This document shows, piece by piece, positions 1 to 59,236 of a stretch of 59,236 bases of DNA; the first letter of the stretch is position 1; every line of letters begins with the position of its first letter. Below the pieces are notes generated by a model. That model was given only the letters and a program-made list of their open reading frames with translations, made no database searches and was not told the origin of the DNA. Source of the DNA: Candidatus Iainarchaeum sp. (GTDB lineage Archaea; Iainarchaeota; Iainarchaeia; Iainarchaeales; VGJJ01); contig JACQJG010000017.1 of the NCBI GenBank assembly GCA_016198125.1, positions 1-59,236 of the forward strand, written 5' to 3'. The translations under genes and the position numbers were made by a program.

Positions 1-1821
1 ACGCGTTCCTGTAAACGCGCCGGTACTTGGATTGTAAGGGTATTTTTCAATGATTGGACAGGCTTTCCAATTCGTGTTGGTACCCGGGTCATGCAAAAAA
101 TAATCCGTGCCCCCCTTCCAATCATTAATTTCAACCGTGGTGGATGCGGGAGGGGCAAAAGAGCCTGCATAAGGGTCTTCAGCTCCTTCTTCTTTTTGGT
201 TTGTATTTGGTTTTCCCTGTTCCAAAAGTCGGTTGCTGCAAATGTATTCAGATGAGCTTGTGCTAAGCATATAGTTGGGAATCCAATAGCCAAACCAGTC
301 GGGCAACAATCCTTTTGAATAGGTGTGAGCGGCAACCATGGCATCTTGGGTTTTATTCCATGTTTTTCCGCCTGCGGTTGTTGGGTACATGAGGTTTGCC
401 TGGTCTTTGGCATGCCCTAACCCAAGGGCGTGTCCAAGTTCATGGGCAAAGGACGTTTGAGTCTTAGGATTATCGAAGACCCAACTGTGCGTTTGCTGAT
501 TGTAATAAGCGCTTTGCGAATAATTGACTATGATGTATTTGTAGGATCCGTTAAAAAGGATGAACGTGGGGGCGTTCAAGGGGTTTTTTGGGTCATTTAC
601 TATGTCAACCAATATAACGGGTATGTGTCCAGGGTTTGTTTCAATCAACTGAGTCATTTTGGCGTTCAGTAGACTGATTGATTGCGGGTTTCCATAGTCC
701 ATTCCGAGGAGTTTTTTGGAAACCACCTTGTTTTGGCCTGCCTGAATGCTAACAATGTACATGGAAAGGCCCCACTCGCCGGCCTCGTTCTCATTCAAGT
801 TTAATATGGAATGACCCGTGTTAATGACCGGAGGATCATACGGGTAGTTTTTTCCTGCTTCTTGCAGGATGGCGGGGGACCCATTAATCGTAGATGAGAG
901 ATTTGCGTTTTTGCTTTCAACATCCCATACATTTCCGGGAATGGGGGTGGTGTCTGCATCCATATTAAAAACAATTACAGGCCCAAACGAGGCCTCGCTG
1001 GTGCCAGCAAATTGGGTTTGGGCATTTGGAGGCAGAAGAGTGTAAACGCTTGAATAATATTCCCGCATTACTTCATCAAATGGCCTTGAATCGTCTGGCG
1101 TGTAATGGGAGAGGTTTCCATGCTCATCTGAGAACCCAATTACGCGAAAGGTCTTGCCTGTTTCCACGAGCGCGTCTGTTTCACTCAAGTCCACTTCTAT
1201 TGCCAAAGCGCTGTTTAAAAATTCCTTTACTAGAACAGGGTCTTGTGCTCCGTCCGTTCTGTAAAGGTAAACACTTGCTCCTTTAACGCGGCGGTCGTCT
1301 GTTAGTAAAACAGTGTTATCTTTTCTTTCTGCCTTAGGGGGTGTTTTGTCTATGGACACCTGTATTTTACTTTCATATATGCGGTCAGAAGTAGTAACGC
1401 TGAACACGAGGCTGTGAAGCCCATTTTCCAACCATAACGAGAAAGGAGTGGGCGCCCCCCAGACAAGGACTCGGGTGGTTTCACTGCTTTGTGGCAAGGC
1501 TTCGAAGTAACTGTTCTTTTCTGCCCCATCCACGGCCAGTTGGACCGATTCAATGCGTTGGGTGGATGGAATTACAAGGGACATGACTCCATAAGAGAGG
1601 TCATCTCCAAGTCCAATAAGATTGACTTCGGTCTGCGAAAACCCATCAGCATTCAATGGCTCCACTGGTTTTGATGGCGTTGCCTCCAAAGGGGGTTGTA
1701 CTGCAGTATTGGTCGTCGATGAAACACTTAGGCCACTAAGATTGAATTGAGTTACCCACACTCCCAAACCTGCAGCCAGGACAAGCAAAAAAATTCCAAA
1801 AATTATTTGCGCCTGCCGCAT
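1..1821 (-). CDS. Secreted matrixin-like zinc metalloprotease (C-terminus cut by window edge)
   Basis: An uninterrupted reading frame of 607 codons runs from ATG at 1821 to the left edge. The N-terminus (MRQAQIIFGIFLLVLAAGLG) is a signal peptide or membrane anchor, so the protein acts outside the cell. Residues 460-470 read HELGHALGLGH, the metzincin zinc-binding motif HExxHxxGxxH, and NLMYP follows about ten residues later as the Met-turn. This is the signature of family M10 (matrixins). About 300 residues of probable beta-sandwich or adhesive sequence lie before the catalytic domain. The start lies 29 bp after the stop of the beta-propeller gene on the same strand, so the two may be co-transcribed. 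The substrate is unknown. The stop codon lies outside the window. Confidence 0.85.
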   Translation of the reverse strand, partial: MRQAQIIFGIFLLVLAAGLGVWVTQFNLSGLSVSSTTNTAVQPPLEATPSKPVEPLNADGFSQTEVNLIGLGDDLSYGVMSLVIPSTQRIESVQLAVDGAEKNSYFEALPQSSETTRVLVWGAPTPFSLWLENGLHSLVFSVTTSDRIYESKIQVSIDKTPPKAERKDNTVLLTDDRRVKGASVYLYRTDGAQDPVLVKEFLNSALAIEVDLSETDALVETGKTFRVIGFSDEHGNLSHYTPDDSRPFDEVMREYYSSVYTLLPPNAQTQFAGTSEASFGPVIVFNMDADTTPIPGNVWDVESKNANLSSTINGSPAILQEAGKNYPYDPPVINTGHSILNLNENEAGEWGLSMYIVSIQAGQNKVVSKKLLGMDYGNPQSISLLNAKMTQLIETNPGHIPVILVDIVNDPKNPLNAPTFILFNGSYKYIIVNYSQSAYYNQQTHSWVFDNPKTQTSFAHELGHALGLGHAKDQANLMYPTTAGGKTWNKTQDAMVAAHTYSKGLLPDWFGYWIPNYMLSTSSSEYICSNRLLEQGKPNTNQKEEGAEDPYAGSFAPPASTTVEINDWKGGTDYFLHDPGTNTNWKACPIIEKYPYNPSTGAFTGTR

Positions 1822-1850
1822 TAGAATGGTCACCTTCTAATTTTTAAAAA

Positions 1851-3185
1851 TTAATTACTTAACGAAGTGTATAGTCCTACAAAGCCATCTACGTCAATTG
1901 CATCGCACTGCCAGGAACCTTGGGAACCACAGTTCCCCCCAGACCCCACACTGTATGCCAATTTCAAATCCAAATTTGTTTGATCAAAATAACTGATGTA
2001 AAAATTGCCAGATTCCTGTACTAATGAATTGTATTCTCCTACATTGCCCGCGACATCAATGGCTTCACACTGCCATATTCCAAAGCTGGTTTGCCCTCCG
2101 CTTCCAGTGAAACTACCGCAGTTTCCTCCGCTTCCCACGCGGTGAGCTAACTTTAAATCGTTATTTACCGGGTCGTAATAGCTTACATAAGGGATGCCTG
2201 TACTGGGATCAACGGTAAGTGAAATATTCGAGTTATAGTTAGTATACAAATCAGCATCAATAAGCTCGCACTTCCAAGTGTTTTGAGGGCCACAATTACC
2301 TCCAACCCCAACTCCCACGTTATAAGCGATTTTTAATGCAACTGCGTTTGCGTCAACGTCCTCCTCAATATAAGCAACATAAGGTTTACTTCCATAGGAT
2401 GTAATAGAAGTAGACTTACCATTTGAAAGGGGCTTAATAAGGTCACATTGCCAAGAATTCTGAGGACCACAATTGCCAGTAAATATTCCCACTTTATGGG
2501 CGACTCTTAAATCTCCACCGGGGACCCCTCCCGGTTTTGGTTTAATATAACTTATATATGGGACTCCTTGAAAAATGATTGCTAATGAAAGGTAGGGGTT
2601 ATTGTCGAGTAGAGGTGTTAAAGTTAAAGTGTCAATTACATCACACTGCCAAGAACCCTGCGGACCACAATTACCCCCAGTTCCAACCTCATAAGCAATT
2701 TTTATATTATGAGAAAAAATGTCATAATAGCTGATGTAGGGCGTGTTCCCCAAAAACGCTAAAGAACTATAACTTCCAACATCTGCCTGCCCTGCAGATC
2801 CTGGCGGTTCATCTATTGTAATACATGAAAAACGGCCGCCTCCACAGTTGCCGCCGGCTCCAACTTTCTTGGCCAATTTTAAATCTGCATTTGTTGCGTC
2901 ATAATAACTAATATAAGGATCCCCTTGGGGAGAAACGGCAATAGAGGTATATAGACCTGTATTGCCTTGAGAGTCGATAACATCAATATTCCAGCGCGAC
3001 ACTGGTGTGGCAGTATATTTGGCGTATTTCAAATCCAGTGCGGGGCTTAATTTATGGTAACTGATATGCAAGGGGATGGAAGGCGTTACCACTTTTCCAG
3101 TGGTTGAAATGAAAGGGACCAAATAAAGAAAGGCTACAACCCCCATAAAAAGAAGCACGACGAGTAAGACCCACTCTTTTTTCAT
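1851..3185 (-). CDS. Secreted seven-bladed beta-propeller repeat protein
   Basis: The protein is about 444 residues. A hydrophobic N-terminal segment (KKEWVLLVVLLFMGVVAF) is followed by six full repeats of about 55 residues. The repeat core is Y-x-S-[IL]-x(6-9)-PY[IV]SYYD-x(4)-LK[IL]A-x-x-VG-x-GGNCG-x-W-x-C-x-x-ID. The mature N-terminus holds only the second half of a blade (ending WNIDVID) and the C-terminus only the first strand (GLYTSLSN). Together they would close a seventh blade in the Velcro manner typical of beta-propellers. Most blades carry two Cys that could pair outside the cell. ATG 3185 is preferred over the GTG at 3194 because a TATA box lies 26 nt upstream. It may be a binding or surface protein; no enzymatic motif is visible. 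Base composition is more AT-rich than in most neighbours. Confidence 0.8.
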   Translation of the reverse strand: MKKEWVLLVVLLFMGVVAFLYLVPFISTTGKVVTPSIPLHISYHKLSPALDLKYAKYTATPVSRWNIDVIDSQGNTGLYTSIAVSPQGDPYISYYDATNADLKLAKKVGAGGNCGGGRFSCITIDEPPGSAGQADVGSYSSLAFLGNTPYISYYDIFSHNIKIAYEVGTGGNCGPQGSWQCDVIDTLTLTPLLDNNPYLSLAIIFQGVPYISYIKPKPGGVPGGDLRVAHKVGIFTGNCGPQNSWQCDLIKPLSNGKSTSITSYGSKPYVAYIEEDVDANAVALKIAYNVGVGVGGNCGPQNTWKCELIDADLYTNYNSNISLTVDPSTGIPYVSYYDPVNNDLKLAHRVGSGGNCGSFTGSGGQTSFGIWQCEAIDVAGNVGEYNSLVQESGNFYISYFDQTNLDLKLAYSVGSGGNCGSQGSWQCDAIDVDGFVGLYTSLSN

Positions 3186-3207
3186 GAAAAGCACAACGCT
3201 TCAGAAG

Positions 3208-3215
3208 TTTATAAA
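3208..3215 (-). promoter_or_regulatory. TATA box of the beta-propeller gene
   Basis: TTTATAAA is centred about 26 nt upstream of ATG 3185. This predicts a leaderless transcript. Confidence 0.55.
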
Positions 3216-3224
3216 CCTTTGGCC

Positions 3225-3331
3225 GGCTCTGTTGACTTTTTTTACAAAGAGTCTCAAAATGGAAAATGAACCACCGGCATTCGCCAAAGATTCTTGTTTT
3301 ACCAATCCATTCGGAGGATTTCAACAGAGCC
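3225..3331. repeat. 107-bp element bounded by 11-bp perfect inverted repeats
   Basis: GGCTCTGTTGA at 3225-3235 is matched exactly by its reverse complement TCAACAGAGCC at 3321-3331. The element fills most of the gap between the propeller gene promoter and the geranylgeranyl reductase stop. The terminal sequence recalls the GGxxCTGTTG ends of IS6-like insertion sequences, so a MITE or deletion remnant is possible. A long RNA hairpin is the alternative. No transposase is recognisable inside. Confidence 0.5.
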
Positions 3332-3344
3332 CAGTATTAATACG

Positions 3345-4523
3345 TTACCAGCCATAGTACTGCGCGCGCGAATACCTGAATGCCTTGAACGCGCGCACCA
3401 CGCCTTTTTTGATTAAACCCGGGTAGCGGGTGAGGATTTTAACGGCAATGGAAATATTGCCTGCCAGGTGCACGTTGTTCAACTCCTTTGGAAGCAGGCC
3501 TGCAATCTGGTTTAATTCTTCATCGGAAAACGAGTAGAACAATTCTTTTCCCTTGAGCAGTTCCTCGTAAGGAGGAAACTCTTTTTTCCAGGTGCGTTCG
3601 TACTGTGAAAAGAACTCTTGTGAAAAATTCCCCTGCTCTACAGCGCGCGCGCACACCTCTGCGGCCATTTTTCCTGAAATGAGTCCTAGTTGCGTGCCTC
3701 CTTCAAACATGGGGCTTGTAAAACCAGCCGCGTCTCCCACAAGCAACAATGCCTCGCCATACGTGTTCTTCACAGGCCCTTCTTCCGGGATAAGACCCCC
3801 AAATGCCTTGACCTTGGCTTTAGACTCCCAGCCCATCTCCTTTATAAACTGGTCCAAATTGGCTTTGGCTTTTGGAGACTCGCTTGCAATAATTCCCACA
3901 TTTGCACGGCCATCGTTTTTTGGAATCATCCAAAGATAACCAAAAGGCGCAAGCTTGGGCCACAAATAAAAATCCAGGTACCCATCCGTTGGAATGTCCA
4001 GCATTTCATACTGCATTCCAGTGACTGCTTTAAAGCGCGGGTTCAAATTAAGTTTGCGCGACGCAATGCTCTGCACGCCGCTCGCATCAATGACCGCGCG
4101 CGAACGGAATATTCTTCCATTGGAGCATTTCAACCCCCATTCACTGCCCTGCCTGTTTAACTCTTCCACACGGCACTGCAATTCCAGTTGCGCACCAGCA
4201 TCTACAGCCATGCGTGAAATCCATTGTTCGAACAAATGTTTTTCCAATACCACTCCGGGTTCAGTGAGCTTTGAATAGGTTTTATTTGGAAACACCACGC
4301 GCACGCCTTTGACATTCAATGCCACGGCTTCTTTTGGAGGCTTGAATCCAAACCGTTCAAAAGCCACATCGGACAGGCATTCCCCACAATGCACGGGCTC
4401 GCCTATTTTTGCATGCTCTTCGAGCAAAACCGTTTTCAATCCCTGCTTGGCCGCATGCAAGGTCGCGCTGCCCCCGGCGGGTCCAGCCCCAATGACTGCC
4501 ACGTCAAATAATTCCCCTTGCAT
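3345..4523 (-). CDS. Geranylgeranyl reductase family FAD-dependent oxidoreductase
   Basis: The protein has 392 residues. The N-terminal Rossmann motif DVAVIGAGPAGGSA binds the FAD ADP moiety. VHCGECLSD near residue 50 corresponds to the Cys-bearing motif of geranylgeranyl reductases, and LLVGDAAGFTSPMFEGGTQ near residue 270 is the second FAD motif. In archaea this family saturates the isoprenoid chains of membrane lipids (digeranylgeranylglycerophospholipid reductase) or of quinones. A TATA-like box (4547-4556) lies about 27 nt upstream of ATG 4523, which supports this start. A second, distinct family member lies at 13187-14416, and which one handles lipid and which another substrate cannot be told from sequence. 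Confidence 0.85.
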   Translation of the reverse strand: MQGELFDVAVIGAGPAGGSATLHAAKQGLKTVLLEEHAKIGEPVHCGECLSDVAFERFGFKPPKEAVALNVKGVRVVFPNKTYSKLTEPGVVLEKHLFEQWISRMAVDAGAQLELQCRVEELNRQGSEWGLKCSNGRIFRSRAVIDASGVQSIASRKLNLNPRFKAVTGMQYEMLDIPTDGYLDFYLWPKLAPFGYLWMIPKNDGRANVGIIASESPKAKANLDQFIKEMGWESKAKVKAFGGLIPEEGPVKNTYGEALLLVGDAAGFTSPMFEGGTQLGLISGKMAAEVCARAVEQGNFSQEFFSQYERTWKKEFPPYEELLKGKELFYSFSDEELNQIAGLLPKELNNVHLAGNISIAVKILTRYPGLIKKGVVRAFKAFRYSRAQYYGW

Positions 4524-4546
4524 ATAACACTCGTTTTCTCCAAACC

Positions 4547-4556
4547 ATTTTAAAAT
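4547..4556 (-). promoter_or_regulatory. TATA box of geranylgeranyl reductase gene
   Basis: ATTTTAAAAT is centred about 27 nt upstream of ATG 4523 and overlaps the stop of the small membrane protein gene at 4550. Confidence 0.45.
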
Positions 4557-4747
4557 AATCCTCGCAACCCTCTCTGCCGTAGAAAAACTCTTTTCGATAT
4601 TTCTGACAATATAAATCCCCCCACTGCTAAGGTAATGCCTTGTTCTTTGGATAATGTTCCTATGAAAAATACGTCAATCAGGGCATAACCCAAAATAACA
4701 GTGCCCGCAATGCGAAGTCCAACCAAAAAGGTCTCATTAAGTTTCAT
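4550..4747 (-). CDS. Small two-helix membrane protein, unknown function
   Basis: From ATG 4747 the product is 65 residues. It has two hydrophobic stretches (VGLRIAGTVILGYALIDVFF and GITLAVGGFILSEI) and a basic C-terminus (KRVFLRQRGLRGLF), so it is probably an inner-membrane protein with two helices. The frame can be read upstream to 4882, but that extension overlaps the toxin gene and has no membrane or domain character, so the inner ATG is preferred. I do not recognise a family. It overlaps the remnant described at 4737-4793. Confidence 0.5.
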   Translation of the reverse strand: MKLNETFLVGLRIAGTVILGYALIDVFFIGTLSKEQGITLAVGGFILSEISKRVFLRQRGLRGLF

Positions 4748-4793
4748 CTCTGCCCCCCACAGGCCCGGCGTCGATGACTGCAATGTCGTACAT
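4737..4793 (-). pseudogene. Remnant of an FAD-dependent oxidoreductase N-terminus
   Basis: Reading from ATG 4793 gives MYDIAVIDAGPVGGRDET and then TAA. DIAVI-x-AGPVGG is the first beta strand and glycine loop of a Rossmann FAD-binding domain, with the first Gly of GxGxxG changed to Asp. It resembles the start of the intact reductase at 4523 (DVAVIGAGPAGG). The frame stops at once, so this looks like the end of a decayed paralogue. Chance resemblance of 15 residues is possible but unlikely. Confidence 0.45.
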
Positions 4794-4862
4794 CTGGCTT
4801 TCCATTCTTGTTTTGTTCCCCAAAATCGATTTAAAGCCATGCATGCGACAATGCGACGATAA

Positions 4863-5129
4863 TTAATCATATGTATGTTCATCGCGTCGCTCGATCACTC
4901 CAATTCGAATAATTCGGTTATCCCAATCCACCCGGTAAATCACCCGAAACCTTGAAAGCCGTATTCTGTATTCATCATCCCGACCACGCATCTTTTTTAC
5001 GTCATGTGCGTAAACCGGCACCGGGTTTTGGGTTAAAATAGCAAAAAGTTCTTTCAGCCGATCTTTAAGTCTGTTATCGGATCTTTCATAAAACTTTTCC
5101 GCATCGCGGCTGAGGCGGACGTCAAACAT
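4863..5129 (-). CDS. RelE/ParE-family toxin
   Basis: The protein has 88 residues with the RelE-fold pattern: an N-terminal strand (FDVRLSRDAEKFYE), two helices with basic residues, and the C-terminal sheet YRIRLSRFRVIYRVDWDNRIIRI. YRIRLxxxRVIYRVD is the typical core of this superfamily, whose members cleave mRNA on the ribosome. The gene starts 9 bp after the stop of the small gene at 5139-5330, giving the antitoxin-then-toxin order of a type II module. An exact subfamily is not assigned. Confidence 0.85.
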   Translation of the reverse strand: MFDVRLSRDAEKFYERSDNRLKDRLKELFAILTQNPVPVYAHDVKKMRGRDDEYRIRLSRFRVIYRVDWDNRIIRIGVIERRDEHTYD

Positions 5130-5138
5130 TTTTTCGCC

Positions 5139-5330
5139 TCACTTTGAAAGAATATCATAAAATGACTTTTCTTCTCCACGCTCCATTTCATGAAAAATAC
5201 GGTCCAATTCCTTTCGCTTCTTTGCAGAGACTTTTTCCAGCGGAATCAACGCATACTTTACCTCCAACAAGTCTCTTCGAAGGGCTTTTATCTCATCGTA
5301 TACTTTTGAAATTGCCATACTTTCACCCAT
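5139..5330 (-). CDS. Antitoxin of the RelBE-like pair
   Basis: The protein has 63 residues and is highly charged. A helical N-terminus (SKVYDEIKALRRDLLEVKYAL) is followed by a toxin-wrapping tail (REL..IFHEMERGEE). Small helical proteins of this type precede RelE-like toxins in many archaea. TATAAAA at 5354-5360 is about 27 nt upstream of ATG 5330 and supports that start. A second ATG at 5318 with GGTGA just ahead is the alternative. It should neutralise the toxin at 4863-5129 and probably autoregulates the pair. Confidence 0.75.
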   Translation of the reverse strand: MGESMAISKVYDEIKALRRDLLEVKYALIPLEKVSAKKRKELDRIFHEMERGEEKSFYDILSK

Positions 5331-5418
5331 AGTATTATTTACCCCTATTCGTCTATAAAAACTCTCTTCTAACTTTTTGCTGAACGGCCCATTGCCACCA
5401 ACAAAAATGCCTTAGGGC

Positions 5419-6033
5419 TTAATGCATTTCCCGCTGCCTTATTTCTGGAATGTGCAGGTGCTCTACAATCCCTGCAGGCGCCTTCCAGTCCAGGTTTTGC
5501 ATGAACACGTCCACGTATTTCTTTTTTTGCGTGCCATAATCCAGAAAATACGCGTGCTCGTACACGTCCAATACCACAATGGTTGAACAATCCCAAATGC
5601 CTCCATGGTTGTGCACGTCTGCAATGTAATTGTGCAGTCTCAAGTCTTTCCAGTCAAATGCAAGCACTACCCACCCCCGGCTTGCAAGCCCCAATGCCTT
5701 AAACTCTGCTTCCCATTTTTCATAGCTTCCAAAGTCTTCTTCAATCATTTTCAGCAGGTACCCTGAGGGCTTTCCTCCAGGGCCGCCCATGCACGCAAAG
5801 TAATCCTCGTGCAGCCTTACCCCGTTTACGGCAAAACTTTCTTCAACCTTTAACTCGCGCAAATCCGAAAAGGTTGCATTGGCTGAAGTCAGGTCAACAC
5901 TTTTCAGTTTTTCCCGGATTTCCCCTGTTTTTTTCACGTAGCCTGCGTACAGTACATCATGGTGTTCTGCAAGCTGTTTTTCAGTCAACCCATTCAACGA
6001 CTTGTATTTCAACGGCTGGACTTGTCCTTCCAT
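5419..6033 (-). CDS. sod: Superoxide dismutase (Fe/Mn family)
   Basis: The protein has 204 residues, a normal length. The metal ligands of the Fe/Mn family are visible: a His in AEHHDVLYAGYV (24/25), His75 in RLHEDYF, and Asp156 and His160 in LDVYEHAYFLDYG. It disproportionates superoxide in the cytoplasm. Fe versus Mn cannot be decided from sequence alone. The start is backed by GGAGGA about 9 nt upstream. The gene starts 15 bp after the Rieske gene, so the two form one operon, consistent with oxidative-stress defence. Confidence 0.93.
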   Translation of the reverse strand: MEGQVQPLKYKSLNGLTEKQLAEHHDVLYAGYVKKTGEIREKLKSVDLTSANATFSDLRELKVEESFAVNGVRLHEDYFACMGGPGGKPSGYLLKMIEEDFGSYEKWEAEFKALGLASRGWVVLAFDWKDLRLHNYIADVHNHGGIWDCSTIVVLDVYEHAYFLDYGTQKKKYVDVFMQNLDWKAPAGIVEHLHIPEIRQREMH

Positions 6034-6048
6034 GCATCATTCCTCCGC

Positions 6049-6351
6049 TTACATTTCCACCATTACATCGGTTCCCTGCACTTGCACAGGATACGTTTTG
6101 AGTTTCATGGCCGGATTTGTTTCGCACTGCCCGGATTTTACATTGTACATCCACCCATGCCACGGACACGTAACGTTTTCCGCGTCCAGCATGCCTTCTC
6201 CCAAAGGGCCTCCGCGGTGCAGACACGTATTATCCGTACAGTAAAACGTTCCGCCTATATTGTAAAGCGCCAAATCCTTTCCACTTGCATTCACAGTCTT
6301 TGCACTTCCAGGACTCACTTCGCTTATGCTTGCAATTTTAACCCACGGCAT
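6049..6351 (-). CDS. Rieske [2Fe-2S] ferredoxin
   Basis: The protein has 100 residues and consists of a single Rieske domain. The ligands are C43 and H45 in CLHRGGPLGEG and C62 and H65 in CPWHGW. It is of the soluble ferredoxin type found with oxygenases or nitrite reductase small subunits, and it carries one electron at a time. No partner oxygenase is next to it; the downstream gene is SOD. The TATA-like stretch around 6376-6384 sits about 28 nt upstream of the ATG. The electron partner is unknown. Confidence 0.9.
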   Translation of the reverse strand: MPWVKIASISEVSPGSAKTVNASGKDLALYNIGGTFYCTDNTCLHRGGPLGEGMLDAENVTCPWHGWMYNVKSGQCETNPAMKLKTYPVQVQGTDVMVEM

Positions 6352-6429
6352 GATCCTACCACCTCTACTTATTGAAATTAAAAAAACGCTTTAAAAAGGC
6401 ACGCATTTTTCAACCATTTTTGGGACGCC

Positions 6430-7017
6430 TTATTTTACTATCACGGTTCCCTGCATGAATGGGTGAAGGGCGCAATGGTAAGGAAATGTCCCCGTCATGT
6501 TGAACGTATGCACGTATTCACCGCCTTTTTCCAAAATTCCAGACCCAAAACCACTGCCATCAAACGTAACCGTGTGCAGTGCCTGGTCTTGATTTGCCCA
6601 TTTAACCGTTTGTCCCTTGCTTATTACACTTGTTTGGGGCAGGAATGAAAAGTTTGCAATAAGCGCTTTGTCCGTAAAAGAACTGGTAGCAGGACCATAA
6701 ACAGGAATGGAAGAAGTCCAGGGAGAAGGAATGGTAACGGGCGGTTGCGTGTAATAATTGCTTGGTCCCATGAAAACAAGGGTTGGAGGGTAAGAATAGA
6801 ATGCGCCATACGCGCTGGGAACAGAAGGATAATAGGGAATGGTCGGATACGGATTGGAATAATATGCGTTGTAATACTGCGGGCTTGGAATGCCCGTGAA
6901 CGGCGAAAAGGGATTTTGAAAACCTCCAAAAGTCCAGTACGCTCCAATTGCAGATGCGGGCACGGCGGTTAAAATAATTGCCAACCAAAATGCAATTCCT
7001 TTCACACGTGCGCGCAT
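6430..7017 (-). CDS. Secreted cupredoxin (blue copper protein)
   Basis: From ATG 7017 the protein is 195 residues. It has a signal peptide or anchor (VKGIAFWLAIILTAVPASA), a Pro/Tyr/Ser-rich linker of about 80 residues, and a C-terminal cupredoxin domain. The type-1 copper ligands are His148 (ALHTVTF), Cys182 and His185 (YHCALHPFMQG), and Met188. The short C-x2-H-x2-M spacing matches halocyanin-like archaeal proteins. It would carry electrons outside the membrane. No copper oxidase is in the window. The frame extends to 7116, but only the inner start gives a clean signal peptide. Confidence 0.88.
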   Translation of the reverse strand: MRARVKGIAFWLAIILTAVPASAIGAYWTFGGFQNPFSPFTGIPSPQYYNAYYSNPYPTIPYYPSVPSAYGAFYSYPPTLVFMGPSNYYTQPPVTIPSPWTSSIPVYGPATSSFTDKALIANFSFLPQTSVISKGQTVKWANQDQALHTVTFDGSGFGSGILEKGGEYVHTFNMTGTFPYHCALHPFMQGTVIVK

Positions 7018-7125
7018 ACATGGTTTATTTTCCAACGTTCTTATAAAATAATCCTGGATTATTACGTGCTGGCGTTTACCCGCGCGAGTTTTGGCCTTCG
7101 CAAGATTTTTAAACACAATTTTCTT

Positions 7126-7569
7126 ATGTCAGGCATGCAGGAAGAAAAGACCTACTATTCATTGGAGGACGCACGCAAGCTCATTCCGTTTGTAGGTAAA
7201 AAACTGCGCAGACTCCAAAAACTCAACGCTGAAATTTCAGTCATGAACGCATTTCACATAAACTTCAAAGGAGACTCCATTGAAAACCGCCTGAAGGCCA
7301 TTGAATTGAACAAGAATTACCACAAGGCCATGCACGCGTTCTATTCCGGTTTGGAAGACATTACGTCCAAAGGCTTGGTTATAAAGGATTTTGACCAGGG
7401 CCTTGTGGACTTTTACTCGAAAATGGACGGCCAGGATATTTTCCTGTGCTGGAAGCTGGGAGAAAAAACCATTGACCATTGGCACACGGTTGAAACAGGG
7501 TATTCCAGTCGCCAGCCCGTTCGCATCCTGCGGGAGCAGTACGAGAAAAAACTCAAGGAACTTTTGTGA
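7126..7569 (+). CDS. DUF2203 family protein
   Basis: The protein is about 147 residues and matches my recollection of the DUF2203 family: an N-terminal YYSLEDARKLIPFVGKKL helix region and a C-terminal DIFLCWKLGEKTIDHWH segment. The function of that family is not known to me. A TATA-like ATTTTTAAAC (7105-7114) lies just upstream, so translation begins at 7126 or at the in-frame ATG 7135. Its 3' end overlaps the end of the convergent receiver-like gene by 17 bp. Confidence 0.75.
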   Translation: MSGMQEEKTYYSLEDARKLIPFVGKKLRRLQKLNAEISVMNAFHINFKGDSIENRLKAIELNKNYHKAMHAFYSGLEDITSKGLVIKDFDQGLVDFYSKMDGQDIFLCWKLGEKTIDHWHTVETGYSSRQPVRILREQYEKKLKELL

Positions 7570-7918
7570 GCGCGCGCAGGCGCTCTGCAAGCAGTTTGGC
7601 AAAAACGCTTTTTGGAACCACCCATTCAAATCCGGCACTGCGCGCCCCGTTCAATTTTTCTGTTTGAATATGGGCCGCGTATGCAAAAACCGGGATGCCT
7701 TGCGCGTGCACGTGTTTTCCAATTTCAAGGGGGGTTGTGTTTTCTGCGTTCAAATCAACCACACACACAATTGGCTTCTCTCTTTGCGCATTTATTTTCC
7801 TGTTTAAATCCTGTTCGTTGAGAACGAAAATGCATTCCAATCCATTGGCTTTGCACGCGCCTTCAATGAGGGACTTGAAGTAAATGTCTTTAACCAAGGC
7901 CAGCACCGTGCCCTTCAT
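7553..7918 (-). CDS. Receiver-like domain protein (degenerate response regulator)
   Basis: The protein is about 121 residues with the alternating strand/helix pattern of a CheY-type receiver: GTVLALVKD (beta 1), PIVCVVDLN (beta 3, with an Asp at the phosphoacceptor position), GIPVFAYAAH (beta 4) and WVVPKSVF (beta 5, keeping the conserved Lys). The acidic pair normally after beta 1 is missing, so phosphorylation is doubtful. There is no output domain. ATG 7918 overlaps the lyase stop codon region (7920), so it is the last gene of the fumarate operon and may be translationally coupled. No histidine kinase is seen nearby. Confidence 0.6.
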   Translation of the reverse strand: MKGTVLALVKDIYFKSLIEGACKANGLECIFVLNEQDLNRKINAQREKPIVCVVDLNAENTTPLEIGKHVHAQGIPVFAYAAHIQTEKLNGARSAGFEWVVPKSVFAKLLAERLRALTKVP

Positions 7919-7919
7919 T

Positions 7920-9311
7920 TCATTTGCCTCTGCCAAGTATTTTTTCTATGCGTCCTTCGTCCAATGCCTTTTCTTCCAATAAAACCGCGCGCAGGGATTT
8001 TCCTTCCTTCACGGCTTTGTGCACCAGCCTTGCAACGGTATCATATCCCAATAAGGGCACGAGTTTGGTAGAGTGAATGAGGCTGTTCTCTTCCATTTCC
8101 TGGATTCTCTTCCTGTCCGCTTGAATGCCTTTAACGCATTTTTCATTCAATGCACGCAGCGCATTTTCCAACAAGTGCATGGCCTTGAACAGGTTGTATG
8201 CAATGAGGGGGGTCATTACATTCAATTCCAGTTGTCCTTCCCCGGCGCTCATGCGCACTGCCTCAGCGTGCGCGCGCACCTGCACGCACGCCATGCGCAC
8301 GGCCTCCGGAATGGAAGGATTCACTTTTCCTGGCATAATGGAAGAACCCGGTTCAACCGCTGGCAGTATCAATTCTCCAAAACCCGCGCGCGGCCCGGAG
8401 GAGAGCAAAATGAAGTCGTCGCATATTTTATGCACGTCTATTGCAAGGCTTTCAAGGGCGTCCGCCCATTCCACAAACGCGCGCATGTTCTGTGTCAGGT
8501 ATATTTTTTCTCGCGAAGGCCGCAGTTTGATTTTTGTGAGGCGTGTAAGTTCTTTGATTACGCGTTTGTCAAATCCCTTGGGCGCGTTCAACCCGGTTCC
8601 AATGGCCGTGCCTCCAAGAGACAACTCTTCGAGGTCGCGTGCTGCGCGTTCAAGTTCTTTCTGCGCACGCGCAATGGAAACGCTGTACGCGTGAAACTCT
8701 TCCCCCAAGGTAATGGGCACTGCATCCTGCAGGTGCGTGCGCCCGACCTTTTGTATTTTCCTAAGTTTTTTTGCCTGGCCTTCAAGGGCCCGTGAAAGGC
8801 CGTGGGTTTCCTTTTTCAATTCCTTCCAAAGAAAAAGGCACGCGATTTTTATTCCGCTTGGAATTACGTCATTGGAAGATTGGCCCATGTTCACATGATC
8901 GTTGGGGTGAACCGGTTTGTACCGGCCTTTTGGTTTTCCCAGCGCCTCATTCGCCTGGTTGGCTAAGACTTCATTTACGTTCATATTTACAGGCGTTCCA
9001 GCCCCGGCCTCAAACGGGTCCAACACGAATTCTTTGCCCAGCGCGCCTTTTTCCACTTTCAGGCACGCGCGTTCAATGGCATGAAACGCTCTTGCACCCA
9101 GCTTTTTGAGCGCATAATTGGTTCTTGCGCTTGCATGCTTGATGAGGGCAAGGGAGTAAATGAATATTTGCGGAAACGTTTCTCCGGAAAGTTCAAAGTT
9201 TTCAAGCGCGCGCTGGGTGAAAATGCCGTACTCTGCTTTGGCGGGCACGCGTTTTGGGCCGAGGGCATCGCGTTCCACTCTTGTTTTTTTGCCTTTTCTG
9301 GAGCGTTTCAT
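7920..9311 (-). CDS. Aspartate ammonia-lyase / class II fumarase family lyase
   Basis: The protein has 463 residues. The superfamily signature GSSIMPGKVNP is at 322-332, the SSND loop at 145-148 and GRTHLQDAVP near 190-199. It makes fumarate from aspartate (aspartase) or interconverts malate and fumarate (fumarase). Several details lean to aspartase: EAGAGT at 101-106, QDAVP rather than QDATP, NPSIPE after the signature, and YGIFTQRALENF. Others, such as VHPNDHVNM and SSND, are shared with fumarase. The gene lies between malic enzyme and the receiver-like gene in the operon with frdAB, so its fumarate probably feeds FrdAB. The specificity call is tentative; the family call is firm. Confidence 0.9.
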   Translation of the reverse strand: MKRSRKGKKTRVERDALGPKRVPAKAEYGIFTQRALENFELSGETFPQIFIYSLALIKHASARTNYALKKLGARAFHAIERACLKVEKGALGKEFVLDPFEAGAGTPVNMNVNEVLANQANEALGKPKGRYKPVHPNDHVNMGQSSNDVIPSGIKIACLFLWKELKKETHGLSRALEGQAKKLRKIQKVGRTHLQDAVPITLGEEFHAYSVSIARAQKELERAARDLEELSLGGTAIGTGLNAPKGFDKRVIKELTRLTKIKLRPSREKIYLTQNMRAFVEWADALESLAIDVHKICDDFILLSSGPRAGFGELILPAVEPGSSIMPGKVNPSIPEAVRMACVQVRAHAEAVRMSAGEGQLELNVMTPLIAYNLFKAMHLLENALRALNEKCVKGIQADRKRIQEMEENSLIHSTKLVPLLGYDTVARLVHKAVKEGKSLRAVLLEEKALDEGRIEKILGRGK

Positions 9312-9344
9312 TGAGTGGTTACAACGCGCCCTGGATTTTTAATC

Positions 9345-10607
9345 CTACTTGGATTTTTGGGCCTTTCCAATGCGCTGAATGACTTTCTTCTCGTACTCAG
9401 CACCGTTTCCTGGGTTTGTTTGCGCGACGCCTTGTTTGAGCGCGGCTTCCACGGTCCTGCGTGCCACGCGCGCAGCCACTTTGGGTTCAAGAGAAGATGG
9501 AATAATCGCATGAGTGCCGGGCCTTGGAATCATTTCGGCTATTCCATGCGCTGCCATGGTCATCATTTCAAGGGTAATGCGCTTGGCCCTGCAGTCCAGC
9601 ACGCCGCGCATGAAACCAGGGAATACCACTGAATTGTTGACCTGGTTTTCGTACAATGAACTGCCGGTTGCCACAATGAAAGCCCCGGCCTTTTTTGCAA
9701 GGCCAGGTTCTATTTCAGGAGTGGGGTTTGCAAGTGCAAACACAATGGCCTTGGAATTCATGGATTGCACCATGGCAGGCGTTAAAATGTTTCCCTGCGA
9801 GGCTCCAATGAACACGTCTGCACCCTGAATGATTTGGGCAAGGCTTCCCTCTTCGTGATTGGGGTTTGTGGCCGATGCAAGCAGGGTCTTTTTTTCATCC
9901 ATGTGCTGGGGCCTGCCCGCGTAAATGGCTCCCTGCGAATCCAGGACAATAACGTTTTGGGCTCCGCCTGCCAACAGGAGGCGGGTAATGCCTGTGCCTG
10001 CAGCGCCAGCGCCGTTCATGACGATTTTTGCTTTGCCCAAATCCTTGCGCGCAAGCTTTAACGCGTTCAAAAGCCCTGCGAGCACAGCCATTCCAGTGCC
10101 CTGGTTGTCATCATGGAAGACCGGAACTTCCAATTCCTTTTCAAGGACTTCAAGCACTTCAAAGCATTTGGGGGCTTTGATGTCTTCCAGGTGAATGCAC
10201 CCGAAGGAGGGTTGAATGAGTTTGCACATTTCAATGATGGTGGCCGCGCCGTTTTCTTTAATGCAAATGGGAACCGCATTCACGTCCCCCAGCCACTTGT
10301 ACAGCATGGACTTTCCTTCCATTACCGGGAGCCCTGCCTCAGGCCCAATGTCCCCCAGGCCAAGGATGCGCGACCCGTCTGTTACAATGGCAATGGTGTT
10401 GGACTTTGAAGTGTAATCCCATACCCGTGAAGGGTGTTCCCTGATTTCAAGGCACGCATGGGCAACTCCAGGCGTGTACGCAAGCGCCAAATCGGCCTTG
10501 TTTTTCAAGGGCTTGGCCACGCGAATGCCAATCTTTCCCGGAAAAGGCAGGGAATGGTATTCCAAGGCCCTGCGTTTCAGTTTTAGGTCTTGCGCATTCA
10601 TAAGCAT
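9345..10607 (-). CDS. NAD(P)-dependent malic enzyme
   Basis: The protein is 420 residues, typical of the short prokaryotic enzymes. Visible motifs are LALAYTPGVAHACLEI, the metal and substrate region EDIKAPKCFEVLE, HDDNQGTGMAVLAGLLNAL, and the nucleotide-binding loop VMNGAGAAGTGI. The enzyme decarboxylates malate to pyruvate or works in reverse. No phosphotransacetylase-like C-terminal extension is present. It follows frdB by 60 bp in the same operon and precedes the lyase gene by 33 bp. The ATG may be 10607 or 10601. Confidence 0.93.
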   Translation of the reverse strand: MLMNAQDLKLKRRALEYHSLPFPGKIGIRVAKPLKNKADLALAYTPGVAHACLEIREHPSRVWDYTSKSNTIAIVTDGSRILGLGDIGPEAGLPVMEGKSMLYKWLGDVNAVPICIKENGAATIIEMCKLIQPSFGCIHLEDIKAPKCFEVLEVLEKELEVPVFHDDNQGTGMAVLAGLLNALKLARKDLGKAKIVMNGAGAAGTGITRLLLAGGAQNVIVLDSQGAIYAGRPQHMDEKKTLLASATNPNHEEGSLAQIIQGADVFIGASQGNILTPAMVQSMNSKAIVFALANPTPEIEPGLAKKAGAFIVATGSSLYENQVNNSVVFPGFMRGVLDCRAKRITLEMMTMAAHGIAEMIPRPGTHAIIPSSLEPKVAARVARRTVEAALKQGVAQTNPGNGAEYEKKVIQRIGKAQKSK

Positions 10608-10666
10608 CCCAATCGTTCAAAACAAACAGCGTGATTGCAGCGTTTAAACTCCCATTACCCAACCAG

Positions 10667-11446
10667 CTAAACCTTTTTAATTCCTTTCCTGTGTGCCATG
10701 CGCTGAAGGGCGCGCGTTTTTTGGCCTGGAAAAATGCCCCGCGGGCAGGAATTGGCCGCGTTCAAGTCCCATTCAATGCCCAAAAGGCCTTCACGCGCCA
10801 ACGCGTTCAATCGCTCTGCCTTTCCTGCATCGCGCGCATCCAGTTGATACCGGTACGCTTTAACCGCTGCAGCTGGATTCAAGTGGCCTTCCATGTAAAG
10901 TGCGCCTGCATTTGAATCGCACACCATGCACAGGATGCACGTTGGACTTTTTCCCAACGCCTTCCATTCCCTTGGAGTCATGCGGTGCGCGCGCTTTTCC
11001 TCGTCTTTGCGCGGAACCAGGAATGGAACCCCCTTGAAAAACGTGTTCATGAATGAATGTTCATTCACCGCCAAATCCCTTACAACGAGGCGCCCGCTCA
11101 AGGGTTCCAGTGAAAGAGCCCCCTTGTTTTCACGTGCAGCCTCCAATGCCTGCACCGTGCATGCAAGCCATGCCTTTCCATTCACTTTCATTCCGCACCC
11201 TCCGCATACTCCGTTGGAACAATTGCGCTTGAATGTGAGCGTGGAATCCTGGCCCTGTTTTATTTCCTCCAGGCAATCCAGCACGGTTTGGCCGGAATGC
11301 GCGTGCACATGAAAAGACTGGAAAAAACCCGCGGGCTGCACTTCAGGCTGAAAACGCGCAATGTTGAATGTGATTCTCTCCGATTCAAAGTGCTCTTTGT
11401 ACACGCGCTTGTGATGCTTGGCATGAATGCGCGCGCTTCCAGGCAT
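10667..11446 (-). CDS. frdB: Fumarate reductase/succinate dehydrogenase iron-sulfur subunit lacking the [3Fe-4S] cluster
   Basis: The protein has 259 residues. The N-terminal ferredoxin domain has all four [2Fe-2S] Cys: 76, 81, 84 and 96. The C-terminal domain keeps the four [4Fe-4S] Cys: 170, 173 and 176 (CILCMVC) and 234 (SCPRGIFP). The three [3Fe-4S] ligands of the family are replaced: Ala180 instead of the Cys before Pro, and Ile224 and Ala230 in place of the two upstream of CP. Domain lengths are otherwise normal, so this is not a frameshift. That cluster normally exchanges electrons with quinone. frdA overlaps or abuts directly, and no membrane subunit genes follow. Another electron donor must be considered. 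Confidence 0.9.
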   Translation of the reverse strand: MPGSARIHAKHHKRVYKEHFESERITFNIARFQPEVQPAGFFQSFHVHAHSGQTVLDCLEEIKQGQDSTLTFKRNCSNGVCGGCGMKVNGKAWLACTVQALEAARENKGALSLEPLSGRLVVRDLAVNEHSFMNTFFKGVPFLVPRKDEEKRAHRMTPREWKALGKSPTCILCMVCDSNAGALYMEGHLNPAAAVKAYRYQLDARDAGKAERLNALAREGLLGIEWDLNAANSCPRGIFPGQKTRALQRMAHRKGIKKV

Positions 11447-13156
11447 TTAATACCGCCTCTCAACAGGTTTTATTCTCCTGATGACTACTGGCTTGTACCC
11501 CACTTCAATGCGGCCTTTTACCAGCCATGCAAGCGAGTGCTTTAACCAGATTGCATCGTTGCGCATTGGGAAATCCGTGCGGTAATGCGAGCCCCTGCTT
11601 TCCTGGCGCGCCAAAGCGCTTTCAACAATGGCAAAAGAAAAATCCAGCATGTTCTGGGTTTCCAAGGCTTCGGCAAGAGCCGTGTTGAACTGCGTGCTTG
11701 TGTCTCCAATGTTCCATTTGAATGACTCAACTTTGCATGCCCTTAGCCTGCGCTGCAGTGCACGCAACCCGCGTTCATTTCTAAATACCCCGCAATGGCG
11801 CATCATTAGCCGTTGAATGTTCCTGCGCGTGTCATACGGGTTGCATTTTCCCCTGCCTTTCAACAGGGCATGCACGCGTTTTTGTGCATGATTTTCATGT
11901 TTTGCACGGGGCGCTGGCCACGTTTGGTTTTTAACGAAAGAAGCCATTTCCTTTCCGGCCATGCGCCCAAACACAAGGGTTTCCAGCAAAGAATTTCCGC
12001 CCAAGCGGTTGCCTCCATGCACGCTCAAACATGCACACTCCCCGGCAGCATACAATCCTTTAACCGGCGTATTGCGTTCATTTAAAACCACGCGCGTGCG
12101 CACATCCGTTGGAATCCCGCCCATGGAATAATGGGCCGTTGGAATTACCGGCACCAATTCACGTGCCACGTCAATGCCCAGTGCATCCAGCACGCTTCTT
12201 CTTACTTCCGGCAACCGTTCAAGGATTTTCTTTTCCCCCAAATGGCGCAAGTCCAGGAACACGTGGTCTTTCCTTGGACCCGCGCCGTTTCCATTGCTAA
12301 TTTCAGTTTGAATGGCGCGCGATACAATGTCCCTGCTTGCAAGCTCCATGGCATGCATTGCATACCGTTTCATGAAACGCTCATTCTTTCCATTCAAGAG
12401 GTGCGCGCCTTCCCCCCTGGAAGCTTCGCTCACCAAGTGGCCTTTTCCATAAATTCCTGTCGGGTGAAATTGCACGAATTCCATGTCCTCCAAAGGCAAG
12501 CCGGCATGCAAAGCCAACGCCAATCCATCTCCCGTGTTTGCATGCCCGTTGGAGGTAACGGAAAACGCCCTGCCATACCCCCCGGTTGCAAGAAGCACGG
12601 CCTTTGCATAAATTCTTTCAATGTTTCCGCTTGCAAGGTCGTACACTACAAGGCCCTTGCACGCGTTCTTTTCCATGATTAATTCAAGCCCGTAGTGTTC
12701 TGCGTAAATCACGGGCCTGAATTTCATTAACTGGTCATACAGCGTGTGAAGCAAGGCATGCCCGGTTCTGTCTGCGGCATAGCACGTGCGGTTAAAACGC
12801 TGGCCTCCAAACGCGCGCTGGGCAATGCTTCCATCCCTGTTCCGCGAGAAAACAACGCCCAAGGATTCCAGTTCAAGTACGTTGCGCTTGGCTTCCCTGC
12901 ACAAAACTTCCACTGCGTCCTGGTCTGCCAAAAAATCCGAGCCATAAATGGTGTCATACGCATGGTCTTTCCACGAATCCTTTTCATTCAACGCCGCGTT
13001 TATTCCACCCGCGGCGGCCACTGAATGGCTGCGCACAGGCATGACCTTGGAAACGATTGCCACCTCAGCGCCCAAGCGCAGTGCCTCCAACGCCGCGCGC
13101 TGGCCCGCAAGGCCCGCTCCAACAATAAGCACTTCATGGCGTTTCATTTCATGCAC
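11447..13156 (-). CDS. frdA: Fumarate reductase/succinate dehydrogenase flavoprotein subunit
   Basis: The protein has 569 residues. It has the FAD loop VLIVGAGLAGQRAA near residue 10 and RSHSVAAAGGINAAL with His44, the position of covalent FAD attachment in complex II. The active-site region is HPTGIYGKGHLVSEASRGEG, and the capping region is PTAHYSMGGIPTD. It catalyses fumarate/succinate interconversion and is followed at once by frdB. It may sit in the cytoplasm, because no anchor subunits are in the operon. The direction cannot be read from sequence; neighbours that make fumarate suggest reduction. Confidence 0.94.
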   Translation of the reverse strand: MHEMKRHEVLIVGAGLAGQRAALEALRLGAEVAIVSKVMPVRSHSVAAAGGINAALNEKDSWKDHAYDTIYGSDFLADQDAVEVLCREAKRNVLELESLGVVFSRNRDGSIAQRAFGGQRFNRTCYAADRTGHALLHTLYDQLMKFRPVIYAEHYGLELIMEKNACKGLVVYDLASGNIERIYAKAVLLATGGYGRAFSVTSNGHANTGDGLALALHAGLPLEDMEFVQFHPTGIYGKGHLVSEASRGEGAHLLNGKNERFMKRYAMHAMELASRDIVSRAIQTEISNGNGAGPRKDHVFLDLRHLGEKKILERLPEVRRSVLDALGIDVARELVPVIPTAHYSMGGIPTDVRTRVVLNERNTPVKGLYAAGECACLSVHGGNRLGGNSLLETLVFGRMAGKEMASFVKNQTWPAPRAKHENHAQKRVHALLKGRGKCNPYDTRRNIQRLMMRHCGVFRNERGLRALQRRLRACKVESFKWNIGDTSTQFNTALAEALETQNMLDFSFAIVESALARQESRGSHYRTDFPMRNDAIWLKHSLAWLVKGRIEVGYKPVVIRRIKPVERRY

Positions 13157-13186
13157 AAAAAGAGGGTTCTGAAATAAAAACCTGTT

Positions 13187-14416
13187 TCACGCAAACAACA
13201 ACTTCAGGTAAAATAGCGGGGTCAAAAAGTCTTTTTTTGCGTCCTCGTTGGCCAGCATGCCGGAGATGACATTCTGAATGTCCTTGTTGTTTGCAGCCTT
13301 GTCTACAACAAAGTTCAGCAAAGGCGTTATGCGTCCAATGCGCTGGAGCTTGTAACTCGTGTCCAGTTCAGGTCCAATGGCTTCCCACAAGTTTTTATCG
13401 TATTCCCTGAACACGTTTTCAGAAAAATCATTGGCCTTGAATGCCTTTTCAATAATGGGGGCGGCAATGCGCGCGCTCGTCATGGCATTCCCAATCCCCT
13501 CCCCTGAAAACGGGTCTACCAAAGACGCGGCATCGCCAAGCAAAATGTACCCGTTTCCATAGCTTTTGCGGTGAAAGCTTCCAAATGGAAGCGTCCAGCC
13601 CTTTACATCGGACAGGATTTCCGCGCCTTCAAAGCGTTCCTTGAATAATTCATTTTCTTTAATGCACTTGAACATGGCTTCCTGGAGGTTGACTTTCTTT
13701 TTTTTCACATCCGATGTAACCATTCCCACTCCCACGTTTGCATACCCGTCTTGAAGGGGGAAAATCCAAAAATACCCGGGGAGAAGGTCTTTCACAAAGT
13801 GGATTTCAATGTTGTTGGTGTTCCCTTTCACGTTCCTGTAATAAACGCGCAGTGCAATGCAATTGTGTTCCGGTACAATCGTGTTAACTCCCACTTTGGT
13901 TGCAACAATACTCGTGCTTCCATCTGCGCCAATTACGAGTTTTGCCTTGAATTCCTTTGCCTGCTTGGAACCCAGGTCAATGCCTTTAATGCCTGCCACA
14001 AACTTGTTTTCCCACACCAAATCCGTTGCCTGAAACTCTTCAAGCACTGTAACGTTGGGCGTTTTTTTTGCATGCTGGAACAGGTAATTGTCAAAGTGCT
14101 GGCGCATGGCCACATACCCTGCTTCCCTTCCCTCGCCATTCACTTTGAATGGAATATGGAGAATCGTTCCCTTGGGAGAAGAAAAAATGACTCCTTCAAT
14201 GCGTTCATGGGGCACGGCCTGCATGCCTTCCAAGAGGTTCAATTCCCTGAGCACGCGCAAGGCCTTGCCTCCCACGGCATCCCCGCATGTTTTGTCCCTG
14301 GGAAAGCGCGCCTTGTCCACTAAAAGGACTTTGCGTCCCTGGCGTGCAAGGTACATGGCCGCGGAACTGCCTCCAGGTCCCCCACCCACTACAATAACAT
14401 CAAACCGGTTTTCCAT
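13187..14416 (-). CDS. Geranylgeranyl reductase family flavoprotein, first gene of the frd operon
   Basis: The protein has 409 residues. The FAD loop is DVIVVGGGPGGSSAA, followed by FPRDKTCGDAVGGKAL, the conserved Cys region of this family, and LLGDAASLVDPFSGEGIGNA for the second FAD contact. It saturates geranylgeranyl chains of lipids or quinones, or acts on a related substrate. It lies 30 bp upstream of frdA on the same strand. If it modifies a quinone the link to frdAB is direct, but FrdB lacks the usual quinone-side cluster, so the link may only be shared electron supply. A TATA-like box at 14468-14477 probably starts the operon. Confidence 0.85.
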   Translation of the reverse strand: MENRFDVIVVGGGPGGSSAAMYLARQGRKVLLVDKARFPRDKTCGDAVGGKALRVLRELNLLEGMQAVPHERIEGVIFSSPKGTILHIPFKVNGEGREAGYVAMRQHFDNYLFQHAKKTPNVTVLEEFQATDLVWENKFVAGIKGIDLGSKQAKEFKAKLVIGADGSTSIVATKVGVNTIVPEHNCIALRVYYRNVKGNTNNIEIHFVKDLLPGYFWIFPLQDGYANVGVGMVTSDVKKKKVNLQEAMFKCIKENELFKERFEGAEILSDVKGWTLPFGSFHRKSYGNGYILLGDAASLVDPFSGEGIGNAMTSARIAAPIIEKAFKANDFSENVFREYDKNLWEAIGPELDTSYKLQRIGRITPLLNFVVDKAANNKDIQNVISGMLANEDAKKDFLTPLFYLKLLFA

Positions 14417-14467
14417 TCAAAAAACCCTGCCATAAAGAGGAATAATTCCATTCATTCCCGCAAAAAG

Positions 14468-14477
14468 AATTTAAAAC
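14468..14477 (-). promoter_or_regulatory. TATA-like box of the fumarate operon
   Basis: GTTTTAAATT on the minus strand. Transcription would begin near 14447, leaving a leader of about 30 nt before ATG 14416. Confidence 0.4.
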
Positions 14478-14490
14478 GCTGGGGTATGCT

Positions 14491-14539
14491 AAGGGGGTCA
14501 TGGCGTGCAATGCCCTTGAGCACGCGCAAAAACCCCCTT
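14491..14539. terminator. Nested inverted repeat between surface cluster and fumarate operon
   Basis: AAGGGGGT (14491-14498) pairs with ACCCCCTT (14532-14539), and inside it GCGTGC pairs with GCACGC. The hairpin lies just past the lipoprotein stop (14549) and before the operon promoter, so it is placed to end transcription from the surface cluster. A structured small RNA is the alternative. Confidence 0.4.
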
Positions 14540-14548
14540 TGCCTCTTT

Positions 14549-15595
14549 TTACTTGGTATTAAATGATTTGAGGGGCGAAGAAACCGAGTTGTTCTGCGTA
14601 TCCACAGAACGCACGAAAAAAGTGTACGCGGAAACAGGCTTTAACCCCTGCAGGCTGAGCGAATGCTTTTTGACAAACACATTGGTTTCTTTCACCAGCG
14701 TGCTGGGGGGGTTTGATCCTTCTCCGTATATTATTTCGCCGGTTGCAGGCTTGCTGGTTTCCCATGAAATGACCACGCTTCCAGGGCCTGGTTCTGCCTT
14801 GACATTCAAAACCGCCAACTCCTTTGCCTCGTCCAATGCTTCTTCGTCTGTTTCAGGTTTCACGCAAAACCCGGCAATACACTGTTCATCTGCAGCACAT
14901 TTGATGTCTTCTACACACGTGTCACAGTTCTCCCCCACATCGGATTGGGCGTTGCCGCAGAATTGCTTGAAGTCATAGTCAAACGGAATGTGCGCGCACA
15001 CCTTCTTTGCCTGCCCCAAACACAAGTCAGTGGTGGAAGCATTCAGGTCATTGCATTCCGCGTTGAAATTGCACTCGGCTTCGCAGTCCGAATCCGTGTT
15101 TTTAGTGCACTGGCTGGGGCAAAAGTAATCGCCTGCAATGCATGCAGTGACCTGCTTGTTTTCGCATGCCTTGGTTTTCTTGTCGCACGTGTCCTGCGTT
15201 GAAAGAATTCCATCCGTGCAATCCTCGTCTGCAAGGCATGCCCCCGTGGCACTGCTTTCCTTGAAAACACATGAAGGCACTTGAATTCCAGGCTGGAACA
15301 GGAATGTGGCATGGGCGTTTGTGTACGCGAGTTCTACAATCCAATAATTCTTTGCCTCAAAATTTTCCCCGCATTTTTCTTTGTAAAAAGCTTTTTGGCC
15401 TTCGATTTGCACGGAACTTGCAAGCGTGGCAGTAAGATTTGCATCCGGGTAGGTTGTGAGAAGGTCTGCAATCTCTTCAAAGCCTGCCACTTCCTGGATG
15501 AATTGGCCTGCAGACCCAGGGGGGAGGGTTTGCTGGTTCAAACACCCGCTTCCAAGGACAAGGAAGCCCAACGCGATTGCAAGGAATGCTTTCAT
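14549..15595 (-). CDS. Cys-rich lipoprotein with C-terminal fibronectin type III domain
   Basis: From ATG 15595 the protein is 348 residues. The signal peptide ends in a lipobox (FLVLGSGCLNQQ), so it is probably lipid-anchored outside the membrane. A middle region of about 140 residues is dense in Cys (ACLADEDCTDG, CPSQCTKNTDSDCEAEC, CAADEQCIAGFCV). The last 90 residues form an FnIII-like domain with VVISWETSKPATGEIIYGE and LKPVSAYTFFVRSVD. It follows the giant Cys-rich protein and the one-TM protein on the same strand and shares DADC-type motifs with the former. A structural or adhesive surface role is likely. Confidence 0.75.
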   Translation of the reverse strand: MKAFLAIALGFLVLGSGCLNQQTLPPGSAGQFIQEVAGFEEIADLLTTYPDANLTATLASSVQIEGQKAFYKEKCGENFEAKNYWIVELAYTNAHATFLFQPGIQVPSCVFKESSATGACLADEDCTDGILSTQDTCDKKTKACENKQVTACIAGDYFCPSQCTKNTDSDCEAECNFNAECNDLNASTTDLCLGQAKKVCAHIPFDYDFKQFCGNAQSDVGENCDTCVEDIKCAADEQCIAGFCVKPETDEEALDEAKELAVLNVKAEPGPGSVVISWETSKPATGEIIYGEGSNPPSTLVKETNVFVKKHSLSLQGLKPVSAYTFFVRSVDTQNNSVSSPLKSFNTK

Positions 15596-15650
15596 GCGTG
15601 AAACTCCTTTTTTTGCGCGTTCACGCAGTTTCCGTGAACTTTTAAATGTC

Positions 15651-15962
15651 CTATGAGGTGAGGTCTTCCAGGATGCCGTCAATGCTGGTGGCAATGCCTG
15701 CACTTGTCTGGCTTGCATCCGTCAGCGCCTGAGTGGCTTCATCTGCTGAAGTCACTTGAACAGGCGTCCCTGTAGTTCCTGCGCCTGCCCCGCCCTTTCC
15801 CTGAATGGTTGCACTGGTCGAACTCCCCGGTTGGGTTCCGGGAAAAAAGGACAGGTACGCAACTGCCACCACAAAAAGAGCTACAATGACCCCAGCTCCA
15901 AGCACGCGCTGGTCAATGCCCTTCTTTAATTCTTTTACTTTTCCCTGTTCTTTTGCTTCCAT
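15651..15962 (-). CDS. Single-pass membrane protein, unknown function
   Basis: The protein has 103 residues. A charged N-terminus (MEAKEQGKVKELKKGIDQR) is followed by one membrane helix (VLGAGVIVALFVVAVAYLSF) and a low-complexity Gly/Ser/Thr/Ala tail of about 55 residues with no Cys. It lies 6 bp after the giant Cys-rich gene and 55 bp before the lipoprotein gene. It could help anchor or export them, but no family is recognised. Confidence 0.65.
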   Translation of the reverse strand: MEAKEQGKVKELKKGIDQRVLGAGVIVALFVVAVAYLSFFPGTQPGSSTSATIQGKGGAGAGTTGTPVQVTSADEATQALTDASQTSAGIATSIDGILEDLTS

Positions 15963-15968
15963 GTTTTT

Positions 15969-18900
15969 TCACTTCCCCCAGCTTGCAATCAAACCAAACA
16001 AGCCCGAAATAGGCGTAAAGGGTTGAAGCGCATTCTTTGTGTACAACGGGCATGCAAGCACTGTATTTCCCTGTGCGTCCACCACTTCCCTGCACCCTGG
16101 CAGTTTGGGCGAGGCATATGCAACCCCCATTCTTGGCTTTGCGCCCACGGTTGCTGTTGTGCCTGTGGGGGCTTCCAATTCTTCAAGCAAAGGCCCTGTA
16201 CAATCTTCTTCAAATGTTTCAATGCCCAGGTTTCCTTCCGTGTAATTTGCAGTCCTGCAGTTCATGCCTGTTCCATCATCGCGTTGAATGTGGTACAGGC
16301 ATTGTCCTTCTGAAAGGCCTTCAATGGTCCCCGTGTAAACGCCGTCAGATTGTGCGGTTGAAACATTGGCCCCGGACCTGCATGTTTGCAAGTGGCCTTC
16401 AAAGCAGGCCAAATCATCGGGCGCGCATGCAAGGCTTTGACTGGTGCTTTGAGGGGAGGCCAGCATAAGGCCCAAGGCGCGCTGTACCAATTCTTTTACT
16501 CCCACTAAGCGCGTGGCAAATCCTGCGGCCTGGTCCTTGGAAACTCCAGAGGCAAGGCTGTCCTTGATTTCACCCTGCAATGAACGCACTTCCTGCAAGG
16601 CAACCGTGAACTGTTTGGCCGCGCTTTCAAAGTCATGGGCCCTTGAAGGATTTGTTTCTGTCCAATAAATCTGCAAACCCGTGACCTTGAGAGCGGCATC
16701 GTTTAACTTGGTTTCAAGGTCCAAAAGCACCTGGGCCCACTCCAATAATTCGGCAGTAGAAGGCGGTTCCCGTACCACGGCCACTTCTTCTCCTCTCCCG
16801 CTTGTTACACAATAACTGAACGTGATACACCCCTCCGCGCCCGTGAGCACTGAAAGCTGGCCGCCGGCCAACGCACATTGCTCGGCTGCTTCTTTTGGGG
16901 CTTCCTTGGCGCATGAAGTGCCTGCCGTGCTTCTGTCCACGCATGTTAGAACTCCGCACCCTTTGGAATCAAATTGCTCCGTCAAAAGGCCGCCCTGGAC
17001 TGCACAATCCTGTTGCAGCTTTTCATAGTCTCCCACGCTGTGTTTTGGGCACGCATACTGTTCTCCAGGCTCCTGGCACGTTACAGACTTGCACCCGTCC
17101 TTGGTTTCGATGTAGGCCTTGTATCTCTGGGCCTCGCATACGTCAACGACTTTGAAGAGCGTGGCAGGAGCCGGGCACTCGAATTTCTTTTCTTCAAACA
17201 ACCCTGTAGTGTCCTTTCCGGTTAGGTTTTGCCCAAAGTCGCACCATGTATACGCACACACTCCATAAGTGGATTTCTTTGGCGTTCCCCCATAGGAAAG
17301 GCACTGGGATTCCATCAACGGATCCGAGGGCGGGCATTGCGAGGGATCGGTGTACACGCTTTCCTTTGTGCACACGTAAGAGGAACCGCCAGTCACGGCA
17401 TCTTTTACGGGTTCACAATGAACCTGCTGTTCAGTGGAATCAAAAACCGGTTTAACGTCCATGAACAGGCATCCATTTGTGCCCAGTTTGAGGTCTGCTT
17501 TCATGCCCAAGGCCTCTGCTTTGGTCTTCAATTCCTCCAATTGCGCAGGCGTGGGGCACACCGCAATGGGTTCCGGGAATGGAAGGGGCGTTACCACTGC
17601 ACAGTCATTCGCACACGTAAACTCGCCCCCGTTAAACTCGCCTGCATTGCAAATTCCATCCCCGCAGATCCCGGGTTTACAGTCCGTAGGGCAGGAAGTT
17701 TGGCTTTCGCTTAAACTGCACACATAATCCCCGCAAAATGTTTGCTTGCAGTCCACGGAACACGTGGTGGGGCTTTCTCCTAAAACGTATTCGCACAACC
17801 CATTGCCACAGTCCTTGGCTGTATTGGTCTTGCAATCACCTGGACACGATGCACTGGTTTCACCGTTGCTTGCATCGCAGATAAAGTTGCCGCACAAATT
17901 GGTGGCAGGCTTACAATCGCTTGGGCACGTACTGGTGCTTTCGCCTGCTTCACAAATGGCATTGCCGCACGTGGCAGTCCCAGTGGTGGTGCAATTAGAG
18001 GAAGGGTAAAGCGTGCAATAGGACTGCGTTGCACCATACTGCGAAGAAGGCGTGCACCACGTGGCGCCAACCACACTGCATTCCTGGGGTGTATAACACG
18101 CCCACGTGTTCTGTGAATCGCATTTTTGGCAGGGAGAAGTAGAGCACCAGGCATTGTAACCGGAACCGCAAAAGTTTCCTCCAGCGGCTTTACAGGTGTC
18201 CGCATTATAGCATGCCCACAACTGGTTAGAACTGCAGGTGGTGGGAACATAATCCTTTGAAAAACATGAAGAGTACGTGGTGCTTGATTGCAACCACTGC
18301 CCGCCTACACCTTTGCAAGAGGTCTCATCATAGCAATTCCAGTAATTGTCGGACGTGCATTTTGGGCAATAACCCTTTTGATTACAATACCCCGTTTGCC
18401 CGCCATACGTGCTTCCGCTGGACTTGCACCACTCGTTTCCAGCCGATGTGCATGCACTTTCAGTGTAACAGTTTCCAGGCGAGGTAGACGAGCACACGGG
18501 GCACGGGCTGGAATTGCCTTGGCACCAGCCGCTTCCATACCCGCCGGAGGTACACCAATTGCCGTTTCCAGTGGCAGTACAACTTGCCTGGTCATAGCAA
18601 TTAAACGGGTTTGCCGCTGAACACGTGTTGGGCGGAGGCTGGTACCCGCAATCTGTCTGGCATGACGTACTGGTTTCCCCTGCATCACAAATGTAATTTC
18701 CGCAATACCCGGTTCCTCCTCCCCCAGAAGAACAGTCGCTGGGACAGGAAATATAGGTTTCACCGCTTTCACACGTTTTGTTTCCGCACGTGGAACTGCC
18801 CCCGCTTGGACATGAGCTGCTTAAACAATAAGGCACGGTAGTGTTTTGGGTGCACCAGTTTGCTCCTGCGCCTTTGCACGCGGGTTCCGTGTAACAATTC

Positions 18901-20723
18901 CACGGACTCGAGGAATTGCACACCGGGCAGGAACTGGTTGAACATCCTGCACTACTGCCCCACTGGCACCAGTTTGCCCCAACGCCCTTGCATTCGGTTT
19001 CCGTGGTGCACGCATACGTGTTGTTCGGCGAGCACGTTGGACAGGCAACGGTCTGACAGTAACCCCCGCCACCGCTGTATGAACACCAGTAAGCCTTTCC
19101 TGTGTTAGTGCAACTTGTCTGGTCCGTGCAATTCCCTGGACTGGTACTTGAACACGTGGGGCAAGAGCTTGAACAATAGCTTCCACACCATTGGCCTCCC
19201 GCAGCCGTGCATCCACTTTGACTATAACAACCGCTAAAACCGGTGCCGCTAGCAGTACAATCCGGGCAACTTGAAGGAGTAGTACAATACGGGGTCTGGA
19301 CGTTCAAGCACCACTTGCCCCCATACTGGGAACACTGGGTTTGCGGGCAAGAGTAAAGATTGGTTGAAGAGCAACTGCTGCCTCCCCCGCAGTCTCCAGG
19401 GCACGAAGAAGTGGTTTCACCTGAATCGCACACGTAGTTTCCGCAGTACCCGCTGCTCCCCCCGCACGCCGATTGGGTGGAAGAACACCAACTGCCGCAC
19501 CAAAACAATCCAGACCCTGTGCATGTAGCCTGAGTGATGCACCCGGAAGGATTGGATTGAGAACACTCAGAGCTGCTCCCACACTGGTAATCAGGCGAGG
19601 CGCAGAAATTGGTGTTTGAACACCATTTACAGCCGCCGGCCGTGCACGTGCTGCTCGAATAATAATTGCACGAGCTTCCGCCACCTGTGCAACTGTAGGT
19701 GGGTGAATGGCAGGCATTGTCGCTAGTACACCATTTTCCTCCAACTCCCGTGCAGGCAGATTGCGTGGTACACCCCCAGTAATTGGACGAAGAACAGGTG
19801 TTGCTACTCGTGCAACTTGCACTGGAAGAAAAACAATATCCGGACGGGTAAACGTTGTTCACGCACCAATAACCCCCAACCCCCGTGCAGTTGGGGCCGG
19901 TCAAGCAGGCAGGGTAATTCGTGGAAGAGCAATTGCCACCGGTTCCACCCCCGCAGTTGTTGCTGGTGGCATAAGAAGAATAACAATAGTTTTGGGTTGC
20001 ACACCAATACCCGTTCACTGCTGATTGGGTGCAAGTGGCCTGCGTGAGGCATGCTCCAGGATTGGATGCAGAACAACTGGTGCTGCTGCATGGATTGCTT
20101 GCCTGCGTGGCATAACACAAATTGGTTTGAGAGCACCAGAACAGTCCGGCGGCCGCGCACTGGGATTGGGTGCACGCACTCGCATTGGAAGAAGAACAGG
20201 TTTGTTGGGTTTCCGAGCACCACCCGCCAGTGCCGCTGCTATATGGGTTCCAAAAACCCCCGTTGGACGTGCACTCTGTCTGGTTGTTGCAACTGCTCAC
20301 AGAATAAGAACAGTAATTGTTGCACCATTTTCCCCCAACGCCTTGGCACTGGGCTTGTGTAGTGCAATAACTCGTGTACTGGCTTGAACACGTGTACCCG
20401 CAGTCGCTTGGGCACGTGGAACTGGTTTCAAAAGAAGAATAACACGTTCCGTCTCCACAATAACCGCAATTCAATCCTTCCTTGCAATGCCCCAAATAAT
20501 ACTGGGCCGCACAGTCATTTGTAGTGGAAGTGCACTGGCCGCTCTGGCAGGTCGCATACTTGGAAACCGTGGGGCTTTGACAAGACCATGAAGGGCCACA
20601 ATCCGCATCCGTTGTGCACGCCTGCGCGCTGGCAGAGGATGCAAGCGCGATAAAAGACAGGGCCAGAAGGCCTGCCCAGAAAAGGGCGCGTATACTGTGC
20701 AGATTAACTGTTTTGCCACTCAT
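15969..20723 (-). CDS. Giant secreted Cys-rich repeat protein (1584 aa)
   Basis: A signal peptide (IRALFWAGLLALSFIALASS, cleavage near SASAQA) is followed by a region with about 19 imperfect repeats of about 35-50 residues, spanning roughly residues 100-870. The repeat pattern is C[ST]SxxxxxC-x(4)-C-x(3)-GGxWC with a variable Ser/Gly/Thr-rich loop. Interspersed, and then clustered near residues 880-1010, are modules CGN-x-x-C-x-x-GE-x(4)-CPxDC. The C-terminal third has fewer Cys and a helical stretch (EWAQVLLDLETKLND), with no clear membrane anchor. Dozens of Cys suggest a disulfide-locked surface fibre or coat. It heads a three-gene surface cluster. No enzymatic motif is seen. Confidence 0.8.
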   Translation of the reverse strand: MSGKTVNLHSIRALFWAGLLALSFIALASSASAQACTTDADCGPSWSCQSPTVSKYATCQSGQCTSTTNDCAAQYYLGHCKEGLNCGYCGDGTCYSSFETSSTCPSDCGYTCSSQYTSYCTTQAQCQGVGGKWCNNYCSYSVSSCNNQTECTSNGGFWNPYSSGTGGWCSETQQTCSSSNASACTQSQCAAAGLFWCSQTNLCYATQASNPCSSTSCSASNPGACLTQATCTQSAVNGYWCATQNYCYSSYATSNNCGGGTGGNCSSTNYPACLTGPNCTGVGGYWCVNNVYPSGYCFSSSASCTSSNTCSSSNYWGCTTQSACTGVGGKWCTSDNACHSPTYSCTGGGSSCNYYSSSTCTAGGCKWCSNTNFCASPDYQCGSSSECSQSNPSGCITQATCTGSGLFWCGSWCSSTQSACGGSSGYCGNYVCDSGETTSSCPGDCGGGSSCSSTNLYSCPQTQCSQYGGKWCLNVQTPYCTTPSSCPDCTASGTGFSGCYSQSGCTAAGGQWCGSYCSSSCPTCSSTSPGNCTDQTSCTNTGKAYWCSYSGGGGYCQTVACPTCSPNNTYACTTETECKGVGANWCQWGSSAGCSTSSCPVCNSSSPWNCYTEPACKGAGANWCTQNTTVPYCLSSSCPSGGSSTCGNKTCESGETYISCPSDCSSGGGGTGYCGNYICDAGETSTSCQTDCGYQPPPNTCSAANPFNCYDQASCTATGNGNWCTSGGYGSGWCQGNSSPCPVCSSTSPGNCYTESACTSAGNEWCKSSGSTYGGQTGYCNQKGYCPKCTSDNYWNCYDETSCKGVGGQWLQSSTTYSSCFSKDYVPTTCSSNQLWACYNADTCKAAGGNFCGSGYNAWCSTSPCQKCDSQNTWACYTPQECSVVGATWCTPSSQYGATQSYCTLYPSSNCTTTGTATCGNAICEAGESTSTCPSDCKPATNLCGNFICDASNGETSASCPGDCKTNTAKDCGNGLCEYVLGESPTTCSVDCKQTFCGDYVCSLSESQTSCPTDCKPGICGDGICNAGEFNGGEFTCANDCAVVTPLPFPEPIAVCPTPAQLEELKTKAEALGMKADLKLGTNGCLFMDVKPVFDSTEQQVHCEPVKDAVTGGSSYVCTKESVYTDPSQCPPSDPLMESQCLSYGGTPKKSTYGVCAYTWCDFGQNLTGKDTTGLFEEKKFECPAPATLFKVVDVCEAQRYKAYIETKDGCKSVTCQEPGEQYACPKHSVGDYEKLQQDCAVQGGLLTEQFDSKGCGVLTCVDRSTAGTSCAKEAPKEAAEQCALAGGQLSVLTGAEGCITFSYCVTSGRGEEVAVVREPPSTAELLEWAQVLLDLETKLNDAALKVTGLQIYWTETNPSRAHDFESAAKQFTVALQEVRSLQGEIKDSLASGVSKDQAAGFATRLVGVKELVQRALGLMLASPQSTSQSLACAPDDLACFEGHLQTCRSGANVSTAQSDGVYTGTIEGLSEGQCLYHIQRDDGTGMNCRTANYTEGNLGIETFEEDCTGPLLEELEAPTGTTATVGAKPRMGVAYASPKLPGCREVVDAQGNTVLACPLYTKNALQPFTPISGLFGLIASWGK
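18100..20426 (-). repeat. Tandem Cys-rich repeat block inside the giant surface protein
   Basis: There are about 19 diverged units, each beginning CSS/CSA/CTS and ending GGxWC, with recurring gcaccatttgcc-like sense. The repeats are clear in protein but only partly in DNA, so the array is old rather than freshly amplified. Boundaries are approximate. Confidence 0.7.
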
Positions 20724-20808
20724 TTCTTTCGCCTGAACAGGGAAAAAATCAATTAAGTGAAACGCAAACTCCTATTTAAATGCGTTGGTTTTGGTGCTTG
20801 GACAAGCC

Positions 20809-21516
20809 TTATTTGAGCCAAAACCCAAGGTACAACAACGCTCCCAAGCCCAAAATGAGCGCAATGCCAACTCCCATTTCAATTAAGGAAGCCCTTTTTT
20901 GAAAAACCGTTTTTGCAAATGCAAGCAGTTGTAATGCAAATACAAGCACTGCCAAGCCCAAAAGCAACTGCCCTGCCAGGTTGTTCAACGCAGAGGGGTT
21001 TACAAGGACAAAGTGCAGCACTGCAAGCGTGTACGCAATGAACACCAGGCGGTGCAAGCGCTTCCAGTTTTTTGTCCCAAGTTTTGCCACCGCCCAATCC
21101 GTTGAAGTGAGGAACATGGCAAACAAAATCCAGTACGCCCACAATCCAAACAACACCGGGTTGTCAAACGGGCTTGCGTTGAGGCCAATGGACTGAATGT
21201 TCCAGTTAAAAAGAAACGTCATCACGCTGGCCGAGTGCCCAATGATTAACGCAAATCCGCACACTCCAAACATGCGGCGGTGCATGACAAAATTCCACTT
21301 TGGACTCAACCGTGCCAACGGCCCGAGGAGGAGTGCAATGCTGATAAGGGTTGCCCCGCTGAACGCAAAACTCCGTATAAGAGACAAGTTGAACTGGTTT
21401 GGAATAATCACGTAAAACTGGTACGCAAATTGAAGAAGCCAAAACACGGCAGCGCCTGCAGCAAAAGAAAGCACGTACTTCCAGTCTTGGATGGCGCCTT
21501 CAAACAGTTTGGGCAT
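20809..21516 (-). CDS. Ferric-reductase-like transmembrane protein (probable b-haem)
   Basis: From ATG 21516 the protein is about 235 residues with six or more hydrophobic helices. Four His placed in membrane-flanking positions are candidate haem ligands: MHRRMFG, IIGHSASV, RLHRLVF and VLHFVLV. HRRxG, GH and RLHR-x(8)-LH resemble MsrQ/YedZ and the ferric reductase transmembrane family. It would move electrons across the membrane. No soluble flavin/NAD domain is attached and no MsrP is adjacent. The frame reaches a TTG at 21534, but ATG 21516 with GGTGG upstream is preferred. Confidence 0.7.
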   Translation of the reverse strand: MPKLFEGAIQDWKYVLSFAAGAAVFWLLQFAYQFYVIIPNQFNLSLIRSFAFSGATLISIALLLGPLARLSPKWNFVMHRRMFGVCGFALIIGHSASVMTFLFNWNIQSIGLNASPFDNPVLFGLWAYWILFAMFLTSTDWAVAKLGTKNWKRLHRLVFIAYTLAVLHFVLVNPSALNNLAGQLLLGLAVLVFALQLLAFAKTVFQKRASLIEMGVGIALILGLGALLYLGFWLK

Positions 21517-21659
21517 TAAAGACTTTTCCACCAATGTTCCTAAAAAGCAAGCCCAAGAAATAAGGTAAGATTAAAATGCAGTTTAGACATTTGGTCTGTT
21601 ATGCCCCATCCACAACGAAAAAAGGCCTTGCACACCACGTGCGCGGTGAAATGAGTAGA

Positions 21660-22169
21660 ATGAAACAGAGTAGAATGAAACATGAAAGTAGTAGGCGTTC
21701 GGCTTCTGATCTGATTTATACAATCCATTCTCATTTCATGGACAAGCTGGGATATACTGGAAAGAAAAAGGAAAGAGTGCGAGACGGGTTGGCGCACAAC
21801 GAACGCTTATTCATTGCGCAGCAGGAATTAACGACTCAAGGACGCATTTCAATGAAGACTTATAAGAGCATGTTGAAAGTGGGTATTCGAGACAGTAGAA
21901 TTCTAATGAAAAAAGAGCCTCCTTTTCCAAAACCGTTTTTAGAGGATCTGATTCGAGATGCACAGCGGGTTATTAATGAAATAAAAAGAAAAAGGTTTCC
22001 AGACAATTTTTTTGTCACGCGAACCCCTGCGACTTTGGCTTTTGCTCGTGCTGCATTCCGCATTCACGCATATTACCTGATAGCGCTCATGGGAAAAAAA
22101 GATGCTTACTGGTATCGTAAAAACTTCAACCGGGTCACCAGGGCCATTGTTTGGCGTTTTAACGTTTAA
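21660..22169 (+). CDS. Basic protein of unknown function
   Basis: The protein is about 169 residues from ATG 21660 and rich in Lys and Arg. The start is chosen because GGTGA lies at 21645-21649; the frame extends upstream to 21576. It has helical stretches such as FLEDLIRDAQRVINEIKRKR and a C-terminus with AYWYRKNFNRVTRAIVWRF. No family is recognised. A direct repeat AGTAGAATGAAAC occurs twice at the 5' end. It could be a nucleic-acid-binding protein, but this rests only on charge. Confidence 0.55.
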   Translation: MKQSRMKHESSRRSASDLIYTIHSHFMDKLGYTGKKKERVRDGLAHNERLFIAQQELTTQGRISMKTYKSMLKVGIRDSRILMKKEPPFPKPFLEDLIRDAQRVINEIKRKRFPDNFFVTRTPATLAFARAAFRIHAYYLIALMGKKDAYWYRKNFNRVTRAIVWRFNV

Positions 22170-22196
22170 CCCGTGAAACCCATCATCGCCAGTTGC

Positions 22197-22754
22197 CTAT
22201 TTCCATTTAATGTTGCACCCCATAGAAGGAAGGGTTTGAATGGTGACTTCTTTTCCTGCAAGCGTTTGCTGAATGGCTTCCTCCAATTCATTTGTTTTTG
22301 CCATGGAATGGGGCTGTCCATGGGCATCGTCTATGCGTCCATGGTAGGCAAGCATTTGACGGGCATCAAACAAAAAAGGGTCGGGCGTGCACGTGGCACC
22401 GTATGAACGCGCACTCTGCTGACTTTCATCCAAAAGGTACGGGAACTTTATTCCGCGCTCCATAGAAAATCTTTTCATGTTTTCAAAACTGTCATCCGGG
22501 TACTTTGACACGTCATTGCAGTTAATGCCAATCATTCCAAGCCCTTTTTGCGCATGCTTTTCATGCAATTCCACGAGCTTTGAAATCTTTGGCTGTACGT
22601 AAGGACAATGGTTGCACATGAAAACAACAAGAAAGGCCTTTCTGTCTGCAAAGTCCTTGAGCGAATGCGTTTTCCCGTCAATGCCCGGCAGGGAAAAACC
22701 AGGCGCAGGACTGTCGCGCTGCAATACTTTGTAAGAAGAAGACGTTAAAGCCAT
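22197..22754 (-). CDS. Thioredoxin-like (AhpC/TlpA-type) redox protein
   Basis: The protein has 185 residues with no signal peptide. The N-terminal part APGFSLPGIDGKTHSLKDF is the redoxin substrate-side strand, and LVVFMCNHCPYVQPKISKL holds a CxxC (CNHC) after a strand, as in TlpA/ResA-like proteins. TCTPDPFLFDA carries the cis-Pro region. It is a cytoplasmic thiol oxidoreductase or peroxiredoxin-like protein; this subfamily (thioredoxin-like with CNHCPYV) has no settled substrate that I know of. Confidence 0.85.
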   Translation of the reverse strand: MALTSSSYKVLQRDSPAPGFSLPGIDGKTHSLKDFADRKAFLVVFMCNHCPYVQPKISKLVELHEKHAQKGLGMIGINCNDVSKYPDDSFENMKRFSMERGIKFPYLLDESQQSARSYGATCTPDPFLFDARQMLAYHGRIDDAHGQPHSMAKTNELEEAIQQTLAGKEVTIQTLPSMGCNIKWK

Positions 22755-22780
22755 GATTTGCCCACTTGTATCTTTTTTCC

Positions 22781-23260
22781 CTAAACCTTTTTACGCTTTC
22801 CCATTTTATCCGGCACTTTGTATTCCACATAGGGTTTTTTGCTCACGTACACGCTTTCCAGCCACGTGGAAGTAAGCGGCCCGATTCCATGAAACTGCTG
22901 GAAGTGCGTGCGCAGGTCCTCGTTGAAAACAGGGTCTTTTTCAAACACTTTTTTGGCGTGCTCAATCCAATTCAAAACGCTTCCATGCGCGCGCTGAATT
23001 TCTGCACACTTTTTTGCGTTCAAAATAACGGCTTGCATTTTCTTTTTGTTCTTGATCATGCCGGGAGCAGCCATGAATTTTTCAAGCTTTTCAGGGTTCT
23101 CCTTTGCCAAACGCGCAATGTCAAAGTCGTAAAACGCCTTTTTGATTTGAGGCCACTTGCCTTCCACAACGCGGTAATTAAAGCGCACCACAAACACGAT
23201 AAATGAAAGGTCTTCCAAAAACCTGTCATCTGTTTTGGCCTTGTACGCGCGCTTCTTCAT
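22781..23260 (-). CDS. DNA-3-methyladenine glycosylase I-like protein (Tag/HhH-GPD type)
   Basis: The protein has 159 residues. FYDFDIARLAKENPEKLEKF followed by PGMIKNKKKMQAVILNAK is the characteristic pattern of the Tag family, which removes 3-methyladenine from DNA. HGIGPLTSTWLES resembles a helix-hairpin-helix-like turn. The N-terminal segment usually holding the catalytic Glu is diverged (FNYRVVEGKWPQIKKA), so activity is less sure than family. The start overlaps the end of the membrane protein gene by 4 bp. Confidence 0.65.
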   Translation of the reverse strand: MKKRAYKAKTDDRFLEDLSFIVFVVRFNYRVVEGKWPQIKKAFYDFDIARLAKENPEKLEKFMAAPGMIKNKKKMQAVILNAKKCAEIQRAHGSVLNWIEHAKKVFEKDPVFNEDLRTHFQQFHGIGPLTSTWLESVYVSKKPYVEYKVPDKMGKRKKV

Positions 23261-23886
23261 TTGGTTGCTCCTTCACCCAATTTTTCATCTCCGCCCAATA
23301 CCGCGTGCTTGACTCCAAGCACTACTTTCAGCGCGACTTCCAATGCAAGCGTGAACAGCAGGAATCCTGCAATGCGGTTAAGAAAGAGCGGAACCTCTTC
23401 TATGCGTGACTGCACCAGGGAAACAGAAAAAAAGTTTGGCTCAAGGATAAAAACGCCCAGCATTACCAGGGGTATGAGTTTTGCAACATCCTGGGCCAAG
23501 GCCTCATTATAGTAAGCGGTAATGCGCGTGGCCGCAATAACCGTGATGGAGATAAGGAGAATGGATTCAAGCGGCTGTTCCTTTGCAAGAAAGAACAGCA
23601 TCACCGCGAAAACGGAAAAGAAAACAAATGTGATGAGCGGAAACACGATTAAGTATTCCAGGAGAAACACGAATTCCCCGAACAGGTTTGAAATGAGCAC
23701 TTCAAATCCTCTTCCCTCTTTTCGCTTGAACCTGAACAGGTCGCGCTTGGCCACCAGGTGATAGTACTGCCAGATGATAATGGCATAAACGGCCATGCCC
23801 AGGCTGAACAGGCCCACTTCAAAGCCGTGCAGAAAAAGCTCATCCAATACCAGTTGGGCCTGCGCGGCCCAGTCTGCGTTTAACAT
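23257..23886 (-). CDS. Integral membrane protein, unknown function
   Basis: The protein has 209 residues with about five hydrophobic segments (GLFSLGMAVYAIIIWQYYHL, FVFLLEYLIVFPLITFVFFS, ILLISITVIAATRI, AKLIPLVMLGVFIL, FLLFTLALEVALKVVLG). A charged loop between helices 1 and 2 (KRDLFRFKRKEGRG) is probably cytoplasmic. The family is not recognised. It overlaps the Tag-like gene by 4 bp and follows the NlpC/P60-like gene by 9 bp, so the three are probably co-transcribed. Confidence 0.65.
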   Translation of the reverse strand: MLNADWAAQAQLVLDELFLHGFEVGLFSLGMAVYAIIIWQYYHLVAKRDLFRFKRKEGRGFEVLISNLFGEFVFLLEYLIVFPLITFVFFSVFAVMLFFLAKEQPLESILLISITVIAATRITAYYNEALAQDVAKLIPLVMLGVFILEPNFFSVSLVQSRIEEVPLFLNRIAGFLLFTLALEVALKVVLGVKHAVLGGDEKLGEGATK

Positions 23887-23895
23887 GTTTTTACC

Positions 23896-24543
23896 TCACC
23901 TGGGTTCAATGACCTCGCGCACTTCTGCATGACGGCTTTCAAGGTATGCGTCCAAATCATCCTTTAGCGTGCGCCGCCTGATGCGGTGGAAGACGATATT
24001 CCTTCCATCTTCTATTCCAACATACAATGCCACGTGCGTGTAAGGCCGGTTGGACTCGTTATGACTGGAGGAAGGAATGAAAATTCCAAGCAAATGCCCA
24101 GAGCGGATTACCTGGTGAAAATCTTTTGGGCATGCAGGGTTTCCTTTCTGCCACACGCTCTTATTCAATCCGGCAAGCTGCCACGCAAAGCCCTTGGTAT
24201 ACTTTATTCCAAAAAGTTTTTCAGCAGCCAGTCGCGCGTACAAAGAACACCAATCCCCTTCTTCAGGCATTGAAATGGAGGGTGGGGCTTTGGGAACTTT
24301 GAACGGCTTTCCAGATAGTGAAATATTTTCAGGCATGCCTGCATAGGCAGACCTTTCAACACGGACAGGCCGGATGACACGCTCATCATGTGCTTCTTTT
24401 AAGTGGACTCCGCTCCAAATGGCAGTGCCAATGCCCATCACGCGCAATGCAGTCATCGCACGCTTTTTCCAAGACCGTCTTCTTTTTTCGGAAGGAAGCC
24501 CCTGCTTTTGCACGCGTTGCACGCGAAAAATCTTCCATGCCAT
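23896..24543 (-). CDS. Membrane-anchored NlpC/P60-like (papain-fold) protein
   Basis: The protein has 215 residues. A basic N-terminus is followed by a short hydrophobic helix (ALRVMGIGTAIWSGV), then a C-terminal domain with EEGDWCSLYARLAAEKLFG (Cys99) and YTHVALYVGIEDGRNIVFH (His170). Cys at the start of a helix followed by H-[VI]-[AG]-[IL]-Y-[VI]-G is the pattern of NlpC/P60 and CHAP-type cysteine peptidases or amidases. In bacteria these cut peptidoglycan, which archaea lack. TTAAATAC at 24567-24576 sits about 27 nt upstream and supports the start. Confidence 0.6.
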   Translation of the reverse strand: MAWKIFRVQRVQKQGLPSEKRRRSWKKRAMTALRVMGIGTAIWSGVHLKEAHDERVIRPVRVERSAYAGMPENISLSGKPFKVPKAPPSISMPEEGDWCSLYARLAAEKLFGIKYTKGFAWQLAGLNKSVWQKGNPACPKDFHQVIRSGHLLGIFIPSSSHNESNRPYTHVALYVGIEDGRNIVFHRIRRRTLKDDLDAYLESRHAEVREVIEPR

Positions 24544-24718
24544 AGCAAAAAGTTAAACGTAAACTTGTATTTAACCCCCTGCCATGCACGCTCATTGAGA
24601 GGCTACGGGTTTCGGAATGCTTTCAAAACCGCGCGTGCCTTTTGGAAAACGCCCCGGCCGAGAGTCAGGCGCTGCGAAAAAGATCACCCTAATAAATGGG
24701 TTTTCCATTAACCTGTTC

Positions 24719-25663
24719 ATGAAGCTGCCCCCAAGCCCCAAGCGCGGAAGAAATCCCGCACAGCCTGTTTCCTGGAGAACCAAAAGAACGCGCCTCGTTC
24801 AATTAATGACCCGCGGCCTGGACAGGCAGGCACGATTGTTTAATGATTTCCGCAGGCCGATCCCGCAAAACCCTAGAACGATTGAGGCCGGTTTTGCGCG
24901 CATGTATGAATTAATCGCGCGATCACGTCTTCACCCGCAGGCCGAACACGAATTGCTGGCAAGCATACGCCATGTGGATAAAAATGCACAGTCATTGAGA
25001 AGGTTAAATGAAGCGCTAAAAAAGAGGGCGCTTACGTCCAATGACCTTCTTCATTTAATTGTCAAGCAATACGTGCAGCAGCACGGATTGGACCCTTCCA
25101 TTAATGAAGAGCTTGCCAACAAAAACGGACCGGTTCACGTTCACATAGACTGGTTGGGACCTCAATTGCATGTGTCTCCGCGTTACTACTCAGCGCTTCT
25201 TTCAAGGGTATTTGCTTCAGAAGAAGGGGCGTTTGGTGGGTTGTCGGTGAGCATGAAAAGTTTTGAAGTGAACACGGGGCCGTATCACGCGGTATTAAAG
25301 CCATTTCACTTTTCGATTGTAATGGAAGAGTTTCATAATATCTTTCCATTCTTTCAGCGTTCCGTTCAATACCATGAAAAATGGCATGACTTTGAGGACA
25401 TCAGCCAACGGTTGAAGCCTTTTGGCCTGTCACGCTCGCCCATGCCTCCTGCCGCTGTGCGGGAAAGAATCGAGGGATGGTTTCGAAACGAATTATCTGC
25501 AACCTTGGTGGGTACCGGGACACTTTATACACAGGTCCATTTAACGGGTAGAATCGCAAGATATCTTGATCCTCTACTAAAAACAATAATAGAACAAACA
25601 CTAATAAAACAAAAATCTCCTTGGTCAAAAGCAGGGTGGACAAAAAAGAAGTTGAAAAGTTAA
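24719..25663 (+). CDS. Unknown protein with an HExxH motif
   Basis: The protein has 314 residues from ATG 24719, chosen because AATAAATG (24691-24698) lies about 25 nt upstream, predicting a leaderless message. The frame also opens upstream to 24617. The N-terminal third is basic and helical. The second half has a beta-rich region (GPVHVHIDWLGPQLHVSPRYY) and SVQYHEKWHDFED with HEKWH at residues 219-223, which fits the HExxH zinc-protease consensus. No other protease landmarks are clear, so metal binding is inference. The 3' end overlaps the next frame by 43 bp. Confidence 0.55.
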   Translation: MKLPPSPKRGRNPAQPVSWRTKRTRLVQLMTRGLDRQARLFNDFRRPIPQNPRTIEAGFARMYELIARSRLHPQAEHELLASIRHVDKNAQSLRRLNEALKKRALTSNDLLHLIVKQYVQQHGLDPSINEELANKNGPVHVHIDWLGPQLHVSPRYYSALLSRVFASEEGAFGGLSVSMKSFEVNTGPYHAVLKPFHFSIVMEEFHNIFPFFQRSVQYHEKWHDFEDISQRLKPFGLSRSPMPPAAVRERIEGWFRNELSATLVGTGTLYTQVHLTGRIARYLDPLLKTIIEQTLIKQKSPWSKAGWTKKKLKS

Positions 25664-25929
25664 TTGCCCTTCAAGAACAACTTATCAGAATTACAAGGCA
25701 AGCATCTATTCTTTTGGGGCCTCAAATGTCCTCTGTTCAAAGGCCACTTGGACGCAAGAGGCAGTATGACTGGAAAACACGGGAGTTTTATTCAGACTTG
25801 TTGGTGGCAGGACTTGTTTCTATTACACCACTTTCCAAGATGGAACGAAGACTCAGACTCTTTGCGGAAATAAACACAAAAATTGGGCCTGGTTTTCCCT
25901 ATAGAAGGCATTCAAACATAAATACCTGA
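25621..25929 (+). CDS. Small unknown protein, or frameshifted continuation of the preceding gene
   Basis: A frame of about 102 codons opens inside the end of the HExxH gene in a different frame. Its only start is TTG 25621, with no convincing ribosome site. The product is basic and helical (KKEVEKLIALQEQLIRITRQ, RKRQYDWKTREFYSDLL). The weak start and long overlap make a frameshift of one longer protein possible. No family is recognised. Confidence 0.35.
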   Translation: MVKSRVDKKEVEKLIALQEQLIRITRQASILLGPQMSSVQRPLGRKRQYDWKTREFYSDLLVAGLVSITPLSKMERRLRLFAEINTKIGPGFPYRRHSNINT

Positions 25930-26084
25930 TCCACTTAGATGTCAAGCGCCCTGGCCGAGGCCCAAGCACTGGGAATAAGACTTTTACCTGCCTTTGCGTG
26001 AAGCGGTTGTTTCAAAAAGGATAATAGCATTTTAGTTGACTTTTGCTATATAATTTTAAACTCATCCCGAGTACCAATTATTGT

Positions 26085-26252
26085 ATGAGAACAACGCTTG
26101 AAACCGTGCATAAGGACTTGGCCCAACTAAAAAAAGACGTTTCATATATCAAAGCCGTTCTCCAAGAGGGCTTTGAGTTGAGTGATTATGCCAAAAAGGC
26201 CTTGAAAGAAGCCCGTGAAACAGCCGAATCGGAGTATGTTGATTTGGAATGA
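26085..26252 (+). CDS. Antitoxin of a RelBE-like pair
   Basis: The protein has 55 residues from ATG 26085 and is strongly helical and charged (TVHKDLAQLKKDVSYIKAVL, AKKALKEARETAESE). TATATAATTTTAAA at 26048-26060 lies about 27 nt upstream, which supports this ATG over the TTG at 26043. The stop overlaps the toxin start in ATGA. It should bind and neutralise the following toxin. Confidence 0.75.
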   Translation: MRTTLETVHKDLAQLKKDVSYIKAVLQEGFELSDYAKKALKEARETAESEYVDLE

Positions 26253-26506
26253 CCTACACGGTCAGGCTTCACCCAAAAGTGGACAAATTTCTCAAGAAGT
26301 GTGAAGCACAACTCCAAGAGCGGATACGGAACAAGTTCCAGCTTCTAAAAGAAGAGCCCTTCCGGTACTTGGAACATTACGAAGGCGATGACTGCCATAA
26401 ACTCAGAATTGGCGATTACCGTGCACTCGTGGACGTGGACCAGAAAAACAAAATTGTATTCATACGGGTATTGGACCACCGAAGAAGAATTTACAAAAGA
26501 AATTAA
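26249..26506 (+). CDS. RelE/ParE-family toxin
   Basis: The protein has 85 residues. It has the RelE pattern YTVRLHPKVDKFLKKC, a basic helix pair, then HKLRIGDYRALVDVDQKNKIVFIRVLDHRRRIY, where LRIGDYRxxxDVD and the terminal H-R-x-x-[IV]Y are hallmarks of this superfamily. The C-terminal HRRRIYKR carries catalytic-type basic residues and Tyr. It is translationally coupled to the antitoxin by an ATGA overlap. Confidence 0.9.
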   Translation: MTYTVRLHPKVDKFLKKCEAQLQERIRNKFQLLKEEPFRYLEHYEGDDCHKLRIGDYRALVDVDQKNKIVFIRVLDHRRRIYKRN

Positions 26507-26535
26507 CGAGAGTAATACCAGTCATTCGTTGCCCA

Positions 26536-27960
26536 TTAGTCCTGCGCTTTTTTTCTGAAAACCCAGCAAATGATTGCATTTACAATGATGATGAAGAGCG
26601 CGCTCATCACTATCAGGTTGGTGTTGTCAGTGAGGTTGCCGTATACAAATAGTGGAAGGCCTATGACGAGTGCGGTTATTATTCCATAATAAGCCCCTTT
26701 GGCCGTAAGCCTGTCCCAGTAAAGGCTTAGAATGGTGGGAACCACGAGTGCAGCGCCCACTGAGTTGAATATCCACCAAAGTTGTTTGAGGCCGAAGCCC
26801 GGAATGTAAGCGGTGATGAGGGCAACCAGTATGCCCAGTATGAGAATGAGGAGCATGCCGGTTCTTGGTTTTGAAATGTCGTTTGATTCCGTAAATTTGT
26901 GCATGTCCACTGCATACAGTGCAGAGAATGCGCTTAGGGCCGAGTCAAGAGTGGATGCAAGTCCGGCAAGCAGCATGAGAAAAAATACGATGATAAAGGC
27001 GGTCGGCAAATAATGGGTGATGGTCAAAACCCCAATCATAGAAGGGTCTGTACCTGGCGGCAGTGTGACTCCGGAGGCGGGGGAAGCCGCCATAAAGCCA
27101 AGCAATGAAAGTGTGATTGGAACGATTCCAAAGAGAACGGCTCCTGCAAGGAAACCGAGTTTAATGGACTTTTTATTGAACGCGAATGCGCGTTGCCAGA
27201 ATTGTTGGTCGGCAATTGCACCTGAAATAAGTCCAATGGAAGTGACTATCCCAAAGGAAAATGCCACTGCCGGGTCAAACAAATTGGAATGCTGTCCCGT
27301 AACACCTCCAATTCCTTTTAAAACGGTTTCAAATCCGCCAGCCGCATTCAGCGCAGCGGGTATGACAATAATGAGTCCCAAGAATATTATTCCAAGTTGC
27401 ACAAAATCGGTTACCACTGAAGATTCAAAGCCTGAAATCCAGGCATAAATGAACACGGTCAGGGCCAGCAGGAATATGGACAATTCAAGGGGCACTCCCG
27501 TTAACAGGAAAATGAGACTGCTTCCCGCAAAGAGCTGCACGGACACGGCCATCAACTGGTAGAAACTATATCCAAAAAAGTAAATTTTGTGCACCTTTTT
27601 ATCTCCAAGCCTTTCTCCAATGTACTCGGGCAACGTGTGGCCTTGCGGGAATTTTTCCCTTATCTTGGGTGCAAGCCAAAAGTAAATTGCAACTGCAATC
27701 ATGTTGGGAAAAACAAACCAAAATATTCCCGGCAATCCAAGCTGGTACGCCATTTGACTTGAAATGAATAAGGCCGGGGCCCAAATCCACGATGCGGCCA
27801 AACTCCCAGCGCCAATGAGCCAGTGAACATTGCGGTTTGAAACCAGAAAATACTCGTTCGTTACGTTCTTGTGCCGTGTGAAAAACCAGGTTACAAGAAT
27901 CATTGCAATGCTGAAAAATATTAAAACCAGAATAGAAGTAGTGAAATCAAGGAATGCCAT
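26536..27960 (-). CDS. Sodium:solute symporter (SSS family)
   Basis: From ATG 27960 the protein is 474 residues with about 13 hydrophobic helices. Family marks include the first helix with NEYFLVSNRNVHWLIGAGSL, the GAIADQQFWQRAFAF segment, and LLAGLASTLDSALSAFSALY, which contains the conserved Ser/Thr of the Na+ site on helix 8. It imports a solute with Na+. The substrate (sugar, amino acid, proline, pantothenate or other) cannot be named. The upstream extension to 27993 is not hydrophobic and is left out. Confidence 0.88.
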   Translation of the reverse strand: MAFLDFTTSILVLIFFSIAMILVTWFFTRHKNVTNEYFLVSNRNVHWLIGAGSLAASWIWAPALFISSQMAYQLGLPGIFWFVFPNMIAVAIYFWLAPKIREKFPQGHTLPEYIGERLGDKKVHKIYFFGYSFYQLMAVSVQLFAGSSLIFLLTGVPLELSIFLLALTVFIYAWISGFESSVVTDFVQLGIIFLGLIIVIPAALNAAGGFETVLKGIGGVTGQHSNLFDPAVAFSFGIVTSIGLISGAIADQQFWQRAFAFNKKSIKLGFLAGAVLFGIVPITLSLLGFMAASPASGVTLPPGTDPSMIGVLTITHYLPTAFIIVFFLMLLAGLASTLDSALSAFSALYAVDMHKFTESNDISKPRTGMLLILILGILVALITAYIPGFGLKQLWWIFNSVGAALVVPTILSLYWDRLTAKGAYYGIITALVIGLPLFVYGNLTDNTNLIVMSALFIIIVNAIICWVFRKKAQD

Positions 27961-28054
27961 ACAGAAAGGTAGGCCTCGTTTCATTAAAAACAATATGTTT
28001 GACGGGCCTGAAATCCATTGAATAAGAGGAAGGGACTTTGTTCCAGCGTGTTAC

Positions 28055-28125
28055 GCCCTGGCCGGGAATCGAACCCGGGTCGCTACCGTGACAGGGTGGC
28101 ATCCTAACCTCTAGACTACCAGGGC
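28055..28125 (-). tRNA. tRNA-Asp (GUC anticodon)
   Basis: The cloverleaf is 71 nt. The acceptor stem GCCCTGG/CCAGGGC has seven pairs. The D-arm is GTCT-AGAGGTTA-GGAT, the anticodon loop CTGTCAC gives GTC, and the T-arm is CCGGG-TTCGATT-CCCGG. The anticodon stem CCACC/GGTAG has one C-A mismatch at positions 28-42. There is no intron and no encoded CCA. Confidence 0.93.
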
Positions 28126-28186
28126 AATGAAGTAAAACAGTTTGGGCAGGGAAATCCTTTTTAAGGCTTGCCGCCGTTGTCCGCAT

Positions 28187-28519
28187 TTAATTCTTCAGGA
28201 TTTCGCATGTTCTTTGAATGGTTTCATTCAGTTTTTGCATGGTAAGCGTTCCAATCCTATACAAAACGATCGACTTGTCGGCCGTGAAAAGACGATTGGA
28301 GCGGATTATGCTGTCATACAATAGTGAACCCCGTTCAAACCCGCTTAATGGAAGTGAAACCGCATACTTGTCACGTCTTTCCTTTCCGGTAATTTGGCAC
28401 AGGATCAGGTCGTTGCCATCCAAAACAGAGAGTACAAGCGCGGGCCTTCTCTTGGAATTGGACAAATCCGAGAATGGGAAAGGGATTACAACAACGTCGC
28501 CTTTTACAAATCCTTCCAT
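28187..28519 (-). CDS. MazF/PemK-family toxin
   Basis: The protein has 110 residues. The N-terminus FVKGDVVVIPFPFSDLSNSKRRPALVLS is the MazF/PemK hallmark (GDVVxxxFPFxD then RPALV), with LILCQITGKERRDKYAVSL continuing the beta barrel. Members cut mRNA at short sequences. It overlaps the preceding small gene by 16 bp, so the two are coupled. The tRNA-Asp gene lies about 60 bp downstream. Confidence 0.9.
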   Translation of the reverse strand: MEGFVKGDVVVIPFPFSDLSNSKRRPALVLSVLDGNDLILCQITGKERRDKYAVSLPLSGFERGSLLYDSIIRSNRLFTADKSIVLYRIGTLTMQKLNETIQRTCEILKN

Positions 28520-28659
28520 AAGTCGTCCTCTTTTTTTGAAAGCCAGTCACTTGCAAGGGCCTTTTCGCTCAACAGCGCAGTGTCCAGGCGTTGGACGCGC
28601 AATTCTTTATCCGCAGTCTTCGCGAAGCGGATGAGCTTTTTCAAAAAATTCATGATCAT
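28504..28659 (-). CDS. Probable antitoxin of the MazF pair
   Basis: The protein is about 51 residues from ATG 28659, helical with an acidic C-terminus (ALASDWLSKKEDDLWKDL), as in antitoxins that wrap MazF. The ATG overlaps the stop of the Rieske-flavodoxin gene (ATGA), and an in-frame ATG lies at 28653. Its small size, overlap with the toxin and position support the role; no DNA-binding fold is obvious. Confidence 0.65.
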   Translation of the reverse strand: MIMNFLKKLIRFAKTADKELRVQRLDTALLSEKALASDWLSKKEDDLWKDL

Positions 28660-29744
28660 CGTTCCATTTTGGGCAGTTCTTCCGGGTTTTTCATGACCAG
28701 TTTGGCAAGCACTGTGCAATTATTCACAAGCTTTTCAAGGTCTTCCTTGAAGTCCATGGAGGACTCCATTGCCTGGGGGTTCGAGGGCATGTCTTCCTGG
28801 TACCAGCCCCTGGACCACCCCACAAAGGAAAACTTTGGCAACGCAAAACCCAATTCAGTGAAAAACATCATGAGTTCCCCGGCAATTTTTTGCACGTTGT
28901 CCTGCCCGCCTGTAATAATAAAACCGGCCACCTTGTTCTGAATGTAATATTTTTTTTGAAGGGTTATCTGGTTTTGCACCGCATTCAAGCGCTCAATCAT
29001 TTTGTACAAAAGCGAGGACGCATTGCCCCAGCGGATGGGCGATGCAACAAGCACCACGTCCGCCCACGCAATCATGTTTTCATACACTTTATGCATTTCA
29101 TCCGTTTCATCCATTTGGGTCAAAGAACAGGGAAACGTGCATGCGGCCGCGTCCCTGCTGTAAAAACCCTCACAAGGACGGATGTTCAACTCCCTTAATT
29201 TCAACACCCTTGTATCAGCCCCGTATTTTTCTCTGGCAAGCTGCAACGCCCATTCCAATGCCTTCTCAGAAGTGGACGTGCGGGGAAGCCCAGGGGTTAA
29301 ATTAGTTGAGGAAATGCCAAGCACGCGCAACGGTCCCTTCGGCCTGTCTGCGTGCGCAGCCTCGCACTTTTCCAGCAAGGCCTGCGCAGTCGGATTCATT
29401 TTGGAAAGTCTTTTTCCCCGTGAAACAGGCTGGACTGAAACAAGGACTCTTTTGTTTTCTATTTTTGCATCGTACACATCCACGGAGTCAGGAACGGGGG
29501 TAAACGTCTTTCCTGTTTTTAAGCTGAACTCAAAGCCGTGCCACGGGCACTGCACAACCGTTTGCCCATCCTTTTCATGCACTTGGCCTTGGATTAAAGG
29601 CCCTCCTTCGTGAATGCACACATTGGAAAGCGCAAACGCGTTTTCATTCGCCCAAAAAAGAGCAACCGCCCGCTTGTTTACCTGCACTACTGCGCGGGTC
29701 TTTTCTTTCAATTCAGCCAGCGAAATAACGTCTGCGTATTCCAT
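28656..29744 (-). CDS. Rieske [2Fe-2S] - NADPH-dependent FMN reductase (flavodoxin-fold) fusion
   Basis: The protein has 362 residues. The Rieske domain covers about 1-110, with ligands in CIHEGGPLIQG and CPWHGFEF. A linker is followed by a flavodoxin-like domain from about 140 (LRVLGISSTNLTPGLPRTST for FMN phosphate, SPIRWGNASSLLYKMIERL, VAGFIITGGQDNV). CEGFYSRDAAACTFPC in the second domain resembles the Cys-rich loop of iron-sulfur flavoproteins. It should relay electrons between NAD(P)H or ferredoxin and a Rieske partner inside one chain. Its stop overlaps the antitoxin start. Confidence 0.85.
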   Translation of the reverse strand: MEYADVISLAELKEKTRAVVQVNKRAVALFWANENAFALSNVCIHEGGPLIQGQVHEKDGQTVVQCPWHGFEFSLKTGKTFTPVPDSVDVYDAKIENKRVLVSVQPVSRGKRLSKMNPTAQALLEKCEAAHADRPKGPLRVLGISSTNLTPGLPRTSTSEKALEWALQLAREKYGADTRVLKLRELNIRPCEGFYSRDAAACTFPCSLTQMDETDEMHKVYENMIAWADVVLVASPIRWGNASSLLYKMIERLNAVQNQITLQKKYYIQNKVAGFIITGGQDNVQKIAGELMMFFTELGFALPKFSFVGWSRGWYQEDMPSNPQAMESSMDFKEDLEKLVNNCTVLAKLVMKNPEELPKMER

Positions 29745-29785
29745 GCAAAAACCAGGCTTGAAAAGTATTTTAATGCAACGCGTGG

Positions 29786-30112
29786 CTAGTCCGTTTCCAC
29801 TACGAGTTTTTTCTTTCCTTCAGGGTGGATGAAAACCTTTTTTCCTTCTTTTAATTCAAGGAACTTTGCAATCTCCTTGGGCACGCGCACGATTAGACTG
29901 TTACCGCTGTATCCCAGTTTTCCTTCCTTTCCCAGTCCCCACACGCCAAGCTGTTTTGCCTTTGCATCTATTTTATCAGAGGCCTCTTCGGTGAAAAAAG
30001 CCTCATGGCACTTGGCACACTTATCGGCTTCAAACACGCCCAGTTTTAGGTCTCCATAAGAGTACGGCTCCTTTACCCGCACCAGCTTTCCTTCGCATAA
30101 GGGGCAATTCAT
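29786..30112 (-). CDS. Zinc-ribbon plus AbrB-domain antitoxin (MqsA-like)
   Basis: From ATG 30112 the protein is 108 residues. CPLC and CAKC form a zinc ribbon, as in MqsA/HigA-type antitoxins, and the C-terminal half (NSLIVRVPKEIAKFLELKEG) is a SpoVT/AbrB swapped-hairpin DNA-binding domain. GGTGA sits 7 nt upstream inside the last codons of the toxin gene, deciding the start. It should both neutralise the toxin and repress the operon. Confidence 0.8.
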   Translation of the reverse strand: MNCPLCEGKLVRVKEPYSYGDLKLGVFEADKCAKCHEAFFTEEASDKIDAKAKQLGVWGLGKEGKLGYSGNSLIVRVPKEIAKFLELKEGKKVFIHPEGKKKLVVETD

Positions 30113-30113
30113 G

Positions 30114-30338
30114 TTAATCACCTTTTTTTTCATACACTGTTATTATGAACTGGTTGCAGGGGAACTGCTTGTATACAACTTCTATCCCCCGGTAGGAAGT
30201 AAGTATTTTGTTTCCAAAAACCCTTTTTGATCCGCAATGGATTGCATCCAATGCTTCTTGTTTTGAAATTCCACGTTCAAGCATATTGTCCTTTGCATGC
30301 TTTGACGGTCTGAATGCGCATCTAGCAAAGTTTTCCAT
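30114..30338 (-). CDS. DUF4258-type toxin
   Basis: From ATG 30338 the protein is about 74 residues. FRPSKHAKDNMLERGISKQE followed by FGNKILTSYRGIEVVYKQ and QFIITVYEKKGD matches the DUF4258 pattern: the initial S-x-H-A-x-x-x-[ML]-x-x-R-G-I and a closing I-x-T-V-Y. It belongs to the wider RelE/BrnT-like toxins. TTATTTAAA at 30363-30371 is about 28 nt upstream and supports this ATG over 30356. The toxin gene precedes its antitoxin, the reverse of the usual order. Confidence 0.8.
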   Translation of the reverse strand: MENFARCAFRPSKHAKDNMLERGISKQEALDAIHCGSKRVFGNKILTSYRGIEVVYKQFPCNQFIITVYEKKGD

Positions 30339-30362
30339 AACATACAAGTATATCATTGTAAG

Positions 30363-30371
30363 TTATTTAAA
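30363..30371 (-). promoter_or_regulatory. TATA box of the DUF4258 TA operon
   Basis: TTTAAATAA on the minus strand, centred about 28 nt before ATG 30338. Confidence 0.5.
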
Positions 30372-30400
30372 TGCTTTTAGGCCTCGTTGCCGGTGAAACG

Positions 30401-31489
30401 TTAAGTGAACATCCATTGTAAAACTTTGTGTGCAAGCAGTGCCGCATTCATTTCGCTTTGCACGGAAACCGCATTTGACATTGAATATGGTTTTTCAGGG
30501 TCGCGCATGAGCGGGGCCAGTTCTGTCAAATCCATGCCAAGCACGGTTATTTTTTTACTGCGCGCGTGCACAATGACGGCATGCAGCAAGTCTTCCACTC
30601 CTTTCAATGACATTCCATAAGGCAGGGGGGTGCCAGTGCCAGGCATGACGCTTGAATCAAACCCATCAACGTCCAACGAAATCCACACGTAAGGCGTTGC
30701 AACGGCGCGCAGCAGCTTTTTCATTTGCAGGGCGTTCAGCACTCCATTCCACACAAGGTTTTCTTTTTTCATCCACGCGCATTTTTTTAGCGCGCGTGCG
30801 TTGCGTGCATAGAATTCTTTTGGTTGAGTGGCGCAGTAAAAAATGCGTTCGCGCAATTCGTATTTTTTCACTTGTTCCTGCTCTTCCACTCCTATTTGGT
30901 CGCGTATTCCTGTGTGCACGCTTTGAAAGCCCATTTCCTTGGCGCGCGCCATTACACTGCCATGGCAATATTTTTGATTCCAGTACGCGTCGCGCAGGTC
31001 AAGGTGCGCGTCCACGTGCAAAAGGGTGATGCCTTCTGGGTTGTATAAATGCGCAAGGGCCTTCCAAATGCCGTTGGCCACGGAGTGCTCCCCTCCAGCC
31101 ATTAATAAAAATTTTTTTGCGTGCAAGGCAGGCGCGCAGGCCTTTTGTACTTCTTGCACCATTCCTTCTGCCATGGCACGCACTTCATTTTCACTCCATT
31201 CCTTTAGCATGCCGTTTTTCCAATTGGAAGGAAATTCCAAGATGCCTGCATTGTGCATGCACACGCGTTCGTTCAACGCAGCACTGTCCAGCACGGGTTC
31301 AAACTCTATTTGATGGCTTGCCTCCAGCAATGCCTGCGGTCCCTTGTCCGCGCCTTTATGGTAGGTTGTAGTGGCATCGAATGACACTCCCAGGAATACA
31401 GCACGGGCTTCTTCAAAGGAAGGATTTTTTTCCGCGTCCAAAAACGTGCAGTTTTTGTATTCCTTGTTTAGCGTGCAATGCAGAGGCAT
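30401..31489 (-). CDS. speB: Agmatinase/arginase family ureohydrolase
   Basis: The protein has 362 residues. The manganese-binding motifs are intact: GGEHS, LLHVDAHLDLRD and WISLDVDGFDSSVMPGTGTP. SMKG-type and E-L-A-P (MDLTELAP) ends are also present. The family removes urea from agmatine, arginine or related guanidino compounds. Agmatinase (agmatine to putrescine) is the usual archaeal activity, but the specificity loop does not settle it. The gene shares a TATA element with the divergent EamA transporter. Confidence 0.85.
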   Translation of the reverse strand: MPLHCTLNKEYKNCTFLDAEKNPSFEEARAVFLGVSFDATTTYHKGADKGPQALLEASHQIEFEPVLDSAALNERVCMHNAGILEFPSNWKNGMLKEWSENEVRAMAEGMVQEVQKACAPALHAKKFLLMAGGEHSVANGIWKALAHLYNPEGITLLHVDAHLDLRDAYWNQKYCHGSVMARAKEMGFQSVHTGIRDQIGVEEQEQVKKYELRERIFYCATQPKEFYARNARALKKCAWMKKENLVWNGVLNALQMKKLLRAVATPYVWISLDVDGFDSSVMPGTGTPLPYGMSLKGVEDLLHAVIVHARSKKITVLGMDLTELAPLMRDPEKPYSMSNAVSVQSEMNAALLAHKVLQWMFT

Positions 31490-31510
31490 GCAAGAATGCT
31501 TTTCCGGCAG

Positions 31511-31520
31511 GAATTAAAAG
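31511..31520. promoter_or_regulatory. Bidirectional TATA element between agmatinase and EamA genes
   Basis: GAATTAAAAG lies at the midpoint between ATG 31489 (minus) and ATG 31541 (plus), about 26 nt from each. Both genes can be leaderless from this single AT element. Confidence 0.5.
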
Positions 31521-31540
31521 GCGTGCGCCGTTAAAGAGGC

Positions 31541-32407
31541 ATGGGCCTGGACATTGGGATTCTTGCAGCATTTGGCGCAGTGCTTGCATGGGGGCTTGGA
31601 GATTTTTTCATTCAGCGAACGGTGAGAAAAATTGGAATTGTGGAAACATTAATGGTCATTGGAGTGGTGGGGGCCATTGGACTGTTTCCACTTATCTATG
31701 CAGACCTGCAGGTCTTGTTTTTGCCTGAAAACGCTGCGCTCCTGACAGGCCTTGGAATTATCACGTTCATTGCAGCCATGCTGAATTTTTACGCGTACAA
31801 AATAGGCAAGCTGTCCGTAGTTGAAGTGGTGCTGGAAATAGAATTGCCCATCATGGTTGCACTGGGACTTGTTTTTTTTGGAGAGGCCCTTCAACCCTTT
31901 CAAGCCATTCTCATCACAAGCATTTTTCTCGGCATCCTGCTGGTGGCCCTTGGCTCCGTGAAAGTGAAAAAAGAACATTTTCTTGAAAAAGGCGTGCTTG
32001 CGGCAGGTTCAGCTGCCTTGTTCATGGGCCTGGTGAATTTCCTTACAGCATCCGCGGCCAAGAACATTTCTCCCCTGGTCGCGATTTGGGGACCCTGGGT
32101 CATTTTTACGCTTATATCCATTCTCGTGGTCTGGAAGGCCAAACGGTTCAACGCATTCTGGAAAAACATTCAAGTCCACAAGAAACTCGTAATTGTTACC
32201 GGCGTGTTTGACACCCTGGCATGGGTGGCGTTTGCAGTAACCACAAATTATCATCCCCTGTCAATCAGCATTGCCATCACTGAAAGTTATCCTGCCGTGG
32301 CACTTGTACTGGGCTTGTGGTTTAACAAAGAAAAGATAAAAGGCCGCCAGTTTTTTGGCGCTGGGTTAGCATTGGGGGCCAGCATCCTCCTGGGGTTTTT
32401 CGCTTAA
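31541..32407 (+). CDS. EamA/DMT-family transporter
   Basis: The protein has 288 residues with about ten hydrophobic helices in two similar halves, each with the EamA pattern (IGILAAFGAVLAWGLGDFFI; VVEVVLEIELPIMVALGLVF then FGEAL; SITESYPAVALVLGLWF then NKEK). It exports or imports small metabolites such as amino acids or nucleotides; the substrate is unknown. Its divergent pairing with agmatinase hints at a guanidino or polyamine compound, which is inference only. Confidence 0.88.
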   Translation: MGLDIGILAAFGAVLAWGLGDFFIQRTVRKIGIVETLMVIGVVGAIGLFPLIYADLQVLFLPENAALLTGLGIITFIAAMLNFYAYKIGKLSVVEVVLEIELPIMVALGLVFFGEALQPFQAILITSIFLGILLVALGSVKVKKEHFLEKGVLAAGSAALFMGLVNFLTASAAKNISPLVAIWGPWVIFTLISILVVWKAKRFNAFWKNIQVHKKLVIVTGVFDTLAWVAFAVTTNYHPLSISIAITESYPAVALVLGLWFNKEKIKGRQFFGAGLALGASILLGFFA

Positions 32408-32483
32408 AAACATGAAAAGGGCCCGGGCCTTGTCTGCCTAAAAGAGCGCAAAATATATAATAGTCAAAGCACATGATGAAAAC

Positions 32484-32933
32484 ATGCCTCGCCCGCGCGT
32501 TCGACAAATTCCGTTGAGCAGACTGCGGGAGCTAAAAGAAGCATCCCATGCGTTGCGCGTGGCAGGCATTCAAAGCCCGCAAGCGCGCAGAAAAATGATT
32601 CAAGAAGCCGCGGAAAAAGGAAACATTCAGGATGCCACGCGGCGGGGCGAAAGCATGTACGATGCCAAGCAAATCATACGCAAGGCCCAAAAGACAAGCC
32701 TTGCACCCCCTACTACTCAGCGCCTGTCCATGCAGGAATTAATGCTCCGCTCCCTCCGGCGCACGCTGGAAAGCGCAAAACCAGACAAGAAGGGCACAGT
32801 GGAAAAAGCCCTTGAAAGCCTTATCGCATCCGGGTTGTACAGCCATTTAAATGCTGACGTATTGGAAAGGCTCATTGTAGACTACCAAAGAGCCAATCCA
32901 GCGTTCTTTGAATACCCCCCAAAACACCCGTGA
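32484..32933 (+). CDS. Basic helical protein, unknown function
   Basis: The protein has 149 residues and is rich in Arg and Lys (MPRPRVRQIPLSRLRELKEA). It is almost all helix by composition, with no Cys. AAATATATAA at 32451-32460 sits about 27 nt upstream of the ATG, a strong leaderless promoter, so the gene is probably real. No family is recognised. It ends 189 bp before the helicase start. Confidence 0.6.
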   Translation: MPRPRVRQIPLSRLRELKEASHALRVAGIQSPQARRKMIQEAAEKGNIQDATRRGESMYDAKQIIRKAQKTSLAPPTTQRLSMQELMLRSLRRTLESAKPDKKGTVEKALESLIASGLYSHLNADVLERLIVDYQRANPAFFEYPPKHP

Positions 32934-33003
32934 AAAACCGCGTGCAGCCCCAAACATTTTTAAACAAGATACATCCCCTAATGTATAAAATAGGAAAAGA
33001 AGA

Positions 33004-33059
33004 ATGCGATTTTGGTTAACTGCTTTTCTTAACTGAAAAAAAAAGCCGCTGTTTTTGCG
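33004..33059 (+). promoter_or_regulatory. Possible helicase leader: ten-codon frame and small hairpin
   Basis: ATG at 33004 opens MRFWLTAFLN and stops at 33036. A stem CCGC/GCGG with a U-rich loop follows at about 33045-33059. TATA-like TTTTTAAAC lies at 32957-32964. This could be a regulated 5' leader of the DEAD-box gene, or chance. Confidence 0.25.
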
Positions 33060-33122
33060 GAAACGTTAATTGGAATCCCATTTCTGTTTTCCATTTTAAA
33101 GTACATGCATGAACACGTTTTC

Positions 33123-34289
33123 ATGCAGAGGAAGGATGAAAACATGAAATTTGAAGACCTTAAATTAAACAACGCCTTGCTGGCTGCCGTGCACAGGAAG
33201 GGCTTTGAAAAGCCCACTGAAATCCAGGAAAAAATCATTCCGCTTGCATTGGAAGGACGCGACCTCATTGGGCAGGCGCGCACAGGAACAGGAAAAACAG
33301 CCGCGTTCGGCTTCCCTATCCTGCAACGCATTAATCCTGCGTCCCATGTTATTGAAGCGCTCGTCGTGGTTCCAACGCGCGAACTGGCCTTGCAGGTTAA
33401 AGAAGAACTTGCAGACCTTGCAAGGGAAAGCCGCGTTCAATGCATGGCGGTTTTTGGGGGCCAAAGCATCAACGTGCAGGCCCAGCACCTCCAGCGCAAA
33501 CCCTCCATCGTGGTTGGAACGCCTGGAAGGCTCATGGACTTCATGCGCCAACGCGTACTGGACTTCAAGCACTTGAAGTTTTTGGTATTGGACGAGGCAG
33601 ACAAAATGTTTGACATGGGCTTCCAGGAAGACATTCAAATGATTGTCTCCCAGCTTCCAAAAGAACGCCAAACCATGCTGTTCTCTGCCACCATGCCTGA
33701 ACCCATTCGCAGGCTTGCAGAGGTGCACATGAAACAAGACAAGGAATACATCAACGTGAGCGAAGACAAGCTTACAGTGGATGAAGTGGACCAGTATTTT
33801 ATTGCCGTGGACCACAAGCAAAAAGTGTCCATGCTCAGCGCCCTGCTGAAACACAAGAACGTGCAACGCGGCGTTGTGTTTTGCCGTACGCAGCGCACGG
33901 TTGACTGGTTGTCCCGCATGCTCCGCGGAAAAGGGATTCGTGCAGAAGCCATGCACGGCGCGCAGCGCCAAACCCAGCGCAACCGCGTCCTGGATGCATT
34001 CAAGTCCGGGCGCACCAATATCCTTGTTTCAACCAACCTGGTTTCCAGGGGGCTGCACATCGAGGATATTACGCATGTAATTAACTTTGACTTTCCCCAG
34101 GAACCGGAAACCTACGTGCACCGCATTGGAAGAACTGCACGGCAGGGAAAACGCGGAGAAGCCATCACGTTTTGCACCAACCTGCTTGAAGTCCAAGAAC
34201 TAAAAAAGATCGAGGACATTACAGGCGCGCGAATAAAAGAAATTCGACCCGTGCAAAAAGTCCAAGCACAACCCGTGCATGCCCCGTGA
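33123..34289 (+). CDS. DEAD-box RNA helicase
   Basis: The protein is about 388 residues, a minimal two-domain helicase. The motifs are in order: Q motif (KGFEKPTEIQEKIIPLAL), I (ARTGTGKTAAFGF), Ia (VVPTRELALQV), Ib (GTPGR), II (VLDEADKMFDMGF), III (LFSATMP), then domain 2 with RGVVFCRTQRTVD, VSTNLVSRGLHIEDI and VI (HRIGRTARQGKRG). It unwinds short RNA duplexes, for example in ribosome assembly or cold shock. ATTTTAAA at 33093-33100 predicts transcription from about 33122, so ATG 33123 is chosen; ATG 33144 behind GAGGAAGGA is the alternative. Confidence 0.95.
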   Translation: MQRKDENMKFEDLKLNNALLAAVHRKGFEKPTEIQEKIIPLALEGRDLIGQARTGTGKTAAFGFPILQRINPASHVIEALVVVPTRELALQVKEELADLARESRVQCMAVFGGQSINVQAQHLQRKPSIVVGTPGRLMDFMRQRVLDFKHLKFLVLDEADKMFDMGFQEDIQMIVSQLPKERQTMLFSATMPEPIRRLAEVHMKQDKEYINVSEDKLTVDEVDQYFIAVDHKQKVSMLSALLKHKNVQRGVVFCRTQRTVDWLSRMLRGKGIRAEAMHGAQRQTQRNRVLDAFKSGRTNILVSTNLVSRGLHIEDITHVINFDFPQEPETYVHRIGRTARQGKRGEAITFCTNLLEVQELKKIEDITGARIKEIRPVQKVQAQPVHAP

Positions 34290-34301
34290 GGTTTGCGCGT
34301 T

Positions 34302-34634
34302 TCAAGCGCCCTCTTTTTCCATGCGCAGAAATTTTTTTACCACCAAGAACACGATGAGCGCGATGATGAGAAAGTCTATAAGCGCTGAGACCACAGAGCC
34401 TACTTTTAATGGAGTCCCCCATGCGTAGAACATAAAATTGGAAAGCGTTTCCTTTCCAATCGCCAGTCCAATGAGCGGGTTAATGAGGCCGTCTACAATT
34501 TGGCTTACGAGCTTTTGCGTGGCAGTTCCAATCACAATTCCAACGGCCAATCCAAGAACCTGGTATTTTTTCACAAAGTCCAGGAATTCCTGTCCAAACG
34601 TATTTGCCCCCCGTACAAGGTCTTTCCCGTTCAT
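34302..34634 (-). CDS. mscL: Large-conductance mechanosensitive channel
   Basis: From ATG 34634 the protein is 110 residues, close to the family size. The first helix reads FLDFVKKYQVLGLAVGIVIG and the second SALIDFLIIALIVFLVVKK, with VDGLINPLIG between. The pattern GxAVGxxxGxxxxxxVxxxVxxxxxPxIG is the MscL hallmark. It opens under membrane tension to release solutes during osmotic downshift. It is divergent from the HTH gene across a shared AT element. Confidence 0.92.
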   Translation of the reverse strand: MNGKDLVRGANTFGQEFLDFVKKYQVLGLAVGIVIGTATQKLVSQIVDGLINPLIGLAIGKETLSNFMFYAWGTPLKVGSVVSALIDFLIIALIVFLVVKKFLRMEKEGA

Positions 34635-34658
34635 GTTCAGTGCTTGAAACCCAAAACC

Positions 34659-34667
34659 CATAAAAAC
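34659..34667. promoter_or_regulatory. Shared TATA-like element between mscL and the HTH gene
   Basis: CATAAAAAC is about 26 nt upstream of both ATG 34689 (plus) and ATG 34634 (minus). It could serve both leaderless genes. Confidence 0.45.
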
Positions 34668-34688
34668 CCCGCGCGACACGCCATGCAT

Positions 34689-35012
34689 ATGCGTTTCCGC
34701 CGTGGTTTTGAGCGTTCCATGGAATGGCTGATTGCCGGAACAAGAGGAGGCCCGACAAGAGCGTGCATTCTGCTTGCCCTTGTTGACAATCCCTTGAATG
34801 CCAACAGGCTTTCAACCACGCTGAAACTGGACTACAAAACGGTTTTGCATCACTTGGAAAAACTGCGCAAGGACAACCTGGTAGTGTTAAGGGAACACAA
34901 GTATGGAGGCGTTTACGCAGTCACGCTTTTACCCGAACAAGTGGAAGCCCTTAAACGCGTATGCACGCGATTCGGGCAAAACCTTTTAAGGCCCCCTGAA
35001 AAGGAAGGATAA
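34689..35012 (+). CDS. Winged-helix transcriptional regulator (ArsR-like)
   Basis: The protein is about 107 residues. GPTRACILLALVDNPLNANR begins a winged helix, the recognition helix is in STTLKLDYKTVLHHLEKLRK, and the wing is in NLVVLREHKYGGVYAVTL. No metal-binding Cys is present, so the ligand is unknown. The next gene, a three-helix membrane protein, starts 2 bp later, and such regulator/membrane pairs may sense a membrane signal. ATG 34689 is supported by the TATA element 26 nt upstream. Confidence 0.82.
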   Translation: MRFRRGFERSMEWLIAGTRGGPTRACILLALVDNPLNANRLSTTLKLDYKTVLHHLEKLRKDNLVVLREHKYGGVYAVTLLPEQVEALKRVCTRFGQNLLRPPEKEG

Positions 35013-35014
35013 GT

Positions 35015-35299
35015 ATGCTGGAAATGGATGTAACCGTTGCACTGGAAATTCTAAACGTGGTATTGCTCGTTGGACTGCTTTACGTTTTCATGCAAAACTA
35101 CCGTTCCATGAAAACCCATTTTGGCCTGGGCCTTATTCTTTTTGCAGGCATCCTGTTGCTCCAGAACCTTGCAGCGCTGGGCTTCCACTGGTTCATGGTG
35201 GCCTATTACACAAAAGAAGTCGCATTCCACGCACTCGCACTCAAAGCCCTTGAATCTGCGGCGTTGATTGTACTGTCATGGATTACCTGGAAAGCCTGA
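35015..35299 (+). CDS. Three-helix membrane protein paired with the HTH regulator
   Basis: The protein has 94 residues with hydrophobic segments ALEILNVVLLVGLLYVFMQN, FGLGLILFAGILLLQNLAAL and LALKALESAALIVLSWITW. HxxxxxYYTKEVAFH places two His near the outer face of the last helix. The family is not recognised. The 2-bp gap to the regulator gene points to a joint function. Confidence 0.65.
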   Translation: MLEMDVTVALEILNVVLLVGLLYVFMQNYRSMKTHFGLGLILFAGILLLQNLAALGFHWFMVAYYTKEVAFHALALKALESAALIVLSWITWKA

Positions 35300-35301
35300 A
35301 A

Positions 35302-36021
35302 TCACGCATCCATACAATCCCATAAAAAAAATTCACAATCCTCCAAGGCCGTGAACGTGACTTCGCTTTCATTCTCTCCGCGTGCCGTGTCTTGTTTTTC
35401 AAGAACTTCCAACTGACCCGAGTTCCCCTGCACACTGACTTTTCCTTTTATAATAAATAAAAACAATTTTCTTTTTTTCTGGACCGCATGAGACACGCTT
35501 TTTTTGGCTTTCAAGGAAGAAATGAAGAAATACGCGTCCTGGTTAATCTCCAACGAGCCTTGAACACTTCCATTGCTTACTGCGCACAACAGCTTATTCA
35601 CGCGATTTTTTTCTGAAAATTTCTTTTGGCCCCAGCTCGGAGGCAAGCCTCTTATGCGCGGTATTACCCACATTTGAACCAGGTGCAATTCCTTTTTTTT
35701 CGATGCATTGTGTTCTGAATGAATGATTTCAGTGCCCGCGCTCATGACCTGCACTTCGCCTGCATGAATGATTCCTTTATTTCCCAAACTGTCTTCATGG
35801 GCCAATTTACCATCAAGCACGTATGTCACGATTTCCATGTCCCGGTGAGAATGCATCGGAAAACCCGATGCAGGTTGAATGACATCATCGTTGAACACGC
35901 GCAACGCGCCCCAATTCATGTTGCGTGGGTCATGGTAATGGTCAAAAGAGAAATGCCAGTAACTGGACAGCCATTCGTTTTGCGAATGAAAGTGTTCATG
36001 CGCGCGCTTCACGTAAAACAT
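35302..36021 (-). CDS. Pirin-family cupin protein
   Basis: The protein has 239 residues. The N-terminal cupin has metal ligands in FPMHSHRDMEIVTYVLDG and EIIHSEHN, the standard pirin motifs. The second cupin half (SLKAKKSVSHAVQKKRKLFLFIIKG) lacks clear ligands. Some members act as quercetin dioxygenases and others as redox-sensing cofactors; the role here is unknown. It is divergent from the disulfide reductase gene with closely spaced promoters between them. Confidence 0.9.
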   Translation of the reverse strand: MFYVKRAHEHFHSQNEWLSSYWHFSFDHYHDPRNMNWGALRVFNDDVIQPASGFPMHSHRDMEIVTYVLDGKLAHEDSLGNKGIIHAGEVQVMSAGTEIIHSEHNASKKKELHLVQMWVIPRIRGLPPSWGQKKFSEKNRVNKLLCAVSNGSVQGSLEINQDAYFFISSLKAKKSVSHAVQKKRKLFLFIIKGKVSVQGNSGQLEVLEKQDTARGENESEVTFTALEDCEFFLWDCMDA

Positions 36022-36030
36022 GGGTAAACA

Positions 36031-36059
36031 TTTAATTACATCAAACGGGTCTTAAAACG
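36031..36059. promoter_or_regulatory. Overlapping divergent promoters of pirin and disulfide reductase genes
   Basis: TTTAATTA (36031-36038) is about 26 nt before ATG 36061 on plus. GTTTTAAGAC read on minus (36050-36059) is about 33 nt before ATG 36021. Only 39 bp separate the two starts, so both TATA-like boxes interleave. Confidence 0.4.
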
Positions 36060-36060
36060 C

Positions 36061-37434
36061 ATGGCCGTGCAGAAATTCGATTTAATTGTCATCGGCGCCG
36101 GAAGCGGATTGAATGTTGCAGCAGAAGCATTGGAACGCGGATGGAAAGTGGCAGTGATTGAAAACGGCCCCATGGGGGGTACATGTCTGAACAGGGGGTG
36201 CATTCCGTCCAAAATGCTCATTCACCATGCAGACGTGGCGCAAACCATTCGCGACTCCCAGCGTTTTCACATTAAGTCAAAAATTGCACGCATTGACTTC
36301 AAAAAAATCGTGCGCGAAGTGAATTCCCACGTAGACGAAGAAGCCGCAGGCATTCTTGCAGGATGGAAAAACGCTTCCAATGGAAAAGTATTCCAAGCCA
36401 CTGCGCGTTTTACAGGAGGAAGGACTCTTCAGGCAGGCAGTGCCATCATTCAAGGAAAGAACATTGTGATTGCCGCAGGATGCAGGCCTTCCATTCCCCC
36501 AATTCCAGGGCTTGCAGGCACGCCTTTTCTCACAAGCGATGACGCGCTGCGCCTGGAAAAACAGCCCAAGACCATGGCCATTCTGGGAGGCGGGTATATT
36601 GCGGCTGAACTTGCGCATTTTTTTGGCGCGCTTGGAACAAAGGTAACCATCATTCAACGCAACCGCTTGCTTGTGCCGGATGAAGACGAAGAAGTTGCGC
36701 AAGCGTTCACAAAGGAATTCTCCAAACGCTATGCAGTGCATTTGGAGCACGTAATAGAGAAAGTGGCATACAAGAATAAAGCCTTCACGCTATCCATTGC
36801 AAAAAAAGAAGGCGGCGGAAAAAAGACCATTAAAGCAGACCAGCTTCTCATTGCCACAGGGCGCATTCCCAATTCAGACTGGCTGCATGTAAAGGAAGCC
36901 GGGGTTGAAGTGAACGAGCACGGCTTTGTTAAAACCAATCCATTCCTGGAAACCACGGCTCCAAATGTCTGGGCGTTGGGGGACATTGTGGGCAATTACA
37001 TGTTCAAGCATTCCGCGAATTACGAGGCAGAAATAGTTGCCAACAACCTGTTTCACGCTGAACACAAGAGATCCGTTGATTATACTGCAATGCCCCATGC
37101 CGTGTTTTCAAATCCCCCCATGGCAGGCGTTGGAAAAACCGAGCAGGAGCTCAAAGCTGAAAATACGCATTACTCCAAGGCCGTGTACCCTTATGCGCAC
37201 ACCGGAATGGGCGGCGCGCTCAAAGATTCAACGGGTTTTGTGAAAGTGCTTGCAGAACCAGAAACAGGAAAAGTGTTGGGGTGCCACATTCTTGGATACG
37301 AAGCCCCAACGTTATTGCACGAGGTTCTTGTGCTCATGCGCAACCATCCCAATCCTGTTCAGGCCATGCAGAACACGATTTTCATCCACCCCGCGCTTTC
37401 AGAAGTGGTGCAACGCGCATTCTATCAGGTGTAA
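36061..37434 (+). CDS. Dihydrolipoamide dehydrogenase-like / mycothione-reductase-like disulfide oxidoreductase
   Basis: The protein has 457 residues. The FAD loop is DLIVIGAGSGLNVAAEAL, the redox pair C42/C47 is in GGTCLNRGCIPSKML, the NAD(P) loop is AILGGGYIAAELAHFF, and the C-terminal dimer region IHPALSEVVQRAF has the catalytic His-Glu. IPSKMLIHHADVA resembles mycothione reductases more than classical E3. It reduces a disulfide substrate (lipoamide, a small thiol or a protein) with NAD(P)H in the cytoplasm. The following genes (thioredoxin lipoprotein, CcdA, DipZ-like) suggest it may feed a thiol relay; no 2-oxoacid dehydrogenase genes are nearby. Confidence 0.88.
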   Translation: MAVQKFDLIVIGAGSGLNVAAEALERGWKVAVIENGPMGGTCLNRGCIPSKMLIHHADVAQTIRDSQRFHIKSKIARIDFKKIVREVNSHVDEEAAGILAGWKNASNGKVFQATARFTGGRTLQAGSAIIQGKNIVIAAGCRPSIPPIPGLAGTPFLTSDDALRLEKQPKTMAILGGGYIAAELAHFFGALGTKVTIIQRNRLLVPDEDEEVAQAFTKEFSKRYAVHLEHVIEKVAYKNKAFTLSIAKKEGGGKKTIKADQLLIATGRIPNSDWLHVKEAGVEVNEHGFVKTNPFLETTAPNVWALGDIVGNYMFKHSANYEAEIVANNLFHAEHKRSVDYTAMPHAVFSNPPMAGVGKTEQELKAENTHYSKAVYPYAHTGMGGALKDSTGFVKVLAEPETGKVLGCHILGYEAPTLLHEVLVLMRNHPNPVQAMQNTIFIHPALSEVVQRAFYQV

Positions 37435-37530
37435 GCCGCGCATGCGGATTTGGGAAAAACCTTTTAAAGACCGTTTTTCGCAATTACAAATCGTTTAAAC
37501 CGTTTAATTAGGAGTGGGAGGCAGAAGGGT

Positions 37531-38127
37531 ATGTTCAAAATGCTGATGGTTTTTGGTTTGATTTCAAGTTTGGCGCTTGCAGGATGCGTTTCCACGCAAA
37601 CCCAGGCAGGAGACACTGTTCAGCCGGATGGAACAATCGCCAAAGCCGATGGCACCCTGGTAAAGCCGGACGGGACGATGATTAAGCCGGATGGAACCAT
37701 GGTCAAACCAGACGGCACCATGATTGGGCCTGATGGGAAAATGGTTGACACGGGAAGCGGAATTGCAGGTGTGCAAGGCGTTCCCTATGTTCCATTCACC
37801 CAGGCTGCATATGACCAGGCCAAGGCCCAGAGCAAAGTTATTTTCCTGGAATTTTACGCGAACTGGTGTCCTACATGCAAAGTGCAGGAACCCATTTTGG
37901 AAGACGCCTTTGCAACTGCCTCATTTGACAATGCGACTGCATTCCGCGTGAACTACAATGATACTGAAACAGATGCCGACGAGCAAAACCTGGCCAAACA
38001 GTTCGGGGTCATATACCAGCACACGCACATTATATTGGATGCGCAAGGCAGCGTGGCCAAAAAGTCGCAGGAAATGTGGGACAAGCAAGCGGTTCTGGCT
38101 GAGCTGGGCACGGTAGCAGGCGCGTGA
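37531..38127 (+). CDS. Thioredoxin-domain lipoprotein with PDGT heptad repeats
   Basis: The protein has 198 residues. The signal peptide ends in the lipobox ALAGC (Cys19). Residues 30-71 hold six heptads of the form VKPDGTM, probably a spacer from the membrane. A thioredoxin domain follows, with FLEFYANWCPTCKVQE (C113, C116), then a cis-Pro position replaced in the YQHTHIILD segment. It is an extracytoplasmic thiol-disulfide protein. ccdA starts 7 bp later and the DipZ-like gene follows, so it is probably reduced by CcdA. AGGAGTGGGAGG stands upstream of the start. Confidence 0.85.
   Translation: MFKMLMVFGLISSLALAGCVSTQTQAGDTVQPDGTIAKADGTLVKPDGTMIKPDGTMVKPDGTMIGPDGKMVDTGSGIAGVQGVPYVPFTQAAYDQAKAQSKVIFLEFYANWCPTCKVQEPILEDAFATASFDNATAFRVNYNDTETDADEQNLAKQFGVIYQHTHIILDAQGSVAKKSQEMWDKQAVLAELGTVAGA
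37618..37743 (+). repeat. Six tandem 21-nt coding repeats (PDGT heptads)
   Basis: The units encode VQPDGTI, AKADGTL, VKPDGTM, IKPDGTM, VKPDGTM and IGPDGKM. DNA copies are similar (gccggatggaac-type cores), so copy number could vary by slippage. Confidence 0.75.
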
Positions 38128-38134
38128 AAGGAAA

Positions 38135-38851
38135 ATGGCTGAAGTAACCTTGGTGTTTGCGTTCATTGCAGGACTTGTTTCTTTTTTAAGTCCATGCGTG
38201 CTTCCCCTGGTCCCGGCATTCCTAACGTTTCTTGCCGGAACAACCCTGGATGAGGCAAAAGAAAATTTTTCCCATGCGCGTGTTAAAATATTCTTGAGCA
38301 GCGTGTTTTTTGTCCTTGGCTTCTCCATTGTTTTTTCAGTGTTGGGCGTGCTCCTCCAAAGCGTGCTGTCAAGTGTTGCCTATGATGTTAGAACGTATTT
38401 GGGGTATGTGGGGGGCATTCTCATCATTTTCTTTGGACTCGTGTTGATGGGCATTATCAAAATCCCGGCCCTCATGGGCGAGCACACGTTCAAAGTCAAA
38501 TCCGACAGAGCATCATACTTTACTTCTTTTCTTTTTGGAGCTGCATTCGCGGCAGGGTGGACGCCCTGCGTGGGCGCGGTATTGGGTGGAATTCTAACCC
38601 TTGCAGTGACAAACCCTCAAACAGCGTTTCCGCTTATGGTAACCTATTCCCTTGGTTTGGGCGTGCCCTTTTTACTGGTTGGACTTTTTGTATCCCAGTC
38701 AAAGCAAGCCATTAATGCGATTACCCCGCACTTAAAATGGTTGAACATTGTGTTTGGCATCGTCCTCATTATTTTGGGCATATTGGTGTTCACCAACACG
38801 CTTTCCCTGGTGGCCAACCTGGGCTTTTTGAATGACTTGCTGTTAAAGTGA
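38135..38851 (+). CDS. ccdA: CcdA-type thiol-disulfide transporter
   Basis: The protein has 238 residues with six hydrophobic helices. VSFLSPCVLPLVPAFL in helix 1 and FAAGWTPCVGAVLGGIL in helix 4 carry the two conserved Cys and Pro residues of CcdA/DsbD-beta. It passes reducing equivalents from cytoplasmic thioredoxin to outside acceptors. It lies between the thioredoxin lipoprotein and the DipZ-like protein, both likely acceptors, and its stop overlaps the next start. Confidence 0.93.
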   Translation: MAEVTLVFAFIAGLVSFLSPCVLPLVPAFLTFLAGTTLDEAKENFSHARVKIFLSSVFFVLGFSIVFSVLGVLLQSVLSSVAYDVRTYLGYVGGILIIFFGLVLMGIIKIPALMGEHTFKVKSDRASYFTSFLFGAAFAAGWTPCVGAVLGGILTLAVTNPQTAFPLMVTYSLGLGVPFLLVGLFVSQSKQAINAITPHLKWLNIVFGIVLIILGILVFTNTLSLVANLGFLNDLLLK

Positions 38852-39960
38852 TGCGCATGGAATTCAAGCCCAACAATCCAGTGCAGGTGGGCCTGTTATT
38901 GCTCCTGATTATAGGGGGAATTCTTTTCCTGGAATCCACCAAGGCAAAACCGTTGGGGAATGAAAACACCCAAAAAACGCTTGCTGAAAGTGAAAGCGCA
39001 AAAAGATTGCTTTACCCTTCAGCGCCGGAACTGCAGAACATTGCAGGGTACGTTAATGTTCCCCACGGATTTTCTCTTTCGGATGTAAAAGGCAAAGTTA
39101 TTCTGGTGGATTTTTGGACGTATTCCTGCATTAACTGCATTCGCACGCTGCCCTATTTGAAGGCTTGGCACGAACAGTATGCAGACAAGGGCCTTGTAAT
39201 TGTTGGCGTGCACACTCCGGAGTTTGCATTTGAAGAAGAATATGAGAACGTGAAGGCTGCCGTGGAAAAGCAGGGCATTGAATATGCAGTGGTCTTGGAC
39301 AACGAGTATGCCACCTGGAGAGCCTACAAAAACCAGTACTGGCCGCGCAAATATCTTGTTGATGCAGATGGGTTCATACGTTACGACCACATTGGAGAAG
39401 GGGGCTATGAGGAAACAGAAAAAATGATTCAAAAACTCCTGACTGAACGCGATGAAAAGCTAAGTCTTGAAGGCATTGCTTCGGAGGAGATTAATGCTGC
39501 CACAGAGTTCTCAAAAATAGGAACGCCTGAAATTTACCTGGGATACGATTTTGCGCGCGCGCCATTGGGAAATGCGGAAGGGTTTCAACCCAATGAAATT
39601 GTTGTTTATGCGTTGCCTTCCAGCGTTGAAAAAAACCGTGTGTACTTGGAAGGAACTTGGGAAAACCATTCAGACCACGTGCGCCTGGCCTCAGATACCG
39701 GGAAAATTGTACTCAAATATGAAGCGAAGAGCGTGAACATAGTGGCAGGAGGAACTGCACAGGTTGAAGTGGAACCGGGCCAAAGCCCAGGCATAAACGC
39801 TTTGGGAACGGATGCACAAAACGTAAACGGAAAAGCCGTTGTGCAGGTGGCAGGCCAAAAACTTTACAACGTTGTAAGCGACTCAGATTATTTTGAAAAA
39901 ACGCTTACCCTGCACGTGAATGGAAAAGGGTTTGAATTGTACACGTTCACGTTCGGTTAA
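38851..39960 (+). CDS. DipZ-like membrane-anchored thioredoxin with C-terminal beta domain
   Basis: The protein has about 369 residues. One N-terminal helix (VGLLLLLIIGGILFL) anchors it. A TlpA-type thioredoxin domain follows with VDFWTYSCINCIRTLPYL (CINC) and GVHTPEFAFE. The last 170 residues form a beta-rich domain (VYLEGTWENHSDHVRLA), like the C-terminus of mycobacterial DipZ. In DipZ the CcdA part is fused; here it is the separate preceding gene, overlapping by one base (TGATG). GTG 38848 is an alternative start. It is a probable extracytoplasmic disulfide reductase or isomerase. Confidence 0.88.
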   Translation: MRMEFKPNNPVQVGLLLLLIIGGILFLESTKAKPLGNENTQKTLAESESAKRLLYPSAPELQNIAGYVNVPHGFSLSDVKGKVILVDFWTYSCINCIRTLPYLKAWHEQYADKGLVIVGVHTPEFAFEEEYENVKAAVEKQGIEYAVVLDNEYATWRAYKNQYWPRKYLVDADGFIRYDHIGEGGYEETEKMIQKLLTERDEKLSLEGIASEEINAATEFSKIGTPEIYLGYDFARAPLGNAEGFQPNEIVVYALPSSVEKNRVYLEGTWENHSDHVRLASDTGKIVLKYEAKSVNIVAGGTAQVEVEPGQSPGINALGTDAQNVNGKAVVQVAGQKLYNVVSDSDYFEKTLTLHVNGKGFELYTFTFG

Positions 39961-39964
39961 AGGA

Positions 39965-40975
39965 TTACTTTTTTCTAATGCCTAATGTGCGTTCGAGTGC
40001 GCGAATATGGGCGCTTGCCATACTAATGGCACTTTTTAACTGTCTTTTATTCACTTTGACCAGTGGAAATCCGATGAGGGACAGCGTTTTCATGTACTGC
40101 ACGAGAAGGGTATTTAGGGCCTTGTAATAGGAGAGCCTGTTTTCGAGCACGTTGCGTTTAAGTTCGGGCGACACGCGGCCGTACACGTTTCGTTCAAGTT
40201 CAAATTCTTCCTGTGCTTCCGTCAGTGCCGTGCGTGAATTTTTCATTTCCGTTTTCAGCCGGTTTATGGTTTTTTCCTCTTCTTGTGGGAGTTCAGGGTG
40301 TTCTTGTAGAATGTCTACCCGCGTCATTGCACGGACATAGGTTTTGTATTTTCTGCTCCAGTCCAACGCTGTTGCCGCTTCTTCGGGTTCGATGTTCCGG
40401 ATCAGCGCCTCTTTTACGCGCTGAGGCATTTTTTCATCATAATGAATGAACTGCTTTTTTGAATCCAGGCGCTTCATGCGCGCCTGGTACAGCAATTTTA
40501 GAGTAGTATAATACCTTGCAATCTTTTCATTTAATCCAAGTATGTCTTTTATTGTTTTTGGCTGAACGTTGAACGCAGGGAGTTGTTTTTTTAATTCTGC
40601 GGCATGCCTTTCAAGCCATTTGATCTCCGCTTCCTTGCGTTCGATAAACGCAGGATGAAATTTTCCATACCTTTTTCGGATTTCTTCGCGATAATATGCA
40701 GACCGGAACGGTCTCATTTTAGGGTAGCCGCTTGGGTCTTTTCTTGCATGCAGGGGGCGCGTACGCCTTCCTTTTGCATTGAACCATTCCATGGCTTCAC
40801 CAGGCGCAAGCATGCGGTACTGGCTTCCTTCCAATTTCCACAAGCGGTTGCCCCAGGCCTGTTTCAAAATATCCTGGGGCGTGTGAATATCTCTCATTTT
40901 TCGCCGCACGTGCCTGGTGAGCTCTTCTGTACTCATTCTTGAGACCGGTTTTGAAGGTCTTTTCCTGGATGGCAT
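39965..40975 (-). CDS. Large basic helical protein, unknown function
   Basis: The protein has 336 residues and is strongly basic and mostly helical. Probable coiled-coil stretches are EERKEAEIKWLERHAAELKK-like in the middle and TALTEAQEEFELERN toward the end. No Cys, signal peptide or membrane helix is seen. ACTATAAAAC at 40996-41005 sits 26 nt upstream of the ATG, so expression as a leaderless message is likely. No family is recognised. It may bind nucleic acid, but charge is the only reason. Confidence 0.65.
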   Translation of the reverse strand: MPSRKRPSKPVSRMSTEELTRHVRRKMRDIHTPQDILKQAWGNRLWKLEGSQYRMLAPGEAMEWFNAKGRRTRPLHARKDPSGYPKMRPFRSAYYREEIRKRYGKFHPAFIERKEAEIKWLERHAAELKKQLPAFNVQPKTIKDILGLNEKIARYYTTLKLLYQARMKRLDSKKQFIHYDEKMPQRVKEALIRNIEPEEAATALDWSRKYKTYVRAMTRVDILQEHPELPQEEEKTINRLKTEMKNSRTALTEAQEEFELERNVYGRVSPELKRNVLENRLSYYKALNTLLVQYMKTLSLIGFPLVKVNKRQLKSAISMASAHIRALERTLGIRKK

Positions 40976-40995
40976 GCACTACAATCTTTTATGAG

Positions 40996-41005
40996 ACTAT
41001 AAAAC
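40996..41005 (-). promoter_or_regulatory. TATA box of the basic helical protein gene
   Basis: GTTTTATAGT on minus, centred about 26 nt before ATG 40975. Confidence 0.5.
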
Positions 41006-41039
41006 ATAGTGGTCGGAATGCAGGTCTTTGGACGTTTTT

Positions 41040-41999
41040 TTACGTGAGAACCCTGTTCAAGGATGCTTTGCGCACGCACTCAAGCGCGGCATTCCTGACT
41101 TCCTGCGTACTTTTTGCCTGGGTGATGCGCATGCGCGCGCCTTTTGCATGGGGTAAACCGCTTATCATGCCACTCACTTGGGCTTTAATGTCCACCAAAC
41201 CCGTAAACGGGTACTTTTGGATTAATTCAAAGTAGCGTTCAAGGATGCGCACGCGTGACGGCAGGGGTTTTTTCCCAACCTCTGAAAAAATGCCCGGGTT
41301 GTTCCATGCGGCTCTGCCAATCATTGCAATGTCGCAGTACCCCTTGTCGAGTTTTTCCTGGGCTTCAGGTGCACTGTGAATGTCTCCGTTTCCAATCACG
41401 GGCACTGCGGCTAACGCCTTTATTTTGCGGATGTACTCCCAATCCGCTTGGCCTGAATACCCTTGAAGGGCCGTGCGCGCGTGAACGGCCAACCCTTGGA
41501 TGCCTGCGCGTATTACCCGTTCAACGAATTCATGCAATACTGGTTTGTCCCAGCCCATCCTGAATTTGCATGTAACGGGTTTGTGCGTGCACTCCACTGC
41601 CGTTTTTACAAGTGCGACAAGCTTTGCAGGCTCCTTTAACAGGTATGCTCCGCACCCGCCTCCTGCTATTTTTTGGGAAGGGCATCCAAAATTCAAGTCA
41701 ATGAGGTCAAAGTCTTTTTCAACAAATTCAATGGCTTCCACTAAATCTTTTTCATTTGCTGAAAATAATTGTACTGCCCGGGGCGTTTCCTCTGAAGCCG
41801 TTTTTATGCGGTCAAAGACCTTGCATTCCGCACGGCCTTTGTTTCGCACAATGGCAGCGGCGCATGCGAACTCCGTGAATGTAAGCCCTGCACCAAGCTC
41901 ATTGCACAAAATGCGGAATGGCAACGTGGAAATGCCGCTCATGGGGGCGAGTACTGCACGGCTTTTCAAGCGGAGGCCCGCATAATCCGGAGAAAGCAT
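41040..41999 (-). CDS. dus: tRNA-dihydrouridine synthase
   Basis: From ATG 41999 the protein is 319 residues. It has the FMN barrel start SRAVLAPMSGISTLPFRILC, the catalytic Cys in LIDLNFGCPSQKIAGGGCGA, the FMN-binding Lys in CKFRMGW, HART, and PVIGNGDIHS with MIGRAAWNNPGIF for the FMN phosphate. It reduces specific uridines in the tRNA D-loop with NAD(P)H. The frame extends to 42137 through the upstream methyltransferase gene, but the inner ATG begins the conserved domain. Confidence 0.93.
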   Translation of the reverse strand: MLSPDYAGLRLKSRAVLAPMSGISTLPFRILCNELGAGLTFTEFACAAAIVRNKGRAECKVFDRIKTASEETPRAVQLFSANEKDLVEAIEFVEKDFDLIDLNFGCPSQKIAGGGCGAYLLKEPAKLVALVKTAVECTHKPVTCKFRMGWDKPVLHEFVERVIRAGIQGLAVHARTALQGYSGQADWEYIRKIKALAAVPVIGNGDIHSAPEAQEKLDKGYCDIAMIGRAAWNNPGIFSEVGKKPLPSRVRILERYFELIQKYPFTGLVDIKAQVSGMISGLPHAKGARMRITQAKSTQEVRNAALECVRKASLNRVLT

Positions 42000-42030
42000 C
42001 TTCAATTCATTCTTCCAATTGGGCGTTTTT

Positions 42031-42735
42031 TTAAAGTTTTTGGTCGGATTTGGATTTGGGCCACCGCAGTTTTCCAGGCCACTGCCTGCGATCCGTTTTA
42101 CTTGGAAATGCTTTCTTGAGGCCAAATGTGATTTCAAGACGGTAAACTGGAGGTGCTTGTTTTCCTTCTTTTAACATGAATTCAACATCTTTTCTCATGG
42201 CATACGTTTTTTTCATTTCCCGGGGCCGGGTCAAGGGCCTCCGCCACCGGGTCTTATACCCTTCCCTTTCAGCCGTCACTTCCATCATTTTCAACGTTCT
42301 TTCTGAGTCAGAAGTAATGTAAAACTTGCCATTGGGAAACAGCACACGGGGAAGAAGTTTCAAGACTTCTTTGAACACCGGCGCATCCTTTTCTTTTTGC
42401 CCAATCCAATCTTCAGTCCAAGGATACGGCCAGTCCATGTTAATGTGACGTGCACGCCAAAAACGCGAAATCATGTACTTCAATGCCTCTGGATAATTTT
42501 TTGGGTATACGCGAATTCCAGAGGCGTGAAGTTTTTCCGGAACTTTCTTATCCAAATAGGGGGTCTGCTTTCCGCGAACAGGCCGATAACCAATATCGAC
42601 AGCGGCATACCTTCTTCCAGGAAACCGCGCGCGTTGCCTCAACAGATATTCTCCAAACCCGCTGCCCAGGTCAATGGTTTGGAAAACGTTTTGAGGGGTT
42701 GCGCCATGAAATGGGTGCTTGGTGCCGCGGGACAT
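42031..42735 (-). CDS. SAM-dependent methyltransferase (TrmB-like fold), target unknown
   Basis: The protein is about 234 residues from ATG 42735, with CTTTTAATAAC about 26 nt upstream. Motif I is TIDLGSGFGEYLLRQRA and motif II is RRYAAVDIGYRPV. HINMDWPYPWTEDW in the position of motif IV gives an unusual Asp-Trp-Pro-Tyr. GKFYITSDSERTLKMM resembles the post-motif strand of TrmB-like enzymes. The Lys/Arg-rich C-terminus suggests an RNA substrate. It lies upstream of the dus gene on the same strand, so a tRNA target is plausible but not shown. Confidence 0.7.
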   Translation of the reverse strand: MSRGTKHPFHGATPQNVFQTIDLGSGFGEYLLRQRARFPGRRYAAVDIGYRPVRGKQTPYLDKKVPEKLHASGIRVYPKNYPEALKYMISRFWRARHINMDWPYPWTEDWIGQKEKDAPVFKEVLKLLPRVLFPNGKFYITSDSERTLKMMEVTAEREGYKTRWRRPLTRPREMKKTYAMRKDVEFMLKEGKQAPPVYRLEITFGLKKAFPSKTDRRQWPGKLRWPKSKSDQKL

Positions 42736-42767
42736 GCAATTCATAAAGGCAGTATAGTTATTAAAAG

Positions 42768-43763
42768 ATGTTGACCGTAATACTAAAAAAAGAAGTCGAA
42801 GGGGTGTTCGTGGACCAGTTCTATTCTTTCAATAGCGTGCTTTTTCCTTCGCGCATCATGAATGCCTCCGGCCCGTTGTGCACGTGGGAACAGGAACTCA
42901 ATGCGCTGGGAGAAAGCGCGAGCGGCGCCATCGTGCTGAAAACCACTACCTTTGAACCGCGTGCAGGAAATGACCGTCCAAAGTACTTTGAAAACGAGTG
43001 GGGGTCCATTAACAGCAATGGGTTGGAAAATTTGGGGTACAAAAAGTACTGTGAACTCATTCCAAAACTCAAGCGTTTCAACAAACCCGTTATTTCCAGC
43101 CTTTCAGGGTTTTCACTGGAAGAATTTACAACCATGGTAGGCGCGCTGGACCAGGCAGGCGCGGACATTCTTGAAATCAACCTGTCCTGCCCCAACATTG
43201 CAGGAAAACCCCAGGTTGCATATGACTTTGAAATGTCCGAAAAATACCTGCACACTATTCGTTCAACAACAGAAAAGCCCTTGTGGGTCAAACTGCCCCC
43301 TTACTTTGAAACCATTCACCGCCAGGAAATGGCGCGCATTTTATTGAAAAATGAAGTGAATGGAGTTACGCTCATCAACTCGCTTGGAAACGCGCTCATC
43401 GTCGACCCCGAAAAAGAACAAGCAGTCATAAAACCCAAGCAAGGCCTTGGGGGTGTGGGAGGAAAATATGTTAAACCGGTTGCACTGGGAAATGTTTTCA
43501 CATTCTCCCAGGAACTTGAAAATAAGATTCCAGTTATCGGAGTTGGGGGCATTTACACGGGCATGGACGCGTTTGAATTCTTTTTGTGCGGCGCTCAACT
43601 TGTACAAATCGGCACTGCATACAAAAGCCAGGGTCCAGGAATCTTTGCGCGCGTGCAAGGCGAGTTGAATGAACTGCTCCAGCGAAAGAATTACGCGCGC
43701 ATCGAGGACGCGATTGGAAAACTCAAAGTTGTTGAAGGTGAAGAATACGGGTTTGGTGCTTGA
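42768..43763 (+). CDS. pyrD: Dihydroorotate dehydrogenase, class 1A (fumarate-type)
   Basis: The protein has 331 residues. NLSCPNIAGKPQVAYDF contains the catalytic Cys141 and is nearly identical to class 1A enzymes of Lactococcus and trypanosomes. IKPKQGLGGVGGKYVKPVAL and PVIGVGGIYTGMDAFEF give the FMN barrel end. Class 1A is cytosolic and passes electrons from dihydroorotate to fumarate, with no PyrK partner. It heads the pyr operon and overlaps pyrC by about 26 bp. The class assignment is by motif and fits the fumarate genes elsewhere in the window. Confidence 0.93.
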   Translation: MLTVILKKEVEGVFVDQFYSFNSVLFPSRIMNASGPLCTWEQELNALGESASGAIVLKTTTFEPRAGNDRPKYFENEWGSINSNGLENLGYKKYCELIPKLKRFNKPVISSLSGFSLEEFTTMVGALDQAGADILEINLSCPNIAGKPQVAYDFEMSEKYLHTIRSTTEKPLWVKLPPYFETIHRQEMARILLKNEVNGVTLINSLGNALIVDPEKEQAVIKPKQGLGGVGGKYVKPVALGNVFTFSQELENKIPVIGVGGIYTGMDAFEFFLCGAQLVQIGTAYKSQGPGIFARVQGELNELLQRKNYARIEDAIGKLKVVEGEEYGFGA

Positions 43764-45000
43764 AAACGCGCGCGTGTACACGCAAGGAAAAATGCGCAGG
43801 CAGGCCTTGTACGTGGATACGCATGTACGCTCAGAGCCAGCAAAAAATGCAGAGTCCATGGACTGCAAAGGCATGTGGGTACTGCCAGGATTCATTGATG
43901 CACACGTCCACTTCCGTGTTCCAGGGGCAGAACACAAAGAGGATTGGAAAACAGGCAGCATGGCAGCCGCGCACGGAGGCATTACAACTGTTATGGACAT
44001 GCCCAACACCCATCCAAGCACTACAAGCCTTGCAGGATGGGAACAAAAGCGCGCGGTTGCACAACGTGATTCTGTGGTGAACTATGCCCTTCACTTTGGC
44101 GCGGCCAAGGACAACTTCGAGGAAGCATTAAAAGTGCCCGGCCTTCATTCAATCAAAATGTACATGGGCTCCAGCACAGGAAACCTGTTGGTGGACTCTG
44201 AACCCTTATGGGAAAAATGGTTTGAATTATGCCAACGCAATAATTTGGTGTTGGTGGTGCACGCAGAATACGAAGCGCTAATTCAAGACCATTCCAAATC
44301 ATTCACGGAAAACCATGCACGCGTGCACTCCAAAATACGGGATTCGGAAGTGGAAACCACTGCATTGGAAAAAGCGTTGGCCCTGCAGGCGCGCATGGGA
44401 ACAAAACTACACGTAGCACACGTATCCTCCAAGGAAGGCCTTGGCCTTGTACGGGAAGCCAAATCCAATGGCCGGCAAGTCACGTGCGAAGTGTGCCCGC
44501 ACCACTTGTTTTTAACTGAAAAGGACACTGAACGATTGGGCAATTTAGCCAAAATGAACCCGTCGCTTAAGGGCAAAGAAGACGTTAAAGCCTTGTGGAA
44601 GGGCTTGCGGGATGGAACCATTGACTGCGTGGCCACCGACCATGCGCCGCATACACTGGAAGAAAAATCAAAGCCCTACAGCGAAGCCCCTTCAGGGGTT
44701 CCAGGCGTTGAAACCATGCTCCCCCTGCTGTTAAATGCCGTGCATGAGGAAAAAATTTCCCTTGAACGCGTGGTGCAATGCGCTTCCAAAAACCCTGCAC
44801 GCATTTTTGGTTTCGAGAAAAAAGGGGCATTAGAAGAGGGTTGTGCAGCCGATGCAGGGATTGTCAACCCAAAGAAAAAATGGACGGTGATGGGAGCGCA
44901 GTTTTACTCAAAATCAAAGTGGACGCCCTTTGAAGGCTTTAAACTCACAGGCGCAGTAACGCGCACTTTTGTGAATGGAAAGGAGGTATTCCATGACTGA
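43738..45000 (+). CDS. pyrC: Dihydroorotase
   Basis: The protein is 420 residues from GTG 43738, chosen because it starts right at the conserved NTGLVLENARVYTQG. An ATG at 43669 would bury 95 bp in pyrD. Metal ligands are in GFIDAHVHFRVPG and VHAEYEAL, and the catalytic Asp is in DCVATDHAPHT. GVPGVETMLPLL follows. It closes carbamoyl-aspartate to dihydroorotate. It overlaps pyrD at the start and pyrE at the end, so translation is coupled. Confidence 0.92.
   Translation: MKNTGLVLENARVYTQGKMRRQALYVDTHVRSEPAKNAESMDCKGMWVLPGFIDAHVHFRVPGAEHKEDWKTGSMAAAHGGITTVMDMPNTHPSTTSLAGWEQKRAVAQRDSVVNYALHFGAAKDNFEEALKVPGLHSIKMYMGSSTGNLLVDSEPLWEKWFELCQRNNLVLVVHAEYEALIQDHSKSFTENHARVHSKIRDSEVETTALEKALALQARMGTKLHVAHVSSKEGLGLVREAKSNGRQVTCEVCPHHLFLTEKDTERLGNLAKMNPSLKGKEDVKALWKGLRDGTIDCVATDHAPHTLEEKSKPYSEAPSGVPGVETMLPLLLNAVHEEKISLERVVQCASKNPARIFGFEKKGALEEGCAADAGIVNPKKKWTVMGAQFYSKSKWTPFEGFKLTGAVTRTFVNGKEVFHD
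44981..44987 (+). promoter_or_regulatory. Strong ribosome-binding site of pyrE
   Basis: AGGAGGT lies 5 nt before ATG 44993 and inside the end of pyrC. It decides the start over the upstream in-frame ATG at 44975. Confidence 0.75.
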
Positions 45001-45610
45001 AAAGAGTCCCTTGTGCATGGACTTGTTTGAATGCGGCGCAGTAAAATTCGGGGTCTTTACGCTCAAATCAGGGTTGAAAAGCCCCATTTACATTGACCTG
45101 CGCCCCATTGTATCTCACCCAAAAATCCTCAAGCGTGTGGCCCGTGAATTAAAAGAAATCGCCCAGCCCCTGGAATTCGACCGCGTGGCAGGAATCCCTT
45201 ATGCAGCCATCCCCATTGCCACTGCATTAAGCCTTGAAACAAATTGGCCCATGATTTACACGCGCAAGGAAATAAAGGAATACGGGACCAGAAAGCAAAT
45301 TGAAGGCGAGTTCAAGGAAGGCGAAACCGTTCTGGTAGTGGACGATCTTATTACCACGGGTTCAAGCAAGTTTGATGTCATTCAGCCCCTGCAGGAAGCA
45401 GGACTCCTGGTGAAAGACATTGCAGTCCTCATTGACCGCGAGCAGGGGGGCAAAGAAGAACTTGCAAAGAAGGACCTTAAACTCCACGCGGTTTTAACCA
45501 TCAGCGAACTCTTGGAAACGCTTTATGAAGATGAAAAAATAACCCCCCACCAATACGCGGACATCAAAACATATTTTTCAAATCCAGAGAAATGGGGTGT
45601 TTACAAATGA
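44993..45610 (+). CDS. pyrE: Orotate phosphoribosyltransferase
   Basis: The protein has 205 residues. GVFTLKSGLKSPIYIDLRP near the start is the orotate side, and VLVVDDLITTGSSKFDVI is the PRPP-binding loop with the Asp pair. It joins orotate and PRPP to form OMP. The start overlaps the pyrC stop region and the stop overlaps the pyrF ATG. Confidence 0.94.
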   Translation: MTEKSPLCMDLFECGAVKFGVFTLKSGLKSPIYIDLRPIVSHPKILKRVARELKEIAQPLEFDRVAGIPYAAIPIATALSLETNWPMIYTRKEIKEYGTRKQIEGEFKEGETVLVVDDLITTGSSKFDVIQPLQEAGLLVKDIAVLIDREQGGKEELAKKDLKLHAVLTISELLETLYEDEKITPHQYADIKTYFSNPEKWGVYK

Positions 45611-46467
45611 ATTACATTCAATTCCTGCGCGAAACAGCAGTGGAACGCCAAACCATTTCCTGTTTGGGCATGGACCCGCAAATTGAAAGGATCCCCATCC
45701 AAGGAAAGTCGGTAGAATCTGCAATTGTGGAATTTTACACGGACATTCTTGAGGCATGTATCGCAGAAGGCGTTTGGCCGGCTGCGTGCAAGCCCCAATA
45801 TGCCTTTTATGCCCAGTATGGTTTTGAAGGACTGCGTGCACTCAAGCGCGTGTGCGAACTCGTAAAATCCAAAAAGCTTCCGCTCATCCTTGATGCCAAG
45901 CGCGGAGACATTGGAAGCACTTCAGAAGCGTATGCGCGTGAATGCTTTGCATTTTGGGGAGTGGACTGCGTGACTGTAAACCCGTACATGGGAACGGACG
46001 CCATTCAGCCATTCGTTAAATGGTGCGAGCAAAAAGGCAAGGGAATTTATGTGCTTGCACGAACCTCCAATCCGAGTTCTGTGGAACTCCAGAACCTCCT
46101 TGTCGGATCGGAAACCGTTTACGAAAAAGTAGGAAGAAAAATACTTGAATGGGGTTACAATGCGCATGGAAACGTGGGGGCCGTGGTGGGGGCGCCCAGC
46201 ATTCCGGAACTGGAAAGAATTCACGCGCTTTTCACTTCAGGCCACCAGCCCATTCCCTACCTTATCCCGGGAGTTGGCGGCCAGGGTGGAAGCGCGGCCA
46301 GTGTTATGAACGCGCTTCGCGTGAAAGGCGAGCTTGGAATACACCGCATCAACAGTTCTTCAGCTATCAACTATGCATTTGAGAAAACAGGTTCAAGCGA
46401 TTACGCGGGCGCTGCCGTAAAAGCCTTGAAGGCGTTAAACGATGAAATTGGAATGAAGTTGACATAA
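45607..46467 (+). CDS. pyrF: Orotidine 5'-phosphate decarboxylase (long, type 2)
   Basis: The protein has 286 residues, matching the longer PyrF class rather than the short archaeal form. LGMDPQIERIP opens the barrel, LILDAKRGDIGSTSEAYA carries the catalytic Lys-Asp-Lys type motif, and LIPGVGGQGG is the phosphate loop. It decarboxylates OMP to UMP, the last step of the pathway. ATG overlaps the pyrE stop as ATGA. A GC-rich hairpin follows directly. Confidence 0.93.
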   Translation: MNYIQFLRETAVERQTISCLGMDPQIERIPIQGKSVESAIVEFYTDILEACIAEGVWPAACKPQYAFYAQYGFEGLRALKRVCELVKSKKLPLILDAKRGDIGSTSEAYARECFAFWGVDCVTVNPYMGTDAIQPFVKWCEQKGKGIYVLARTSNPSSVELQNLLVGSETVYEKVGRKILEWGYNAHGNVGAVVGAPSIPELERIHALFTSGHQPIPYLIPGVGGQGGSAASVMNALRVKGELGIHRINSSSAINYAFEKTGSSDYAGAAVKALKALNDEIGMKLT

Positions 46468-46468
46468 T

Positions 46469-46491
46469 CCGGCCTTTTTGAAAAAGGCCGG
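46469..46491. terminator. Terminator hairpin after the pyr operon
   Basis: CCGGCCTTTTT and AAAAAGGCCGG form a near-perfect 10-11 bp stem 2 bp after pyrF. A second weaker stem (CTTTTTGC/GCAAAAAG) lies at about 46501-46521. A run of T inside the stem could serve either strand, so it may also end the Fic transcript. Confidence 0.6.
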
Positions 46492-46632
46492 TGAAAAAGC
46501 CTTTTTGCTTTTGGCAAAAAGCCCTGGGAAAAAGGCGAGGTATTGCGTTTCAATACCCCCTTTGATGTCATGCCCTTTTATGGCGCACTTTCCTCAATGG
46601 GGATACTCCCTTCCTTTAGGCAGGGGAGAATG

Positions 46633-47529
46633 TCATTTGTCTTGCACTAAATATTTTTTGTACTGGTTTATGTAAACCTGGCAAAGGTATTTTATGAATG
46701 GTTTTTCTCTTTTCTTTGCGTCAACTTCTTTCAAAACCATATAGTACAGCATTTTTTCTGAATTGTAAATATTCAGTAGCGGGTGATTGTTTTTGAAAAG
46801 AATGTGGTTCATAAGCAATCTTGAAATTCTGCCATTACCATCCATGAACGGGTGAATTCTGACGATTTTTAAGTGCACCAATCCAGCCAATTCAAACGGG
46901 TGCAAAATTTTTTCCGCTTGTTTGAACCATGAAAAAAATGCGTCCAATTCAGTTGGAACCTTTTCCGGCCTTGGCGGCAGATAATTGCCAACAATATTTT
47001 GTTTTGTCCTTATTTTTCCAGCTTCCGGGTGGACTTCTTTCATTTCAATTGAATGCAGTTTGAGCAAAAGGTTTTTGTCAAATTCCCCCTTGTAATCAAA
47101 TAGAAAGTCAATGCATTCTTTCATGTTTTTCACTTCTTTTATGTCCCTTTTTGCATATTCTTCCTCTGGTTTTTTCCCTTCTAAGATGTGTTTGGTGTCC
47201 TCGTAGCTCACAGGAACGCCTTCTATTGCATTTGTGTTGTAAATGAAGCTTATGATTTGCTCTTTTTCTGTTTTCCACAGGCTTTTTCCGGTTTTGTGTT
47301 TTTTCAAATAGCCTTCTTTCAGCAATTCAATTATTTTCATTTGCTTTAGGGTCAGCAGCCTCTTAATCGGCTGGATAAGCTCAATTTCTTTTGCGGCTTC
47401 CGGCAGGTTCTTCAAATCAGTTCCGATATATTTTCTTATTTTTTTCCACTTATCTTTGGACACTCGCACGTTCTTCGACAGGTAAAAATACTCTTTACCG
47501 CCGACCTTTTTCTTTTCAATATAGGCCAT
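46633..47529 (-). CDS. Fic-family AMPylator
   Basis: The protein is 298 residues from ATG 47529. The catalytic motif HPFMDGNGRISR is at about 226-237, and the inhibitory helix motif (S/T)xxxE(G/N) appears as TNAIEG at about 99-104, before the Fic core as in class II Fic proteins. The enzyme transfers AMP or a similar group to a hydroxyl of a target protein and is held off by its own helix. The C-terminus has no HTH. Codons are visibly more AT-rich than in the pyr and purine operons, which hints at transfer. The target is unknown. Confidence 0.9.
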   Translation of the reverse strand: MAYIEKKKVGGKEYFYLSKNVRVSKDKWKKIRKYIGTDLKNLPEAAKEIELIQPIKRLLTLKQMKIIELLKEGYLKKHKTGKSLWKTEKEQIISFIYNTNAIEGVPVSYEDTKHILEGKKPEEEYAKRDIKEVKNMKECIDFLFDYKGEFDKNLLLKLHSIEMKEVHPEAGKIRTKQNIVGNYLPPRPEKVPTELDAFFSWFKQAEKILHPFELAGLVHLKIVRIHPFMDGNGRISRLLMNHILFKNNHPLLNIYNSEKMLYYMVLKEVDAKKREKPFIKYLCQVYINQYKKYLVQDK

Positions 47530-47638
47530 AGGACAATTGGGGAGCACAAAGATTAAAAACCTATTTTAGGGGGCACATTTAAGAAAAAATTTTTTTTGGG
47601 CTGTTTGGGGACGGCCACCAAGTAAGTATTATGCAAAT

Positions 47639-47681
47639 TTGCCGGCCCTACCGGCAATATAAAAAAACGTGTAATTGCCGG
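47639..47681. repeat. Cluster of three TTGCCGG inverted repeats
   Basis: TTGCCGG-CCCTA-CCGGCAA (47639-47657) is a perfect hairpin. CCGGCAAT (47651-47658) also pairs with ATTGCCGG (47674-47681). The stretch lies between the Fic gene start and the nucleotidyltransferase stop and could be an operator for Fic or a terminator. Confidence 0.45.
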
Positions 47682-47743
47682 CCGTTGCGGTTTTTGGCCG
47701 TTTTTATTTTAACAAGGGTCCAAGCGTTAAGCCGAAGACTTTC

Positions 47744-48430
47744 TTACTCCAACTTTTCCAAAAACACTTCCGCATTCTTCAAGTCTTCCGGATAGCCTAT
47801 GGGAAGCCATGCGTCTGCAATGGCCACGTGCACGGGCCATTTTTGGGCCATTAAATGAATGGCCTCCGGCACATAACATTCTCCGTTCTCACTTATTTTT
47901 GGAGCAAAATCGAACAATTCTTTTCCCAGCACGGCAGGACCGCAGTACACGTAATTGGATTTCGGGATTTTTGGTTTTTCAATCAGTTCTTTGAGCGTTC
48001 CATCCGCGTTCAATTCCACGGTGCCAAACCGTTCGGGGTGTTTGGAATGCGCGGTCAAAATGCACATGCCTTTTTTTTCCACGCATCGTTCAAAACTTTT
48101 GGGTCCAAAAAGATCATCTGCAAAAAGCATGAGAAAATGCTCTTCGTCCAGCAAAGGCCTGCACAATTCAAGGGCCCGGAAGGTGCCATTCTTGACCGGC
48201 TGGTGAACGTATTGAATGTTCTTGCCGTCAAATCTTGCACCAAAGTGTGAGCGTATTTTCTCCCCCAAATACCCTTCAACGATGACCACTTCATCAATGG
48301 ATTTTGGGAGCAATTCAAGCGTGTACTCCAGCAATGCTTTGCCGTTTACTTCCAGCAAAGGCTTTGGCGTGTTCAGCGTGAGCGGGCGCATGCGCACGCC
48401 CTCTCCGGCTGCGAGCACAACGGCTTTCAT
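47744..48430 (-). CDS. Sugar-nucleotide nucleotidyltransferase
   Basis: The protein is 228 residues from ATG 48430. KAVVLAAGEGVRMRPLT is the NTP-binding signature (GxGxRxxPLT), TPKPLLEVNGKALLEY holds the sugar-phosphate Lys, and FLMLFADDLF holds the metal-binding Asp. It couples a sugar-1-phosphate to an NTP (glucose-1-phosphate thymidylyl- or uridylyltransferase type). The length is short, without a left-handed beta-helix acyltransferase domain. The exact sugar is unknown. It would supply glycan or protein glycosylation. Confidence 0.88.
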   Translation of the reverse strand: MKAVVLAAGEGVRMRPLTLNTPKPLLEVNGKALLEYTLELLPKSIDEVVIVEGYLGEKIRSHFGARFDGKNIQYVHQPVKNGTFRALELCRPLLDEEHFLMLFADDLFGPKSFERCVEKKGMCILTAHSKHPERFGTVELNADGTLKELIEKPKIPKSNYVYCGPAVLGKELFDFAPKISENGECYVPEAIHLMAQKWPVHVAIADAWLPIGYPEDLKNAEVFLEKLE

Positions 48431-48502
48431 AAAAACAACATCAAAAAAGGTCTTTTTTAAGATTGTGGTGCGTTGGTGCAATTCACGCAAGCGTTCACGC
48501 CT

Positions 48503-49072
48503 TTACTGTTTTCGGGTTGCATACCATGCAGCCCCTAATAAGAGGGCGATCAATACAACGATTCCCGCAAGAACTCCCACCGATTCAAAGGCAATATTGC
48601 CAGTGTTGTCTAAGGGGTTTCCGCTGGTTGAGGGGACTTGGGGGTTTTCAACATCCTTGCCATTCCCGGCAGCGCTCGCCTCATACAAAGGCTCCACGTA
48701 AATGATTTCAGGTTCTTCAATCAATTGTGCAGCAATTTCCTTTTCGGTACCTGGTGCAACCTGCGCATGGGCAATCTTCAAATCCTCAATCCACGAGTCA
48801 TCGTCTTCGCACTTTTGCGTGCTCACAGGGCTTTGGCCGGGCCCGCCATAAGACTCTGTAACGCACCTGCTTTCAATCAAAATGCTTAAACCATGTTTTT
48901 GCAGTACTTCTTCAGCCTGGGCGCGGGTTACATTTTCAGCAAAAGAAACTACAATGGTGCCGGGAACTGCGCTTGGAGAATCAAACGCGTTCAACATGGA
49001 GTTTTGTGCCACCCCCAAGGGAACGGCAAGCAGGACTGCGCTCAAAATTAAAAACCATTTAATGGAGTGCAT
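48503..49072 (-). CDS. Membrane-anchored protein with a subtilase-prodomain-like fold
   Basis: The protein has 189 residues. A signal peptide (WFLILSAVLLAVPLGVAQ) and a C-terminal helix (GVLAGIVVLIALLLGAAWY) place residues 25-160 outside. PGTIVVSFAENVTRAQAEEV and later VAPGTEKEIAAQLIEEPEII then YVEPLY match the I9/fervidolysin-type subtilisin prodomain pattern. No protease domain follows. A free-standing inhibitor or chaperone of a surface protease is one reading. A disulfide may join Cys70 and Cys88. Confidence 0.6.
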   Translation of the reverse strand: MHSIKWFLILSAVLLAVPLGVAQNSMLNAFDSPSAVPGTIVVSFAENVTRAQAEEVLQKHGLSILIESRCVTESYGGPGQSPVSTQKCEDDDSWIEDLKIAHAQVAPGTEKEIAAQLIEEPEIIYVEPLYEASAAGNGKDVENPQVPSTSGNPLDNTGNIAFESVGVLAGIVVLIALLLGAAWYATRKQ

Positions 49073-49145
49073 AATTAACGCCTACACAACTCCTTTTTAA
49101 TTCCATGCAATTGGCCAACCGCCGGGCTTGGGTTTTTTTCCAGCA

Positions 49146-49886
49146 TTACCCCAGCACGCGCGCAATATCAATAAACCCCAGTACAATAAGAATACTCACA
49201 ATTAAGGGTTGATGGGCAAGGTAAATGGGCAGGGACTTGCGTCCAACGAATGCCAAGAACTGTACAAACCCATTCCCTTTTTGCCACCCCAATCCATTAA
49301 CAGGCTTTCCCAGGGGGTAAAATGCATGCCCAATGCTCATTCCAAGAAGGAAAACCCCAAACCAGGGAATCAAAGGCACGTAATCAAACGATTGCACGTG
49401 CACAGGCAATACAACCGGAACAAACGGAAGCAGGCCCTGCATGAAGGGCGGGTAAAAAAGAATGCCGCTTCCGGTAACCAGCAAACCCAACGCCAAGGTC
49501 AAGCGTGGGCGGAAAAGAAAGGGAATGGACAAAACAATGGACGTTCCAATTAAATGGAGTATTCCAAAGAAAATTGTGCGCGATGGAAATGCGAGAAAGG
49601 TGAATGCAGTAATTGTCATTCCGAGCAAAAAAATGAACGTGCCACGAACGGCAATGCCCCTCCATCCGCGCCCATTGGCACGCTGTTTGTTTGCATGCAA
49701 TGTAATTGAAACGCCTGCAAGGCCCACAAACACTGCCGCGGTTGCGCGCGCAAAGTAAAACCAAAAACCCGCGTAAAAACCCGGAATGGACTGCACGAAA
49801 AAATTCCAGTCAAATAAGAAATGGTACACGATCATGCAAAGCACTGCAATGCCGCGCGCCAAGTCTATTTCCAAAAAACGGGGCAT
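49146..49886 (-). CDS. DUF1624 / heparan-alpha-glucosaminide acetyltransferase-like membrane protein
   Basis: The protein is about 246 residues with seven or so helices. RFLEIDLARGIAVLCMIVYH at the N-terminus is the typical start of DUF1624 and HGSNAT-like membrane acyltransferases (E-D-x-x-RG-[IL]-A with the His of MxxYH). GKPVNGLGWQKG and FLGVFLLGMSIGHAFYP-type segments follow. It probably acylates a sugar across the membrane; the substrate is unknown. GTTTAAC at about 49911-49917 supports ATG 49886. Confidence 0.75.
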   Translation of the reverse strand: MPRFLEIDLARGIAVLCMIVYHFLFDWNFFVQSIPGFYAGFWFYFARATAAVFVGLAGVSITLHANKQRANGRGWRGIAVRGTFIFLLGMTITAFTFLAFPSRTIFFGILHLIGTSIVLSIPFLFRPRLTLALGLLVTGSGILFYPPFMQGLLPFVPVVLPVHVQSFDYVPLIPWFGVFLLGMSIGHAFYPLGKPVNGLGWQKGNGFVQFLAFVGRKSLPIYLAHQPLIVSILIVLGFIDIARVLG

Positions 49887-49945
49887 GCGCATAAAAAGGC
49901 ATTTCGTCAGTTAAACAGTACTCTTCCCGGCGTTCAACCACTGCC

Positions 49946-49953
49946 ATTTAAAC
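49946..49953 (+). promoter_or_regulatory. TATA box of the one-carbon/purine operon
   Basis: ATTTAAAC is centred about 27 nt before ATG 49977, predicting a leaderless polycistronic message. Confidence 0.5.
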
Positions 49954-49976
49954 AATGAACGCTTTTTTTTCTATGC

Positions 49977-51482
49977 ATGCCTGCCCGCATTCTGGATGGC
50001 ACTGCCTTGGCATTAACCCTCAAGGAACGCGTAAAACAGGAAGTGCGCGCGCTGAATGAAAAAGGCATTTTTCCAGGGCTTGGAGCAGTATTGGTGGGAG
50101 AGAATCCGGCATCCAACGTGTATGTTTCGCGCAAAGAAGCCGCGTGCAAGGAAGTGGGCATTCAAAGCAAAAAAGTTCTATTGCCTGAAAATGTTTCAGA
50201 ACAGGAGTTGCTTGAGGCAGTTGCAAAACTGAATGCCGACCCACGTGTTCATGGCATTCTGGTCCAACTGCCTTTGCCCGCGCACATTAACGGGCACAAA
50301 ATCATGCAATCCATTTTGCCTGAAAAAGACGTGGACGGGTTGCATGCGTACAATCAAGCGCAATTGTACGCGGGAAAGAACGCGCTCGTTCCGTGCACGC
50401 CCCAGGGAATCCTGCACTTGATTCATGAAACCAAAATACCCTTGCAGGGAAAGCACGCTGTTGTACTTGGAAGAAGCCTCATCGTGGGCAAGCCAACGGC
50501 CATGCTCTTATTGCAGGAAAACGCCACGGTGGCCATCTGTCATTCCAAAACCCCTGATTTGCGCGCGTACACGTGCCAAGCCGATGTTTTAATTGCAGCC
50601 ATTGGAAAACCCCGCTTCATCACCCGGGACATGGTCAAACCAGGCGCCATTGTAATTGATGTGGGCATTACGCGTTCGCCTGAAAACAAGCTCATGGGAG
50701 ACGTTGACTTTGAACGCGTAAAAGAAGTTGCAGGATTCATTACTCCGGTTCCAGGGGGCGTAGGGCCCATGACGGTTGCATGCCTGATGGAGAACACGCT
50801 TCTTGCATGCAAAAACCAAACCCTCTTGCAAAAGCCTTCGCGTAAAATAGTGATTGGAGTGGCGGGCAGTACAAAAGGCACGGACATGCAGGCCCTTATT
50901 GATGGTATTGAATCCAAGTCCTTGAATGCCCAAATTGGACTGGTGTGCTCGGACAAACAGGACGCATATATTTTAGAACGCGCGCGAAAACACGCATTGC
51001 CCGCTGAATTCCTGAATCCCAAGGCATTTTCCTCGCGCGAGGCCTTTGACATGGAAATGGCGCAAAGGTTGCGCGCGGCCCGCGTGGAAATAGTGCTCCT
51101 CATAGGCTACAAGCGCATCGTGTCCAAGCCTCTTCTAGACGCTTTTCCCAACCGCGTATGGAATATTCATCCCTCCCTGTTGCCGGCCTTTAATGGAAAA
51201 TTTGATGCGGACGTGCACCAGGAAGTGCTGAATGCAGGCGTAAAACTAACCGGGGCTACCCTGCACATTGTCACAGAGGACGTGGACAAAGGGCCCATAT
51301 TATTGCAGCAGGCCGTTCAAATTGAAGAAAACGAATCCGTTGACTCCCTGAAACAAAAAGTACAGGCCGCGGAAATGGAAATGCTTGTGCGCGCCATACG
51401 AGAATACAGTCAGGGCACGCTTGCCCCATTCAAACAGGAATCACCGGCCATGGAACGCATTCAATCGGAGGCATTACAATGA
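49977..51482 (+). CDS. FolD-PurN fusion: methylene-THF dehydrogenase/cyclohydrolase + GAR formyltransferase
   Basis: The protein has 501 residues. Residues 1-280 are FolD: the catalytic Lys53 in YVSRK, Gln97 in ILVQLPLP, Asp120 in EKDVDGLH, and the NADP region VVLGRSLIVGKP. Residues 289-490 are PurN: Asn397 and His399 in NIHPSLLPAF and Asp437 in TEDVDKGP. FolD makes 10-formyl-THF, and PurN spends it on GAR in purine synthesis, so the fusion joins supply and use. The C-terminal stop overlaps glyA (ATGA). A short linker (about 281-288) separates the two domains. Both halves keep their catalytic residues. Confidence 0.92.
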   Translation: MPARILDGTALALTLKERVKQEVRALNEKGIFPGLGAVLVGENPASNVYVSRKEAACKEVGIQSKKVLLPENVSEQELLEAVAKLNADPRVHGILVQLPLPAHINGHKIMQSILPEKDVDGLHAYNQAQLYAGKNALVPCTPQGILHLIHETKIPLQGKHAVVLGRSLIVGKPTAMLLLQENATVAICHSKTPDLRAYTCQADVLIAAIGKPRFITRDMVKPGAIVIDVGITRSPENKLMGDVDFERVKEVAGFITPVPGGVGPMTVACLMENTLLACKNQTLLQKPSRKIVIGVAGSTKGTDMQALIDGIESKSLNAQIGLVCSDKQDAYILERARKHALPAEFLNPKAFSSREAFDMEMAQRLRAARVEIVLLIGYKRIVSKPLLDAFPNRVWNIHPSLLPAFNGKFDADVHQEVLNAGVKLTGATLHIVTEDVDKGPILLQQAVQIEENESVDSLKQKVQAAEMEMLVRAIREYSQGTLAPFKQESPAMERIQSEALQ

Positions 51483-52768
51483 CAAGCAATTTTAATTCAA
51501 GGTTTTCAATTCCCCTGCAACAATCGGATAACGCGGTTTACGCATGCATTCAAAAGGAATTTGAACGCCAGCAGGAAGTATTGGAACTCATTCCATCCGA
51601 AAGCCTTCCATCCAAAGCGGTTTTGGAAGCCCTGGGCAGCGTGCTCAACAACAAGTACTCCGAAGGATATCCGGGAAAACGGTATTATGGGGGCAACCAC
51701 GTCATTGACCAAGTGGAAAGCATTGCCATTGAACGGTGCAAGCAATTGTTTGGATGCGAGTATGCAAACGTTCAACCTTATTCAGGAAGCCCGGCCAATG
51801 CCGCTGTGTATTTGTCCGTTCTGAATTATGGGGACAAATTCATGGGCATGAACCTTGCCCATGGCGGGCATTTAACGCACGGGCACAAGCTCAACTTTAG
51901 CGGAAAAAGTTATTCCATTGTGTCTTATGGAGTGGACAAGGAAACCGAGCGCTTGGACTATGATGCAATAAAAAGGCTTGCCCTGCAGGAAAAGCCAAAA
52001 ATCATTGTCTCAGGGTCTTCCGCATACCCAAGGGAAATTGATTTCAAGGCGTTTGCAGAAATCGCCCAGGAAGTGGGCGCGGTTTCCATGAGCGACATTT
52101 CCCACATTGCAGGACTCATCGCGGGAAACGTGCACCCATCCCCTTTTCCCTTTACAGACATTGTGACTTCCACCACGCACAAAACGTTATGCGGGCCGCG
52201 CGGCGCTGTAATCATGGCGCGCGCGCAGTTCGGAGAAGCAATTGACAAGGCTGTTTTTCCAGGCATTCAGGGCGGCCCGCACAACCATCAAATCGCGGCC
52301 AAGGCCGTTGCATTCGGTGAGGCGTTGCGCCCAGAGTTCAAGGCATTTGCAGGTCAAATTGTGAAAAACGCCAAGGCCCTTGGCACTGGTTTAATGGAAG
52401 GCGGCCTGCGCCTGGTTTCAGGGGGAACAGACAATCACCTATGCCTCGTGGACCTTACTCAAACGCCCCTCACAGGAAAGGAAGCCGAGGCATTGCTGGA
52501 CACGGTGAACATTACAGTGAACAAGAACATGATTCCCTTTGACCCGCGCAAACCCTTGGACCCTTCAGGGATTCGTGTGGGCACGCCCACGCTTACAGGA
52601 CGCGGATTCAACGAAGAAGCGTGCAGGGAAGTAGGCCAATTGATTGCCAAAGCCGTATTCAATTCACAAGACGCTTCCCTGCTTGACCGCGTGCGCGCCG
52701 AAGTAAAAACCCTCACCCAGGCGCACCCCATTTACCCTATGTTGAAGGAAGAAAACGCACCCATTTAA
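51479..52768 (+). CDS. glyA: Serine hydroxymethyltransferase
   Basis: The protein has 429 residues. SEGYPGKRYYGGNHVID, DISHIAGLIAGNVHPSPFPF and the PLP-Lys motif TSTTHKTLCGPRGAVIMA are all intact. It converts serine to glycine and charges THF with a one-carbon unit, giving both the glycine skeleton and the folate for purines. It overlaps folD-purN by 4 bp. The THF type (true folate versus tetrahydromethanopterin) is suggested by FolD and PurN to be folate. Confidence 0.96.
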   Translation: MTSNFNSRFSIPLQQSDNAVYACIQKEFERQQEVLELIPSESLPSKAVLEALGSVLNNKYSEGYPGKRYYGGNHVIDQVESIAIERCKQLFGCEYANVQPYSGSPANAAVYLSVLNYGDKFMGMNLAHGGHLTHGHKLNFSGKSYSIVSYGVDKETERLDYDAIKRLALQEKPKIIVSGSSAYPREIDFKAFAEIAQEVGAVSMSDISHIAGLIAGNVHPSPFPFTDIVTSTTHKTLCGPRGAVIMARAQFGEAIDKAVFPGIQGGPHNHQIAAKAVAFGEALRPEFKAFAGQIVKNAKALGTGLMEGGLRLVSGGTDNHLCLVDLTQTPLTGKEAEALLDTVNITVNKNMIPFDPRKPLDPSGIRVGTPTLTGRGFNEEACREVGQLIAKAVFNSQDASLLDRVRAEVKTLTQAHPIYPMLKEENAPI

Positions 52769-52787
52769 ACCCATTTCGCGTGTAAGC

Positions 52788-53543
52788 ATGTTCATGCCAA
52801 ACCCTGCCGGAAACTATCCTGGGAGGCAAATCTTTTTAGGGCGCCTTTCAAATGCACAATATGCATTTGCATACTTTGGCTCAGGGAGATCCCCTGCATC
52901 CCAGCAACGCTATGCCACTCCTTTTATTTCAGAAGAAAGCGCGATCAGAATCAAACCATTAAACGCCACGGAAACATTTGACCCGTTCAGGCACTATCAA
53001 GCCGTGCGCGTGAACAAGGAAACAGGCCTTGTAGTTGTTTCAAATTCCCAGGCGCCCAACGACCCCTTGTATGAAATGTACACGTTCTCTTCTCCTGAAG
53101 AAAAAAGAAGGGATTTGACTGCACGCGTGTTGGGAGTCATTGGCCCCGAATACGATAATCCTTCCAAACCCACTTCGCGTGTAACAGGCATTCTTTTTCC
53201 AACAACCGACCAATCGTTTGGCGCAGTCCTTGGCATTTCAGCCGCACGCGGTACAGGACACCAGCATCTTTTTGAACCGCGGGCAGGGGAAATGAAGTGG
53301 GTTTCAACGTACAATGGAAACGTGGAATACGAAAACTTTGACCCCCAAAAACTTGTGCGCGGGGAAACCATTTATGTTCCACGTGCAACAAATGCACGCG
53401 ACCTTGCAAACGAAATTTACGACGCTTCCACATATGTGCACGAAAAATATGGAGAACTGCGCGTGTGGGCGCTTGCAGGCGTTCACACTGGGAACGGTCC
53501 TGGAGGATGGGACCTTTTCACGCGCAACCGTTTCAATCCTTGA
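52788..53543 (+). CDS. purO: Archaeal-type IMP cyclohydrolase
   Basis: The protein has 251 residues. The N-terminal NPAGNYPGRQIFLGRL and FGSGRSPASQQR match the PurO/IMP_cyclohyd family, as does YNGNVEYENFDPQ in the second half. It closes FAICAR to IMP, the last step of purine synthesis. In bacteria this activity is the N-terminal half of PurH; here that half is absent from the purH gene, and PurO supplies it. The start is M1 52788, or 52794 beginning MPNPAGN. Confidence 0.85.
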   Translation: MFMPNPAGNYPGRQIFLGRLSNAQYAFAYFGSGRSPASQQRYATPFISEESAIRIKPLNATETFDPFRHYQAVRVNKETGLVVVSNSQAPNDPLYEMYTFSSPEEKRRDLTARVLGVIGPEYDNPSKPTSRVTGILFPTTDQSFGAVLGISAARGTGHQHLFEPRAGEMKWVSTYNGNVEYENFDPQKLVRGETIYVPRATNARDLANEIYDASTYVHEKYGELRVWALAGVHTGNGPGGWDLFTRNRFNP

Positions 53544-53544
53544 A

Positions 53545-53549
53545 GGAGG
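53545..53549 (+). promoter_or_regulatory. Ribosome-binding site of purH
   Basis: GGAGG lies 9 nt before ATG 53559, just after the purO stop at 53543. It supports that start. Confidence 0.65.
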
Positions 53550-53558
53550 AGATCTCAA

Positions 53559-54656
53559 ATGACTTTGGCCATGGAAAAAAAACCAGACCCGCTTGCCACC
53601 AAGCATGCAGGCATGCACCCGGACGCATTGCACGTTAACGATGCACCCGTTTCCATTAAAGTCATGGACTTAAGGTATGGCACCAACCCCACGCAAACCG
53701 CTGCCTTGTATAACCCGCAATCCTTTTTGGGGAGCTTGAAGGAACTGCGCACGGGAAAAGGAGGACCTTCCCAAACCAATTACGAGGACATATTGTATGC
53801 AGCCATTTCCGTGGGATACTTTGATGCGCCCACCGTGGCCATCATGAAACACGAAAACCCGTCCGGTTTTGCCACGCAGTATGCACCCGAACACCTGAGT
53901 GAAACCTACCGAAAAGCCCGCGATGGGGATTTTCGCGCGGCATTCGGTGGAACCGTGTTCATGAACCGCGAAGTAGACATGAAAACCGCTGAAACCGTTA
54001 CAGAACTTTTCACGGAAGTGCTGGTGGCCCCTGGATTCGGGGAAGGAGTGGTTGAGCGCTTCAAGGGAAGCATGCGCATTTTCCAATACAACGAACAGGC
54101 CTTTAACTCCATTCCACGTTACACGGGAGACACGGCACAACCCGAAATCAGGAGGCTCGTGGACGGGTCTATTATTCGGGCGGATCCATTACTGACTCCT
54201 ATTCGCACGCTTAATGATTTGCAGGCACACATTGTTTCACAGCGCAGACCCGCTGAAAATGAGTTGCAGGACCTGCTTACCGGTTACCGCATACGCTTGC
54301 GGTCCAACTCCATTCGCCTTGTAAAAAACGGGTACACCACCGGGCTGGGAACCGGACAGCAGGACCGCATCATGTGCCTGGATGGAGCAGTGTACAAGAA
54401 CAAGCGCTTGCAGGAGTTGGCGCAAAAAGAAAACCGCACGCGCATTGCAGATTATTCCATTGCAGGCTCCTGCCTGATCTCTGACGGGTTTTTTCCTTTC
54501 ACAGATTCCATTGAATTGTGCGCCGAGCTCGGAATCAAGGCCGTTCTTGCCCCGCATGGCGGGCAAAACTTTGACAAGGTGCTTGCAAAAGCCAACGAAC
54601 TTGGAATCGCGTTCGTGGACTTGCCGGGAGAATTAAGGTTCTTCGACCACCACTAA
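53559..54656 (+). CDS. purH: AICAR transformylase, stand-alone (PurH C-terminal-type)
   Basis: The protein has 365 residues, about the size of the AICARFT half alone. LRYGTNPTQTAALY opens the domain, AIMKHENPSGFAT carries the catalytic Lys-His, and SCLISDGFFPFTDSIELC with LAPHGGQNFD forms the C-terminal region. It uses 10-formyl-THF to formylate AICAR. The substrate FAICAR then goes to PurO, encoded just upstream. This is the folate-dependent route, so an ATP/formate-dependent PurP is not needed for this step. Confidence 0.92.
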   Translation: MTLAMEKKPDPLATKHAGMHPDALHVNDAPVSIKVMDLRYGTNPTQTAALYNPQSFLGSLKELRTGKGGPSQTNYEDILYAAISVGYFDAPTVAIMKHENPSGFATQYAPEHLSETYRKARDGDFRAAFGGTVFMNREVDMKTAETVTELFTEVLVAPGFGEGVVERFKGSMRIFQYNEQAFNSIPRYTGDTAQPEIRRLVDGSIIRADPLLTPIRTLNDLQAHIVSQRRPAENELQDLLTGYRIRLRSNSIRLVKNGYTTGLGTGQQDRIMCLDGAVYKNKRLQELAQKENRTRIADYSIAGSCLISDGFFPFTDSIELCAELGIKAVLAPHGGQNFDKVLAKANELGIAFVDLPGELRFFDHH

Positions 54657-54687
54657 AAGCGTGCTTTTTTGCGCAAATACCTGCATG

Positions 54688-54698
54688 CTTTTTATTTG
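54688..54698 (+). promoter_or_regulatory. TATA box of the duplicated Cys-rich gene
   Basis: CTTTTTATTTG is centred about 26 nt before ATG 54719. Confidence 0.45.
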
Positions 54699-54718
54699 CC
54701 CTTGCCAATTATGCGTTC

Positions 54719-55186
54719 ATGGTAAGCAAAGCCGTTCTTTACGGGGCCTTGGGGCTGGCCATCATCATAATCGCAGGATTGGTTTACTTTTACCAGCCAT
54801 TCAGGTCAGGAGAGGGAAACCCGCTTACACTAAAACTGGGCCCGGGTGGGTGCCTGGACGAAAAAAGCTGTAAATCCTATTGTGAGGGAAACTTGCAGGA
54901 ATGCATTGACTGGTGCACGAAAAACGAGCACGCGTTATGCGAAGCCATTGCAGGCGAATACCTGGGCGGGGTTGACGGGGGCGTCCAAGGCCAGGGCAAA
55001 AACGCCCAGGATGCACAATCTGCCGGGATTGACATTGGCAGTCTTTTGGGCCCAGGTGGCTGTTTGGGGGGAGCGGATTGCGTGGCGTATTGTGAAGGGA
55101 ACCTGCAGGAATGCATTGAATGGTGTGAAACCCATGAGCATGCCCTGTGTGAAATCATAACAAACCAGTACTTGCCACCCGGGTAA
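54719..55186 (+). CDS. Membrane-anchored protein with duplicated Cys-rich module
   Basis: The protein has 155 residues. One N-terminal helix (AVLYGALGLAIIIIAGLVYFY) anchors an outside part made of two copies of a 35-residue module. The module pattern is LGPGGC-x(5)-C-x-x-YCEGNLQECI-x-WC-x(4)-HALCE, spaced by a Gly/Gln-rich linker. Each module has five Cys plus a conserved His, which could make disulfides or hold a metal. The module resembles GPGGC-type domains often seen in DPANN and candidate-phylum bacteria, though the function is not known to me. Confidence 0.7.
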   Translation: MVSKAVLYGALGLAIIIIAGLVYFYQPFRSGEGNPLTLKLGPGGCLDEKSCKSYCEGNLQECIDWCTKNEHALCEAIAGEYLGGVDGGVQGQGKNAQDAQSAGIDIGSLLGPGGCLGGADCVAYCEGNLQECIEWCETHEHALCEIITNQYLPPG

Positions 55187-55212
55187 AATGTTTAATTTAT
55201 GGCGGGCCAAAA

Positions 55213-56334
55213 ATGAAGAAAATCGCGCTTTTTGTTTTAACGTTCGTTGTCTTTTTAGGGTGCATTCAATCCGCTCAAAACAAGGGAAGTTTTACCGTGG
55301 AAGGCGGGAACCCAGTAGGCAGTCAACTTGATTCGGTCAACAAGAACAGTGCAACGCAGGTTTCCGATTCATTGGGAGAAAGCGCATACGAATGCGATCC
55401 CACTCCAAAGGAAAGGGAGTTTGACGTGGAAGCGTATTACACGGGCCCGCTCATTGATGCGCACCTGCACATGCCCGTGTTGTTCGCATTGCCCCCCCAA
55501 CTGGAAGCCCTTTTGCCCTACGAAGACACGCCCGTGCTGGAAAAGGATGTAACGAGCGACGAAATCGTTTGCCTCCTTGAAAAAGAAGGCATTATCAAGG
55601 CCATTGGCTTTTACCCCGTGCTGGAAACCCTTGTTGTTCCAGCAATCAACCACATAAAGAAAATAGAGGAAAAACACCCTGGAAAAATCACTGCATTCTT
55701 CATGCCCCCGCCTCTTTTTACCCCCTTGTACAAGCCCGAAAAACTGGACGAAATTTTAACAGAATATCCAACTGTTTTCAGCGGTTATGGGGAACTTGCC
55801 ACATACTACCCTATCTTCGATGGAACCTCTCCCAATGACCCTCAGTTTCTTGAAACCTATAAAGTCCTGGAAAAACACAACAAAATCGTCATGCTTCACC
55901 CAACTCCTGAAAACATGGACGCGCTTGAAAACGCCATCCAGCTGAACCCGAACGTTACTTTTCTCTTGCACGGAGACAACGTGGAAGACCAGGTCATACC
56001 CCTGCTCGAAAAACATGACAATGCGTATTATTCTTTGGACACCAGCCTTGTCAAAATATACGGGCCTTCCAGCGCAGAAGAGTTTAACACGGCATTGCGA
56101 AAAGAATTCCATGAACGCCTGAATGCAGTGATAGAAAAGTGGAAACCCATTATTGAAGCGCACCCGGACAAATTCATGTGGGGCACGGACCGGCTTGAAA
56201 CATGGCATTTTGATCAAAACTTTGGAGGACTCCTTGAAGAATTTTCAAGGTCTTTTATTGGAAGCCTTGACAAGGAAGTGCAGGAAAAATTCGCGTACAA
56301 AAACGCTGAAGGAATACTGGAAGAGGGAACATGA
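55213..56334 (+). CDS. Amidohydrolase-superfamily lipoprotein
   Basis: The protein has 373 residues. The signal peptide ends in the lipobox VFLGC, so the enzyme faces outside. The TIM-barrel metal site is suggested by PLIDAHLHMPV (HxH), KIVMLHPTPENMD, FLLHGDN and FMWGTDRLETWH, the pattern of metal-dependent hydrolases of the amidohydrolase_2 type. An external member of this family is unusual. The substrate is unknown. It follows the Cys-rich gene by 26 bp on the same strand. Confidence 0.7.
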   Translation: MKKIALFVLTFVVFLGCIQSAQNKGSFTVEGGNPVGSQLDSVNKNSATQVSDSLGESAYECDPTPKEREFDVEAYYTGPLIDAHLHMPVLFALPPQLEALLPYEDTPVLEKDVTSDEIVCLLEKEGIIKAIGFYPVLETLVVPAINHIKKIEEKHPGKITAFFMPPPLFTPLYKPEKLDEILTEYPTVFSGYGELATYYPIFDGTSPNDPQFLETYKVLEKHNKIVMLHPTPENMDALENAIQLNPNVTFLLHGDNVEDQVIPLLEKHDNAYYSLDTSLVKIYGPSSAEEFNTALRKEFHERLNAVIEKWKPIIEAHPDKFMWGTDRLETWHFDQNFGGLLEEFSRSFIGSLDKEVQEKFAYKNAEGILEEGT

Positions 56335-56385
56335 AAACAAAAAACAGCAAAGTATTAAAGGTTCAATCGTTTGGATGGAAAGCGT

Positions 56386-57111
56386 ATGGCCGTTGACTTC
56401 TCCCTTTTGGCTCTAATCTCCAATGCCATCCTGCCCGTGGTAACTTTCATTGTATGGTTAAAAATCCACTCAGCCGTACATTCTCTTAACCTCCCCCCTG
56501 CAAAGAAAACCAAGACAAGCGCGCGGGCGTTCCTGGTGTTGTTTGGCTGGCTGGGCCTTTCCCTTTTTTTGGCTTCCTTGGACGCCTACCATGTTTCTTC
56601 TGAAATCATTTCTGCAGGCGTTCCGCTTGGATTTATTTTGCCCATCCTCATTGGATGGCATTACATGAACAAGTCGGCTACCCTCCAGAACATCATTGAC
56701 AGGATTCCCGGCCAGTGGATTATTTTCCTTCAAACCTACCGCATCATTGGAATTGTATTCCTACTTCTCCTGGCCCAAAATCTCTTGCCAGCCCTGTTTG
56801 CCATTCCAACCGGTTTTGGGGACGTCCTCATAGGAATTACTGCGCCCATTGTTGGATTTTTTTACATTAAAAAGAAGCCCTGGTCCCGCATGCTCGCAAG
56901 AATATGGAATTACATTGGAATACTCGACTTGGGGGTTGCAATAGGCCTTGGAATTCTTCTTGTCTTACCCCCGCCTTTCAGCCTCATCTCAACAAGCCCA
57001 ACCACGGAAATAATGACCTTGTACCCCATGGTATTGGTGCCGGTGTACGCGGTTCCATTAAGCATACTCATGCATTTGGCTTCGCTGAGAAAACTCGGCA
57101 AAGAAAAATGA
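56386..57111 (+). CDS. Polytopic membrane protein, unknown function
   Basis: From ATG 56386 the protein is about 241 residues with six or seven helices. WIIFLQTYRIIGIVFLLLL and FAIPTGFGDVLIGITAPIVG are the most distinctive segments; I recall similar segments in uncharacterised prokaryotic membrane proteins. AGTATTAAAGG (56349-56359) gives a leaderless start. The TTG at 56371 is rejected as start. Confidence 0.65.
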   Translation: MAVDFSLLALISNAILPVVTFIVWLKIHSAVHSLNLPPAKKTKTSARAFLVLFGWLGLSLFLASLDAYHVSSEIISAGVPLGFILPILIGWHYMNKSATLQNIIDRIPGQWIIFLQTYRIIGIVFLLLLAQNLLPALFAIPTGFGDVLIGITAPIVGFFYIKKKPWSRMLARIWNYIGILDLGVAIGLGILLVLPPPFSLISTSPTTEIMTLYPMVLVPVYAVPLSILMHLASLRKLGKEK

Positions 57112-57174
57112 GCAAACGCGTTTTCAGATAAAAATGGAATGGGCAATCTATGGCCGGTACTAATGGCCAGTCCA

Positions 57175-58326
57175 TCAGTTTATCTTTTTGCCGTTTTCGT
57201 AGATGCTCATTTTGCGCTTGTGCAATTCCTTGAAGAAATACGCTGGCGGGACAACGGCTTCAGGGGCAAAACTACCTCTTTCCGTGATTATTTTTTCTTT
57301 TATCATCTGGGCGATGATGCTTGCCGGCATACCCGTGTCTATATTGCAACCCGCATCTTCCCAATGCGGCAATGTACCTGCAATGCATTCAATCAGTATT
57401 GACTTGCGCTTCTTCTGTTTCTTTCCATATATTCGCACCCACAAATTTTCCTTTTCCCTGTACCCTTCAGGAATCTTTACCCCTTTCAATGTTTGAGTCA
57501 GCACGTCTATTGGTCGAACATACGCGCCATCCACTAAAACTTTGTCCTGACGGCCCAAACCCACTTCAATTAATTTTTGGATTACTTCAAATGAATGTGG
57601 AGGGAATTCCGCATAAAAGCGGACATTTTTCAACCCCTTGTGCTTGAAGTAATGGTAAAACGTATACGTTTCAGGGTGGCGCACATAGAAACGCTCCTCT
57701 TTGCCCACAAAAGGTTCATTCGTTTTTATCAGGGAATCCATGGGACGCGATTTGATGAATTTTCCGTTTTTAACGTTTGTCGCAGGCTCCGTGAATTCTT
57801 CAATAATGCTTTCGATGGAGAATGGCACGACAAACTTCTTCATGTTTGAATTCCATGCAAATCCAACCTCAACGGAATGAAGCGAGTCAAACTTTTTGGC
57901 TGCGTGGCTGAGCATTACATTTCCAATGCCTGGAACCGAACCGCATCCAGTAATGTGGGTTAAACCCCTTCGCTTCAATTTTTCATGCAAGGAAAACTGT
58001 TGTTTTGTCATGGGTATTTCCGAGCCCAGGTCAATGCAGTTAATTCCTGCCTTGATGCATGCCTTCAGGATGTTAAGATTCCAGTCCCCTTCAACGCAAT
58101 TCACAACGACGCCGGCTTTTGAATGATGGAATGCCCTTGCCATCTTTTTTGTATTGCGCGCATCAAGATACTCAAACCCTGTTTTTTTAAAGCGCTTTAA
58201 CAAATGATCGACTCTTTTTTTGTCGCGGCCGCACAACAGGACAGAATACCCGTTCTCAAGGAGGTCGCGCGCAACAATGCGGCCTTGAATCCCTGTTGCT
58301 CCAATGACAACAAAATTAAATGCCAT
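57175..58326 (-). CDS. Saccharopine-dehydrogenase-like NAD(P) enzyme
   Basis: The protein has 383 residues. The Rossmann start FNFVVIGATGIQGRIVARDL and the segment VVVNCVEGDWNLNILKACIK with CIDLGSEIPM are typical of the saccharopine dehydrogenase/reductase family. The GCGSVPGIGNVMLSHA loop is also typical. Such proteins act in lysine metabolism, polyamine carboxynorspermidine synthesis, or on unknown imino acids; the window gives no clear pathway. ATACTAGC/TTTTTATA-type TATA (58348-58357) lies 26 nt upstream of ATG 58326, giving a leaderless start. Confidence 0.78.
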   Translation of the reverse strand: MAFNFVVIGATGIQGRIVARDLLENGYSVLLCGRDKKRVDHLLKRFKKTGFEYLDARNTKKMARAFHHSKAGVVVNCVEGDWNLNILKACIKAGINCIDLGSEIPMTKQQFSLHEKLKRRGLTHITGCGSVPGIGNVMLSHAAKKFDSLHSVEVGFAWNSNMKKFVVPFSIESIIEEFTEPATNVKNGKFIKSRPMDSLIKTNEPFVGKEERFYVRHPETYTFYHYFKHKGLKNVRFYAEFPPHSFEVIQKLIEVGLGRQDKVLVDGAYVRPIDVLTQTLKGVKIPEGYREKENLWVRIYGKKQKKRKSILIECIAGTLPHWEDAGCNIDTGMPASIIAQMIKEKIITERGSFAPEAVVPPAYFFKELHKRKMSIYENGKKIN

Positions 58327-58347
58327 CTTTATGTGATACTGGGGGCT

Positions 58348-58357
58348 AGTATAAAAA
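58348..58357 (-). promoter_or_regulatory. TATA box of the saccharopine-dehydrogenase-like gene
   Basis: TTTTTATACT on minus, centred about 26 nt before ATG 58326. Confidence 0.5.
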
Positions 58358-58386
58358 CCTTTTTTAACGGCCTTTGTTTCCTAAGC

Positions 58387-58485
58387 CTAAACGATTTTGC
58401 GCACAACCCCCTTTTCCGAGTCAATTTCAATTTCATCCCCGTCTTTCAATAATTTGGTTGCTATCCTAGGGATTGAAAGGTTCAT
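58387..58485 (-). pseudogene. Fragment of a PEP-utilising enzyme mobile (swivelling) domain
   Basis: The 32-codon frame from ATG 58485 contains SIPRIATKLLKDGDEIEIDS and EKGVVRKIV. IPxxxxTKxLKDGDxxxxDxxKGVVR is the C-terminal end of the phosphohistidine swivelling domain of PEP synthase and related proteins. The frame upstream continues only to a stop at 58543 without the expected His-bearing part. It is therefore probably a gene relic. Confidence 0.45.
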
Positions 58486-58600
58486 AGAGTCCAGCCTCCC
58501 GGACTTGCAATCGGGGAATCTCCGGTCATTTGGAATACAGGCTCACCTGAAGGCTCGCTGATGTTTGTGCAATTAGTGCTATTCGATTGACGCATCTATC

Positions 58601-58954
58601 TCACCTCTTCTTTATCTTAAATCGTTTATCATAATCTGGATGCGACTCAATAACTAACACAAAGCAAATAACCTCAATCTCCTGACGGCGGATAGTGAAA
58701 AGCATTCGCCAATATTGGGCTAAGCGAATCTTGAATAGGTTATCCACGTCCAAGCCTTTTGGGATATCTTTCTTAGAGACCACTTCCCCGCGCAAAGGGT
58801 CTTCTTTCAGCCATTCAATCTTTTCATTGATTGAACGCCACAACGTCTGATTCTCCGAACTCTTGATTCCTTTCGACTCTTCTTCAGTTACAAGTTTCTT
58901 CAAGCGTTCGTATTCTTCCAACGCTTGACCGGTCAAACGAACACGTGCTTTCAT
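58601..58954 (-). CDS. RelE-superfamily toxin
   Basis: From ATG 58954 the protein is 117 residues. A Lys/Glu-rich helical front (TGQALEEYERLKKLVTEEES) is followed by a RelE-type sheet: LFKIRLAQYWRMLFTIRRQEIEVIC, then VIESHPDYDKRF. K[IV]RLxxxWRMLFTI is close to the core of archaeal RelE-like toxins, and HPDYDKRF is a typical end. It overlaps the antitoxin by 4 bp. It is slightly longer than most RelE toxins. Confidence 0.8.
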   Translation of the reverse strand: MKARVRLTGQALEEYERLKKLVTEEESKGIKSSENQTLWRSINEKIEWLKEDPLRGEVVSKKDIPKGLDVDNLFKIRLAQYWRMLFTIRRQEIEVICFVLVIESHPDYDKRFKIKKR

Positions 58955-59220
58955 ACTTCCACGCTCGCATCCATCAAGCGCTTCATCATGTCTTTCGGAA
59001 CATACACCCAAATAATGCCTTTAGGAGTGTCCAAAACCATAAAGCGTTTCTCCAAGTACTCAATAATCACGTCCAAGGTAGGGCGCATTATCTTGTTTCC
59101 AGCGCGCTTCAATAATTCGTAGCGAGAAAGGGGCTCTTTAGCTTCTTTGAGAATTTCTTCGACTAAAAGAACGGTTTTCAGAGTAGGGTAATGCAAAACT
59201 TGAGTAGAGTTAGTAGACAT
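58951..59220 (-). CDS. Winged-helix antitoxin of the RelE-like pair
   Basis: The protein has 89 residues. PTLKTVLLVEEILKEAKEPL with SRYELLKRAGNKIMRPTLDV and IIEYLEKRFMVLDTPKGIIW is a compact winged helix (helix-turn-helix, then the wing VLDTPKGIIWVYV). It precedes and overlaps the toxin (ATGA), as for an autorepressing antitoxin. GGTATATATC upstream is a TATA-like stretch at the window end, too close to the ATG for a standard leaderless start, so the start is less certain. Confidence 0.75.
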   Translation of the reverse strand: MSTNSTQVLHYPTLKTVLLVEEILKEAKEPLSRYELLKRAGNKIMRPTLDVIIEYLEKRFMVLDTPKGIIWVYVPKDMMKRLMDASVEV

Positions 59221-59236
59221 AGGATAGATATATACC

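Follow-up and report, generated by a model that had tools for sequence, protein, structure and literature searches.

The gene on the minus strand at positions 1851-3185 of the window (the whole stretch of 59,236 nucleotides of Candidatus Iainarchaeum sp. that was analysed) is likely to encode an exported, membrane-anchored seven-bladed propeller that is closed in the order 3+1, is stapled by disulfides in six of its blades, belongs to a family related to the Asp-box propellers, and serves as an extracellular binding scaffold made with a metzincin. In the arrangement that we propose, the N-terminus of the protein would provide the outer strands B, C and D of a split blade and the C-terminus its innermost strand A, and a disulfide would staple the outer C-D hairpin in each of the full blades and be missing from the split one. 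Among the members of the family the tip of that hairpin is filled variously, with a bare Trp, an Asp-box or any of three types of Cys pair. The fold is a known one; what would be new lies in the family, which lacks a Pfam model of its own and appears to have two ring closures and an interchangeable hairpin slot.

Repeats and Strand Order of the Propeller

The open reading frame of the propeller runs without interruption from an ATG start to TAA and specifies 444 amino acids. Four types of strand recur along it, here designated A (as in YTSLAV), B (PYISYYD), C (DLKLA) and D (WQCDVID), and they follow each other in the order B-C-D, then six times A-B-C-D, then a single A. Each type therefore occurs seven times, as in seven four-stranded blades (28 predicted strands). 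The parts of the gene are as follows.

3096-3179, minus strand: N-terminal hydrophobic helix, residues 3-30 (hydropathy; helix in the single-sequence model), probable export signal and membrane anchor
2958-3077, minus strand: N-terminal strands B-C-D of the split blade, residues 37-76, no Cys (model strands 39-45, 51-57 and 65-71)
2784-2957, minus strand: full blade 1, residues 77-134, Cys114/Cys121, Phe replacing Trp (sequence)
2604-2783, minus strand: full blade 2, residues 135-194, Cys173/Cys181 (sequence)
2421-2603, minus strand: full blade 3, residues 195-255, Cys239/Cys247 (sequence)
2244-2420, minus strand: full blade 4, residues 256-314, Cys298/Cys306 (sequence)
2040-2243, minus strand: full blade 5, residues 315-382, Cys356/Cys373, longer loop (sequence)
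1878-2039, minus strand: full blade 6, residues 383-436, Cys419/Cys427 (sequence)
1854-1877, minus strand: C-terminal strand A, GLYTSLSN, residues 437-444, innermost in the split blade (model strand 436-443; stop codon next)

Each of the six full repeats spans 54-68 residues. The 15 pairwise local BLOSUM62 scores among them (63-156, mean 105) are far above chance, since in 3000 shuffled pairs the mean was 23.5 and no score exceeded 61. An earlier note on this DNA, made from the sequence alone, had claimed six full repeats with a seventh blade completed from both chain ends, and the repeats are borne out and the closing role of the C-terminal strand is supported. The N-terminal piece would contribute to the split blade as the note proposed; it is, however, not the half blade described there but three strands (PLHISY, LDLKYA and RWNIDVID, of types B, C and D).

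The split blade scored only 22-37 (its B-C-D strands) against the six full blades of the same protein and a median of 38, with a maximum of 62, against 105 blades of relatives, in comparisons where the extra NCG loop costs gap penalties and 105 candidates raise the maximum relative to six. The full blades average 82-114 among themselves. Because the split blade scores low against its own six while these score high with each other, the sequences are suggestive of a later amplification of the six NCG blades, with the split blade perhaps retaining the plain form of the family. Propellers that arose recently by the multiplication of one blade are well documented (PMC9218822).

Predicted Fold and Its Closest Structural Match

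With an alignment of ten rows (the window propeller and nine stretches from eight relative loci), AlphaFold2 predicted 28 strands spanning residues 39 to 443, at a mean pLDDT of 73.6 and a pTM of 0.80. The single-sequence model failed (pLDDT 36.4, pTM 0.29), which counts against the claim of a fold; the predicted propeller consequently rests on the alignment and on the count of strand types. Structure prediction, the check that the earlier note had named, thus favoured its seven-bladed ring with split-blade closure when the alignment was supplied and failed to do so from the single sequence, and the ring gains further support from the strand counts and from an end-to-end match to lectins.

That match came from VIA-align, by which 984 chains were aligned to the model. 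Among the families that it lists, PLL-family lectins occupied ranks 1-16, covering model residues 36 to 439 or 440, and the best of all was PLL4 (Z 29.2, rmsd 2.8 over 315 residues). As described in PMC6943638, the PLL-family lectins of Photorhabdus are seven-bladed, with four strands A-D in each blade and the A strands lining the cavity. They share with the window propeller the predicted fold, a collinear match and the four strands per blade, and since the VIA alignment is collinear over the whole domain, they probably share the 3+1 strand order of the model as well. The two differ in that the Cys residues of PLL, according to the same source, serve oligomers, whereas those of the window propeller are paired within blades. 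No sequence relation was found between them: identity in the fold alignments is 7-10%, and PLL-family lectins are absent among the PDB sequence matches. The main PDB sequence matches (best E 4.8e-6) were designed TIM barrels, which we rejected as artificial proteins in which a short repeated motif resembles the B-C part of the blade; another match, at E 0.41, is at chance level.

A Widespread Blade Family without a Pfam Model

The blade family occurs widely in bacteria and archaea, and in the scans made it has no Pfam model of its own. No Pfam or NCBIfam family matched the window propeller at E up to 1, and in none of the 13 relatives scanned did a Pfam family exceed its cut-off across the blades, apart from an 18-residue piece of DUF7253 in one of them (locus L003). 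A scan of species genomes gave 15 relative loci, among them loci of Chloroflexota, Armatimonadota, Methanogenium, Ilumatobacteraceae, Deltaproteobacteria, a Euryarchaeota archaeon, WOR-3, and Kaiserbacteria and Giovannonibacteria (the last two of the phylum Patescibacteria). Blade matches were present in 4 of 93 genomes of wider kin, the propeller's own genome included. In two further phyla of that domain, blade queries (E up to 1e-8) detected them in 3 genomes out of 156 and in none out of 301. The propeller looks like an accessory gene, because three genomes of the same taxonomic family (G001-G003) yielded no match to it. Viral contigs gave no pattern match, tblastn searches of phages and plasmids gave no match, and in a non-exhaustive survey of open papers we recognised no description of the blade family.

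Sixteen relatives were segmented with a blade HMM, 11 of them from the 15 loci of the species scan; L008 (which is like L006), L012 (whose frame was not followed through), L014 (with the range and scores of L013) and L015 (a fragment) were left out. Seven blades were found in ten of the 16 and fourteen in four, with fewer hits in L010 and L013; one extra match in L018, beyond the ring at 411-433, was ignored. In the archaeal relatives L018 and L019, and in part in L017 and L022, a Cys-rich module follows the propeller; the protein of L018 has a hydrophobic tail at its end, an anchoring unlike that of the window propeller.

It is at the C-D hairpin that the members of the family differ. Mostly a bare Trp is found there in L002, L003, L004, L006 and L016, the pair C-x4-C in L005, L009, L010, L011, L082 and L083, and YC...WTC, with a spacing of 9-10, in L017, L018, L019, L022 and L023, while among the proteins segmented NCG...WxC is confined to the window propeller. 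In L084 the same hairpin holds Asp-box-like motifs, 6 by a strict and 12 by a relaxed pattern. According to PMC2716378, strands 3 and 4 are joined by the loop that holds the Asp-box, and this is the hairpin where the window propeller has its Cys pair; the window propeller differs from the Asp-box propellers in having no match to the strict motif (S-x-D-x-G-x-T-W). To judge from these sequences, the C-D slot seems to be a place where an Asp-box and a Cys staple can stand in for one another, and L084 is a possible link between the blade family and the Asp-box propellers. The protein of L084 has two groups of blades about 330 residues apart, with Asp-box-like motifs in most blades and no Pfam family over cut-off.

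Cysteine Pairs and Ring Closure

All 12 Cys residues of the window propeller form six pairs at the C-D hairpin, one in each full blade, with none in the split blade or elsewhere in the protein. The claim of a Cys pair in most blades hence holds for six of the seven; the motif that had been given for the full blades, NCG-x-W-x-C, stands as NC...W-x-C in five of the six and fails in the first, which reads NCGGGRFSC, with Phe in place of Trp. The distances between the paired residues in blades 1-6 are 7, 8, 8, 8, 17 and 8 residues, and in the aligned model most of the loops that carry the first Cys of a pair are at pLDDT <50. Paired Cys residues in a propeller are not new in themselves, as there is a plant precedent in CRINKLY4: where PMC4617170 describes them, its extracellular repeats are seven in number, and the two Cys residues of each repeat are believed to be bonded to each other inside the blade, much as in the full blades here. 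The repeats of these plant receptor kinases differ, in the same description, in being RCC1-like, ~39 residues long and three-stranded per blade, with the motif C-x10-C-W-G.

Each of the 16 segmented relatives ends after strand C (chain ends read by eye), and in ten of them (L002, L003, L004, L010, L013, L017, L018, L019, L022 and L023) a Trp-bearing D strand clearly precedes the first full blade; this strand is unclear in L005, L006, L007, L009, L011 and L016, the last of which starts inside the protein. An end after strand C together with an N-terminal D strand indicates a 1+3 closure in the relatives. Judging by the model, the window propeller seems unlike them to close 3+1, by an inner strand and without Cys. 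In five of the relatives, all archaeal (L017, L018, L019, L022 and L023), the N-terminal D strand and the C-terminal C strand carry a single Cys each, and the six blades between them carry two apiece (the first Cys of L019 was located in the residues preceding the first blade-HMM match). On this count a seventh pair would join the two chain ends, and such a split pair could lock the ring covalently. Of the evidence in the sequences, this split is the strongest for disulfide bonding of the pairs, and likewise for ring closure in these five relatives.

The closures 1-3 and 3-1 are both said to be common in nature, and among permutants of WRAP-T and Pizza the 3-1 form was the most resistant to chemical denaturant, in the results that PMC8458387 gives on this point. 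As in that comparison two closures are set side by side here, but WRAP-T and Pizza are designed proteins, whereas in the present case both closures would occur inside one natural blade family. We entertain, with rather less confidence than the propeller itself commands, the idea of a natural closure experiment within one uncatalogued family: the archaeal relatives would lock a 1+3 ring by a split disulfide, while the ends of the window propeller would have been shifted by two strands to an inner 3+1 closure, with the seventh disulfide lost and six kept; the Cys pair would sit in the place of the Asp-box, and the different staples would have replaced each other at the hairpin of strands 3 and 4.

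The chain ends might be taken instead as a sign of truncation or decay, in which the C-terminal B and C strands were lost and the ring was left open, as the window propeller stops right after strand A and all of the segmented relatives continue through strand C. We regard such a loss as improbable: the strands that the C-terminus lacks are the very ones that the N-terminus has in excess, for a total of 28, the reading frame is intact and the next gene follows 29 bp on. It is likewise unlikely, if slightly less so, that the Cys pairs bind metal ions or remain thiols. Their variable spacing (from 7 to 17) and the flexible loop around the first Cys would suit such a role; on the other side are the probable export of the propeller, the other spacings at the same hairpin in relatives, the pair that is split across the chain ends in five of them, and an outward thiol system within the same window. 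The latter consists of genes in a row on the plus strand (37531-39960), whose products are a thioredoxin (CPTC) that has a lipobox, a DsbD_TM protein and a redoxin that is anchored and contains CINC; together they could provide thiol chemistry on the outside. A search of the organism's own genome assembly (0.85 Mb, 71% complete) revealed neither VKOR nor Thioredoxin_4, a point against our reading. We favor disulfides as the state of the six pairs.

A different kind of alternative concerns function. Foldseek aligned the model with 115 chains at E <=0.001, and the five highest ranks (E 1.2e-10 to 3.8e-9, 14-15% identity) were taken by Bacteroides BT3686 and related glycoside hydrolases (GH145). 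A carbohydrate-active enzyme like BT3686, a seven-bladed propeller hydrolase or lyase, might be considered on these grounds, and the blade profile also hit these entries weakly in sequence, below the threshold (E 0.07-0.24). We nevertheless give it only a small chance, since identity does not exceed 15%, the first-stage matches are at the level of the fold, and the PLL lectins are higher by Z. BT3686 differs in addition at the end strands, with model residues 36-416 or 36-423 aligned in three of four VIA rows.

Export, Promoter and the Metzincin Neighbour

The N-terminus of the propeller is hydrophobic (hydropathy averaging as much as 2.88 across 19 residues), and its helix is modelled from the single sequence with residues 1-20 at pLDDT 80-84. 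No Ala-x-Ala cleavage site was seen by eye near it. The protein would accordingly be exported and is probably held in the membrane by the uncleaved helix, so that of the secretion proposed in the earlier note the export is retained and the free release is not. An alternative GTG start, nine bases upstream of the ATG, is possible. The features flanking the propeller gene are the following.

3208-3215, minus strand: TATA-like TTTATAAA, ~26 nt before the ATG (sequence; putative promoter)
1-1833, minus strand: downstream gene for a matrixin-like metzincin (PF00413), cut off by the window edge; its likely ATG, at 1821, lies 29 bp beyond the propeller stop
412-444, minus strand: zinc motif HELGHALGLGH of the metzincin, then LMYP (sequence)

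The position of TTTATAAA fits a leaderless archaeal promoter. A promoter scan with a bacterial model found 5 sites against a shuffle mean of 4.0, which is near the shuffle level, and 5 terminator-like sites against a mean of 2.6. Just upstream of the TATA-like box, at 3225-3331, is an element of 107 bp bounded by perfect terminal inverted repeats of 11 bp. It resembles a small non-autonomous transposon, and a second copy, 87% identical, is present in the same assembly (G000:C1:883-988). The gene at 3345-4523 matches a geranylgeranyl reductase family above its cut-off, with archaeal digeranylgeranylglycerophospholipid reductases below theirs, as would suit an archaeal genome. Elsewhere in the window (15969-20723, minus strand) is a protein of 1584 residues that starts with a signal-like stretch and contains 174 Cys (11%), for which no Pfam family was found at E up to 0.001.

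The adjacent protease gene that had been noted earlier is confirmed as that of the metzincin, which matches PF00413 at 28.6 bits (cut-off 24), has a hydrophobic N-terminus and contains both HExxHxxGxxH and the Met-turn (HELGHALGLGHAKDQANLMYP). These hallmarks of the metzincins (HExxHxxGxxH and LMYP) are shared by the neighbouring gene only, whose product is a protein separate from the propeller. A paralogue of the metzincin, 47% identical, begins another contig of the genome (C12), and no propeller lies beside it in the 6 kb read. There were no metzincin matches in genomes with relatives of the propeller (G061, G069 and G074), and among the 63 loci scanned, many of them overlapping, HExxHxxGxx(H/D) was present in none of the other propeller loci and in only two loci from the protease search. 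The pairing of propeller and metzincin is therefore not a trait of the blade family.

The contigs of the window and of the paralogue (L070) are identical in their first 141 bases (1-141), inside the two metzincin genes, and because of this identity both probably stop at a repeat there. The shared 3' segment might reflect gene conversion or an exchangeable end. On the minus strand of L070, in an ORF ending at base 1, the paralogue reads HEVGHALNLGH, but has NLQYP where the window metzincin has the Met-turn NLMYP.

From its order beside the metzincin gene, the propeller may be made together with the membrane-anchored protease next door, and the two might be partners at the cell surface, where the N-terminal helix would place the propeller. 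Its most likely role is the binding of ligands there, perhaps beside the protease, as a rigid extracellular scaffold with sites between the blades or on the faces of the ring. More generally, these observations point to a widespread family of extracellular propellers that vary in a single hairpin and in where the chain begins and ends. Natural proteins of this kind would make it possible to test how propeller rings are closed and what can replace an Asp-box.

What the first reader, a model, noticed from the sequence alone, without database searches (positions are those of the whole stretch)
10667..11446. FrdB that has lost exactly the three [3Fe-4S] cysteines
The family's four [2Fe-2S] and four [4Fe-4S] Cys are all kept (76, 81, 84, 96; 170, 173, 176, 234). 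All three [3Fe-4S] ligands are replaced (Ala180, Ile224, Ala230). In complex II (E. coli SdhB Cys159, 206, 212) this cluster hands electrons to or from quinone. Selective loss of one cluster, with no membrane anchor genes in the operon, points to a soluble fumarate reductase with a different electron partner. The mapping to E. coli numbering is from memory of that protein.
Basis: partly seen in the sequence, partly recalled or inferred. Interest (0 to 1): 0.8.

Follow-up and report, generated by a model that had tools for sequence, protein, structure and literature searches.

The report
Fumarate reductase missing its third cluster
A family of tiny uncultured archaea keeps a fumarate reductase-like enzyme whose iron-sulfur subunit has lost the last of its three metal clusters, together with the partner subunit that cluster normally feeds, so its electrons must enter or leave by a route that I could not find described.

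Summary
FrdB (10667-11446, minus) keeps all eight [2Fe-2S] and proximal [4Fe-4S] cysteines. It has Ala180, Ile224 and Ala230 where E. coli SdhB has Cys159, 206 and 212. This is not one odd MAG: the three other genomes of its GTDB family, Diapherotrites by one named record, show the same loss at 32-38% identity, while 78 relatives keep the distal ligands.

The nearest relatives are class E (SdhABE) enzymes, whose distal cluster has a fourth Cys and is probably [4Fe-4S]. Here all four distal positions are non-Cys. In 67 of the 78 relatives a CCG (HdrB-like) subunit gene accompanies frdB. None of the four genomes has a CCG domain, Sdh_cyt anchor, complex I, heme-copper oxidase, futalosine-type menaquinone gene, or free ferredoxin. 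The simplest history is that the distal cluster and its partner subunit went together.

Best reading: a soluble two-cluster FrdAB, probably reducing fumarate with NAD(P)H-derived electrons. Donor and direction are inferred. FrdA keeps the catalytic residues in this genome, but one relative (G074) has lost a key arginine. That leaves open a repurposed carrier, perhaps for the neighbouring geranylgeranyl reductases. I rate it a new variant of a known kind.

The parts
10667..11446 (-). FrdB/SdhB-like iron-sulfur subunit, 259 aa: 8 ligand Cys kept, all distal-cluster ligands lost
   Evidence: TIGR00384 152.6 bits, cut-off 88; alignment to 1nek_B and 6lum_B; AlphaFold2 model pLDDT 87.7 with SdhB fold, TM 0.82/0.88 to 1nek_B
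11159..11221 (-). codons of the [2Fe-2S] ligands Cys76, 81, 84 and 96
   Evidence: sequence; invariant in the family
10919..10939 (-). codons of the first three proximal [4Fe-4S] ligands Cys170, 173 and 176
10907..10909 (-). codon 180, Ala in place of the first distal-cluster Cys (E. coli SdhB Cys159)
10757..10777 (-). codons 224-230: Ile224, Asp227 and Ala230 in place of the other distal-cluster Cys
10745..10747 (-). codon 234, the fourth proximal [4Fe-4S] ligand Cys
11447..13156 (-). FrdA/SdhA-like flavoprotein, 569 aa; stop directly abuts the frdB start
   Evidence: TIGR01812 722 bits, cut-off 567; FAD-linking His and substrate residues H242, E255, R286, H354, R399 kept, T254 to Ser, Q50 to Ala in E. 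coli SdhA numbering
9345..10607 (-). malic enzyme, 59 bp downstream of frdB
   Evidence: PF00390 and PF03949 over cut-off
7920..9311 (-). fumarase/aspartase-superfamily lyase; fumarase versus aspartase undecided
   Evidence: PF00206, PF10415; aspA 442.8 and fumC_II 439 bits, both below cut-off; catalytic motifs present
13187..14416 (-). geranylgeranyl reductase-family flavoprotein, 30 bp upstream of frdA
   Evidence: TIGR02032 226.6 bits, cut-off 158.8; syntenic in G072, G073 and G074
3345..4523 (-). second GGR-family flavoprotein, syntenic in the family
   Evidence: PF22578 over cut-off
5419..6033 (-). Fe/Mn superoxide dismutase, syntenic in the family
   Evidence: PF02777
7066..7569 (+). DUF2203 protein, near frdAB in all four genomes
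   Evidence: PF09969

Best explanation
SHOWN: frdAB descend from a class E (SdhABE/Tfr-like) enzyme group; one archaeal family has lost every ligand of the distal FrdB cluster and encodes no CCG subunit and no recognisable membrane anchor. INFERRED: the product is a soluble FrdAB heterodimer with a shortened chain FAD - [2Fe-2S] - [4Fe-4S], in which the proximal [4Fe-4S] is now the terminal, partner-facing cluster. It most likely works as a fumarate reductase that disposes of NAD(P)H-derived electrons made by glycolysis and pyruvate dehydrogenase, with fumarate coming from malic enzyme plus the lyase (or from aspartate). The best donor candidate is the single FNR-like NAD(P)H:flavin reductase found in each of the four genomes, docking at the [4Fe-4S]. 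The donor, the direction and solubility were not tested.
For: Same ligand loss in four genomes with the other eight Cys invariant. All 78 other relatives keep the distal Cys; 66 have a CCG-subunit ORF just downstream and one more (L095) has an overlapping CCG ORF. The four-genome FrdB clade is supported 100/100 and nested among canonical sequences, so loss is derived; FrdA places them beside a Woesearchaeota class E operon, 91/86, which also has a malic enzyme nearby. CCG, Sdh_cyt, complex I, PFOR, MqnA/D and COX1 absent in all four, with working controls. Only ABCE1- and RNA-polymerase-type 4Fe-4S matches and one spurious frame, so no free ferredoxin. One FNR-like protein in each. Pyruvate dehydrogenase genes in G074. 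FrdA catalytic residues kept in the window, G072 and, where covered, G073. FrdB fold intact. Class E SdhB is described as having a second [4Fe-4S] (PMC2680327).
Against: No donor or activity is shown. The FNR-like gene is not linked to frdAB in this family and also occurs in order members with other or no FrdB. G074 FrdA has R399 to Gly and T254 to Pro and G074 has no class II lyase, so fumarate turnover is doubtful there. The window genome is only 71% complete. No coordinates were available to measure how exposed the [4Fe-4S] is. The lysine-rich FrdB N-termini of three relatives could mediate membrane contact.
Confidence: 0.5

Rival explanations
1. FrdAB has been repurposed as a general Fe-S/flavin electron carrier in cells without ferredoxin, for example for the adjacent geranylgeranyl reductases or carotenoid enzymes, and fumarate is no longer its main substrate.
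For: Two GGR-family genes, and in G072 and G074 a phytoene synthase and a CrtI-like gene, sit in the same conserved block. No free ferredoxin; GGRs in other archaea often have a ferredoxin or ETF in the locus and M. acetivorans GGR needs its ferredoxin (PMC10821996). In G074 FrdA lost the substrate Arg while FrdB kept all eight Cys.
Against: Window and G072 FrdA keep all tested catalytic residues, and malic enzyme and lyase sit beside frdAB in the window. Synteny in small genomes can be passive, and a GGR and lyase also lie near an unrelated canonical frd in G071.
Confidence: 0.17
2. The enzyme runs as a succinate oxidase, for example regenerating fumarate for the class 1A dihydroorotate dehydrogenase, which uses fumarate as its oxidant.
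For: The window encodes a dihydroorotate oxidase matching NF002702 at 369 bits, cut-off 301. FrdA keeps the FAD-linking His that succinate oxidation generally needs.
Against: No quinone synthesis, terminal oxidase or complex I family was found to take the electrons, and NAD+ is too low in potential for succinate. G074 has FrdAB but no hit for this DHOD.
Confidence: 0.1
3. A quinone-linked enzyme with an unrecognised anchor, with the [4Fe-4S] passing electrons to the membrane.
For: G074 has a PAS-fused MenA-like prenyltransferase, 150.8 bits against TIGR02235, cut-off 225. Anchor subunits diverge fast: even the membrane ORF beside canonical frdB in G071 has no Pfam hit. Three relatives have basic N-terminal tails on FrdB.
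Against: No multi-pass membrane gene beside frdAB in this family apart from distant, unconserved ones. No MenB/C/D/F hits in G074 and no MqnA/D in any. G072, 94% complete, has only the lipid-type UbiA. Loss of the quinone-side cluster is the opposite of what a quinone enzyme needs.
Confidence: 0.1
4. A decaying relic on its way to loss.
For: Long FrdB stem branch; G074 FrdA active-site changes; enzyme absent from most of the phylum.
Against: Eight ligand Cys and 58 columns invariant at 32-38% identity, intact reading frames in all four genomes apart from one contig break, conserved synteny.
Confidence: 0.1

Closest known systems
Class E SdhABE enzymes (8-methylmenaquinol:fumarate reductase MfrABE of Wolinella; SdhABEF of Acidianus; SdhABE operons in Chloroflexota, Chlorobiota and Woesearchaeota)
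   Same: FrdA and FrdB sequence placement; two-subunit catalytic core; gene order frdA-frdB
   Different: No CCG subunit gene in the genome and no distal-cluster ligands; MfrA is reported without the FAD-linking His (PMC2680327), which is kept here
Thiol:fumarate reductase TfrAB of methanogens
   Same: Reported as a fumarate reductase without a membrane anchor; FrdB has partial similarity (NF004898, 91 bits)
   Different: TfrB carries a fused CCG/HdrB-like thiol-oxidising part and scores need 385 bits; none here
Classical complex II, SQR/QFR (E. coli SdhCDAB, FrdABCD)
   Same: Fold and eight of eleven ligands; FrdA active site
   Different: No [3Fe-4S] ligands, no SdhC/D or FrdC/D, no quinone pathway found
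Soluble NADH-linked fumarate reductase of Hydrogenobacter thermophilus (FrdABCDE; from memory)
   Same: Soluble, multi-subunit, NAD(P)H-driven fumarate reduction is the function proposed here
FrdA-only soluble enzymes (yeast Osm1, Shewanella flavocytochrome c)
   Same: Complex II homologues that do without quinone (PMC10238741)
   Different: They lack an FrdB subunit; here FrdB is kept with two clusters

Membership tests
SdhB/FrdB iron-sulfur protein family | Score over TIGR00384 cut-off and SdhB fold | tested here: met
   152.6 bits, cut-off 88; Foldseek TM 0.82/0.88 to 1nek_B
SdhB/FrdB iron-sulfur protein family | Four [2Fe-2S] and four proximal [4Fe-4S] Cys | tested here: met
Classical complex II (SQR/QFR) | Three [3Fe-4S] Cys | tested here: not met
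   A180, I224, A230
Classical complex II (SQR/QFR) | Membrane anchor subunits | tested here: not met
   No PF01127 in the four genomes; no membrane gene beside frdAB; divergent anchors elsewhere cannot be excluded
Class E SdhABE | Second [4Fe-4S] motif, C-x2-C-x2-C-x3-C-P | tested here: not met
   Non-Cys at all three upstream positions and at 180
Class E SdhABE | CCG (HdrB-like) SdhE subunit | tested here: not met
   No PF02754 in the four genomes; 12 of 14 controls ring
Thiol:fumarate reductase TfrAB | TfrB-type CCG part | tested here: not met
   259-aa FrdB; no PF02754
Fumarate reductase/succinate dehydrogenase activity | Catalytic residues in FrdA | tested here: met
   Kept in the window and G072; not in G074
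Fumarate reductase/succinate dehydrogenase activity | Measured turnover of fumarate or succinate | not testable with these tools
   Needs purified protein

The most novel reading that the evidence does not exclude
In a lineage without ferredoxin, quinones or a CCG partner, FrdAB has become the cell's stand-in electron carrier, feeding or draining the neighbouring isoprenoid (geranylgeranyl reductase/carotenoid) flavoenzymes through its exposed [4Fe-4S], with fumarate turnover lost altogether in at least one species.
Probability: 0.15. Interest if true: 0.75.

Novelty: new variant of a known kind. Interest (0 to 1): 0.55.

Why it matters
Complex II homologues are usually explained as a fixed three-cluster wire whose last cluster meets a quinone site or a CCG subunit. 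Here the last cluster and a known partner are both missing in a whole archaeal family, while the other two clusters stay fixed. That gives a natural deletion experiment on how the distal cluster and its partner co-evolve. It also makes testable how a small archaeon without recognisable ferredoxin, quinone synthesis or respiratory complexes gets electrons into or out of such an enzyme.

Tried and rejected
Alignment artefact: rejected, because the spacing to C234 is intact and three independent relatives agree. MAG or frameshift error: rejected, four separate genomes. Widespread loss elsewhere: not seen among 78 relatives, but the scan was pre-filtered by two peptide patterns and kept the best 80 of 280, so other cases could be missed. 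Treating the canonical FrdB of G071 and G037 (same order, followed by membrane ORFs) as the direct ancestor: rejected, since the tree places them elsewhere, next to the E. coli FrdB group. Ferredoxin fed by PFOR as donor: disfavoured. Q50 to Ala in FrdA as a special adaptation: rejected, as class E L095 has the same motif. Reading the lyase as fumarase or aspartase from scores: undecided. Literature searches for an SdhB lacking only the distal cluster gave no paper, but many subscription papers are not held. A search of the Woesearchaeota phylum failed for lack of a genome handle.

Full report
OBSERVATION. Alignment to solved SdhB chains puts A180, I224 and A230 on the distal-cluster cysteines of E. 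coli SdhB and keeps all eight other ligands. The protein passes the NCBIfam dhsB cut-off, but Pfam recognises only its N-terminal [2Fe-2S] domain. An AlphaFold2 model has mean pLDDT 87.7, and its best structural matches are SdhB chains of complex II, so the whole fold is kept. No coordinates were available for measuring the empty site.

NOT ONE GENOME. Searching 87 genomes of the phylum found FrdB in six. The three others in the same family (G072, G073, G074) have the same loss. Position 180 is Ala in all four. Two other order members (G071, G037) have canonical FrdB followed by membrane ORFs, but these belong to a different branch.

WHAT IT DESCENDS FROM. A GTDB-wide scan gave 80 loci: two are relatives from this family and 78 are others. 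All 78 keep the distal cysteines. Seventy of them have a fourth distal Cys. Such a pattern is described for class E enzymes as implying a second [4Fe-4S] in place of [3Fe-4S] (PMC2680327). In 66 a CCG-motif ORF lies just downstream, and in a 67th (L095) it overlaps frdB. The FrdB tree makes the four window-family sequences one clade (100/100) inside this diversity, on a long stem, although the exact sister is weakly supported. The FrdA tree puts them next to a Woesearchaeota class E operon at 91/86; that operon too has a malic enzyme nearby.

WHAT THE GENOMES LACK. With controls that ring in well-known genomes, the four family genomes have no Sdh_cyt, complex I 49-kDa, PFOR, MqnA/D, COX1 or CCG. 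The ferredoxin search returned only ABCE1-sized proteins, the RNA polymerase subunit, and one unconvincing frame; a DPANN survey found ferredoxin in 72.4% of Diapherotrites (PMC8407392). In G074, which was read almost entirely, E. coli MenB/C/D/F, CydAB, CyoABC, GltA and SucCD find nothing, while pyruvate dehydrogenase genes are present. UbiA-family proteins are lipid-type or decaprenyl-phosphate-type, except a MenA-like one in G074, below cut-off. The window genome is 71% complete, so absence there alone is weak; G072 (94%) and G074 (96%) carry the argument.

HOW IT LIKELY WORKS. FrdA in the window keeps the FAD-linking His and the substrate residues, and frdA and frdB abut with no gap, followed by malic enzyme and a fumarase/aspartase-type lyase. 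The simplest working model is fumarate reduction by a soluble heterodimer whose [4Fe-4S] has become the terminal cluster. Each genome has one FNR-like NAD(P)H reductase without its own 2Fe-2S domain, the best available donor candidate. This step is inference: no linkage or interaction was shown. In G074 FrdA has lost R399 and T254 and the lyase is gone, yet FrdB keeps eight ligands. That is the main difficulty for a pure fumarate-reductase reading and the main support for repurposing, possibly toward the two syntenic geranylgeranyl reductases, whose reductant in many archaea is a ferredoxin or is unknown (PMC10821996).

VERDICT. Observation confirmed; interpretation partly supported; a new variant of a known kind. 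The unusual points are the family-wide, selective loss and the missing partner; the function remains a hypothesis.

Noticed in passing
window 3345-4523, 5419-6033, 7066-7569, 13187-14416; L017, L018, L019, L021, L022: Conserved block in the family around frdAB: two GGR-family flavoproteins, Fe/Mn SOD and DUF2203, with phytoene synthase and a CrtI-like gene in G072 and G074.
   Followed up: partly
L019:11997-13736 (G074 FrdA): FrdA has Gly at the substrate Arg399 position and Pro at Thr254, on a long branch, with an intact frame.
   Followed up: partly
window 42768-43763: Dihydroorotate dehydrogenase matches the class 1A (dihydroorotate oxidase) model over its cut-off; class 1A enzymes use fumarate.
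   Followed up: partly
L114:2114-3436 (G074 C2): PAS domain fused to a MenA-like UbiA prenyltransferase, with a polyprenyl synthetase ORF next to it.
   Followed up: partly
L002, L003, L004, L073: Lysine-rich N-terminal tails on FrdB in three family members and the Woesearchaeota relative; short in the window.
   Followed up: no
L012 and L024 (G002): An frdA with no frdB beside it; the only FNR-like gene of that genome lies about 1.3 kb away on the other strand.
   Followed up: no
window 15969-20723: A 1584-aa protein with many Cys-rich repeats and an N-terminal signal-like segment.
   Followed up: no
window 6430-7116: A secreted cupredoxin-like protein (sequence reading only).
   Followed up: no
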